Shown here: positions 1 to 45,369 of the stretch, piece by piece
Numbering within the stretch: position 1 is the stretch's first letter
Layout of the letters: the number at the start of each line of letters is the position of its first letter
Source: Opitutales bacterium
GTDB taxonomy: Bacteria > Verrucomicrobiota > Verrucomicrobiia > Opitutales > T3Sed10-336
DNA: 45,369 bases
Reading direction: 5' to 3'
NCBI GenBank assembly: GCA_007130045.1
Contig: SLTG01000019.1
Coordinates: 1 to 45,369 of the forward strand
The notes under the pieces: model-generated
Seen by the model: the letters and a program-made list of their open reading frames with translations, nothing else
What the model was told of the DNA's origin: nothing
Databases searched by the model: none
Translations under genes and position numbers: made by a program

Positions 1-60
1 TCAAAAATTTCGGGTTTGCGACAATTTATCCGCAAAGGGACAACTTGCGTGCTATTCGGC

Positions 61-149
61 GGAGAGAGAGGGATTCGAACCCTCGGTACCGCTTTTGGCG
101 GTACGGCGGTTTAGCAAACCACTGCTTTCGGCCACTCAGCCATCTCTCC
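61..149 (-). tRNA. tRNA-Ser(GCU)
   Basis: On the minus strand the sequence folds as a class II tRNA. The 7-bp acceptor stem pairs GGAGAGA with TCTCTCC. The anticodon stem pairs GTGGT with ACCGC around the loop TTGCTAA, giving anticodon GCU (reads AGC/AGU). There is a long variable arm (GTACCGC/GCGGTAC) and a T arm containing GGTTCGAATCC. The discriminator position and CCA end are not encoded: the genome continues GCC after the acceptor. The long variable arm is diagnostic for Ser. Confidence 0.96.
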
Positions 150-418
150 GTAAGAGTACGGAATTACTTCATCGTACATGGCGCCGAAGTTCAAGCGCCA
201 ATTCGAGGTTTTCGGATTTTTTTCGCGATGGTTCCTGGGGCCGCGACCGAGCGAAGAGGAGGTCGCCGATCGATTAACGCAAATTTCAGAGGGCGCGAGG
301 GGGGCGGAAAATTCCCATTCGGGGCAGCATCCGATCAGCCGATTGGCTGCCGGCGCAGTTTTGTATCAACCGTTCCCCCGCAGGCAGGCCCAGCGTTTTC
401 GAAGTATCGTGGTTCGGC

Positions 419-844
419 TCAGAACCAGTGATAAAGAAAGAAGTAGATGAGGACGCCCGTTATGGAAACGTAGTACCAGAGCGGGAAGGTCCAGCGCGCC
501 CACCTGCGGTGTCGTTCGAAGTTCGCTTTCAGGGCGTGAACGAAAGTGACGATGACAAGCGGAACGATCGCCATTGCGAGGACGATGTGGGTAAGGAGCA
601 TGGGATAATAGATCCATGCCCAGACGCCTTCGCCGCCGAACTCGGTGTGCACGCCTCGAACGAGAACCTTGTGCAGGACGTAGAAGAAAAGGAAGACCAG
701 GGAGACGCCGAACGCGATGATCATGCAGACCCGATGGGGCCGCACCTCCTTGAGTTTGATGAATGCGAAACCGGCGGTGAGAAGGAGGGTCGCGATGCTG
801 TTCAGGATGGCGTTGAGAGTGGGGAGGAATTCGGTAAATGTCAT
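419..844 (-). CDS. DUF420 family membrane protein (cytochrome oxidase assembly neighbour)
   Basis: This is a small integral membrane protein of about 141 residues with four hydrophobic segments, typical of the DUF420 family often encoded beside cytochrome c oxidase assembly genes (compare CtaM in Bacillus). I start it at the ATG at 844 (MTFTEFLPTLNAIL), which lies 7 bases after the ctaB stop. An upstream in-frame start at 880 would overlap ctaB and add a polar, non-family-like N-terminus. Conserved-looking features are a His-rich turn (YVLHKVLVRG) and the segment YYPMLLTHIVLA, which could place His residues in the membrane. It is the last gene of the minus-strand ctaA-ctaB-DUF420 run. A role in oxidase haem or copper insertion is inferred from family and context only. 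Confidence 0.85.
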   Translation of the reverse strand: MTFTEFLPTLNAILNSIATLLLTAGFAFIKLKEVRPHRVCMIIAFGVSLVFLFFYVLHKVLVRGVHTEFGGEGVWAWIYYPMLLTHIVLAMAIVPLVIVTFVHALKANFERHRRWARWTFPLWYYVSITGVLIYFFLYHWF

Positions 845-851
845 ATGATCG

Positions 852-1784
852 TCAGCCGGGAATCGAGACAGCGAATACAAGAGATCCCAGAAGCAAAGGG
901 AGATAGATTATCGATACGAAGAAAATCTTCCGGGCGGCGCTGTCGCGGTCGGCGGCGTGTCTGAAGCACAGGATCTTCCAAAGGAAATAACCTCCGAATA
1001 CGAGGGCGGCGATGAGATACGGCAACCCGGCTTCGCCGAGAATGGCGGGGAAGAGGCTGACAACGAACAGGAGCAGCCCGTAGAGCATCATGTGGCGGGC
1101 GACCCGGAATCCCGTTTGGTCGATCGCGGCCAGCATCGGGAAGCGTACGGCGGCGTAATCGTGACGATACAGCCAGGCGATCGCATGGAAATGGGGCATC
1201 TGCCAAAAGAAAAGAATCCCGAAGAGAATCCATCCGCCGGGACCGATCGCGCCTTCCGCGGCGGACCAACCGATGACTGGAGGAATCGCCCCGGAGATTG
1301 CGCCGACCTCCGTACACCAGTGAGTGTGTTTTTTCAACGGGGTGTAGGCGAGAATATAGAGGCCGATCGTCAGGAGGACGAGGAAACCGGCTAACGGATT
1401 GACGCCGAACGTGAGCAGGACTCCACCGAAGGTGCAGAGAAGAAGGCCCAGAACGAGGGCTGCCGCCGGTGGTACATGCCCGGCCGGGATGGGCCTGTCC
1501 CGGGTCCGGCGCATACCTGTGTCGGTCGATCGCTCCAGCCATTGGTTGAGCACGGCGGCCCCGCCGGCGGCTGCGGACGTGCCGATCATCAGCGAGACGA
1601 GCACCCAATTGTCGACGGCCGGTCGCGCCGCGAAATAGCCGACCAGCACCGTGAGCACCGAGAGAAAACTCAGGCGCGGCTTGGTCAGTTCCAGGTATCG
1701 ACCGGCTTGCAGGATAACGCCGTTCCTGTCGTCGCGAAGGGCGACCTTGCAGGGATCATCGTGGGTTCGGGTTTCCGGGTTCAT
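852..1784 (-). CDS. ctaB: Protohaem IX farnesyltransferase (haem O synthase)
   Basis: The enzyme transfers a farnesyl group to protohaem, making haem O, the precursor of haem A for cytochrome c oxidase. It is an integral membrane UbiA-family prenyltransferase. The predicted protein is 310 residues, normal for CtaB/CyoE. The first Asp-rich loop reads NQWLERSTDTGMRRTRDRP, with Glu at the position often held by the first Asp. The second loop reads YTPLKKHTHWCTEVGAISG followed by PPVIGW. Many hydrophobic helices surround these loops. I chose the ATG at 1784 because it overlaps the ctaA stop as ATGA (4 bp), indicating translational coupling. An extended ORF upstream to 2027 only re-reads ctaA in another frame. 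Product flow is CtaB then CtaA, both encoded in this operon. Confidence 0.95.
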   Translation of the reverse strand: MNPETRTHDDPCKVALRDDRNGVILQAGRYLELTKPRLSFLSVLTVLVGYFAARPAVDNWVLVSLMIGTSAAAGGAAVLNQWLERSTDTGMRRTRDRPIPAGHVPPAAALVLGLLLCTFGGVLLTFGVNPLAGFLVLLTIGLYILAYTPLKKHTHWCTEVGAISGAIPPVIGWSAAEGAIGPGGWILFGILFFWQMPHFHAIAWLYRHDYAAVRFPMLAAIDQTGFRVARHMMLYGLLLFVVSLFPAILGEAGLPYLIAALVFGGYFLWKILCFRHAADRDSAARKIFFVSIIYLPLLLGSLVFAVSIPG

Positions 1785-2836
1785 CCTGTTCCCGCGGTTG
1801 CGCGGCTCCTTTCGAAAACCCCGGTCGTGAGGGATCCCGTGGAGTCCCCGGCAGTGACGCGCTCGCTTTTGGGAATCCGGAAACAGACGAAGGTGAGCGC
1901 CCAGGAGAGGGCGAGGATCAGCGCGCCGACAATGACGTGCAGGGTGGTCGGGTAGGGATTCCGGTACGTCCAAATGATCGAGGCGCCGAGATAAATCTGG
2001 ACCGCGAGAAGCAGCACCATCGCACACGCGAGCAATTTAAGAACGAGGGACGTCTTCTCGTCGCGGAAGAGTTTCCAGGCGAACACGAGAATTGCCGCGG
2101 TCACGACGACGGCGCCGACCCGGTGGGCGAAGTGGATTCCCACGTGAAAGTTCCAGACAGCCGGCAGGAGCGAATCCGGGGAGGCATACGGAAAAAACGG
2201 GATCGCCATACCCGCATGGTGGTGACGCATGACGGCGCCGAGGATTAATTGAACGAATATCGTGACGCAGGCGACAATTCCCCAGGTCTTGACCGACGCG
2301 CCCGCCGGCCCGGTGAGCCCGGCACGGCCTTCGATCCAGGGGCGGCTGAGGGCGACGGCCATCGCGACGATGACGCAGAGGAAGATCTGTGCCGCGCAGG
2401 CATGGATGATGGCGAGGGTTTGGGCGAGCAGATTGTGGTCGGAGTCGATATTGAGTTGGTCGAAGAGGACGCGGCCTCCGCCCAGCACTCCTTGAATGCT
2501 TACCAAGACAAAGGCGGAGGCGCCCAGGAGACGCATCCAGCGGCGTTTCTCGCGGAAAAACAGCCAGATTCCGAGCGCCATTACCAGGATCCCGACCTGG
2601 GCGCCCAGGAGCCGGTGGCTGTGTTCGGCGAACATATCCTGATCCTGCAGCCAGCCTTCCGGGTTCAGGGACCCGTCCGAAAGGGGCCAGTCGAGGAATG
2701 CCATGCCCGCGCCGATGCTTGTCGTGAACCCGCCCATAAAGAGGAGCACAAGCGTCCACGCAACGGTGAACCACGCCAGCCAGGCCAGCGCGGGTTTGTA
2801 GCGATCGGTTCGTGTCTGCGAGAATGGAAAGGACAT
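1781..2836 (-). CDS. ctaA: Haem A synthase (COX15/CtaA family)
   Basis: Oxidises the C8 methyl of haem O to a formyl group, giving haem A for aa3-type oxidases, in the cytoplasmic membrane. The 351-residue protein has about eight hydrophobic helices in the duplicated four-helix arrangement of the family. Candidate haem-ligand histidines are visible in FAEHSHRLLG and IIHACAAQ in the first half and in HFAHRVGAVVV and LHVIVGALI in the second. A long extracytoplasmic loop (about residues 40-70, MAFLDWPLSDGSLNPEG) is also as in COX15 proteins. It is the first gene of the minus-strand operon and is divergent from the SCO-like gene, so the 130-bp spacer probably carries both promoters. Confidence 0.95.
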   Translation of the reverse strand: MSFPFSQTRTDRYKPALAWLAWFTVAWTLVLLFMGGFTTSIGAGMAFLDWPLSDGSLNPEGWLQDQDMFAEHSHRLLGAQVGILVMALGIWLFFREKRRWMRLLGASAFVLVSIQGVLGGGRVLFDQLNIDSDHNLLAQTLAIIHACAAQIFLCVIVAMAVALSRPWIEGRAGLTGPAGASVKTWGIVACVTIFVQLILGAVMRHHHAGMAIPFFPYASPDSLLPAVWNFHVGIHFAHRVGAVVVTAAILVFAWKLFRDEKTSLVLKLLACAMVLLLAVQIYLGASIIWTYRNPYPTTLHVIVGALILALSWALTFVCFRIPKSERVTAGDSTGSLTTGVFERSRATAGTG

Positions 2837-2965
2837 CTAATCGTGTGAATTAAGCAAGGAACAAACGTTGAGTTCTTAATTGATAATGAAACAAGAAACA
2901 CAATAATGATAGATTTCCGGTGGCAAGAGGAACTTTACGGCGCTGCCGGGTTTTTATCAAAGCTT

Positions 2966-3898
2966 ATGGAAGTGAACATTATTCAATCCAAGGCGGTTCG
3001 AGCCTGTTTTTATGCCGCTTGCCTGGCGGCCGGATTCGTGCTCGCGGCAGTGGTGCTGGGGGGATGTTCCGCGGAAAGGGACGGATCCCGCGCCGATCGG
3101 GCGATTACCGGTTCAATCCTCGAAGTGGACGCGGACGCCGGGCGGATTCGTGTCGAGGTGACTTCCGGAGCGGAATTCCTGGAGGAGCGACGGGTCTGGG
3201 CGTCGGCACGCAGAGGCGACGTCGCCAACGCGGAGCCGGGAGTGAAAATACGGGCGTTTCTGGCTGATGCGAACGGCGGGGGCCCGGCGTACCGGCTCGA
3301 ACAGGTCTGGCCGGCGGATGAAACCGCGGAAAGGGTGGTCGAGCACCTCAACCGTAGGCTTCGGGAGGACACGGTGCTTCGCGGGGAAGGGAATTACCGG
3401 ATGGAGGGAGAGGCGCTGCCGCGATTCGCCCTTTACGACCAGTCCGGAAACCTGGTCCGGCCCGAGCGGTTCGCCGGCAAGCGCGTCGTTCTCAATTTCA
3501 TTTTCACTCGCTGCATGGATCCGGTCATGTGTCCCGCCGCCACACAACGAATGGCGCAACTTCAGGCGTCGGCCGGGGAGGCGGGAATCGAGGATTTCGA
3601 GTTGGTGTCCGTAACCCTTGATCCGGATTACGATACGCCGGGTGTTTTGCGGGAGTATGCGACGGATCGCGGCATCGATCTTGGAAACTTCTCGTTCCTG
3701 ACTGGACCGGAGAGGGCGGTTCGTGACATGATGACCCAACTCGGTGTATTGTCGTACCCGGACGACGATATGTACTTCACGCATACGATGGCGACCCTGT
3801 TGGTGGATAGGGACGGGACGATTATCCACCGTGTCGAGGGAAGCCAATGGATGGTGAGTGACTTTCTGGAGCGGTTGAAGGAGGCCGGGAACGCGTGA
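2966..3898 (+). CDS. SCO1/SenC-family copper lipoprotein with N-terminal copper-binding-like domain
   Basis: Likely a copper chaperone or thiol reductase for CuA assembly in cytochrome oxidase, anchored outside the cytoplasmic membrane. With the ATG at 2966 the protein has a lipoprotein signal (hydrophobic stretch, then LGGC, Cys34). An alternative in-frame ATG at 2906 would bury the signal behind 20 extra residues. After the signal come about 80 residues resembling the small beta-barrel found before some SCO domains (AITGSILEVDADAGRIRVEV). The thioredoxin-fold SCO domain follows. Its metal site reads FTRCMDPVMCPAA, two Cys separated by five residues (Cys183, Cys189) rather than the usual three, with the distal His in MYFTHTMATLLVD (about His273). 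It is divergent from ctaA and upstream of the His-module protein. Confidence 0.9.
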   Translation: MEVNIIQSKAVRACFYAACLAAGFVLAAVVLGGCSAERDGSRADRAITGSILEVDADAGRIRVEVTSGAEFLEERRVWASARRGDVANAEPGVKIRAFLADANGGGPAYRLEQVWPADETAERVVEHLNRRLREDTVLRGEGNYRMEGEALPRFALYDQSGNLVRPERFAGKRVVLNFIFTRCMDPVMCPAATQRMAQLQASAGEAGIEDFELVSVTLDPDYDTPGVLREYATDRGIDLGNFSFLTGPERAVRDMMTQLGVLSYPDDDMYFTHTMATLLVDRDGTIIHRVEGSQWMVSDFLERLKEAGNA

Positions 3899-3965
3899 GC
3901 GAGCGAATATTGTGCGGGAGCGGGGAGGGCTTTTTTGAAGGACGGAAGAGCCGTCCGGTTGAGTT

Positions 3966-4898
3966 ATGAGCGGATTTATCAAGGGGTTGACGGTTTCTCA
4001 AAAAAAGCGGATCGCCTGGATGACGGTGGTCGCCGCCGGGCTTTTCGTCGTGTTGCGCATTCTTCCCGGCGCGGTTGCGCCGGAGCGACCCGGCCAGTTC
4101 CTCGCCCGAGCGGGGGCGACGGATGACCGCGTGGAACTGTGCGACGTGAGCAATCTCGGGTTCAGCTTGGTGAACGATGCCGTTTCTCCGGTTCGCCTGA
4201 ATACGCGCTTTTTATCCGAACCCGTTCCGGGTGAAGCGACTGAGGTTCTTCTTTCAGTGGAGACCTTTAGCGGCAAAGCGGTCGCATTCGATGACATTCT
4301 TGAGACACACGAAGAAAAGATTCACCTTTTGATCGTCGACCCGAGTCTTGGCGATTATCATCACAAACATCCACGACCCGCGGAAGTGACCGGCGAATAC
4401 CGCTTTTCCTTTACTCCGCGAGCGGGAGGGGAGTACCGGGTTTTCGCCGAGTTCGCCTCCGCGAGGACCGGCCGTCCCGTTCATGGCGTATCGAATCTGA
4501 TGATACCCAACGAGGTCCGGGATGCGGTGAAAGAGGAGCGCCGGGAAGTTGAGAAGGGGGATTACCGGTTCGAACTGGTTTCTTCAAGCGACGGTTACCG
4601 CGCCCGCCGTCCGCAGGAGCTGCGGGTCCGCGTGAGTCGCCGCGAAGGCGGTCGCGAGGTCGTACTCGAACCCATCATGGGGGAGTACGCGCACATTGTG
4701 GGATTCGACGTCGAACGCACCGGATTCACTCACATGCACCCGTTGATCGCGGGCACCGACTACCCCCTTGATCCCGTTTCGCCGGAAATCGGCTTTATGC
4801 TTCAAGTTGGCGAGCCGGGATTCTACAAAATCTGGGCGCAATTCAATATCGACGGAGAAGAGGTCTTCGTGCCGTTCGGCCTCACTGTGAACCCATGA
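3966..4898 (+). CDS. Membrane-anchored protein with two tandem His-rich (HxHP) beta domains
   Basis: I do not recognise a named family with certainty. The protein has 310 residues: a short cytoplasmic start, one hydrophobic anchor (about residues 15-35) and an extracytoplasmic part. That part contains two copies of the same module. The first carries HLLIVDPSLGDYHHKHP (120-136) and the second HIVGFDVERTGFTHMHP (243-259), both 17 long with His1, Asp6, aromatic 12, His14, His16 and Pro17 in register. Each is followed by a beta stretch ending GEYRVFAEF or GFYKIWAQF. The layout recalls FixH/YtkA-like or cupredoxin-like domains. It lies 67 bp downstream of the SCO-like gene and close to ctaAB, so periplasmic copper handling for oxidase assembly is a reasonable inference. 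No enzyme motif is visible. Confidence 0.8.
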   Translation: MSGFIKGLTVSQKKRIAWMTVVAAGLFVVLRILPGAVAPERPGQFLARAGATDDRVELCDVSNLGFSLVNDAVSPVRLNTRFLSEPVPGEATEVLLSVETFSGKAVAFDDILETHEEKIHLLIVDPSLGDYHHKHPRPAEVTGEYRFSFTPRAGGEYRVFAEFASARTGRPVHGVSNLMIPNEVRDAVKEERREVEKGDYRFELVSSSDGYRARRPQELRVRVSRREGGREVVLEPIMGEYAHIVGFDVERTGFTHMHPLIAGTDYPLDPVSPEIGFMLQVGEPGFYKIWAQFNIDGEEVFVPFGLTVNP

Positions 4899-4948
4899 AC
4901 GCTGCTTAGCCGCTCATCTTGGGAATTCCGCTTGATTGGTCGCGCCGG

Positions 4949-5239
4949 TTACTGAAGCTTTTCGTATGTCTCCGCGAAGACCTTCCGCATTTCATCCCAA
5001 TGGCTGTCGATGCTTGTGCGTAGCGCTTCCCATTCGTCGTCTCCGCTGTTCCTCAGTTCACGGAGTTGGGCGAAGGCGTTGCGTTCCATGGCTTCAAGTG
5101 TTCCCGCACGATCCAGACAGAACTTTTTCACGTCCTCGGGCGCCTTTTCCGCGCGCTCCTTGATCTTCTCGATGTCGGCCCGCCACGCTTTGAGGCGGGA
5201 TTCCATCATTTGTTCGTAGGTGGGATTGTCAGGATTCAT
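4949..5239 (-). CDS. Small soluble coiled-coil protein
   Basis: A 96-residue, highly charged, almost entirely helical protein (YEQMMESRLKAWRADIEKIK and onward) with no membrane segment and one Cys. It resembles the small coiled-coil proteins annotated as sll1863-family stress response proteins, but that is a resemblance in composition and not a firm assignment. It is transcribed on the minus strand, toward the oxidase assembly genes. Its stop lies 50 bp from the stop of the convergent His-module gene. The function is unknown. Confidence 0.72.
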   Translation of the reverse strand: MNPDNPTYEQMMESRLKAWRADIEKIKERAEKAPEDVKKFCLDRAGTLEAMERNAFAQLRELRNSGDDEWEALRTSIDSHWDEMRKVFAETYEKLQ

Positions 5240-5448
5240 GGCTGGCTCGCTATTGTTTCATTGTTGTCAATTTTGCGGGGTCTTTACGCCCTCGTCATTC
5301 CGTATGAATGTAGAGGACCGCGGGATGGTTGACAACTGCTTGCCGACGAAAGCCCGAGCCAATGCTCTAATAAAGGCTTCCTGGAAATCAGGCTTGATCC
5401 GGACCAATGGCGGTTGCCGGTATGATCACACAAGGGAACTCCGAAGCG

Positions 5449-6324
5449 TTAGTTTTCGAGCGCACGGATCCGCTGGCGCAGCGAATCGACGGAACGTTCG
5501 GGGAATTCCGCTTCGATGGTATCCAGGATATCGCCTGCGCGGGTCAATGCTTCGCGTGCGACCTCGGGGTCCTCCGCCACGACGCCCTCGTGCATGGCTG
5601 CATTTACCGCGGAGAGAAGGTTGATATACCGGTAAGGCTCTACCTGCTCCGGCGCCGGCGCCACAACCTCCCGTTCTTCCTGTACGGCCATTATCCTCTC
5701 CTCAAGTGCGGCAATTTCCCGCTGCATTTGTTCGCGGATTTCGTCTCGTTCGGTTTCGGCGCGCTCCACTCGCTCCAATGCCGCAAGGTACGCTTCGGTG
5801 ACCTCCTCCAGCTCGGCTTCCCGATCCGCGAGAGCCGCTTCGATCGCCTCTACATTCGCAATCGCCTCCGCTTCCGCAATGGCCTCACCGGCCCTTGCTT
5901 CCATCGCTTCCATGTCGGCGTGCAACTGGGCAAGCTCCTGTTCAAGGCGATCGACGGTTGCGCCCCTTTCGATGGCGAGTTCGCGGGCTTCTTCCAGTTC
6001 ATTCCGCAGACTTTCGTTTTCTTCCTCGACGGCGCTCAGGCGCGCGCGTTCTTCTTCCAACGCCGTCTCCAGGGACTCGGCGGTTTCCCGCAACTCGGCG
6101 TCCCGGTCGTCGAGCAGTGCAAGCTCTTCCTCAAGTTCAGCGATGGTTTCAAGCGCCTCTGCATGATCGGCGCTTCGGGGAGCAATAACGGACAAATACA
6201 GGACAATCGCCGCAAGGAGGATTCCTCCGACGAAAGCCACGCCGACCAATATCATCGGCGAGCCACGTTGGGTTTCGCGGGTTTCGTAAGTTTCGGGCCG
6301 GTTTTCAGGTTCTTGCGCACTCAT
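5449..6324 (-). CDS. Membrane-anchored long coiled-coil protein
   Basis: A protein of about 291 residues: a short polar N-terminus, one transmembrane helix (about residues 24-48, MILVGVAFVGGILLAAIVLY), then roughly 170 residues of Glu/Ala/Leu/Arg heptads typical of a long coiled coil. A short globular C-terminus follows (YRYINLLSAVNAAMHEGVV), which could pack as helical hairpins. I start at the ATG at 6324 because AAAGGA lies just upstream. The longer frame to 6375 adds an uncharacteristic basic start. The coiled coil would lie outside the cytoplasm if the N-terminus is inside. No family-defining motif was seen. A structural or envelope-spacer role is a guess from shape. Confidence 0.75.
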   Translation of the reverse strand: MSAQEPENRPETYETRETQRGSPMILVGVAFVGGILLAAIVLYLSVIAPRSADHAEALETIAELEEELALLDDRDAELRETAESLETALEEERARLSAVEEENESLRNELEEARELAIERGATVDRLEQELAQLHADMEAMEARAGEAIAEAEAIANVEAIEAALADREAELEEVTEAYLAALERVERAETERDEIREQMQREIAALEERIMAVQEEREVVAPAPEQVEPYRYINLLSAVNAAMHEGVVAEDPEVAREALTRAGDILDTIEAEFPERSVDSLRQRIRALEN

Positions 6325-6587
6325 CTTATCGGATCCTTTCTTTGCTCTTTGTTGCCTTTCAGACCGGCACAACATGGTGTGCCCAGTAGAAGACGTTTTC
6401 GTCTTATCTCATGGAATTGGAACGTTGGCAAGGTAAAACCGTAACATAAAGCGGTTTAAAAAGGGAGCATGTTCGGCCTGTTGGACAGCGTATCGAGGGT
6501 CGGTCAGCGAAATTCAGGAATGTCGCCCGTCAGGCTTGTGCGAATGCGGATCCAAGTTCAGGGCCGCCCGGGAAGCGCTGCCATGCA

Positions 6588-9239
6588 TTACGCCGTGCGG
6601 CGGGCGACGAAATAAGGCAAGTTGGCGAGATCGGCCGCGAGTGGCGGGTACAGGGTCGCTTCGGTCGCGCCCACAAATATCTCGAAGTAATATTGCAGCG
6701 GGAACCGGCCGGCAGTGACGCGGGCTGGAATCGCGCCCGTATAGGTGTCCGCGTCGGCCGTCATTTCCTGCGCCTGCCAGTGCTCCGCGTGGTTTATCGG
6801 GCGGTAATGCAGCCTCACGCGCGTCACGCTCGGAGTGGCGATACGCAGCGCGACCGGCAGCGGTTGGCCGGAGAAAAAGGCGTCTCGTGGCGCGTGTTCG
6901 ACCGCGACATCGACGCGGGGGGACGGGTGGGTCGCATCAGCCACCGCCCGGTCGGACGGGGCGTAGTGCAATTGGGTCGCCTGGTAAACCTTCGCGGCGA
7001 ATCGCCGGCGAAGGTTGGCAAGATCCTCGTCAATCGCCGGGAGCCGGTCGAGCCAGTGCCCGGAGGTGAGGGTTTCGCCGTAGCCAAGGTCGGGACGGTA
7101 AATTTCGGCCGCCCGCTGAGCCATGGTGGCCCAATCGTCGCGCGCTGCGGCATAAAGGGCGATTGCGGTCTCGGCGGCCCGGACGTTGCCCGTAATGACA
7201 TGGATGCGCCAGAGTATCGCCGCGCGCAGTTTGCCGGCGAAGAACAGGGCGAGTCCTCGCTGGATGAACACGTCTTCTTCTATGCGCCGGAATCCGGGTG
7301 TTCGGGTGGCTGCACCGATATCGGCCCGGGCCTCCGCCAAAGCCTCGCCGGCCACGGTTGCCAGATCCTCCAGCCAAACGGCCACTTCGAGTGGCGTGTA
7401 GCGTCCGGTGGTCGGTCCGAAGAGCAGGCTCTCGGCGCATTCGTCGGGCGACTGGAAGAGTTGCGGATCGAAGGAACTGATGTTGCCGAAGAGTTTCGGC
7501 GCAAGGGTGTCGTGGAAGAGAGGCGGAGGCGTGCCTTCGTCTAGGGGAATCGTGGAGTAGACCTCGGGCCAGTAGCGCACGCAATCGGCCGACGGCGCGT
7601 GGGCCAACGTGAAAAGCGGCAACACGCGGCCAGCGGCAGCAAGCGCCCGTTCGATCGCGCCGGCGGCGGAACCGAATTCCCGGAGCAGCTCACGCCGCCA
7701 CACGTCCGGCGCGGTATCGGGATTGAAACCGAGCCGGCCCCAGAGACGGTAGAAGTAACGGTACTTTTCGAAGTCGCGGGCGGGCGCGAGGGAGGCATCC
7801 GCGTAACCGCAGCGTTCTCCCGGCCGGCCCGAGCCGCGCCGCCCCTTGAAATGCAACGGTTCGCTCAGCTCGATGCCGGCCGCGTCGCAGAACGCCGCCT
7901 GCCGGCCGTAGCCCGCCAGCAACGCCGGATCGGCCCCGAGCAGGAAACGCTGCGTTCCGGGCCAGATGCGGAAGAGCACATCCCAGGTACGGTTTTCCGC
8001 GAGGCAGTCCGCATAGCCGTAGCGGGTAAAACCTCGATCTCCCACCAACACTCCCGTGCCGGGATCGCGCACGGCCCCGGGCCGTGCCCGCTCGAGCCGC
8101 CGGATCGAAGCCTGGTGATAGGGCAGGGCCTGATGTTCGCCGCAGTATTTTGGCGAGATGGTGACGGACTGTCCCGTGGCGTGCGCGAGGTCCAGCGTCT
8201 CGGGCGACATGCTTTTCGCGTGAAGATCAAGGTCGACACGCCGCCCGCATTCGGCGAGGGCGCGGAACTGCCGGTCCCAGAAACTCTCCTGGCCGCGCGG
8301 GATGCCGCTCTCCTCATGCACACGGAAGGTGACGCCCGTGATGCTTGGTACTTCCTGCAGCAGCAAAGCCAGCGCGGCGTGGCAATACGAGCCGTGCGCC
8401 CGGTTCGTCAACCCCTCGATCATATAAGTCGCCTGGGGGCTGCGCGGCCACTCGTGGGCGAGCGTCCAGATACCGAGGTGAAAATCGAGCCCGCGGCGCG
8501 CACACTCCTCGCCCACGAAACGGAGCGTATCGAGATTTCGAACACGCTCCTCTTCCGGCAGCCCGCGTACCCGCACCGCGTGGCCGGGCACATCGACGAG
8601 AAACGGATAGGGAAACAGCAGGTAGCCGTCCGTCACTTTCTGGGCGAGATTGTAGGCCATTCCGGTAGCGAAGTGCAGGCGGTTGACCCGGCTGTATGCC
8701 AGCATATCGAGGTAGGCACGCCAGTAGTCGCGGTCATAGAACCATGGCTTGTCCTCCACCTCCGAGTTGAAGCCGCGCAGCATGCTGCGCACGCGGCTTG
8801 CCGGCTGCTCGACGACAGGATCGGCAAACTCGAGCGCGGCGTGCCGGTCGGCCAGGGCGGTTACACGGTCAGCCAGCTCCGTTAATGCGTAGGCCAGTCC
8901 GCGGGCGTCTGTGCCGGCCGCGAGGAGAATGGAACGTCCGGCGGCTTCCGTGCGCAGGAGGCAGAGCGACTCGGGTCCGGTGGGAGCGACAATTCCGCTC
9001 CGGCCGATGATCGACTCGGCTGGAGGAGCGCCCATTGCGCTGACCAGCACGCAAAACTCCGACGGGTGCGCGTCTTCCAGGGCGGCGAGGGTTCGCGCGC
9101 TCCCTCCTTGGTCCTCGATCGCACGCCTCAATTCATCCGCCGCCCACCGTGCGGGGACGGCGTTGGCCACGGCGTCGCCGGACGGCACAACGAGCGCGAT
9201 GTCGCCGTGTTCGGCCTTATTTAATTGATCGGAACTCAC
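6588..9239 (-). CDS. Large glycoside hydrolase-like protein (alpha-glucuronidase/hexosaminidase-type fold)
   Basis: The protein has about 883 residues from a GTG at 9239 (a TTG at 9257 is also open). No signal peptide is visible. The first 150 residues look like the N-terminal alpha/beta domain that precedes GH20, GH67 and GH115 barrels (ALVVPSGDAV, AADELRRAIE, ILLAAGTDARGLAYAL). A probable TIM barrel starts near RVRSMLRGFNSEVEDKPWFY. It has acidic motifs that could be catalytic, FRVHEESGIPRG (about residues 306-316 from the GTG) and VDLDLHAKSM (about 335-344). Helical parts and a C-terminal Ig-like domain (VRLHYRPINHAEHWQ) follow. By eye the gene is richer in GC than its neighbours and sits alone between AT-rich spacers, which suggests acquisition. 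The substrate is unknown; uronic acid- or amino sugar-containing glycans are guesses from the fold. Confidence 0.75.
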   Translation of the reverse strand: MSSDQLNKAEHGDIALVVPSGDAVANAVPARWAADELRRAIEDQGGSARTLAALEDAHPSEFCVLVSAMGAPPAESIIGRSGIVAPTGPESLCLLRTEAAGRSILLAAGTDARGLAYALTELADRVTALADRHAALEFADPVVEQPASRVRSMLRGFNSEVEDKPWFYDRDYWRAYLDMLAYSRVNRLHFATGMAYNLAQKVTDGYLLFPYPFLVDVPGHAVRVRGLPEEERVRNLDTLRFVGEECARRGLDFHLGIWTLAHEWPRSPQATYMIEGLTNRAHGSYCHAALALLLQEVPSITGVTFRVHEESGIPRGQESFWDRQFRALAECGRRVDLDLHAKSMSPETLDLAHATGQSVTISPKYCGEHQALPYHQASIRRLERARPGAVRDPGTGVLVGDRGFTRYGYADCLAENRTWDVLFRIWPGTQRFLLGADPALLAGYGRQAAFCDAAGIELSEPLHFKGRRGSGRPGERCGYADASLAPARDFEKYRYFYRLWGRLGFNPDTAPDVWRRELLREFGSAAGAIERALAAAGRVLPLFTLAHAPSADCVRYWPEVYSTIPLDEGTPPPLFHDTLAPKLFGNISSFDPQLFQSPDECAESLLFGPTTGRYTPLEVAVWLEDLATVAGEALAEARADIGAATRTPGFRRIEEDVFIQRGLALFFAGKLRAAILWRIHVITGNVRAAETAIALYAAARDDWATMAQRAAEIYRPDLGYGETLTSGHWLDRLPAIDEDLANLRRRFAAKVYQATQLHYAPSDRAVADATHPSPRVDVAVEHAPRDAFFSGQPLPVALRIATPSVTRVRLHYRPINHAEHWQAQEMTADADTYTGAIPARVTAGRFPLQYYFEIFVGATEATLYPPLAADLANLPYFVARRTA

Positions 9240-9522
9240 GCCGGATGAATACCGCAAGGTTGCGCTGAATCTTCGGGTTGAGACCGAATCCGTAGCAGAG
9301 CGCCCCGTCGGGTATTTGAAGTGTTAGTCGGAATATGGATTAAACGCATGAAATTTTATTTTATCTGTGAGCGATTTCGATATCGAGCGGTGCTTCAGTA
9401 TATGTTTTTTCTCAATCCATAACCACAACATGGGTGGTTCTCAAAGGATTTTTATGATGTTTCATTGCACAATCCATATAAAATTTCAATATTCATGCGC
9501 CTTGGTGAATACCCGAGCGGCA

Positions 9523-10878
9523 TCAGTTGAGCCCGGGGATCTTCGGCGTTTCGCCTCCTCCCATTTTCGACTGGAGGCTCCGCATCATCTTCTTCCCCTT
9601 TTTGCCCTTCATGGACTTCATCATTTTTCGCATCTGGGTGAACTGTTTCAGGAGCTGATTGACATCGCTGACGCGTGTACCCGAGCCGTTTGCGATACGC
9701 ATGCGGCGGCTTCCGTTGAGAAGGTTGGGGTTCCGGCGTTCCCGCGGTGTCATCGAGAGGATGATCGCTTCCGTGCGTGAGAATTTCTTCTTTTCCTTAT
9801 CGCCGACCTGGACGCCGCTCATTCCGGGAAGCATGCCCATGATGGACTCCATGGAACCGAGTTTTTTGATCTGGCGCAGCTGCGCAAGGAAGTCCTCCAG
9901 GTTGAAGTCGGCCTTGCGCATCTTTTCGGCCATTTTTTCAGCTTCGGCCTGATCGATCGATTCCTGCGCCTTTTCGACGAGGGAAACGACATCGCCCATG
10001 CCGAGGATGCGTGACGCCATCCGGTCGGGATGAAAGGTCTCGAAGTCGCCCGGCTTTTCGCCGGTTCCGGCGAATTTGATGGGCACCCCGGTTATGGCCT
10101 TCATGGATAGGGCGGCGCCGCCGCGGGCGTCGCCGTCGAGCTTGGTCATGACGATTCCGGTGAGCTGAACCGCATCGTGGAAGTGGCGTGCGACGTTGAC
10201 GGCTTCCTGTCCGAGAGCGCTGTCGGCAACGAGCAGCACCTCATCTGGCTCCACCTGGCGGCGGAGCTGTTTGATCTCCTCGATCAGGTCGTCATCGACC
10301 TGAAGCCGGCCGGCGGTGTCGAACAGGATGGCATCGGCCTCCTCGTTTTTCGCGTGTTTAAGGGCGTCGCGCCCGATGCGGGAAACGTCTTTAGAGGATC
10401 GGTCGCCGTAAAAGCCGAGGGATTCCTGTGCGGCGAGCATTTCCAACTGGTCGATCGCGGCGGGACGGTAGATATCGCACCCGACGAGAAGGGGTTTGTA
10501 GGCCTTTTTCGCGAGAAACCGGCCAAGTTTGGCCGTGGAAGTCGTTTTTCCGGATCCGTGAAGACCGACGAGCATGATTCTAAGGGGGCGCTTGTCGGCG
10601 AGCGTATTGGCGCCCTCGCCGAGGAGATTCACGAGTTCGTCGTTGATGATCTTCACCACCTGCTGGCCGGGCGAGACGGACTTGACGACGTCCTGTCCCG
10701 CGCATTCGGATTTGACGCGATCGATGAAATCCCGGGCAACCTTGAAGTGGACGTCCGCCGACAAGAGGGCGGTGCGGACCTCCTTGAGGGCTTCGGCCAT
10801 GTTTTCGTCGGTCAGGCGACCGGCGCCGCGCAGATTGCGAAGGGTGTTACTGAGTTTGTCGGTTAATGTTTCGAACAT
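9523..10878 (-). CDS. ffh: Signal recognition particle protein
   Basis: The SRP54 GTPase binds signal sequences and SRP RNA and delivers ribosomes to FtsY at the membrane. The 451 residues match the usual size. An N-terminal helical domain ([18 protein letters not shown]) is followed by the G domain: P-loop GLHGSGKTT (105-113), DTAGRL (187-192) and [10 protein letters not shown] (245-254). A Met-rich M domain comes next ([13 protein letters not shown]; the arginine-rich RNA-binding stretch [11 protein letters not shown] is present) and a basic C-terminus ([10 protein letters not shown]). It is transcribed alone on the minus strand. No SRP RNA gene was found beside it. Confidence 0.98.
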
Positions 10879-11174
10879 GTGGATTTCGGAAATTTCAGGT
10901 GGCAGGCGACCCGGGCATCGTTACTTGGGCAAGACGGCGAATAAAGACAAATCGACTTTAACGATCAACCGTTGATCGGGATCGAAGTTCCGGCGAGGCG
11001 GTCTCGGACGTCCCGATTATGCTCGTCGGGCCGAAGTACCTGAAAGCACGTCATACCCTCCAACTATCGTCCATGCGGCGGTTCGTGCCAAGGCATTTCC
11101 CGAGGGGGGAAGAATTTTCGTGCAGGGACGGGGAGTATTGCTTTATAAGGGTGTTTTTTGCGAAGAAGGCGTTT

Positions 11175-11657
11175 ATGAGCTCAGTTTTGGAATTATTGCT
11201 GGAAGGGGAGGCGTTATCGACGAAACAGATGGCGCGCATTCTCAACATGACTCACGAGGAAGTTGAGAGGGAGCTTGAGGAGTTGAAGAAGAAAAAGGTA
11301 CTTCTCGGCTGGCGACCCGTGCTTCACCCGGAAGCGAACGACGGTCTGAATGTTCGCGCGGTAATCGAAGTCAAGATCACACCCGAGCGTGAAGGAGGGT
11401 TCAACCGTCTTGCGGAGCGCATCAGCGGTTTTGAGGAGGTGGAATCCTGTTATCTGATGTCGGGGGGGTACGATTTGCTCGCCTTCGTGCGCGGAAGCAA
11501 CCTGCACGATGTGGCGGCGTTTGTGTCCGAGCGATTGGCGACAATGGGAGGTGTGCTTTCGACTTCCACGCACTTTCTTCTCCGTTCCTACAAGGAGCAG
11601 GGATTCATGCTCGCCGAGCGGAACGCCGACCCGGTAAAACCGAAGGTGACTCCTTGA
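11175..11657 (+). CDS. Lrp/AsnC-family transcriptional regulator (AlaR-like)
   Basis: A 160-residue protein from the ATG at 11175. Upstream in-frame codons to 11019 give a basic, non-family-like extension. The N-terminus is a winged helix (LSTKQMARILNMTHEEVERELEELKKKKVLLGW) and the C-terminus an alpha/beta RAM effector domain (NVRAVIEVKI, VESCYLMSGGYDLLAFVRG). It lies 93 bp upstream of a class I aminotransferase in the same direction. This arrangement recalls the Bacillus alaR-alaT pair, where the regulator controls the aminotransferase. The effector is unknown; an amino acid is the family expectation. Confidence 0.88.
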   Translation: MSSVLELLLEGEALSTKQMARILNMTHEEVERELEELKKKKVLLGWRPVLHPEANDGLNVRAVIEVKITPEREGGFNRLAERISGFEEVESCYLMSGGYDLLAFVRGSNLHDVAAFVSERLATMGGVLSTSTHFLLRSYKEQGFMLAERNADPVKPKVTP

Positions 11658-11750
11658 AATTCTCGGGAGTGAATGGCATGGCTGTCGTCGCTAACGGATC
11701 ATTGGGCAAGGCCCGATGCTGCGGGTTTATAGATTGTATGGGCACCATTA

Positions 11751-12935
11751 ATGAGTGAACTTTCACAGCGGTTTGTGGCGAGACACGTGGCGGACCTTCC
11801 GAGGTCGGGAATTCGCGATTTTTTTGAGCTCGTTTCCTCGATGGACGAGGTGATCTCGCTGAGTATCGGCGAACCGGATTTCGTGACTCCGTGGAATATC
11901 CGGGAAGCTTCGATTTACGCTTTGGAGCGGGGGAGGACCAGTTACACGTCCAACCGGGGAATGCCGAGATTGTGCAGGGCGATTTCCGAGTACGTCGAAG
12001 ACGAATTTGGAATCGGGTATCATCCCGAGAGCGAGGTTTTGGTGACGGTCGGTGTTTCCGAGGCGTTGGACATCGCGTTGCGGGCACTGATCAATCCCGG
12101 TGACAAGGTGCTTTACCACGAACCGTGCTACGTCTCTTATCATCCTTCGGTGGTGCTCGCTCACGGGGAGGCGGTGCCGGTGGGGACCTCGTCCGGCGAC
12201 GCGTTTGCGCTGGATCCGGAGAAACTGGAAGCGGCTTGGACTCCCGGATGCAAGATCCTGGTGTTGAACTTCCCGACCAATCCGACGGGAGGAGTGCTCG
12301 ATCACGGGAAACTCGAGCGGATTGCCCGGCTTGCGGTGGAGAAGGATCTGGTCGTCATCACCGACGAGATTTATTCGGAACTGACATTCCAGGGAGAGCA
12401 CGTCACCATCGCCTCGCTGCCGGGGATGCGCGAGCGGACGATCTTCCTGCACGGATTCTCGAAAGCGTTTGCGATGACGGGATTCCGTATCGGGTACGCG
12501 TGCGGGCCGCCGCCGCTGATTGAGAGCATGATGCGCGTTCACCAGTACAGCATGCTGTGCGCCCCGATTCTGAGCCAGGAAGCGGGTATCGAGGCGCTGC
12601 TGCACGGGAAGGACAGCTTGGGGCGCATGAAGGAGCAATACCGGCGGCGTCGGGATTTCATTGTTCCGCGTTTGAATGAACTCGGACTATCCTGTCACAT
12701 GCCGCACGGAACGTTTTATTGTTTTCCGTCGGTCGCGGAAACGGGATTGAGTGAAAAGGAGTTTGCGGTCGAATTGCTTAACGAGGAGCGGGTCGCCGTC
12801 GTTCCCGGAACGGCGTTTGGCGTCCATGGCGAAGGGTTTGTGCGCTGTTGTTTCGCAACGAGCTACGAGCAATTGATCGAAGCGACGGACCGGATTGAGC
12901 GATTTCTGGAGAAGCGGAAGGATTTGTCGAAATGA
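11751..12935 (+). CDS. PLP-dependent class I/II aminotransferase (AlaT/PatA-like)
   Basis: A fold type I transaminase of 394 residues. Visible cofactor and substrate residues include FPTNPTG (Asn177), TDEIYSEL (Asp205, Tyr208) and the Schiff-base lysine in HGFSKAFAMTGFRIGY (Lys238). The start MSELSQRFVARHVADLPRSGIRDFFELVSS and the motif ISLSIGEPDFVTP fit the subgroup annotated as alanine or N-acetyl-diaminopimelate-type aminotransferases. The Lrp-type regulator upstream suggests amino acid metabolism, and I favour alanine transamination by analogy with alaR-alaT. The stop overlaps the der start by 4 bp (ATGA), so the two are translationally coupled. Confidence 0.92.
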   Translation: MSELSQRFVARHVADLPRSGIRDFFELVSSMDEVISLSIGEPDFVTPWNIREASIYALERGRTSYTSNRGMPRLCRAISEYVEDEFGIGYHPESEVLVTVGVSEALDIALRALINPGDKVLYHEPCYVSYHPSVVLAHGEAVPVGTSSGDAFALDPEKLEAAWTPGCKILVLNFPTNPTGGVLDHGKLERIARLAVEKDLVVITDEIYSELTFQGEHVTIASLPGMRERTIFLHGFSKAFAMTGFRIGYACGPPPLIESMMRVHQYSMLCAPILSQEAGIEALLHGKDSLGRMKEQYRRRRDFIVPRLNELGLSCHMPHGTFYCFPSVAETGLSEKEFAVELLNEERVAVVPGTAFGVHGEGFVRCCFATSYEQLIEATDRIERFLEKRKDLSK

Positions 12936-14326
12936 CCGTAAATCGTTCGGTTGCGCTTGTCGGTCGCCCCAACGTCGGGAAGAGCCGCATATTCAATCGC
13001 CTGGTGCGCAGGCGGATTTCGATCGTGCACGATCAGCCGGGTGTGACGCGGGACGTGCTTTCGGCGGAAGTGGACGATGATTACACGCTTCTCGACACGG
13101 GGGGGCATGGCTTGGCCGAAGCGACGAGTTCGAAAGAGATCTCCCGGGCGGTTGAAGAGCAAGTGCACCTGGCGGTCCAGGCGGCGGGATTGATCCTGTT
13201 CGTCGTTGACGGCAAAGCGGGGTGCGCGCCGCAGGATGAAGCGGTGGCGGAGTTGCTGCGCCGTTCGGGCAAGCCCGTGGTGCTGCTTGTCAACAAGATA
13301 GACAACGATCACGAGGAGGCGAATGCGGATGATTTCATGCGGCTTGGATTCGGCGACCCCGTCGTTTTTTCCGCGGAGCACGGGCGCGGGGAACAGAGCC
13401 TGCGCGACCTGATCGCGGAGCGACTCGGGGCGAAGCCGGAGGCGGAGGTCTCCGCGGATCCGGCGCGGGAGCGAATCAGGATCTGTTTTTCGGGGAGACC
13501 GAACGTGGGAAAATCCTCGCTCGGCAACCGGATGCTGCGTTCCGATCGTCTGATTGTAACTGATACGCCGGGAACCACGCGCGACGCGGTGGAACTCGAC
13601 CTGGATTATCGCTCGGAGGAGGGAAAGGTCTGGCCGTTCCATCTTTACGACACTGCGGGGGTGCGCAAGAACACGAAGCTGAGTTCCTCGGTGGAATATT
13701 TTTCTACGGTGAGGACCGAATATGCGATCAAGCATTCCGAAATTGTTTACCTCGTGCTCGACGCGATGGACGGGGTGACCAAGCAGGACAAGACGCTCGC
13801 GGGGCAGATCGTCCAGTATTACCGGGCATTGATCATCCTGGTGAACAAGTGGGACCTCGCGTTGAACGCGTTTGAGAACGGTACGGTGGAGGGATACGAG
13901 AATGAGAGGGAATTTCGGGAAGCGTATGCGGCATCGGTTCGGAAAGAGTTGTTTTTCAATCCGGATTCGCCCGTTCTGTTTGTGTCCGCGCTGGAAGGGC
14001 TGGAGATCGAGCGCATGTTAAAGGCGGCGCGCAAGATCCATTACAACCTTCACCGCCGCCTTCCCACGTCGCGTCTCAATAAGCTTATGACCTCTCTTGC
14101 GGAGAAACGGCCCGCATCCGCCAGGAAAGGAACGCGGTTTCGGGTTTATTACGCGGTCCAGACCGGGACGAATCCGATAACCGTGCGCCTTTTCTGCAAT
14201 CGGGCGGAGAAACTCGACGATCCTTACCGGCGGTACCTGGAAAGCGGTGTTACGCGTGAGTTCAGCCTCGAGGGGTGTCCTGTCAAGTTTGAATTGGTTG
14301 GAAAGCCGGGGAGGGGAGCGGGATGA
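12932..14326 (+). CDS. der: Ribosome biogenesis GTPase Der (EngA)
   Basis: A double-GTPase factor for 50S subunit assembly, 464 residues. G domain 1 has GRPNVGKS (11-18), DTGG (55-58) and NKID (121-124). G domain 2 has GRPNVGKS (188-195), DTAG (240-243) and NKWD (305-308). The C-terminal KH-like domain follows (RLNKLMTSLAEKRPASARKG, then NPITVRLFCNRAEKL). The N-terminal part reads HDQPGVTRD, the usual switch I of this family. It is coupled to the upstream aminotransferase by a 4-bp overlap and ends 218 bp before fmt. Confidence 0.98.
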   Translation: MTVNRSVALVGRPNVGKSRIFNRLVRRRISIVHDQPGVTRDVLSAEVDDDYTLLDTGGHGLAEATSSKEISRAVEEQVHLAVQAAGLILFVVDGKAGCAPQDEAVAELLRRSGKPVVLLVNKIDNDHEEANADDFMRLGFGDPVVFSAEHGRGEQSLRDLIAERLGAKPEAEVSADPARERIRICFSGRPNVGKSSLGNRMLRSDRLIVTDTPGTTRDAVELDLDYRSEEGKVWPFHLYDTAGVRKNTKLSSSVEYFSTVRTEYAIKHSEIVYLVLDAMDGVTKQDKTLAGQIVQYYRALIILVNKWDLALNAFENGTVEGYENEREFREAYAASVRKELFFNPDSPVLFVSALEGLEIERMLKAARKIHYNLHRRLPTSRLNKLMTSLAEKRPASARKGTRFRVYYAVQTGTNPITVRLFCNRAEKLDDPYRRYLESGVTREFSLEGCPVKFELVGKPGRGAG

Positions 14327-14544
14327 ATTTGGAATTACGGGGCATGTATGTGGAACGGTGGAGTGTTGGAAAAGCGGAGTTGAGGGCGGGTGCGTGTTGC
14401 CGGGTGTGTGGGATCGGGGTTTTTAGCCTTTTCAATATTGACGGCGCGCGTGTATTCTCCGGCGAGTGAATTTGCAGCGAACGCATCGCGTTCCGGCCAG
14501 AACATGCATGAGCGATCGGCGTGGAATTTGGCAGCGACAAACCT

Positions 14545-15549
14545 ATGGCGAACTCTTCTCACGCGAAAATGATTTTTATGGGTTCGGACGGGATCGCCCT
14601 GCCGCTTCTTGACTTTCTTGTAAATGAGGGCCGAGAGGCCGTGGAGGTGGCCGGCGTGATCACCCAACCCGACCGCCCGTCCGGACGAGGCAAAAAGCTC
14701 GGGGCGAATGCGGTCAAGCGCTGGGCGATGGATCTCGGGCTGCCGGTATGGCAGCCCGGGAAACCGGGCGAGCGGGAGGTGGCGTTATTGCGTGAGTTGA
14801 AAACGGACCTCGTTTTGGTCATGGCCTACGGGCACATACTGAAACGGGCGATGCTTGAGGCGCCTCCGCTCGGCACCTACAATCTGCACACATCATTGTT
14901 GCCCGCTTACCGGGGCGCATCTCCGGTACAGGGCGCCCTCGCTTCCGGCGACAGCGAAACCGGGGTCACGCTGATGCGGATGATCCCCAGGATGGACGCC
15001 GGGCCGATTGTGGACCAGGAGAAGTTTCGCATCGGGCGACGCGAAACCGCGCTGTCGTTGGAAGCGAAGCTTGGGAGCGTGTGTGTTCCTCTGCTCCGGC
15101 GCAACCTCGAAGGGATGCGAAAGGGGGAAGCACCGGAACGCGAGCAGGAAGAAACCCGTGCCAGCTACACCCTTAAGCTGACGAAAGAGGACGGCGCGCT
15201 GGATTTCTCGCGTCCGGCACGACCGCTCGCCTGCCGGATCAACGCCCTTTATCCATGGCCCGGTTGCACGATCCCGGCCGGCGAGACACGAATCAAGATT
15301 GGGCTTGCCGATTATTCGGCCGCGGAGACCGGGGAGAATCCCGGAACCGTGACGGGAGGGGACCGGGATGGATTGAAGGTCGCAACGGGGTCGGGCACCC
15401 TTCGACTTCTGGAATTGCAGCGACCCGGAGGCAGGATGTTGGCCGCGGGGGAATTCCTGCGGGGATTCCCGATTCCGCCGGGAACGGTATTTGAATCATG
15501 CTCCATGTCCGAACTGGTCCGGCGAAACGGGCCGGGGAGCACGCGGTGA
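14545..15549 (+). CDS. fmt: Methionyl-tRNA formyltransferase
   Basis: Formylates initiator Met-tRNA using 10-formyl-tetrahydrofolate. From the ATG at 14545 the protein has 334 residues. An upstream ATG at 14521 is open but adds nothing family-like. The N-terminal transformylase fold starts KMIFMGSDGIALPLL. Catalytic residues are present as Asn113 and His115 in NLHTSLLPAYRGASPVQG and Asp151 in RMDAGPIVDQ. The loop RPSGRGKKL, which contacts tRNA, is present, and a C-terminal OB-like domain starts near INALYPWPGC. No peptide deformylase gene is next to it here, unlike many genomes. Confidence 0.97.
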   Translation: MANSSHAKMIFMGSDGIALPLLDFLVNEGREAVEVAGVITQPDRPSGRGKKLGANAVKRWAMDLGLPVWQPGKPGEREVALLRELKTDLVLVMAYGHILKRAMLEAPPLGTYNLHTSLLPAYRGASPVQGALASGDSETGVTLMRMIPRMDAGPIVDQEKFRIGRRETALSLEAKLGSVCVPLLRRNLEGMRKGEAPEREQEETRASYTLKLTKEDGALDFSRPARPLACRINALYPWPGCTIPAGETRIKIGLADYSAAETGENPGTVTGGDRDGLKVATGSGTLRLLELQRPGGRMLAAGEFLRGFPIPPGTVFESCSMSELVRRNGPGSTR

Positions 15550-15627
15550 CACCTGCCTCCCGGGACCCAATTGCAGTGAACGAAATGAATCGGTTGACAT
15601 GTGGGGAGGATTCAATCCTTTCTTGCC

Positions 15628-15639
15628 ATATCCGGATAT
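15628..15639. promoter_or_regulatory. 12-bp perfect palindrome upstream of the LysM gene
   Basis: ATATCCGGATAT is a perfect palindrome 20 bases before the ATG of the LysM gene. It lies between a TTGCCA (15623-15628) and a TAAACA (15645-15650) that could act as -35 and -10 with a 16-bp spacer. It could be an operator within that promoter. No regulator was identified. Confidence 0.35.
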
Positions 15640-15658
15640 TCGTTTAAACAAATAACCC

Positions 15659-16426
15659 ATGCGCAGTATATTTATCTTTCCTGTTCTGGCCGTTCTCTGC
15701 ATCGGTCTTGTCGCGCTCACGGGAACCCTCCCGGGGCAGAGCGGCACTTCGTCCGGGGGGCAAGTCCGTCCCCAGGGACCTGCGTCCACGCTTCCGGTCT
15801 CGTCGGACACCGGGTCGGCGACGAGGAGTTATCCGGCCGGCAGCAGTCAGGCGCAGATTGCGGCGTTGCGCGAAGACATCCGCGGTCTGAGCGCAATGGT
15901 GCGCGAGCAGAACCTTGTAATCGAAGAAATTCAGCGAAGGCACCGGGCGTCAGAGGAGCGAATGAGGGAGTACGAGGCCGCGTTGCGTGACCTGCGCGAA
16001 TCGCGGAATCAGGCGAGCGGGAATTTCGCCACGATGAATCAGGTCAACCGTGCTTTGGAGGAGTTGAATGAAAATGTCGGGCGCGCCAGCCGTGATCAAC
16101 GACGGGAGATCATCGATCAGGTGAGCCGTCAGATCGACGAGTTGGCCCGTGAAACCCAGCGGGCGATGGATACGCTTGCCCGGAATGTTTCCTCGCGCTC
16201 CAGTGCGCCCGCGGTTGCACCGGAACCGGAAAGTACTTCCCGTCCATCGTTTTCGGATGATTACCCTTCAGAGGGCGTCAGTTACACCGTCCAGAGCGGA
16301 GATACGCTATCGGCAATCGCTTCGCGTTTCGATTCGAGGATCAGTGATATTCGTAATGCGAATCGCATTGAGGATCCGAATCGCCTTCAGGTCGGGCAGA
16401 CGCTGTTTATTCCGCAAAGAGACTGA
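15659..16426 (+). CDS. LysM-domain envelope protein with coiled coil
   Basis: A 255-residue exported protein. The N-terminus is a signal or anchor (SIFIFPVLAVLCIGLVAL, residues 3-20). A low-complexity Ser/Gly/Pro stretch follows, then a long coiled coil (about 64-180), another Pro/Ser linker and a C-terminal LysM domain (208-252: YTVQSGDTLSAIASRF, then IRNANRIEDPNRLQVGQ). LysM binds peptidoglycan glycan strands, so the protein probably bridges membrane and wall. It ends 3 bp before the parB ATG, so they almost certainly share a transcript. The stop TGA is followed by TTGATG, and reinitiation is plausible. Confidence 0.87.
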   Translation: MRSIFIFPVLAVLCIGLVALTGTLPGQSGTSSGGQVRPQGPASTLPVSSDTGSATRSYPAGSSQAQIAALREDIRGLSAMVREQNLVIEEIQRRHRASEERMREYEAALRDLRESRNQASGNFATMNQVNRALEELNENVGRASRDQRREIIDQVSRQIDELARETQRAMDTLARNVSSRSSAPAVAPEPESTSRPSFSDDYPSEGVSYTVQSGDTLSAIASRFDSRISDIRNANRIEDPNRLQVGQTLFIPQRD

Positions 16427-16429
16427 TTG

Positions 16430-17446
16430 ATGGCGACCTCCAAATCAAGACTGGGAAGAGGGCTGGGAGGGCTGATTTCGGGCGGTTCGGGATCGTCCGG
16501 GACGAAGGCACCCGCCGCCTCCGCAAGCGCGGATGGTTCCGGAACACGTGCAACGGCGAAAAAGAAGACAGCCGCCGGGGCACAGGGCAAGAAGGGGGCG
16601 GCGCGGAATTCCGCCCCGGTGCCCGGCGAAGTGGAGGTGACCGGGTACCGCGAGGTTTCCGTCTCCCGGATCGATCCCAATCCCTATCAGCCGCGAAAGA
16701 GCTTCGACGAGGAACACTTGCGGGAGCTGATGGAGAGCATCCGTTCGGAGGGGCTTCTGCAACCTGTCGTCGTAAGGGAGGCGGGCGAGCGGTTTCAGTT
16801 GATTGCGGGTGAACGACGCTGGCGGGCGTGCCAGGCATTGGAGATGAAGAGCCTTCCGGCGCGGGTAATCGATGCCAGCGATGCTTCTTCGGCTTCGATT
16901 TCGCTGATCGAAAACCTGCAGCGCGAAGGGCTTAACCCGATCGAAGAGGCGATGGGGTACGCGAGCCTGATGAGGGATTTCGATTTGACACAGGAGGCTG
17001 TGGCCGAACGGGTCGGCAAACGGCGTGCCAGCGTGGCCAACAGTCTCCGGCTCCTTCAACTGGAGGATGAAATACAGGGATACCTGTCCAAAGGACTGAT
17101 CTCGACGGGACATTCGAAGGTCTTGCTTGGCGTTGAAAGCAGCGCGACGCGGTTGTTGCTGGCGCGGAAGGTGATCGAGGATGGGCTCAGCGTGAGGGCG
17201 CTGGAGAAAGCGGTGGAGGAGAGCAGGCGTCCGCAGCGGAATACCTTTGGGAACAACCGCTCCGTTCCGCCGTCGGAAGCCTCGGCGGTACGCGATCTGG
17301 AGAAGCGTATTTCATCGATGCTGAACACCCGCGTTGTGCTCAAGCATTCGCCGAAGAAGGGAAGACTTATCATCGAATATTTCGGCAACGAGGATTTGAC
17401 GCGGATAATGGAGAAAATCGGGGTGAACGACTCTCATCTCGGATAG
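16430..17446 (+). CDS. parB: Chromosome partitioning protein ParB
   Basis: A centromere-binding CTPase clamp, 338 residues from the ATG at 16430 (a TTG codon directly before it is also in frame). The N-terminal ParA-activating motif RLGRGLGGLI (7-16) is followed by a 55-residue Ala/Lys/Gly linker. The CTP/parS domain has PNPYQPRKSF, GERRWRAC (127-134) and ENLQREGLNPIEEA. The helix-turn-helix lies around LTQEAVAERVGKRRASVANS, with a C-terminal dimerisation segment near the end (TRVVLKHSPKKGRLIIEYFG). No parA gene lies next to it: the upstream neighbour is the LysM protein and secG is downstream. No parS-like site was seen in the window. Confidence 0.96.
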   Translation: MATSKSRLGRGLGGLISGGSGSSGTKAPAASASADGSGTRATAKKKTAAGAQGKKGAARNSAPVPGEVEVTGYREVSVSRIDPNPYQPRKSFDEEHLRELMESIRSEGLLQPVVVREAGERFQLIAGERRWRACQALEMKSLPARVIDASDASSASISLIENLQREGLNPIEEAMGYASLMRDFDLTQEAVAERVGKRRASVANSLRLLQLEDEIQGYLSKGLISTGHSKVLLGVESSATRLLLARKVIEDGLSVRALEKAVEESRRPQRNTFGNNRSVPPSEASAVRDLEKRISSMLNTRVVLKHSPKKGRLIIEYFGNEDLTRIMEKIGVNDSHLG

Positions 17447-17570
17447 AGTCCCACGTTGGTGGAACAGGCATTGAAATTCAGGGTCGGAAATCGGTGAATG
17501 CTATTTTCGCCTTGCGCCCGGAGGCGGGAGGTGGCAGCATTTCCCCTTTTTCTCGTTCAACACGTTACTT

Positions 17571-17972
17571 ATGAACTTCCTGATACCACTTTTAACCGTC
17601 GTTCTTCTTATGGTCAGCCTTTTCATGGTGCTGATCATACTGATGCAGAAGGCCAAGTCCGATGGAGGAATGGGGGCCGCGATGGGCGGCGGCGCCGCGG
17701 AATCGGCTTTTGGGGCCGAGACGAATACCGTGTTGAGGAAAGCGACGATTTATTGTTCGGTCATTTTCTTTGTTCTAAGCTTTGGCATCTACCTGGCGCA
17801 CCAGCATCAGCGATACCAGGCGGAGACTCCGCGCGGCCTGGAACAGATAACGCCGACGGACGAGCCGGAAGGAGCCGGTGAGACAGGCGGGGAAGATTTT
17901 GAAGGTTTTTTTCGTGAGGCTCCTCAACTGAGCGATCCGGAAGAATCCGATCCGGAGACGGTAGGTGATTGA
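17571..17972 (+). CDS. secG: Protein translocase subunit SecG
   Basis: The small SecYEG channel subunit. It has two hydrophobic helices (about residues 3-25 and 57-76), joined by the typical conserved loop LMQKAKSDGGMGAAMGGGAAESAFG. At 133 residues it is longer than many SecG proteins because of an acidic C-terminal tail (EEPEG-type, rich in Glu, Asp, Pro and Gly) after residue 85. The tail would face the exterior if the topology is as in E. coli. It lies 124 bp after parB. Confidence 0.95.
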   Translation: MNFLIPLLTVVLLMVSLFMVLIILMQKAKSDGGMGAAMGGGAAESAFGAETNTVLRKATIYCSVIFFVLSFGIYLAHQHQRYQAETPRGLEQITPTDEPEGAGETGGEDFEGFFREAPQLSDPEESDPETVGD

Positions 17973-18030
17973 TCGGCCATTCCGGCCCTTGTCCTGAATC
18001 TTTGCCTTATTTGGCAGGATTGCCGCACCG

Positions 18031-18915
18031 ATGATTTTTCGGCATAAGTGCTTTTATGTTTTCTTATGGGTTTTTCTGTTCCTGCTTTGGCCGGAATGGG
18101 AAAGCGTTGCCCAGCGCAGGCTTCAGGACCTTGTCGACCCGATTCAAGATTTGGATCGCGAGGCGGGGGAAGCTTTCCTCGAGGAATTCCGGAGTCTGGG
18201 TACCCGTGCCGACTACAGTTTCAAGTTTTCGTTGCGTACGATGCCGCGCAGGGGTCCGGAGCGATACTTTGACGGACGCATGTGGGGAAGCCGCAACCGC
18301 GTTGGACCGATAACCCTCATTGAGATCCGCGAAAGGGAAGAGACGGACAACCGCGTTCGGTTGCTGGTACAGAACGGCAGGGAAGCGGCGGTTTGGAAGG
18401 CGGTGCCGGGACCTGGAGGTTTGTATGAGGTGACACGCGTCGGCGTCGAGGACTGGTTTACGCCGGTCATGGGCACGGATTACACGGTCTTTGATTTACA
18501 GATGCCATTCATATTCTGGGACGATTTCGATTACGAAGGGGTGTTTCGCGTCCGCGGACGGCCCTGCCACGTATTCAACATGAACCCTCCCGGGGAATTC
18601 GCAAAGGAGCACTCGAGTCCCGCATCGATACGAATGTTCCTGGACGCGGAGTTCAAAGCACTATTCCGGGCGGAGAGCGTCAATCCGGAAGAGGAAGTTG
18701 AGCGAACCTTCTCAGTGCTGGATTTCAAGAAAGTCCAGGATGAGTGGATTGTGAAGACGATCGATCTGCGCGACGACGAATCGCTGGACAAGACGCGGTT
18801 TCAGGTGAACCACGCCGCAATGGACCTGAGCCTGCCGGCTTCGGTCTTCGATCCGGACAACCTGGGGGGCCGACTTCCCTCTGTGGATTCCGACCGGCTC
18901 TCGCGGGTTAACTGA
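18031..18915 (+). CDS. Exported LolA-like (outer-membrane lipoprotein-sorting type) protein
   Basis: A 294-residue protein with a clear signal peptide (CFYVFLWVFLFLLWPEWESVAQ, cleavage likely after residue 27). The body is rich in beta strands with the pattern of the LolA/LolB-like fold used by proteins annotated as outer membrane lipoprotein-sorting protein. A region of mobile substrate binding is followed by FDLQMPFIFWDDFDYEG, a cofactor-free core and EWIVKTIDLRDDESLDKTRF near the end. There is no lipobox. It sits 58 bp after secG, in the same direction. Carrying a lipid or lipoprotein across the periplasm is the family expectation; nothing here identifies the cargo. Confidence 0.75.
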   Translation: MIFRHKCFYVFLWVFLFLLWPEWESVAQRRLQDLVDPIQDLDREAGEAFLEEFRSLGTRADYSFKFSLRTMPRRGPERYFDGRMWGSRNRVGPITLIEIREREETDNRVRLLVQNGREAAVWKAVPGPGGLYEVTRVGVEDWFTPVMGTDYTVFDLQMPFIFWDDFDYEGVFRVRGRPCHVFNMNPPGEFAKEHSSPASIRMFLDAEFKALFRAESVNPEEEVERTFSVLDFKKVQDEWIVKTIDLRDDESLDKTRFQVNHAAMDLSLPASVFDPDNLGGRLPSVDSDRLSRVN

Positions 18916-18950
18916 GCAGGTTTTTAATCGTATCTGACAAGACAATCCCA

Positions 18951-19646
18951 ATGTCCGACAATATGCTTCGCCGACTGAAGAAATTAGGAGTTATCTTTGA
19001 TTTGGATGGAACACTTGTGAACAGCATGCCGATGGTTGTGGCTGCGTTTACCTATGCCGTGAAACACTTCGGAATGAGCCCATCGGAAGAGGAAGTGATC
19101 GCACGGCTCGGAGGTCCGCCGGACGCCTGCTTGCGCAACCTGCTTGGGCAGGACCGGCATCTGCCTGAGGCGATGGACCGTTTGGTGGATTACCATCAGC
19201 GGAATCGCGATTCGATCCAGCCGTTCGAAGGCGCCGAATCGCTCCTCGAACAACTCCTCAGGTCGCGGACGAAGGTGGCGTTGTGGACCGGGAGGGAGCG
19301 GGAGACGACCTCGGAGATCCTTGCCCGGAACGGTTGGTGGAAATATTTTCAACTCGTGGTGTGCGGGGATGATTTCGAAACGCATAAACCGGACCCGGAA
19401 GGGCTGAACCACATTCTCGACGAGCTTTCGCTGTCGAGTTCCGACGTGATATTTCTTGGTGACGCCGACGTCGATGTTCTGGCCGGGTACGCGGTTCAGG
19501 TTCCCACTTTGCTGATCCGCAACGGTCGCCGCGTGTCCGATCATATCAAGCGAATCAGTCGCGAATGGGTGGAGACACCCCAGCAGGCCTACGACATTGT
19601 GTCGGCCAAAGTAATAACCGAGGCGTCTCCGTTTCGGGTGGAGTAG
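18951..19646 (+). CDS. HAD-superfamily phosphatase (phosphoglycolate phosphatase-like)
   Basis: A 231-residue hydrolase with all HAD motifs: I FDLDGTLVNS (nucleophile Asp17, acid/base Asp19), II LWTGRE (Thr113), III HKPDPEG (Lys146) and IV LGDADVD (Asp171, Asp175). A helical cap lies between motifs I and II (about residues 25-95), as in the Gph/beta-phosphoglucomutase subclass. The substrate cannot be read from the sequence; small phosphorylated metabolites are typical. It starts 35 bp after the LolA-like gene and probably ends that transcript. The next gene is convergent. Confidence 0.9.
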   Translation: MSDNMLRRLKKLGVIFDLDGTLVNSMPMVVAAFTYAVKHFGMSPSEEEVIARLGGPPDACLRNLLGQDRHLPEAMDRLVDYHQRNRDSIQPFEGAESLLEQLLRSRTKVALWTGRERETTSEILARNGWWKYFQLVVCGDDFETHKPDPEGLNHILDELSLSSSDVIFLGDADVDVLAGYAVQVPTLLIRNGRRVSDHIKRISREWVETPQQAYDIVSAKVITEASPFRVE

Positions 19647-19720
19647 TGGTGTGTTCCAAAAATCCGGGATGATCGGGTGTCGGGAATGTTCATTCCTGCA
19701 TTGCCGTCGCGAAGGCCAAG

Positions 19721-20851
19721 TTACTTGAGAACTTTCTGGGTTTCAGGATCGAAGAGGTGCGCCCTTTCCATTCCGAAGGTCAGTTTGACGCTGGTGTTGA
19801 TGTCAAACCGTTCGGTGCTGCGAACCCGGGCGATGAACGAATTGGCGCCCGAGTCCAGGTAAAGGTAGGTTTCGGACCCCATCGGTTCGGAGATCTCGAC
19901 CTGCGCTTCGATCGTGTATCTTGGATCGGGCGAGGAGACGTTCAGGGTGTCGTTGATGTCTTCCGGACGAATCCCGAAGATCACCGGTTTGTTGACGTAG
20001 CCGTTGGCCTTGCGCGCGAGGTTCTCGGCAAGATGAAAAACGAGCCGGGTCTCGGATTCGTTCTCTTCGACAAAAAGGACGCTGTTTCCCTCTTGTTTGA
20101 CCGAGCCATTGAACAGGTTCATGGGCGGGCTTCCTATGAATCCGGCCACGAAAATGTTTTCAGGATAGTTGTACAGGTCGAGCGGTTTGGCGACCTGCAT
20201 GATGTCGCCGTCCTTCATTACCGTAATCCGGTCGCCCATGCTCATAGCTTCGACCTGGTCGTGTGTGACGTAGATCATGGTGGCGGCGAGGCGGGCATGG
20301 AGTTTGGAAATTTCGGTGCGCATGGAGACGCGCATTTTTGCGTCGAGGTTGGACAGGGGCTCGTCGAGCAGGAATACTTTCGGGTGCCGGACAATGGCGC
20401 GACCGACGGCGACGCGCTGGCGTTGTCCGCCCGACAGGGCTTTGGGCTTGCGAGCGAGAAGTTCGCCGATCCCGAGAATGTTGGAGGCTTCGTTGACGCG
20501 CCGTTCGATTTCGCTCTTGGGTAACTTGCGAAGCTTAAGGCCGAAAGCCATGTTGTTGAACACGCTCATGTGGGGATAGAGCGCGTAGTTCTGAAAGACC
20601 ATCGCGATGTCACGGTTCTTGGGTGGCACGCCGTTGACAACAGAGCCGTCGATGGAGACCGTGCCTTCCGAGATTTCCTCCAGCCCGGCGATCATCCGTA
20701 GCGTGGTGGATTTGCCGCATCCGGACGGTCCGACGAGTACCATGAACTCACGATCGCGGATCGTCAGGTCGATGGAGTTGACGGCGCGGACGTCCGGGCC
20801 CTTTCCGCCCGGAAAGACCTTGGCGAGTTTCTCGAGATGAACAGTGGCCAT
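19721..20851 (-). CDS. ABC transporter ATP-binding protein, sugar type (UgpC/MalK/MsmX family)
   Basis: A 376-residue ATPase from the ATG at 20851; the ORF upstream to 21061 is not family-like. It has Walker [10 protein letters not shown] (41-49), Q-loop [11 protein letters not shown], signature [15 protein letters not shown] (139-153), Walker B FLLDEP (160-165), D-loop SNLDAKMR and switch VTHDQ (His197). The C-terminal 140 residues form the OB-type regulatory domain seen in MalK-like subunits ([11 protein letters not shown]). There is no permease or binding-protein gene next to it, so it probably serves one or more sugar importers encoded elsewhere, as MsmX and MsmK do. It is convergent with the HAD gene. 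Confidence 0.93.
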
Positions 20852-20900
20852 GATGGATTGGATGAGGATTCGTGAGGCGTTGCGTATCTGGTTCGCGATG

Positions 20901-20935
20901 CTTTCGCACGTAAAAGGGACTAACGTACGTGAAAG
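20901..20935. promoter_or_regulatory. Imperfect inverted repeat upstream of the ABC ATPase gene
   Basis: CTTT-cg-CACGTA at 20901-20912 pairs with TACGTG-AAAG at 20926-20935, giving 10-bp arms with a 2-base bulge. It lies 50-85 bp upstream of the minus-strand ABC ATPase start. Position and symmetry suit a regulator site, but no matching regulator is in the window. The rest of the spacer 20852-21193 (342 bp) is otherwise gene-free and turns strongly AT-rich from about 21050 toward the H1-tailed gene. TATAAC at 21172-21177 may be a -10 for that gene. Confidence 0.3.
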
Positions 20936-21193
20936 CCAACCTAGCGTCCCTGGGTTTCGGGACGCAAACGTCTTCGTGCAAATTCCACCGGCGCGACGGC
21001 ATGGAATCGAATCGATCGAAGAATGAATTCGAGGTTTGTATTGGAGGCCGTGAAGAATCAAAATTTCTTATAATTTTTGTATTGAAAGATATAAGGTATG
21101 TATTTAATTTCCATTACCAAGAGATTTTTTGGCAGGCATCGTTTGAAATAAAACAAAACATAAAAAGAAAATATAACCTCAGCTCCCATCATT

Positions 21194-21796
21194 ATGCCCA
21201 GCAAGAAAACCAGTGTAAGAGCTCCGCTCACGTTCGACTTGAGCGAAAGCCTACTGAACAAAGTGGACGAGTATCGCAGGAAGTCCGGATTGAGTTCCAA
21301 CAGCGCAGTCATACGAAACGCGATACAGCAGTATGACTTCTCCGCGTACCAGAGCGACGACCAGGCTCACCGGCAAATTTCGGTCAGGATAGATGCCGGT
21401 CAAAAGAAGGAGCTGTTAAAAGCGGCGCGACAAAAGAAGACCAGTATCGGCGAGTTGTTGCGTGCCGCTTTGGAGGGACTTTCAGAACCGCCTGCAAGCG
21501 CAGGCGGTTCTAAAACCGCAAAGAAAGGAAAAATGGTGAAGAAACAAGTGAGGAAAAAAGCGGCGAAAAAGAAAGCCGTGAAGAAATCGACCCGGAAAGC
21601 CGTGAAGAAATCGGTCGCCAAGAAGGCAGCCAAGAAGAAGACCGCAGCCAAGAAGAAGACCGCAAGGAAAGGGGTGGCAAAAAAGAAAACGGCCAAGAAG
21701 GCCGTGAAAAAGAAAGCTGCCGCCAAGAAAAAGAGCGCGAAGAAGGCGGTAAAGAAGAAAGCAGCAAAAAAGAAAACAGCCAGAAAGAGAAAATAA
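21194..21796 (+). CDS. Tandem ribbon-helix-helix protein with histone H1-like Lys/Ala tail
   Basis: A 200-residue basic protein in three parts. Residues 11-46 (PLTFDLSESLLNKVDEY and onward) and 61-95 (QISVRIDAGQKKELLKAA and onward) each read as a short beta strand followed by two helices, the ribbon-helix-helix DNA-binding pattern, apparently repeated in tandem. Residues 97-107 are a Pro/Ala/Gly/Ser joint encoded by a perfect palindrome. Residues 108-200 are almost purely Lys, Ala, Val, Thr and Arg in KKAxKK-type repeats, as in bacterial histone H1-like proteins (Hc1, AlgP-type tails). Specific binding by the RHH parts with non-specific DNA or nucleoid binding by the tail is an inference. It is preceded by a very AT-rich spacer. 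The start ATG at 21194 follows TATAAC by 16 bp, so the leader would be short. Confidence 0.85.
   Translation: MPSKKTSVRAPLTFDLSESLLNKVDEYRRKSGLSSNSAVIRNAIQQYDFSAYQSDDQAHRQISVRIDAGQKKELLKAARQKKTSIGELLRAALEGLSEPPASAGGSKTAKKGKMVKKQVRKKAAKKKAVKKSTRKAVKKSVAKKAAKKKTAAKKKTARKGVAKKKTAKKAVKKKAAAKKKSAKKAVKKKAAKKKTARKRK
21484..21511. repeat. 28-bp perfect inverted repeat inside the H1-tailed gene
   Basis: AGAACCGCCTGC (21484-21495) and GCAGGCGGTTCT (21500-21511) are exact reverse complements separated by the 4 bases AAGC. The element codes in frame for the joint EPPASAGGS between the RHH part and the Lys/Ala tail. On the other strand it reads LEPPALAGGS, a peptide I remember as recurring in hypothetical ORFs of several genomes, which would fit a dispersed palindromic repeat. 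There is no second copy in this window. Confidence 0.8.
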
Positions 21797-21940
21797 TCTT
21801 CCGATGAACGGCCTGTGGCTTGCCTTCGGGAAGCTTGCGGGTCGCAGCCAGGATTTGTTCGGTCGTTCGGTTGATTTTGGATTCCGAGCGGCACAAGATG
21901 CCGGCTTCTCTAAACAAGGAAGAATCAAGACTGGCGGAAA

Positions 21941-21989
21941 GGGGATTCCGGTTGCGGAAGGAATGCAGCAGCCGAATCCTCTTTTTTTT
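21941..21989 (+). terminator. Intrinsic terminator downstream of the H1-tailed gene
   Basis: GGGGATTC, a bulged C and GGTTGC pair with GCAGCC and GAATCCTC (14 pairs, including two G-T), with a 12-base loop, followed at once by eight T. It lies 145 bp after the stop at 21796. The spacer 21797-22106 otherwise holds no gene; only a small GCTT/AAGC hairpin near 21830 and the downstream promoter were seen. Confidence 0.8.
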
Positions 21990-22061
21990 GCGAGGTGACA
22001 GCTCTATCCTCCGGACGCCCGCACGTGAAGGTCATTGCCGCGCGGTCATTGAAACATAGGC

Positions 22062-22090
22062 TTGATTCGTCTCGCGCGTTTCCCTACTTA
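22062..22090 (+). promoter_or_regulatory. Probable promoter of the aspartate-type aminotransferase
   Basis: TTGATT (22062-22067), a 17-bp spacer and TACTTA (22085-22090). A start near 22097 would leave a leader of about 10 bases before the ATG at 22107, with no Shine-Dalgarno sequence visible. Confidence 0.5.
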
Positions 22091-22106
22091 TCGTTCTTTT
22101 CGTTGC

Positions 22107-23303
22107 ATGACAGATTCAACTGAGAGGAAGCTTTCCACATGGGCGGAGAACATCTCGCCTTCACCGACGCTTGAGGTGGACGCCAAGGCGAAAGCGCTTA
22201 AGGCGGCGGGAGAGGACGTGTGCGGGTTTGGCGCGGGGGAGCCCGACTTTGACACGCCCGAGTTCATCAAGGAGGCGGCGATTCGTGCGCTTCGGGAAGG
22301 GAGAACCAAGTACGCTCCGGCGGCGGGAATCCCGGAGTTGCGCCGCGCGCTGGCGGAGCGGTGGATGTCGGTCAACGGCATCGCGCGGCTCGATCCGTCT
22401 CAAGTGATCGTGAGCCCCGGCGGAAAATTCTCATGCTACCTGGCTATCCTTGCGGTGTGCAGTCCCGGCGACGAGGTGCTTGTTCCGGCGCCGTACTGGG
22501 TCAGCTATCCGGAAATGGTCAAGCTTTCCGGAGCGACGCCGTCGTACCTGTCGACCGATGACACCACTCGGTTTCGGATTTCGCCCGAACAGTTCGAAGA
22601 GGCGATTACGCCGCGCACACGCCTCCTGATCCTGAACAGTCCGTCGAACCCGACGGGAGCGGCATATACGCGTGAAGAGTTGGAGAAGCTGGTCGAGGTT
22701 GCCCTTCGACGCAACGTGTACATTCTTTCCGACGAGATTTACGAACAGCTTCTCTACGATGAGGTCGAGCATTGCAGTCCGGCTTCGTTCAGTGAGGACG
22801 CGGCACGGGCGGTGATCACGGTTTCGGGATTCAGCAAGACGTACGCGATGACCGGTTGGCGCCTCGGGACGATGGCCGCCCCCCCTCTAATTGCCAAGGC
22901 GGTCGCCGATTTGCAGAGTCAGATCGCTTCCAACGCGACCACCTTCGCTCAGTACGGCGCGCTCGAAGCATTGCGGAACGAAGAGGCGGCGACGAGCGCG
23001 GTAGGTGAGATGCTGAAGGTTTTTGACCGAAGAAGAAGAACGCTGCACTGCGGCTTGACCGCGATCGACCGCGTGAGTTGCGTGCTCGCCCAGGGCGCGT
23101 TTTACCTATTTCCCCGCATCTCGGACCTGGGGATGGATTCGACCGCATTCGCCTCCGCGCTGCTCGAAAAAGAGAAAGTCGCCGCCGTTCCAGGCGCGGC
23201 ATTCGGAGCCGACGAGTACCTCCGGTTAAGTTACGCGGTTGCGGACGAGATCATCGAGAAAGGCGTTGAACGTCTGGGCCGTTTTTGTGAATCCTTGCAT
23301 TGA
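22107..23303 (+). CDS. PLP-dependent aspartate/aromatic aminotransferase (AspAT I-beta type)
   Basis: A fold type I transaminase of 398 residues, starting at the ATG at 22107. The frame opens at 22062, but that codon overlaps the predicted -35. Key residues are [14 protein letters not shown] near the N-terminus, NSPSNPTGA (Asn181), LSDEIYEQL (Asp209, Tyr212) and Lys244 in [15 protein letters not shown]. The C-terminus carries [14 protein letters not shown] with the substrate carboxylate Arg. The spacing fits the thermophile/Rhizobium-type aspartate aminotransferases, which may also act on prephenate or aromatic substrates. It is followed by icd, 56 bp downstream and in the same direction, which supplies 2-oxoglutarate, the usual amino acceptor. 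Confidence 0.93.
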
Positions 23304-23359
23304 CACTGGTTTTCCGAGTAACGGAGAAACTAATCACGAATCTGAATCGATCCAGTATT

Positions 23360-24604
23360 ATGTCCTATAAGAACCTGACACCTCCCCAAGGCGACAAGAT
23401 CGCTTTCAACGACGGTCGGCTCACCGTTCCCGAGCGTCCTGTAATTCCCTTTATCGAGGGAGACGGCATCGGACCCGACATATGGGCCGCGGCGAAGCGT
23501 GTGCTGGAAGCGGCCGTGAAAAAAGCCTACCAGGGCGCCCGGGAGATCGTCTGGTTCGAAGTCTTTGCGGGCGAGAAGGCGAACAACGAGTACGGCGAAT
23601 GGTTGCCGGCGGACACGCTGGAAGCGTTCCGCGAGTTTCGTGTCGGTATCAAGGGACCGCTGACGACCCCTGTGGGGGAGGGGATCCGCTCCCTCAACGT
23701 GGCGTTGCGGCAGGAACTGGACCTGTTTACCTGCCTGCGTCCGGTGCGTTATTTCCAGGGAGTCCAGACGCCGTTGAAGCGTCCGGAGGACGTCGATATG
23801 GTGATATTCCGTGAAAACACCGAGGATATCTACGCCGGCATCGAGTTCAAGGAAGGTTCGGAAGAGGCCGAAGCGCTGAAAACGTTTCTCAGGGAAAAGT
23901 ATCCCGCGCTCTACGGGAAGGTGCGGTTCCCGGATTCGGCGGGGTTCGGCATTAAACCGGTTTCCCGCGAAGGGACCGCGAGGATCGTTCGCGCGGCCAT
24001 CCGGTACGCGATCGAGCAGGGGCGCAAGAGCGTCACGCTCGTTCACAAAGGGAACATCATGAAGTTTACCGAGGGAGCCTTCCGGGACTGGGGGTACGAG
24101 GTCGCGAAGAAAGAATTTCAGGCCGAAGAGCTCGATGGCGGGCCGTGGTGCAGGCTTCCGAACGGAATCGTGGTCAAGGACGTCATCGCGGACGCGTTCC
24201 TTCAGCAGATTTTAATGAGGCCCGGTGACTACGAGGTCATCGCGACGTTGAATCTCAACGGCGACTACATTTCCGACGCTCTCGCGGCCGAGGTTGGTGG
24301 AATCGGGATTGCCCCGGGGGGCAACATCAATTTCGAATCCGGGCACGCGATTTTCGAGGCGACACACGGAACTGCGCCCAAGTACGCCGGCCAGGACAAA
24401 GTCAATCCCGGATCGGTGATCCTCTCGGGAGAGATGATGCTCCGGCACCTGGGGTGGAACGAAGCCGCCGACGCGTTGATGAAAGGTCTCGAGGCGACCC
24501 TGGCCGCGAAGATTGTCACTTACGACCTCGCCCGGATGATTGAGGGCAGCACGGAGGTCAAATGCTCCGAATTCGGGGACGCGATCATCGAGCGCATGGC
24601 CTGA
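23360..24604 (+). CDS. icd: Isocitrate dehydrogenase, NADP-dependent
   Basis: Oxidative decarboxylation of isocitrate to 2-oxoglutarate in the TCA cycle. The protein has 414 residues from the ATG at 23360 (an in-frame start at 23300 adds 20 non-conserved residues). The isocitrate site is [14 protein letters not shown] with the regulatory Ser111 (Ser113 of E. coli), then [26 protein letters not shown] and [12 protein letters not shown]. Metal ligands are around [15 protein letters not shown]. Lys341-Tyr342 in [15 protein letters not shown] match the pair that selects NADP in E. coli. The phosphorylatable Ser is kept, but no aceK gene is nearby. Confidence 0.97.
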
Positions 24605-24766
24605 ACCGGGTTCGGGCAACTTGTCCGCGGAAAGCAGGTTGAACGAAGCGGATGGCAGGCGGTTCCCAATCGCCTGACTGGCAATGAGTTATAGCTTGTG
24701 ATTTGCAGGGCGGCCGTCTGTTGAAGCCACGAAAGCAAAAAATGCTGAAATTTCCAGCGAAAAGGA

Positions 24767-24795
24767 TTGACGGAAATTCGCAGATTTTTCAGATT
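24767..24795 (+). promoter_or_regulatory. Possible promoter of the tRNA-Thr/tuf transcript
   Basis: TTGACG (24767-24772) is followed after 17 bp by CAGATT, a poor -10; other registers are no better. The site is in the right place, 50-80 bp before tRNA-Thr, in an AT-rich pocket of an otherwise empty 241-bp spacer. Treat it as a weak call. Confidence 0.3.
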
Positions 24796-24845
24796 CTCCC
24801 TTTTCCTATTCTTTGGATGCGCTCGATGGGGACGATTCGGGATCC

Positions 24846-24918
<73 letters not shown>

Positions 24919-24976
24919 CCGGTTTACCACCCTCAATCCGCTTTTAGCAAAAGCAAACAATCAACGACTAACTTAA

Positions 24977-26167
24977 ATGGCAAAAGGAACATTCGAAAGA
25001 ACTAAACCGCACGTTAACGTCGGCACGATCGGTCACGTCGACCACGGAAAGACCACGCTGACCGCCAGCATTCTGCAGGTGCAGTCGGAGAAGGGCTTCG
25101 CCGAGATCAAGTCTTATTCGGACATCGCCAAGGGCGGAACCGTGCGTGACGCTTCGAAGATTCTCACGATTGCGGTGTCTCACGTGGAGTACGAGACCGA
25201 CAACCGTCACTACGCGCACGTCGACTGCCCCGGGCACGCCGACTTCGTCAAGAACATGATTACGGGCGCCGCGCAGATGGACGGCGCGATTCTCGTGGTG
25301 AGTGCGGCGGACGGACCGATGCCTCAGACCCGGGAGCACATCCTCCTCGCCCGGCAGGTGGGTGTTCCGAATATCGTCGTCTTCCTCAATAAGGTGGACC
25401 TGATCGACGATGAGGAGTTGCTCGATCTGGTGGAAATGGAAATCCGCGAACTTCTTTCCAAGTACGATTTCGACGGCGACAACATCACAATCGTCCGCGG
25501 GTCCGCTCTGGCGGCACTCGAAGGCAAGGACGAGGGGAAGGCGGCGATCCAGGCGCTGATGGATGCGATCGACAAGGACATTCCCGAGCCGGAACGCGAG
25601 ATCGACAAGCCGTTCCTGATGTCCGTCGAGGACGTGTTCTCGATTACGGGTCGCGGTACGGTGGCCACCGGGCGAATCGAACGCGGGGTCGTCAAAGTGG
25701 GCAACAACGTCGAGATCGTCGGCCTCGGCGATACCCGCACCACCGTTGTGACCGGGGTGGAGATGTTCCGGAAGATGCTCGACCAGGGGCAGGCCGGCGA
25801 CAACGTCGGGGTGCTTCTGCGCGGGATTGAAAAGGACGATATCGAGCGCGGCCAGGTTCTCGCGGCTCCGAAGTCGATCACTCCTCACAAGAAGGCGAAG
25901 GCCGAAGTTTACGTTTTGAACAAGGAAGAAGGGGGCCGTCACACGCCGTTCTTCAATGGCTACCGCCCGCAGTTCTATTTCCGCACGACCGATGTGACCG
26001 GCACCGTTCAGCTTCCCGAAGGCGTGGAGATGATCATGCCCGGCGACAACGTCAGCGTCGAAATCGAACTGATCAACCCGATCGCGATGGAAAAGGGCCA
26101 GCGCTTTGCTATCCGTGAAGGCGGCCGTACCATCGGAGCCGGAAGGGTCGCGGACATCGTTGAGTAA
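24977..26167 (+). CDS. tuf: Elongation factor Tu
   Basis: Delivers aminoacyl-tRNA to the ribosome. It has 396 residues in three domains. G1 is GHVDHGKTT (19-27), G3 DCPGHAD (83-89, catalytic His intact) and G4 NKVD; domains 2 and 3 read normally through [21 protein letters not shown] and [10 protein letters not shown]. The switch I region is unusual: where most bacteria have an EEKARGITINTSHVEYET-like stretch, this protein has [20 protein letters not shown] (53-72). The RG before the invariant Thr is replaced by KI/L and the loop is two residues longer. The Thr itself (Thr64) is kept. The gene follows tRNA-Thr and precedes tRNA-Trp and secE. Confidence 0.98.
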
Positions 26168-26229
26168 AATCCGCCGATAATTTGACCGAACCGGGGCTTT
26201 GTTGGACATTTGTTTTACCTGCCGGGAGT

Positions 26230-26305
26230 AGGACAGTAGCTCAATTGGTAGAGTAGCGGTCTCCAAAACCGTCGGTTGGGGGTTCGAGTCCCTCCTGTCC
26301 TGCCA
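26230..26305 (+). tRNA. tRNA-Trp(CCA)
   Basis: Acceptor AGGACAG pairs with CTGTCCT, discriminator G, and the CCA end is encoded (26303-26305). The anticodon loop CTCCAAA gives anticodon CCA. The T arm is GGGGGTTCGAGTCCCTC. It lies between tuf and secE, the place where tRNA-Trp sits in many bacteria. Confidence 0.97.
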
Positions 26306-26319
26306 CTTTTTATTCGAAG

Positions 26320-26523
26320 ATGAATCCATTTCGCAGTACTCGTATTTTCGTCAGCGAGACAATGATCGAGCTGAAGAAGGCCACTTGGCCCACCAGGACG
26401 GAGTTGAAAGACTCCACGATCGTGGTGGTCATTGCCGTGGGAATACTGGGAGTGTTCACGAGTATTGCGGACTTTTCGCTTTTCCAGATTGTCCAGTTGT
26501 TTACCAGTTGGGTGACGGGCTGA
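26320..26523 (+). CDS. secE: Preprotein translocase subunit SecE
   Basis: A 67-residue single-helix SecE. The amphipathic segment SETMIELKKATWPTRTEL (about 12-29) is the conserved SecE signature, followed by one transmembrane helix (about 33-62). The minimal length is normal outside the gammaproteobacteria. It lies 14 bp after tRNA-Trp, and 4 bp separate it from nusG. Confidence 0.97.
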   Translation: MNPFRSTRIFVSETMIELKKATWPTRTELKDSTIVVVIAVGILGVFTSIADFSLFQIVQLFTSWVTG

Positions 26524-26527
26524 GGGT

Positions 26528-27103
26528 ATGACCGAATCGTCCACACAGAGCGGAGTGGGTTGGTACGTGGTTCAGACACTTTCGGGAAAGGAGAACCAGG
26601 TCAAAGCCTACATCGAGAAGAACAAGGGTCAGGAGGAGCTTGACGACTACATCCACGAGGTTCTCATGCCGACCGAGACCGTTTCTGAGGTTAAGCACGG
26701 CAAGAAAACCCAGAAGGTGCGCAAGTTTTATCCGGGCTACGTCTTCGTGAAGATGCGGCTTTACGATGAAAACGACCAGTTGAACAACAAGGCATGGTAT
26801 TTTGTCCGGGAAGCTTCCGGAGTGATCAATTTCGTCGGAGGCACCCGACCGACCCCCCTTCGCGCGGCGGAAATCGAGCGCATTCTCAAACAGGTCGACG
26901 AAGCGGTGGGTAAAGAGGTTCCGAAGGTCCAGTACGAAATCGGCGAGGAGGTCAAGATCACCGACGGTCCTTTTCTCAACCTTACGGGACGCATCGACGA
27001 GATCGATCCCGATCGTGGAAAACTGAAAGTTTCAGTCTCGATTTTCGGGCGTTTTACGCCGGTGGAACTGGAGTACTGGCAGGTTGAGCGAACGACAGGT
27101 TAA
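26528..27103 (+). CDS. nusG: Transcription termination/antitermination protein NusG
   Basis: A 191-residue factor that binds the RNA polymerase clamp and links it to Rho or to ribosomal protein S10. The NGN domain runs about 10-120 (GWYVVQTLSGKENQVKAYIE, KFYPGYVFVKM, VREASGVINFVGG) and the KOW domain 135-188 (GEEVKITDGPFLNLTGRIDEI). A small insertion (DDYIHEVLMPTETVSEVKHGKKTQKV region) is within family variation. It is followed 12 bp later by rplK. Confidence 0.98.
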   Translation: MTESSTQSGVGWYVVQTLSGKENQVKAYIEKNKGQEELDDYIHEVLMPTETVSEVKHGKKTQKVRKFYPGYVFVKMRLYDENDQLNNKAWYFVREASGVINFVGGTRPTPLRAAEIERILKQVDEAVGKEVPKVQYEIGEEVKITDGPFLNLTGRIDEIDPDRGKLKVSVSIFGRFTPVELEYWQVERTTG

Positions 27104-27115
27104 ATTTAGACGACG

Positions 27116-27541
27116 ATGGCAAAAAAAGTAACAGGAATTATTCGATTGCAGCTTCCCGCCGGTGCGGCGAATCCGGCGCCGCCGGTGGGACCCGCGTTGG
27201 GCGCGCAAGGCGTGAATATTATGGCGTTCTGCAAGGATTTCAACGCCAAGACCAAAGACCAGGCGGGATTGATTCTGCCGGTCGTGATCACGGTCTATGC
27301 CGACAAGTCCTTCACCTACATCCTGAAGTCGCCTCCGGCGCCCGTCCTGTTGAAGAAGGCCGCGGGTCTGGCCAAAGGGTCGGCGGTCCCCAACCGGGAC
27401 AAGGTGGGCAAGGTGACGCGCAAGCAGATCATGGAAATCGTCGAGACCAAACGGAAGGACCTCAACGCCAACAGCGACGACGCCGCGGCGGCGATTATCG
27501 CGGGCACCGCCCGAAGCATGGGGATCGAGGTCGTCGATTGA
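27116..27541 (+). CDS. rplK: 50S ribosomal protein L11
   Basis: A 141-residue protein of the GTPase-associated centre. The N-terminal domain has [22 protein letters not shown] (Pro-rich hinge, thiostrepton region) and the C-terminal RNA-binding domain ends [11 protein letters not shown]. Length and sequence are standard. It is the first ribosomal gene after nusG. Confidence 0.98.
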
Positions 27542-27602
27542 TCGATTTATTTGGAAACGGTAAACGCAGGAGCCTTTTGGGCGCACGTACTGCACACGCG
27601 AC

Positions 27603-28295
27603 ATGGTAAAGTTAAGCAAACGATTCAGCAAAGCGCTTGAGGTGGCCGATCTCAGCAAGCCGTACTCCCTTACGGAGGCGGTGGAGATCCTCGGGAAGTT
27701 TCCTCCGGCGAAGTTCGACGAGACCGTGGAGTTTTCGTTTCACCTTTGGGTCGACCCCCGGCAGAGCGATCAGATGGTCCGGGGGACCGTCGCCCTTCCG
27801 CACGGAAGCGGAAAGGAGGTCAAGGTTCTCGTCTTCACCGAGGACGTTCAGGCCGCGCTCGATGGGGGCGCCGATCACGCCGGCCTCAAAGACATGATCG
27901 AGAAGATTTCCGAAGGCTGGCTCGATTTCGACGTCGCTATCGCGACGACGCAGGCGATGCGCGAGGTTCGGACCGTCGCGCGGGTGCTTGGACCCAAGGG
28001 CCTGATGCCCAACCCGAAATCGGGGACCGTGACCGACGATGTTCCCGCGGCGATCAAGGCGGTCAAGGCGGGCCGGGTTGAGTTCAAAATGGATAAGACC
28101 GCCAATGTGGCCGTCGTTGTGGGCAAGCGCTCGTTTTCCGGTGAACAACTGGTCGAGAACGCGACCGCCATTCTTCAATCGCTTGTAAAGGCAAAGCCGG
28201 AATCGATCAAGGGACGCTTTATCAAGAATGCCGCCCTAACCACCACGATGAATCCGTCGGTTAGACTCGATCCGTCTGAGTTTTCGAAATTCTAA
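27603..28295 (+). CDS. rplA: 50S ribosomal protein L1
   Basis: A 230-residue L1-stalk protein. The motif VLGPKGLMPNPKSGTVTDD (about 131-149), KAVKAGRVEFKMDKTANV and the C-terminal half closing domain I (LVKAKPESIKGRFIKNAALTT) are typical. L1 is the translational repressor of the L11 operon in E. coli. The 61-bp rplK-rplA gap holds no obvious hairpin. Confidence 0.98.
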   Translation: MVKLSKRFSKALEVADLSKPYSLTEAVEILGKFPPAKFDETVEFSFHLWVDPRQSDQMVRGTVALPHGSGKEVKVLVFTEDVQAALDGGADHAGLKDMIEKISEGWLDFDVAIATTQAMREVRTVARVLGPKGLMPNPKSGTVTDDVPAAIKAVKAGRVEFKMDKTANVAVVVGKRSFSGEQLVENATAILQSLVKAKPESIKGRFIKNAALTTTMNPSVRLDPSEFSKF

Positions 28296-28310
28296 AGGAG
28301 ACCCGAATAG

Positions 28311-28823
28311 ATGAGACCCGAAAAGAAATACATGGTCGAGGAAGTCACAAGGTACCTGGACAAGTCCGAGTACCTCTTCCTGGCCGATTACAGCCGGATC
28401 ACCGTAGAGGAAGTCTCGAAGTTGCGCGGCGACCTCGGCGCGGAGAACGCGGAATTTCACGTTGTGAAAAACAGCATCCTCAATGTCGCCGCGCGGGACA
28501 AGGAGCTGCCCGACCTTCGCGAGCACATGAACGGGCCTGTTGCGATTGTCGTGGGCGGTGAGAACCCTAGCGGTGTCGCGAAGATCCTGAAGAAGTTTTT
28601 CAAGGAGAAGGAGAAAGTGGAGATCAAGGGAGGCGTCTGGGGAGACCGGATGCTGACCGCCGAAGAGATCAACGAACTGGCGGAACTGCCGCCTCTCGAG
28701 GTTGTGAAGGCGCAATTGCTCGGCCTGTTCAATACGCCCGCGCAGCGCGCGGTCACTGTTTTCGCGGCCGCACCCGTCTCGTTCCTCAACGTTCTTAAAG
28801 CAAAAATCGAACAAGACAGTTAA
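28311..28823 (+). CDS. rplJ: 50S ribosomal protein L10
   Basis: A 170-residue stalk base protein. The N-terminal rRNA-binding part has YLFLADYSRITVEEVSKLRG and the C-terminal helix that carries L7/L12 dimers is FLNVLKAKIEQDS. An AAAGGAG Shine-Dalgarno sequence lies just before the ATG, and the gene begins 15 bp after rplA. It is followed by a 137-bp gap before rplL. Confidence 0.97.
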   Translation: MRPEKKYMVEEVTRYLDKSEYLFLADYSRITVEEVSKLRGDLGAENAEFHVVKNSILNVAARDKELPDLREHMNGPVAIVVGGENPSGVAKILKKFFKEKEKVEIKGGVWGDRMLTAEEINELAELPPLEVVKAQLLGLFNTPAQRAVTVFAAAPVSFLNVLKAKIEQDS

Positions 28824-28960
28824 CTTCAAGAATTTGCTTCCGAGGGCGCACGCGTGTCCGACGAAGAAACCGTAACCATACATCATCCAAGGAACCGAGT
28901 TAGGAGCACCGCTCTTAAACGTTCCCAAAGGAACACTAACCCGTTCAAGGAAACCAGAAC

Positions 28961-29347
28961 ATGTCAGACATCACGAAAGATCAAGTCATTGATTGGCTCA
29001 GCAACCAGTCGGTCATCGAAATCGCGGGCCTCGTCAAGGAACTCGAAGAAAAGTGGGGGGTCAGTGCCGCCGCTCCGGTTGCCGCCGCCGCTCCCGCCGC
29101 CGGTGGAGGCGACGCCGCCGCAGCCGCGGAGGAAAAGACCGAGTTCGACGTTATCCTCAAAGCTGCCGGCAGCAATAAAATCGCGTCCATTAAAGAGGTC
29201 CGCGCCGCGACCGGACTTGGCCTCAAGGAGGCCAAGGACCTCGTCGAAGGCGCGCCCAAGCCCGTCAAAGAAGGCGTGAGCAAGGACGAGGCCGAAGAGC
29301 TCAAGAAGAAGCTTGAGGCCGTCGGCGCCGAAGTCGAGGTCAAGTAA
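28961..29347 (+). CDS. rplL: 50S ribosomal protein L7/L12
   Basis: A 128-residue acidic stalk protein. The N-terminal dimerisation part is [19 protein letters not shown], then an Ala-rich hinge (Ala/Pro/Gly, about 35-60), then the factor-binding domain ([40 protein letters not shown]). The final helix ends [13 protein letters not shown]. All are standard. Confidence 0.98.
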
Positions 29348-29697
29348 TCGCACATCCGGTATTCCCGTTTTGGCGGAACGACGCTGAGAATCAATCTACG
29401 AAACATCCAGCAGGCAAAGAACACGAAGCAAGTTTGAATAACAGTACCGGGCAAATCAATGGAAACGAGCCGGGGCTATCCCGTGATCGGGAAACAGGCT
29501 CCGTCTCCGTTTTCATGGCCGTTCAGCCTTTCGCATTTCAAACGGGAAAAAATCAGCGTTTTTTCTCGCCTGTTTTCCTGCGCGTATTTCGTGCTTTCGC
29601 CAATCCACTATCCCGGGTTCCCTTTTAGTGACCGGGGGCCTCGCGGCTCCGGGCACTTTTTCCGTGTTCAAACGTTTAATCTTCATCGCCAATCACC
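29348..29697 (+). promoter_or_regulatory. 350-bp rpoB leader region with a hairpin
   Basis: No gene is supported here. TCCCG-TGAT-CGGGA (29479-29492) is a perfect small hairpin that can be nested in a longer arm (AGCC at 29468-29471 with GGCT at 29497-29500). A second short stem, GGGGCC/GGCTCC with loop TCGC (29635-29650), is followed by five T. The location, between rplL and rpoB, is where E. coli has an attenuator and RNase III site. A similar role in setting the ribosomal protein to RNA polymerase ratio is an inference. Confidence 0.4.
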
Positions 29698-32600
29698 ATG
29701 TCGGACCGAATCAACTTTGGTAAGCTTAAGGAAATCATTCCGCCGCCGAATCTGATCCAGAATCAGCTGGATTCCTATTTGGAGTTCCTTCAAAAGGACG
29801 TGCCTCTTGCCCAGCGCAAGCCCGTTGGTCTCGAAGGAGTATTTCGCGAAGTATTCCCGATAGAAAGCTACGACGGGAGGTGCGTTCTCGAATATGTTTC
29901 CTACAATATCGTCGGTCCCAAGAGCAGCGAGATCGAATGCATCAGGGAGGGAATGACCTACGCGGTTTCCCTTTACGTGAAGCTGCGGCTGCGTGAAGAG
30001 GATTTTATCAAGGATGAGGAAATCTACATGGGTGAGCTGCCCATGGTGAGCGAGCGGGGTTCCTTCATTATCAACGGCGCCGAACGGGTGATTGTGAGCC
30101 AGTTGCACCGGTCTCCGGGGATCTGTTTTGAAAAGGCCATTCACACGACCGGAAAAGTGCTTTATTCCTACAGGATCATTCCGGACCGGGGCACGTGGCT
30201 TGAGGTGCAGTTCGATAACAACGACCTGCTTTACGTGTACCTCGACCGCCGTCGGCGCCGTCGCAAGTTTTTGATTACCACCCTGCTGCGGGCGATGGGG
30301 TACAGCTCGGATCTCGACGTTCTGAGCCTCTTTTACGACATCGAGGAAATGTCCACCAGGGACGCGCTGGAGCAAGACAACGTGAGCTCGTTCGTCCTCG
30401 TAGAAGACGCCATCGACGCTCAGAAAGGCGTTGTTCTTGCTCGTGCGTTCGAACCGCTGACCAAGGCTGTCCTTCGCCAGCTCGACAAGAGCGATATTCT
30501 GACGATCCGGGTGATCGATACTTCGATTGATGAGGGGGCCATTATCCGGGCTTTGAAGAAGGATCCGACGCGGAATGAGGAGGAGGCCCTCAAGGAAATA
30601 TACAAACGCCTCCGCCCGGGCGAACCGCCCACCACCGCGAACGCCAAGGCCCTTCTCAAGCGCCTGTTCTTCGACCCGAAGCGCTACGACCTGGGTAGAG
30701 TAGGGCGGTACAAGATGAATCAGAAGTTGAACCTGGAAACGGAGCTGGAGGAGCGCACGCTGAATGCCAATGACGTTATCCACGCGACCAAATACCTGAT
30801 CCAGCAGTTGAGGAAAGGTGAAGGGTTCATCGACGATATCGACCACCTCGGCAGCCGCCGGGTGCGCACCGTCGGAGAATTGCTCGCCAACCAATGCCGA
30901 ATCGGCCTGGCGCGCACCGAACGGCTCGTTCGCGAGCGCATGACCCTGTACGATCAGAGCGCCGATTCGATCACGCCTCAGAAGCTGATCAATCCCAAGG
31001 CGCTCAGCACGGTTGTCCGAGACTTCTTCGCGCGCAGCCAACTGTCCCAGTTCATGGATCAGATCAATCCGCTGGCCGAACTGACCCACAAGCGCCGATT
31101 GAGCGCCCTGGGTCCCGGAGGGCTGAACCGCGAGCGTGCCGGTTTTGAAGTGCGGGACGTTCACCCGTCGCACTACGGACGGATTTGTCCGATCGAGACG
31201 CCGGAAGGGCCGAACATCGGATTGATCAATTCACTGAGTATTTACTCGCACATCAACGAATTCGGATTCATCGAAACACCGTATCGGCGTTGCGAGAATG
31301 GAAAAGTGAGCAATAAAGTCGATTACCTCACGGCCGACCAGGAGGAAAACCAGGTGGTCGCGCAGGCAAATTCCGAAATCGACGCCAACGGCAAGTTCAA
31401 AGGCCGTGTGACCGTCCGGTATCGGGGCAACTTCCTCGAAGTCGATCCCTCGGAAGTCAATTACATGGACGTTTCCCCGAAACAGCTTGTCTCGGTGGCG
31501 GCGGGACTGATTCCTTTCCTGGAGCACGATGATGCCAACCGCGCGCTCATGGGCTCGAACATGCAACGACAGGCCGTGCCGCTCCTCAAGACCGAGGCGC
31601 CGTTTGTCGGGACGGGCATCGAGGACCGCGTCGCCCGTGACTCGAAGACCGTTGTGACCGCTCTGGAGGCGGGGAAGGTCGCGTACGTTGACGGCAAGAA
31701 AGTGGTCGTTTCGAAGGACGGTACACTGCCGGCGCGGTTCGAGCGGAATCCCAAATCGGATCCCAAGAATGGCGTGCATGTCTACGAACTGAGGAAATTC
31801 ATGCGCTCGAATGCCGGAACCTGCTTTACGCAGAAACCGATTGTAAAGAAAGGCCAGTCGGTCAAAGCCGGCGAAATCCTCGCCGACGGCGCATGCACCA
31901 ACCAGGGGGAACTGGCGATTGGACGCAATCTGCTGGTCGCGTTTATGCCTTGGAGCGGCTACAACTTTGAAGACGCCATTCTGATCAGCGACCGCGTCCT
32001 CAAGGACGATATTTACACGTCGATTCACATCGAGGAATTCGAGGTGACCGCGCGCGACACGAAGCTCGGGCCCGAGGAAATCACACGCGACATTCCGAAT
32101 GTCGGCGAGGAAGCCTTGAAGGACTTGAACCACGACGGAGTCATCCGCGTCGGAGCGGAGGTCAAACCCGGCGACATCCTCGTCGGGAAGATCACGCCGA
32201 AGAGCGAAACCGAACTTGCTCCTGAGGAGAAGCTTCTGCGCGCGATCTTCGGAGAGAAGGCCGCCGATGTTAAGGATACATCCCTCATTGTTCCCTCGGG
32301 CGTCGCCGGTATCGTGATGGATGTGAAGGTTTCCAGCAGGATCGATTCGGAGAAGGAGGCACTCAGTCCCTCGGACCGCCGCCGCCAGATCAAGCAGATC
32401 AACGAGGAATACCGTACGCAGATGGATAAATTGCGGGACAGCCTCACGGATGCGCTCTCCAACATCCTGCTAGGGGAAAAGATTCCGCTCGATGTCATCA
32501 ACTCCGAGACGAACGAGATCATCATTCCGGCGAACCGCAAGATCACGAAGACCCTTCTGCGCAAACTTGCAACGGTGTCCAGGCACATCGAGATCGATCC

Positions 32601-33480
32601 CTCTCCGGTCCGCATCAAGATTATGGAGATCATCAACTCGTACCAGACTAAATTCGACGAGTTGGAAGGCGAGCGGGAACGGAAGATTTCGAGTATCGAG
32701 GCGGGCGAAGACGTTGAACAGGGCATGATCAAGCAGGTCAAGGTTTACATCGCCACCAAGAAGGAGCTCCAGGTCGGTGACAAGATGGCGGGGCGCCACG
32801 GAAACAAGGGCGTCGTCGCTAAAATTGTGCCGGAGCAGGACATGCCGTTTCTGCCGGACGGAACGCCGATCGAGGTCTGTCTGAATCCGCTCGGGGTGCC
32901 ATCGCGAATGAACGTCGGGCAGGTGCTCGAAACGCATATGGGCTGGGCGTGTAAGAAACTCGGCATCAGTATCGCCACGCCGGTTTTTGACGGGATAGCC
33001 GAAGCCCAGGTACGCGATTACCTGAAAGAGGCGGGCCTGCCGGTCAGCGGAAAAAGTCCTCTTTACGACGGACGAACGGGCGAGAAACTCGATCAGGAAG
33101 TGGTTGTGGGCTACAAATACCTGCTGAAGCTCAATCACCTCGTCGCACATAAAATTCATGCGCGCGCAGTGGGGCCTTATTCGCTTATCACTCAGCAACC
33201 GCTGGGCGGAAAAGCTCAGTACGGCGGTCAGCGTTTCGGGGAAATGGAGGTCTGGGCGCTCGAAGCCTACGGAGCCGCTTACACCCTCCAGGAACTGCTC
33301 ACAGTCAAGTCCGACGACGTTCAGGGGCGGACCAAGATTTACGAGGCGCTCGTGAAGGGCGAAAGTTCGCTCGTCGCGGGAACCCCGCAGTCGTTTAATG
33401 TCTTGATGAAGGAAATTCAGAGCCTGGGGCTGGATATCCGGCTGACCCGGAAGAACAAGCTCTTTAAGGATAGCAATTAA
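29698..33480 (+). CDS. rpoB: DNA-directed RNA polymerase subunit beta
   Basis: The 1260-residue catalytic partner of RpoC. The rifampicin-region segment reads [18 protein letters not shown] (from about residue 447), followed by [19 protein letters not shown] and the conserved [18 protein letters not shown]. Further landmarks are the GENVRVALMP-like stretch here given as [34 protein letters not shown], and the C-terminal [19 protein letters not shown]. Insertions relative to E. coli are small. The stop is 15 bp before rpoC, which has a good AAAGGAG ribosome site. Confidence 0.99.
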
Positions 33481-33495
33481 AAGGAGAGGAAAACC

Positions 33496-37608
<4,113 letters not shown>

Positions 37609-37633
37609 CGCGTCGCAAGGTCGCAGGCGTTTG

Positions 37634-37667
37634 AAAAAACCGGGGCTCGAATAGCCCCGGTTTTTTT
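37634..37667 (+). terminator. Intrinsic terminator of the rpoBC operon
   Basis: ACCGGGGCT pairs with AGCCCCGGT around the loop CGAAT and is followed by a run of T; the mirrored A run before it lengthens the stem. It lies 25 bp after the rpoC stop and cleanly separates the operon from xylAB. Confidence 0.95.
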
Positions 37668-37691
37668 GTGTTGAACCATCCGCGCACCTCT

Positions 37692-37726
37692 AAGCGCTTG
37701 ACCCTCGGGCTTTCGTGTTCTAATAC
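37692..37726 (+). promoter_or_regulatory. xylAB promoter with overlapping LacI-type palindrome
   Basis: TTGACC (37698-37703), exactly 17 bp, then TAATAC (37721-37726): a near-consensus sigma-70 promoter. The 8-bp palindrome AAGCGCTT (37692-37699) fits the AANCGNTT core of LacI/GalR-family operators and overlaps the first bases of the -35. A start about 7 bases after the -10 leaves only 5-8 bases before the xylA ATG at 37739, so the mRNA would be nearly leaderless. Confidence 0.7.
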
Positions 37727-37738
37727 CATCGACCTATT

Positions 37739-39058
37739 ATGCCAAGCAAAGAAGCGTTTCCCGATATTCCGAAGATTCCCTATGAAGGTCCCGATTCAAA
37801 GAATCCGCTTTCGTTTCGCCACTACAACCCGGATGAAATCGTGCTGGGCAAGCCGATGCGCGACCACCTCCGGTTTTCGGTGGTTTTCTGGCACACGTTC
37901 AGAAATCCGCTCGGAGATCCATTCGGAGTCGGCACCGCCCTCCGTCCGTGGGACGATGGCTCAAGCTCGATCGAGAACGCCCGCAACCGCGTTCGGGTGG
38001 CGTTTGAGCTGATGGAGAAACTTGGCGTCCCATTCTACGCCTTTCACGACCGCGACGTCGCACCTGAAGGAGAGACGCTCAGGGAAACCAACGGAAATCT
38101 CGATGAAGTCGTTGCCGTGCTCAAAGAAGAGCAGCAGCGGACAGGAATCCGCCTGCTTTGGGGGACGGCTTGTCTGTTCGTGAATCCACGATTTGTTCAC
38201 GGGGCCGCGACAAGCTGCAATGCCGACGTGTTCGCCTACGCGGCAGCGCAGGTCAAGAAAGCGATGGAAGTTACCCATGAACTCGACGGCGCCGGATACA
38301 CTTTCTGGGGAGGACGCGAAGGATACACATCTCTCTTGAATACGAATATGAAGAGGGAGCTCGAACACTTGGGCAGGTTCCTTCAGATGGCGGTGGATCA
38401 CAAAAAGAGTATCGGTTTCGATGGGCAGTTTTATATCGAGCCGAAACCGAAAGAACCGACCAAACACCAGTACGATTCCGACGCCGCGGCCTGCCTCAAC
38501 TTCCTTCGCGAACATGGATTGCTCGATCACTTCAAACTTAATATCGAGACCAACCACGCAACGCTTGCCGGGCACAACGTTGAACACGAATTGGAGACAG
38601 CAATCGCCGCGGATGCTCTCGGGTCGATCGATGCCAACATGGGTGACGAATTGCTTGGATGGGATACGGACCAGTTCCCGACTAATATTTATCAGACCAC
38701 CCAGGTGATGCTCCGGGTTCTCGCGGCCGGGGGCTTTACAACCGGCGGTTTGAACTTTGACGCCAAGGTGCGCCGGGAGAGCTTCGAGCCAATCGACCTT
38801 GTTTACGCGCATATCGCGGGAATGGATGCGTTCGCACGCGGACTTAAAGTCGCCGCGGCTATTCGCGAGGACGGTCGTCTCAGGGAATTCGTCAAGGAAC
38901 GCTACTCCAGTTGGGATTCCGGCATTGGAGCGCAGATTGAGAGCGGAAAGGCCGACTTCGGGTCGCTCAATCGCTACATGCTGGAAAAGGGCGAGGTAGC
39001 GCCGAACCGAAGCGGTCGGCAGGAATACCTTGAGAATATCATCAACGAGTTCATATGA
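37739..39058 (+). CDS. xylA: Xylose isomerase
   Basis: Converts D-xylose to D-xylulose (and glucose to fructose) in the cytoplasm. The 439 residues match the longer class II enzymes. Catalytic His103 and Asp106 lie in [10 protein letters not shown], the substrate/metal motif WGGREGY is at 190-196, and Glu234 and Lys236 lie in [15 protein letters not shown]. Further metal ligands follow in [16 protein letters not shown] and the Asp-rich stretch [19 protein letters not shown]. The last residues end NIINEFI. The stop overlaps the xylB start by 4 bp. Confidence 0.98.
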
Positions 39059-40593
39059 CTCACCTCCTCGGAATCGATATAGGCACTTCAGGGAGCAAAG
39101 CGTTGCTTGTGGGCGAAGACGGTTCCGTTACCGCGTCCGCGTCCACTGAATACGCGCTGTCCACGCCCAGACCGCTGTGGGCGGAGCAGGATCCCGAAGA
39201 CTGGTGGAAGGCGACGGTGGCGAGCGTCGGGAGAGTTCTCCTGGAGAGTGGCGTCGCCCCTTCTGATATTGCTGGAATCGGGCTTACCGGACAGATGCAC
39301 GGGTTGGTCCTGCTTGATTTTGAAGGTGCTGTGCTGCGTCCTTGTATCATGTGGAACGACCAGCGCACCGGTTCCCAGTGTGCGGCAATTACTGATAAGG
39401 TGGGATTGAAGCGAATTCTCGAGTTAACGGGGAATCCCGTTCTTCCCGGTTTCACGGCTCCGAAGGTCGCGTGGGTGCGAGAGAACGAACCGGAGGTTTT
39501 TGGTCGCGTCGCCAAGGTTCTACTGCCGAAAGACTACATTCGCTACCGTTTGACCGGAGAGTTTTTTACGGAAGTCTCGGATGCGTCCGGCACATCGTTG
39601 CTCGACGTGGCGCGACGAAAGTGGTCGGACGAGATGCTCGCCGCGTTTGAGATTCCGCGCGATTGGCTTGCGGAGGTCACCGAATCACCCGAGGTCAGCG
39701 CGAGTATTTCCGCCGACGCCGCCCGGAGCACCGGTCTTGTGGAAGGAGCACCCGTTGTCGGAGGAGGCGGAGATCAGGCGGCCCAGGCGGTGGGGGCCGG
39801 GATCATCGAGGAGGGAATCGTGTCTGCTACACTGGGAACGTCGGGGGTGGTTTTTGCGGCGTCGGACGAATACCGTGTAGAGCCGGAAGGGCGCCTGCAC
39901 GCTTTTTGCCACGCCGTCCCCGGGCAATGGCAGCTGATGGGGGTTGTCCTCTCCGCAGCGGGAAGTTTTCGCTGGTACCGCGACGTCCTGGGCGAAATGG
40001 AGATGCAGCGCGCCAAGCGCGAAGGGCGCGATTCTTACGACCTCCTCACCGAAGCCGCCGCGGGCGTTCCTGCAGGTTGCGAGGGGCTTATTTATCTTCC
40101 TTACCTCAGTGGCGAGCGTACCCCGTATCCAGATCCCAATGCTAGAGGGGTATTTTTCGGCCTTACGCTTCGTCACGGGAAAGCGCACATGACGCGCGCG
40201 GTTCTGGAAGGCGTAACCTACGGGCTGCGCGATTCACTGGAACTCATGCGTGGATTGGGCATTAAGCCCAGGCAGGTTCGAGCTTCCGGCGGTGGGGCGA
40301 AAAGTCCCTTCTGGCTACAGCTTCTGGCGGATAACTTTCAGAGCGAAATAGTCACGGTCAGCGGAGGTGAAGGGGCCGCATACGGCGCGGCACTGCTTGC
40401 GTCTGTCGGTGCAGGTATTCATGACGATGTCCGGGCGGCCTGTCGTACCGCGCTCGAATTGACGGGAAAAACCGAACCGGGGCCGGATGCCTCAGTATAC
40501 GATAAATACTATCCTCATTACCGAGCCCTGTATCCCGCCCTCGCTCCATCGTTTGCCGCTGTTGCTGAAACGGTTGCGAAGGAGGACAAATAG
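39055..40593 (+). CDS. xylB: Xylulokinase
   Basis: Phosphorylates D-xylulose to xylulose 5-phosphate, feeding the pentose phosphate pathway. A FGGY-family kinase of 512 residues: N-terminal ATP fold [39 protein letters not shown], the catalytic Asp in [14 protein letters not shown], and the second half with [16 protein letters not shown] and [19 protein letters not shown]. The start ATGA overlap with the xylA stop shows coupling. No xylose transporter or XylR gene is present in the window. Confidence 0.98.
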
Positions 40594-40699
40594 CACGAAT
40601 TTCTCAACGAGCGCGGTGAGCGGTATCAGAGGTTTTCAGGTAAGGGGTGTTCCATCATTGGTCGATTCCGGACTCAAATCATAAACGAAGAAGTGGAAA

Positions 40700-41101
40700 A
40701 TGGAAATAGACACAGAATCAATCGAAATCCTTCAACAAGTAGACGAAAAAACCAAAAAGGCCCGCCAGGAATTGCGCAAGGTCGAAAAGCTCCTGAGTAT
40801 TCTTGCGGCAACGGGATATAAGACCGTTAAGGATCTTCAGGAAGCTTTGAAACCAATAGACGGAAAAGAGGAGGAGTACCGCTTACTCTGTCGGCAGTAT
40901 TTGACGGCAGCCGGAGTCTCGTCTCTCCCTTCGGGAACAGTAACCAAAAGGAAACGTCTATCCGATATGCAAAAAGAACAAGCGGCACGCATGTTGAAGG
41001 ACGGAAGCAAATCAAATGAAGTGGCGGAGTTTTTCGGGGTTTCGACGGCAACCGTAAACAAAATCAAAGCAGAAGCCGGGTTGGTCCGCGCGAAGAAATA
41101 G
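40700..41101 (+). CDS. Small protein with coiled coil and helix-turn-helix
   Basis: A 133-residue protein I cannot name. Residues 8-35 are a charged coiled coil (ILQQVDEKTKKARQELRKVE), the middle is helical, and 86-126 form a helix-turn-helix (SDMQKEQAARMLKDGSKSNE, then VAEFFGVSTATVNKIKAEAG) like those in resolvases and transposase accessory proteins. A purine-rich stretch precedes the ATG. It stands alone between xylB and the debris region. DNA binding is likely; the target is unknown. It may belong to the accessory region. Confidence 0.65.
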   Translation: MEIDTESIEILQQVDEKTKKARQELRKVEKLLSILAATGYKTVKDLQEALKPIDGKEEEYRLLCRQYLTAAGVSSLPSGTVTKRKRLSDMQKEQAARMLKDGSKSNEVAEFFGVSTATVNKIKAEAGLVRAKK

Positions 41102-41102
41102 G

Positions 41103-41274
41103 CGAACCGAATGCCTCGCCATCCACCGTCCATTCCCCGAAGTCCTTCCCCTTGAAGTTTTCGATGAGGATATCCGGACGGGATTTCGGCGCCGTTGTTA
41201 TGGCCGCTGACCAGTAACGTAACTCCGGCATCCATGGCGAGCAGTACCCGGGGTACAAAAGTTCTTTCACCCAA
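41103..41274 (-). pseudogene. Broken 5' end of a secreted glycosidase-type gene
   Basis: Two frames on the minus strand together look like one protein start. First comes a signal-peptide-like stretch (VPRVLLAMDAGVTLLVSG), then, after a shift near 41185, DILIENFKGKDFGEWTVDGE and AFG. The latter closely resembles the first lines of the mature part of the secreted GH32-type and related proteins common in Planctomycetes and Verrucomicrobia (ILIADFEG-type motif). It stops being recognisable where the HTH gene ends, so only about 170 bp are left. The assignment is from remembered family sequence, not a search. Confidence 0.5.
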
Positions 41275-41304
41275 CCCGGTTTATCACTGGTTTTCCGGGA
41301 GCGT

Positions 41305-41442
41305 TCAGCCGATTCCACCAGGTGAGTTGAATTGTTGGCTCGCCTCTTTCAGGGCAAGGGCGATTTTTACCGCGGCGTCTTTCATTTCGCCGACCGTCAG
41401 CCATAGGGCGCGGCCTCTGGGCGTCGCCTTGATGGCTGACGT
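41305..41442 (-). pseudogene. C-terminal remnant of an unidentified protein
   Basis: Directly after the stop of the propeller gene, the same minus-strand frame reads IKATPRGRALWLTVGEMKDA then AVKIALALKEASQQFNSPGG and a stop at 41305. It has protein-like composition and helix pattern but no start codon, so I read it as the tail of a gene lost by rearrangement. I do not recognise the family. Confidence 0.4.
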
Positions 41443-42714
41443 TCAGCCTCGAATCAAATCCTTCATATCCGCTATGAAAACTCGCCGGGTTCCGTCGATA
41501 TAAGCATTGAAGGTAACGTACCGCCACATTCGGTCCCAGGCGGGATGAGGGTCTACGCGCATCACACCGTCCGGGATCGGTTGTTGAGTGTTGATCCGGA
41601 CTAAGACTTCCTCGCGCCCACTCTCGAGATCGATCCAGCGCAGGGGGATCGTCCCGTCGCCGAATGACATGTCCTCCATCGTGTAAGTGTCCGTGAGCAG
41701 GTGCTTGCCGTCTGTATGCACCGTCGGATGTCCTGATCCGGGTGTATCGTCGAGCATCTTGCACAGACCAGTGCCATCGGCGTTAACCTGGACAAAACGC
41801 AGCCCGGCACGATCAATATTGAGGTTCATCGATATACGCTTTCCGTCCGGGAACCAAGTGGCGTGGTGACCACGCTTTATCCATTGCTCGGGACCCACTG
41901 CACAGTGCATCTGTCCTCCATCGAGTCCTATAGTGAACCAAGCAAAACGTACCGCGGAATGATCGTTCTTGAACATGTTCCATCGCGGTTCATCGGTTGC
42001 GGGAAACCATCGCAGGCTCAACATGAGACAATCGCTCTGGGGATTGAATTTGCTGTGAAAACCGTAGATTTCCTGCCGTTTCGGATCGTCGATGAGGACG
42101 GGCGGGTCGGCTTGATTAATCAGGTCCGCAATGGAGGCAAGCATCCGCGTCTTTCCTGTTGATGTATCGGTCAGGTAGAATCCGTCATCGTCGGCCGGCC
42201 CCACGTTGCGTCGCATCTTGTCGAGGGGGATACAGACTCCGTAGCCCGGTTGAGTCTTCCGCATGGTCGCCATGTTGGCCGAGATCAGCCACTTGCCATC
42301 TGGTGATGCGTGGTATAACGTCCCTTCCATTGGTTGGCGTTTCCCGGTCAAGGGATCGAGCTTCCAGGCAAACGGGTGCCAGGTCTCCGTATTCACGTCG
42401 TTGAAGAACAGTTCATGGTCCGATCCGCCCCAGTTGATATTGGCGCCCATTTGTGGTTCCCAACCACAGGTCTCGGCCACAACGCGGTCCTTCCCGGTCT
42501 CAAGGTCGACCAAACAAACGTTACCCTTCTCGCCCGGTTGCGGTTGCCGGTCCTCAAACGGCAGTTGGAAAACGGCGAGATATCGTCCGGACGGGCTGAT
42601 CGGGGACGTGTCGAAAAAGCGGTGGATACAACCGGGTCGGTCCGGCGTGACACACCACACAGGAACCTGCGGGTCGAAGTCCGCATACTTCGGGAAGCTG
42701 TCGTGTATTTTCAT
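41443..42714 (-). CDS. PD40/TolB-type beta-propeller protein, oligogalacturonate lyase-like
   Basis: A 423-residue protein without a signal peptide, starting at the ATG at 42714 (MKIHDSFPKYADFDPQVPVW); the frame upstream to 42822 is not conserved-looking. It has repeated propeller blades with the PD40 pattern: DTSPISPSGRYLAVFQLPFE, YHASPDGKWLISANM, HHATWFPDGKRISMN, GHPTVHTDGKHLLTDTY and DPHPAWDRMWRYVTF. The His-rich blade edges resemble the manganese-binding top face of PL22 oligogalacturonate lyases. The family is common in Verrucomicrobia and Planctomycetes with sugar-acid genes. The enzyme activity is inferred from fold similarity and is not assured. Confidence 0.75.
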   Translation of the reverse strand: MKIHDSFPKYADFDPQVPVWCVTPDRPGCIHRFFDTSPISPSGRYLAVFQLPFEDRQPQPGEKGNVCLVDLETGKDRVVAETCGWEPQMGANINWGGSDHELFFNDVNTETWHPFAWKLDPLTGKRQPMEGTLYHASPDGKWLISANMATMRKTQPGYGVCIPLDKMRRNVGPADDDGFYLTDTSTGKTRMLASIADLINQADPPVLIDDPKRQEIYGFHSKFNPQSDCLMLSLRWFPATDEPRWNMFKNDHSAVRFAWFTIGLDGGQMHCAVGPEQWIKRGHHATWFPDGKRISMNLNIDRAGLRFVQVNADGTGLCKMLDDTPGSGHPTVHTDGKHLLTDTYTMEDMSFGDGTIPLRWIDLESGREEVLVRINTQQPIPDGVMRVDPHPAWDRMWRYVTFNAYIDGTRRVFIADMKDLIRG

Positions 42715-42767
42715 ATTCAATCGCCTTCCGTGCATTGAAAGGTAAGACTTGGCCTGCCGGTTTTTGA

Positions 42768-43238
42768 CTACTGGTGATCTCCCCTGCCGTAGGCTGCCCG
42801 TTCCGCTTCCACTACGGTCCAAGTGCCCTTTTCATCGGATTGCAATTTGAAGGAAAAACGCTCACCAAAGAGGGAATCGTCGGCAAACCCCATCAATTCA
42901 ACCGTCACAGTGGCTTTGTCAAAAACCTCCTCATGTGGTCCTTCGAATTGCGTTCTTATAGTTTCGCGCATGCTTAAATGTGGTACATCGAAGGATCCGA
43001 AAGACAGAAAGTAAGCCGTCCTCAAGGCTAGGATGGTAGGCTGTCGGACGTACACGCTGTCCGCGATGGCTGCTTCAGCTGTTTTCTCCGCCACCTCCTC
43101 AAGATTGACTTTCGCGGCCGACTTCCAATGAAGATCCCAAGCAGGATTTTCCTCAGCCTGAACTCTGAGCCCCGCGGCGAATCCCAGGAAAATGGCGAAT
43201 GCGATTGTACTGACTGCTATCCCGTGTGTCTTTTTCAT
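42768..43238 (-). CDS. Secreted protein of unknown function
   Basis: A 156-residue protein with a signal peptide (KKTHGIAVSTIAFAIFLGFA, cleavage after about residue 28, VQAEE). The mature part is alpha/beta, rich in charged residues, with a cystatin/NTF2-like look in its C-terminal half (ATVTVELMGFADDSLFGERF, then FKLQSDEKGTWTVVEAER), which could form a sheet. No catalytic motif was seen. It lies 53 bp upstream of the propeller gene, in the same direction, and may be in one transcript with it. Confidence 0.7.
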   Translation of the reverse strand: MKKTHGIAVSTIAFAIFLGFAAGLRVQAEENPAWDLHWKSAAKVNLEEVAEKTAEAAIADSVYVRQPTILALRTAYFLSFGSFDVPHLSMRETIRTQFEGPHEEVFDKATVTVELMGFADDSLFGERFSFKLQSDEKGTWTVVEAERAAYGRGDHQ

Positions 43239-43396
43239 AATTTACTGGCTTCAGCGAATTATTCGATTCCTTTCAGGGAAATCAATATTATTTGAGGAAC
43301 CGGATTGTTATTGGAGCATCCGGAGCGTTCCCCAACCGAGTATCCCGGGGAAATGGAGTATTTTTAGAGGTGTTAACTCCTCGGATTTTCGGAAAT

Positions 43397-43420
43397 TCCT
43401 TAAGTCGTTGTCCTTAAGTG
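43397..43420. repeat. Short direct repeats beside the tRNA-Arg fragment
   Basis: CCTTAAGT occurs at 43397-43404 and 43411-43418, and TTAAGTGG at 43413-43420 recurs at 43571-43578 inside the start of the integrase gene. They flank the candidate core site on both sides and could be arm-type integrase sites. The rest of the 43239-43558 spacer shows no gene. Confidence 0.35.
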
Positions 43421-43468
43421 GCACACCCGATAGGAGTCGAACCTATAACCTCCTGATCCGTAGTCAGG
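43418..43468 (-). other. tRNA-Arg(ACG) 3' fragment: attachment site of an integrated element
   Basis: On the minus strand the 51 bp begin with an intact anticodon arm (CCTGA-CTACGGA-TCAGG, anticodon ACG). They run through a normal T arm (ATAGG-TTCGACT-CCTAT), the 3' acceptor strand CGGGTGT, the discriminator G and an encoded CCA. Upstream of the anticodon stem the sequence has no D arm and no 5' acceptor strand, so the gene is incomplete. A tRNA 3' end duplicated beside a tyrosine integrase is the classic product of site-specific integration. Given the orientation, the intact tRNA should lie to the right, beyond the window. Confidence 0.88.
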
Positions 43469-43558
43469 GAAAGTCGGTCTCAGCATTTGTCCTGAACTGT
43501 CGTGAATTGTCACTCAAAATCGCCTTGAAACGGCCTAGATAAAGCCTTAGAAGAAGAT

Positions 43559-44932
43559 ATGCAAAAAGGCTTAAGTGGACAGAATATGACGGACGAGGAC
43601 GACGTAAACCGGACCAAAACCGGACCAGTAGCTCGGCGAAGTCTCTCAAAGGATCACCGGCTTTATTGGGAGGTCCGCCTGTACAAGAAACGATGGCGCG
43701 ATAATGCCGGACGGTTCTGCGAGTCGCCTCACTGGTACGTGCGAATTCATTTTGGTGGGCGTGAGACCCGGCTGTGCACCGGAATCTCAAACAAAACTGT
43801 GGCTGCAGGGATCGTCCGCGACTTGTATCTCGAAAGTCGCAGAATTGGTTGGGAGGAGGCATTGGGCATGTTTCGACGAGGGGAGGGACGGAAAAACGAC
43901 CGTTCACGCAAACTGACCGTCGGCGACTTTCTTGAAGCCGCTCGCAGTGTCTCGACGGCCCGGCCGGAGACTTTCAACGAATATGCACGGTGTCTGCGTC
44001 AGGTCGCCGGGCAAATTAACGGGGTAATCTCGGGTAAGGAAAAATTTTCCCGGCGCGACGGACGCTCCAAAAAAGTCCGCGAACGGCTCAATGGGATTCG
44101 ACTCGATTCTCTTACTCCCGAGGGGGTTGAGCGGTGGAAACGCCGCTATCTAGGAAAGGCTGCCGGAGACCCGGTGAAGCTCGCTCGAACTCGGACGTCG
44201 CTGAATACGATCATCCGACAATGCCGGGCGCTCTTTTGTCGGCACGTGCTCAAGCACTTGGATCTCGAACTTCCGCAGACGACTCTGGATGCCTTCTCTG
44301 AGATCGATTACGAGCGATCGCCGGATACTCGCTATCGAGGGCTGGGGAAAACGAGCCCGGAGCTATTGCTGATTGCGGCTGAAAGGGAGCTCTGTGACCA
44401 AAAACCGGAACTTTATACCGTTTTTCTCCTGGCGTTACTTGCCGGGTTGCGCCGGCGTGAGATCGACACCTTGACGTGGCAGCAGGTTGATTTGATAAAT
44501 CGGCAGATCCGAATTGAGCCCAATCAATACTATCAGCCAAAAAGCGAACGTTCCTGCGGGAACGTGCCTTTGGAGGAGCCGTTGGGAGAATTGCTGAGAT
44601 CACTGATGGCCCGGGCGAACGGTGAGTTCGTTGTGGCCTCGTACGTTCAACCCCAACCAAGCAAGCGGTATCGGTGTGATCCGCTTTTTCGTGAGTTGAC
44701 CGCATGGTTGAGAGAGAAGGGGGTCGCATCGACGAAGCCCCTGCACCAACTCCGCAAGGAGCACGGATCGCTCATAAACGCCCGGCACGGGATTCACGCT
44801 GCCTCGGTTGCGCTGAGACATTCGCACATTACGACGACCGCCAACTATTACACGGACTCCCGGCTTAAGGCGACCACGGGACTGGGGGAAGTGTTGAACG
44901 CCGGAGCCAAGGCGCTTAAGCGTTCAGGGTAG
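43559..44932 (+). CDS. Tyrosine recombinase / integrase
   Basis: A 457-residue site-specific recombinase. The C-terminal catalytic domain has Arg298 in LLAGLRRREIDTLTWQQVDL, Lys328 in YYQPKSERS, His396 and Arg399 in LHQLRKEHG, His421 in LRHSHITTTANYY and nucleophile Tyr430 (or Tyr431). The N-terminal half includes an arm-binding-like part (YWEVRLYKKRWRDNAGRF, HWYVRIHFGGRETRLCTG) and a core-binding helical part (about 120-250). The start lies 90 bp from the tRNA-Arg fragment, which points to the fragment as its attachment site. The N-terminal pattern is one I associate with a recombinase family abundant in Verrucomicrobia. The gene appears complete. Confidence 0.95.
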   Translation: MQKGLSGQNMTDEDDVNRTKTGPVARRSLSKDHRLYWEVRLYKKRWRDNAGRFCESPHWYVRIHFGGRETRLCTGISNKTVAAGIVRDLYLESRRIGWEEALGMFRRGEGRKNDRSRKLTVGDFLEAARSVSTARPETFNEYARCLRQVAGQINGVISGKEKFSRRDGRSKKVRERLNGIRLDSLTPEGVERWKRRYLGKAAGDPVKLARTRTSLNTIIRQCRALFCRHVLKHLDLELPQTTLDAFSEIDYERSPDTRYRGLGKTSPELLLIAAERELCDQKPELYTVFLLALLAGLRRREIDTLTWQQVDLINRQIRIEPNQYYQPKSERSCGNVPLEEPLGELLRSLMARANGEFVVASYVQPQPSKRYRCDPLFRELTAWLREKGVASTKPLHQLRKEHGSLINARHGIHAASVALRHSHITTTANYYTDSRLKATTGLGEVLNAGAKALKRSG

Positions 44933-45369
44933 CGCGTTCTCTTAAATTGGTTCGACAAAACCACGGTATTTTTATTTGGAGCGGTGATTTGCGACCATTT
45001 GGTAAGGGATGGATGTTTGGTGCTGGCATCGTTCTTGTAGAGTTGGCCATGAGCAATCGGGATACAAGAGGCTTCTGAGTGCCAGGGCACAGGCTCGCAA
45101 GGTGGCGAGGTTGGCGTTGAGTTTCCAGCTTCTGGAGCGGGTCTGATTTCATTAAACAACAACCGGGACTGCACTCGACGTCGGCATAAATCCGACTGGA
45201 ATTCGGTCTGGCATTCATTGCATGAGGCCTAAGATTGTTCCTTCGGTTGTCCCGAAAGCAAAGCCTTCCATCTCTCCTCGAAATGTTGGTCGAATTCGGC
45301 GAAGGTTTCCAGATGTCGGGTGTCTTTTTGCGGGTACGGAATCCGTGTGCAGAAACCCGGAAGGGGTCA
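44933..45369. other. Gene-poor right end inside the putative element
   Basis: This 437-bp stretch holds no complete gene that I can support. At the extreme right, minus-strand 45232-45363 is open and reads FCTRIPYPQKDTRHLETFAE, then FDQHFEERWKALLSGQ and a stop. This protein-like end has an in-frame TGA at the very edge of the window, so it may be a broken gene or a short remnant. The other minus-strand frames (for example 44916-45218) lack protein character. Confidence 0.3.

What the first reader, a model, noticed from the sequence alone, without database searches (positions are those of the whole stretch)
43418..45369. Edge of an integrative element at tRNA-Arg(ACG)
A 51-bp exact-looking tRNA 3' end (anticodon arm to CCA) without its 5' half sits 90 bp from a complete tyrosine integrase. 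Geometry predicts that the element extends rightward out of the window and that the reconstituted tRNA-Arg, on the same strand, marks its other end. The integrase is then next to the duplicated fragment, at the far side from the intact tRNA, the less common arrangement. The cargo of this element is unseen and may hold what the window only hints at.
Basis: partly seen in the sequence, partly recalled or inferred. Interest (0 to 1): 0.62.

Follow-up and report, generated by a model that had tools for sequence, protein, structure and literature searches.

The report
Defence island inserted in tRNA-Arg gene
The end of this contig is one edge of a small mobile DNA element that inserts itself into a tRNA-Arg gene of a Verrucomicrobiota bacterium; its other edge, found on a second contig of the same genome, carries anti-phage (BREX) genes, and related elements in the same phylum use the same layout and often carry defence systems.

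Summary
Window 43419-43468(-) is an exact 50-bp copy of the 3' part of tRNA-Arg(ACG), from anticodon stem to CCA, without its 5' half. It lies 90 bp from an intact tyrosine integrase (43559-44932). The window is a whole contig, so the element runs off its end. A 23-bp tandem arm-type repeat occurs exactly twice in the genome, 138 bp inside the fragment end and 48 bp inside the intact-tRNA end, in one orientation. C84 and the window are therefore almost certainly the two ends of one element. Its visible cargo is BREX PglZ and BrxA, an Mrr-type nuclease, a GNAT and a DUF4236 protein; the middle is missing from the bin. Relatives of the integrase in Verrucomicrobiota show the same layout: 46 of 60 have a tRNA 3' fragment at the same place. 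Twelve elements of 6-21 kb have the tRNA at the far end; nine share arm repeats at both ends. Six of eight examined carry restriction-modification, CRISPR-Cas, DRT or DNA-modification genes. It is a new member of a known kind: a compact, tRNA-targeting, defence-carrying element.

The parts
43394..43418 (-). Chromosomal flank just downstream of the original tRNA-Arg 3' end
   Evidence: Window 43394-43468 aligns at 93% over 76 columns to the 3' part and downstream flank of tRNA-Arg(ACG) in same-genus genome G001
43419..43468 (-). Displaced 3' fragment of tRNA-Arg(ACG), anticodon stem to CCA (attachment site at the integrase end)
   Evidence: 50 bp identical to intact tRNA-Arg on G000:C84; no intact tRNA called by ARAGORN
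43469..43558 (.). Non-coding stretch between attachment core and integrase; predicted integrase promoter / attP arm region
   Evidence: Sequence; position inferred from the layout shared by relatives
43559..44932 (+). Tyrosine integrase, 457 aa, transcribed into the element
   Evidence: Open frame, Pfam PF00589, PHROG integrase, catalytic residues conserved with 15 relatives
43607..43629 (+). Arm-type tandem repeat (two 11-bp units, AACCGGACCAA), inside the integrase reading frame; same sequence at the other end of the element
   Evidence: Once in window, expected 0.00; the 20-bp core occurs only twice in the genome; period-11 repeat
44933..45369 (+). Rest of the element up to the contig end; no recognisable gene
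   Evidence: No Pfam, PHROG or PADLOC match for the only long frame; contig end has no overlap with another contig

Best explanation
This is the integrase-side end of a compact integrative element inserted in tRNA-Arg(ACG). On integration the integrase (core sites: the symmetric anticodon stem; arm sites: tandem 11-bp repeats on both attP arms) recombines an attP that carries a 50-bp copy of the tRNA 3' part with the chromosomal tRNA. The element's copy restores the tRNA at one end (C84). The original 3' half is left at the other end, next to the integrase gene (window). Shown: both ends, the shared 50-bp block, the shared arm repeat, the integrase, the partial BREX cargo and the same anatomy in complete relatives. 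Inferred: that C84 and the window join through unassembled DNA, that the element can excise, that binding of the integrase to arm sites inside its own gene represses it, and that the cargo protects the host from phage.
For: Single intact tRNA-Arg with the same 50 bp. 23-bp repeat unique to the two ends: 137-138 bases lie between it and the fragment, 48 between it and CCA on C84, same orientation; shuffled ends give at most 12 bp. Relatives: tRNA 3' fragment beginning at the anticodon arm upstream of 46 of 60 homologous integrases, always with CCA pointing away from the integrase. Twelve elements have the tRNA at the far end, 5.9-20.9 kb away, and nine of them have a 15-28 bp arm repeat at both ends. 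PglZ, BrxA and an Mrr nuclease lie on the C84 side.
Against: The two ends are on different contigs of a draft genome and no overlap joins them. The missing PglZ N-terminus is not in the bin, so the middle is unseen. Excision, circular form and a clean empty site were not shown: the same-genus genome G001 has one tRNA copy but different genes downstream. Two tandem elements, one at each end, would look the same. GC of the ends (0.545 and 0.599) is near that of their neighbours (0.576 and 0.584).
Confidence: 0.9

Rival explanations
1. Two tandem or successive elements sit at the same tRNA-Arg: the window shows the far end of one and C84 the near end of another that uses the same arm sequence.
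For: The middle is not assembled. tRNA sites often hold tandem islands (PMC4383910).
Against: Only one fragment copy and one integrase of this family are in the genome. The arm repeat is exact and present just twice, as one element would have.
Confidence: 0.08
2. The element is a dead remnant: integration was old, and the fragment, integrase and BREX genes are residual.
For: No mobilisation gene is seen in the visible parts. Some relatives have lost a partner tRNA nearby or carry a stop in the integrase (L055).
Against: Integrase frame and catalytic residues are intact. The 50-bp and 23-bp repeats are exact.
Confidence: 0.2
3. The fragment is a chance or recombination-derived duplicate of the tRNA 3' end, unrelated to the integrase.
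For: tRNA fragments can arise from rearrangement (general knowledge).
Against: 46 of 60 relatives of this integrase have such a fragment at the same place and strand, from several different tRNAs; the far-end arm repeat.
Confidence: 0.01

Closest known systems
tRNA-integrated genomic islands of the Islander type with anticodon-centred site (PMC4383910)
   Same: Tyrosine integrase, regenerated tRNA at one end and displaced 3' fragment in the same orientation at the other, crossover at the anticodon arm; 2083 islands of the anticodon class were already known.
   Different: The two ends lie on two contigs here. The integrase lies next to the fragment, and the arm sites sit inside the integrase frame.
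KplE1 prophage IntS module at argW (PMC2951348)
   Same: tRNA-Arg target. The integrase gene starts beside the attachment site and arm sites overlap its control region, which there gives negative autoregulation.
   Different: In KplE1 the integrase promoter overlaps attL at the argW tRNA itself. Here the integrase points away from a displaced fragment, and an arm pair is inside the coding sequence.
Defence-carrying integrative elements and phage satellites (reviewed in PMC8791490)
   Same: Small integrative elements carrying restriction-modification, CRISPR or other defence genes.
   Different: No capsid-hijacking or conjugation genes are seen in the visible part of this element. One relative has a TrwC relaxase.

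Membership tests
tRNA-integrated genomic island (Islander definition) | Intact tRNA gene and its displaced 3' fragment in the same orientation bound the element | tested here: met
   50-bp identity. Orientation is compatible but on two contigs. Met on single contigs for relatives.
tRNA-integrated genomic island (Islander definition) | Tyrosine integrase gene inside the interval | tested here: met
tRNA-integrated genomic island (Islander definition) | Both ends on one replicon within an island-sized distance | not testable with these tools
   The two contig ends do not overlap
Tyrosine recombinase (Phage_integrase) | R...K...HxxR...H...Y catalytic set | tested here: met
   R298, K328, H396, R399 and Y431 invariant, H421 nearly so, in 16 sequences
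BREX system (cargo) | PglZ phosphatase-like protein and BrxA | tested here: met
   PADLOC PglZ 3.8e-52 (C-terminal part) and BrxA 5.6e-34 on C84
BREX system (cargo) | BrxC ATPase and PglX methyltransferase | tested here: inconclusive
   The contig ends inside pglZ. The missing part of this pglZ is not in the bin.
Integrative mobilisable or conjugative element | Relaxase or conjugation genes | tested here: inconclusive
   None in the visible ends. One relative (G114, Asn) encodes a TrwC relaxase.

The most novel reading that the evidence does not exclude
The window belongs to an undescribed, largely Verrucomicrobiota family of 6-21 kb elements with one recombination module: integrase beside a tRNA fragment cut at the anticodon arm, and 11-bp arm sites inside the integrase's own coding sequence and again near the restored tRNA. 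The module retargets among many tRNAs and mainly shuttles interchangeable anti-phage systems.
Probability: 0.5. Interest if true: 0.6.

Novelty: new member of a known kind. Interest (0 to 1): 0.5.

Why it matters
It gives an exact way to mark the ends of small mobile elements in Verrucomicrobiota, where few have been described as far as the papers held here show: fragment, integrase, arm repeats and restored tRNA. Through such elements defence systems such as BREX, type II CRISPR-Cas, DRT and restriction-modification appear to move between tRNA genes. The arm sites inside the integrase coding sequence make self-repression of the integrase directly testable.

Tried and rejected
A single-protein scan of genome contigs found nothing, and the 16-row alignment was too diverse for that collection; six rows worked. 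Contig-end overlap to bridge the gap: none. Conserved gene order on the left flank in relatives: homologues of the flanking genes lie elsewhere and show no tRNA, so the ancestral empty site could not be rebuilt. Chance origin of the fragment was rejected on the relatives. The idea that the layout is rare in general was tested on 20 other integrases of the same order: about five lie beside a tRNA fragment of a T-arm type, about ten beside an intact tRNA, mostly with the integrase 3' end running up to or into it. So the layout is not exceptional, but the anticodon-arm start of the fragment sets this family apart.

Full report
What is there. The window is contig C133 (45,369 bp, complete) of a 3.4-Mb draft genome in 146 contigs. 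At 43419-43468 on the - strand lies a 50-bp sequence identical to the 3' part of tRNA-Arg(ACG): anticodon stem and loop, variable region, T arm, acceptor 3' strand and CCA. ARAGORN finds no tRNA there. Ninety bases to the right begins a 457-aa tyrosine integrase on the + strand, with an intact frame and catalytic residues. The fragment lacks its 5' half on the side of the integrase. The tRNA's original downstream flank is therefore on the left, which is supported by 93% identity to the tRNA 3' part and flank of a same-genus genome. An element entering from the right must carry the restored tRNA at its far end.

Testing the prediction. The genome has one other strong match to the fragment, an intact tRNA-Arg(ACG) on contig C84 at 104979-105055(+), 4.5 kb before that contig ends. 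The orientation is right: its 3' end faces the contig end. The sequence AACCGGACCAAAACCGGACCAGT, two tandem 11-bp units, occurs in the window at 43607-43629 and on C84 at 105104-105126 on the - strand; its 20-bp core occurs nowhere else in the genome and in none of 35 relatives. It lies 137-138 bases from the fragment and 48 bases from the intact tRNA's CCA, in the same orientation within the element, where shuffled ends share at most 12 bp. The same-genus genomes G001 and G002 each have one copy of the tRNA sequence and no fragment, and no relative of the integrase was found in them. The two contigs are thus very probably the two ends of one element, with the middle unassembled: no contig overlaps either end.

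Cargo. Between the tRNA and the end of C84 lie a DUF4236-TPR protein, a GNAT acetyltransferase, an Mrr-type restriction endonuclease, BrxA and the C-terminal part of PglZ, which runs off the contig. PglZ and BrxA mark a BREX anti-phage system. The rest of this pglZ is not in the bin; the other strong PglZ match of the genome, on C114, is a second and separate BREX locus.

Relatives. A search of 273 genomes of the order, another of 387 of the phylum, and the named genome and viral collections gave relatives of the integrase at about 25-40% identity; all named genome records are Verrucomicrobiota. Of 60 loci examined, 46 have a tRNA 3' fragment upstream of the integrase, on the opposite strand with CCA pointing away, and starting at the anticodon arm (45, plus L052; both strands were scanned, where the one tRNA end in the other orientation was an intact neighbouring tRNA-Lys). 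The targets are Arg, Asn, Thr, Leu, Met, Phe, Lys and, in one locus, Cys. A quick tree needs at least 18 changes of target (many weak branches, and one row labelled Ser there is probably Leu), so retargeting within the anticodon arm is common. Fetching the neighbouring DNA showed the tRNA at the far end for twelve elements: G087 Arg 10.1 kb, G087 Thr 10.6, G223 Asn 15.8, G114 Asn 20.9, G114 Leu 16.7, G020 Asn 15.0, G163 Leu 13.2, G128 Lys about 14, and L123 8.3, L146 10.8, L135 8.4 and L156 5.9. In G128, L135 and L156 the far tRNA is diverged from the fragment. No partner was found within 80 kb for L055 and L064, 40 kb for L059 or 20 kb for L067.

Arm sites. In nine of the twelve a 15-28 bp sequence is shared by the two ends in the same orientation, at similar distances. 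The exceptions are G087 Thr (10 bp direct, 12 bp inverted), L135 (10 bp) and G114 Leu (none). Tandem repeats, nearly all of period 11, with a match run of at least 9 occur near the integrase start in 34 of 60 loci, against 6 of 1200 shuffles; in 27 of the 34 they lie inside the longest reading frame. In the window no ATG, GTG or TTG follows the repeat in frame before the conserved start of the domain, so this arm pair must be coding.

Cargo of relatives. G223 Asn: type I restriction-modification and a UG5-type DRT reverse transcriptase. G114 Asn: type I restriction-modification, a TrwC relaxase and a HipA-like protein. G163 Leu: Cas9, Cas1 and Cas2 of type II with a repeat array. G128 Lys: C5-methylase, Z1 helicase and HNH. 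G087 Arg: type IIG enzyme. G087 Thr: D12 methylase and a DndB-like protein. G020 Asn carries what look like phage tail genes and G114 Leu metabolic genes, both by eye only. Defence or DNA-modification genes are thus in six of eight, but no matched control was run, so enrichment is suggested, not shown.

How it likely works. The integrase binds the arm repeats and the symmetric anticodon stem, recombines attP with the tRNA gene, and the carried 3' part restores the tRNA. This follows from the anatomy and from known integrases; it was not tested. Arm sites within the integrase start suggest self-repression, as shown for IntS of KplE1 (PMC2951348).

Place among known things. Islands cut at the anticodon arm are well known (PMC4383910). 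In a survey of integrases beside intact tRNA genes, two orientations dominate (736 and 438 of 1273) and the other two total under 8% (PMC2951348); that survey did not count integrases beside fragments. In 20 other integrases of this order both layouts occur. No paper in the library searched describes this family in Verrucomicrobiota, but subscription papers are mostly not held. It is therefore a new member of a known kind.

Noticed in passing
G000:C114:40111-42808 (L047): A second BREX PglZ-BrxA pair in the same genome; its PglZ is matched in two frames (2-460 and 457-663 of the model), so possibly frameshifted.
   Followed up: partly
L214, L217, L219, L221, L222, L223, L229, L232: Other integrases of the order whose 3' end runs into a tRNA gene or tRNA-like end on the opposite strand, so that the C-terminus seems to be encoded by tRNA sequence.
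   Followed up: partly
L218, L220, L224, L228, L231: A different integrase group with a T-arm-only tRNA fragment about 90-260 bp upstream, suggesting a crossover in the T arm.
   Followed up: no
L123 (IMGVR_UViG_3300014496_000373), 811-9174: A contig held as viral that looks like a complete 8.3-kb element of this family at tRNA-Asn, with a DnaG-type zinc-finger protein.
   Followed up: partly
G114:C1:1072950-1089750 (L110): Element-like interval at tRNA-Leu with what look like metabolic genes and no arm repeats at its ends; perhaps a decayed or compound case.
   Followed up: partly
G002:C167:8970-9044 (L008): A same-genus contig that ends exactly at the CCA of tRNA-Arg(ACG), as a repeat-caused assembly break would; an element may sit there too.
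   Followed up: no
G134:C1:1511711-1514121 and three further copies: Three adjacent integrase genes repeated four times in one genome, resembling recombinase-in-trio elements.
   Followed up: no
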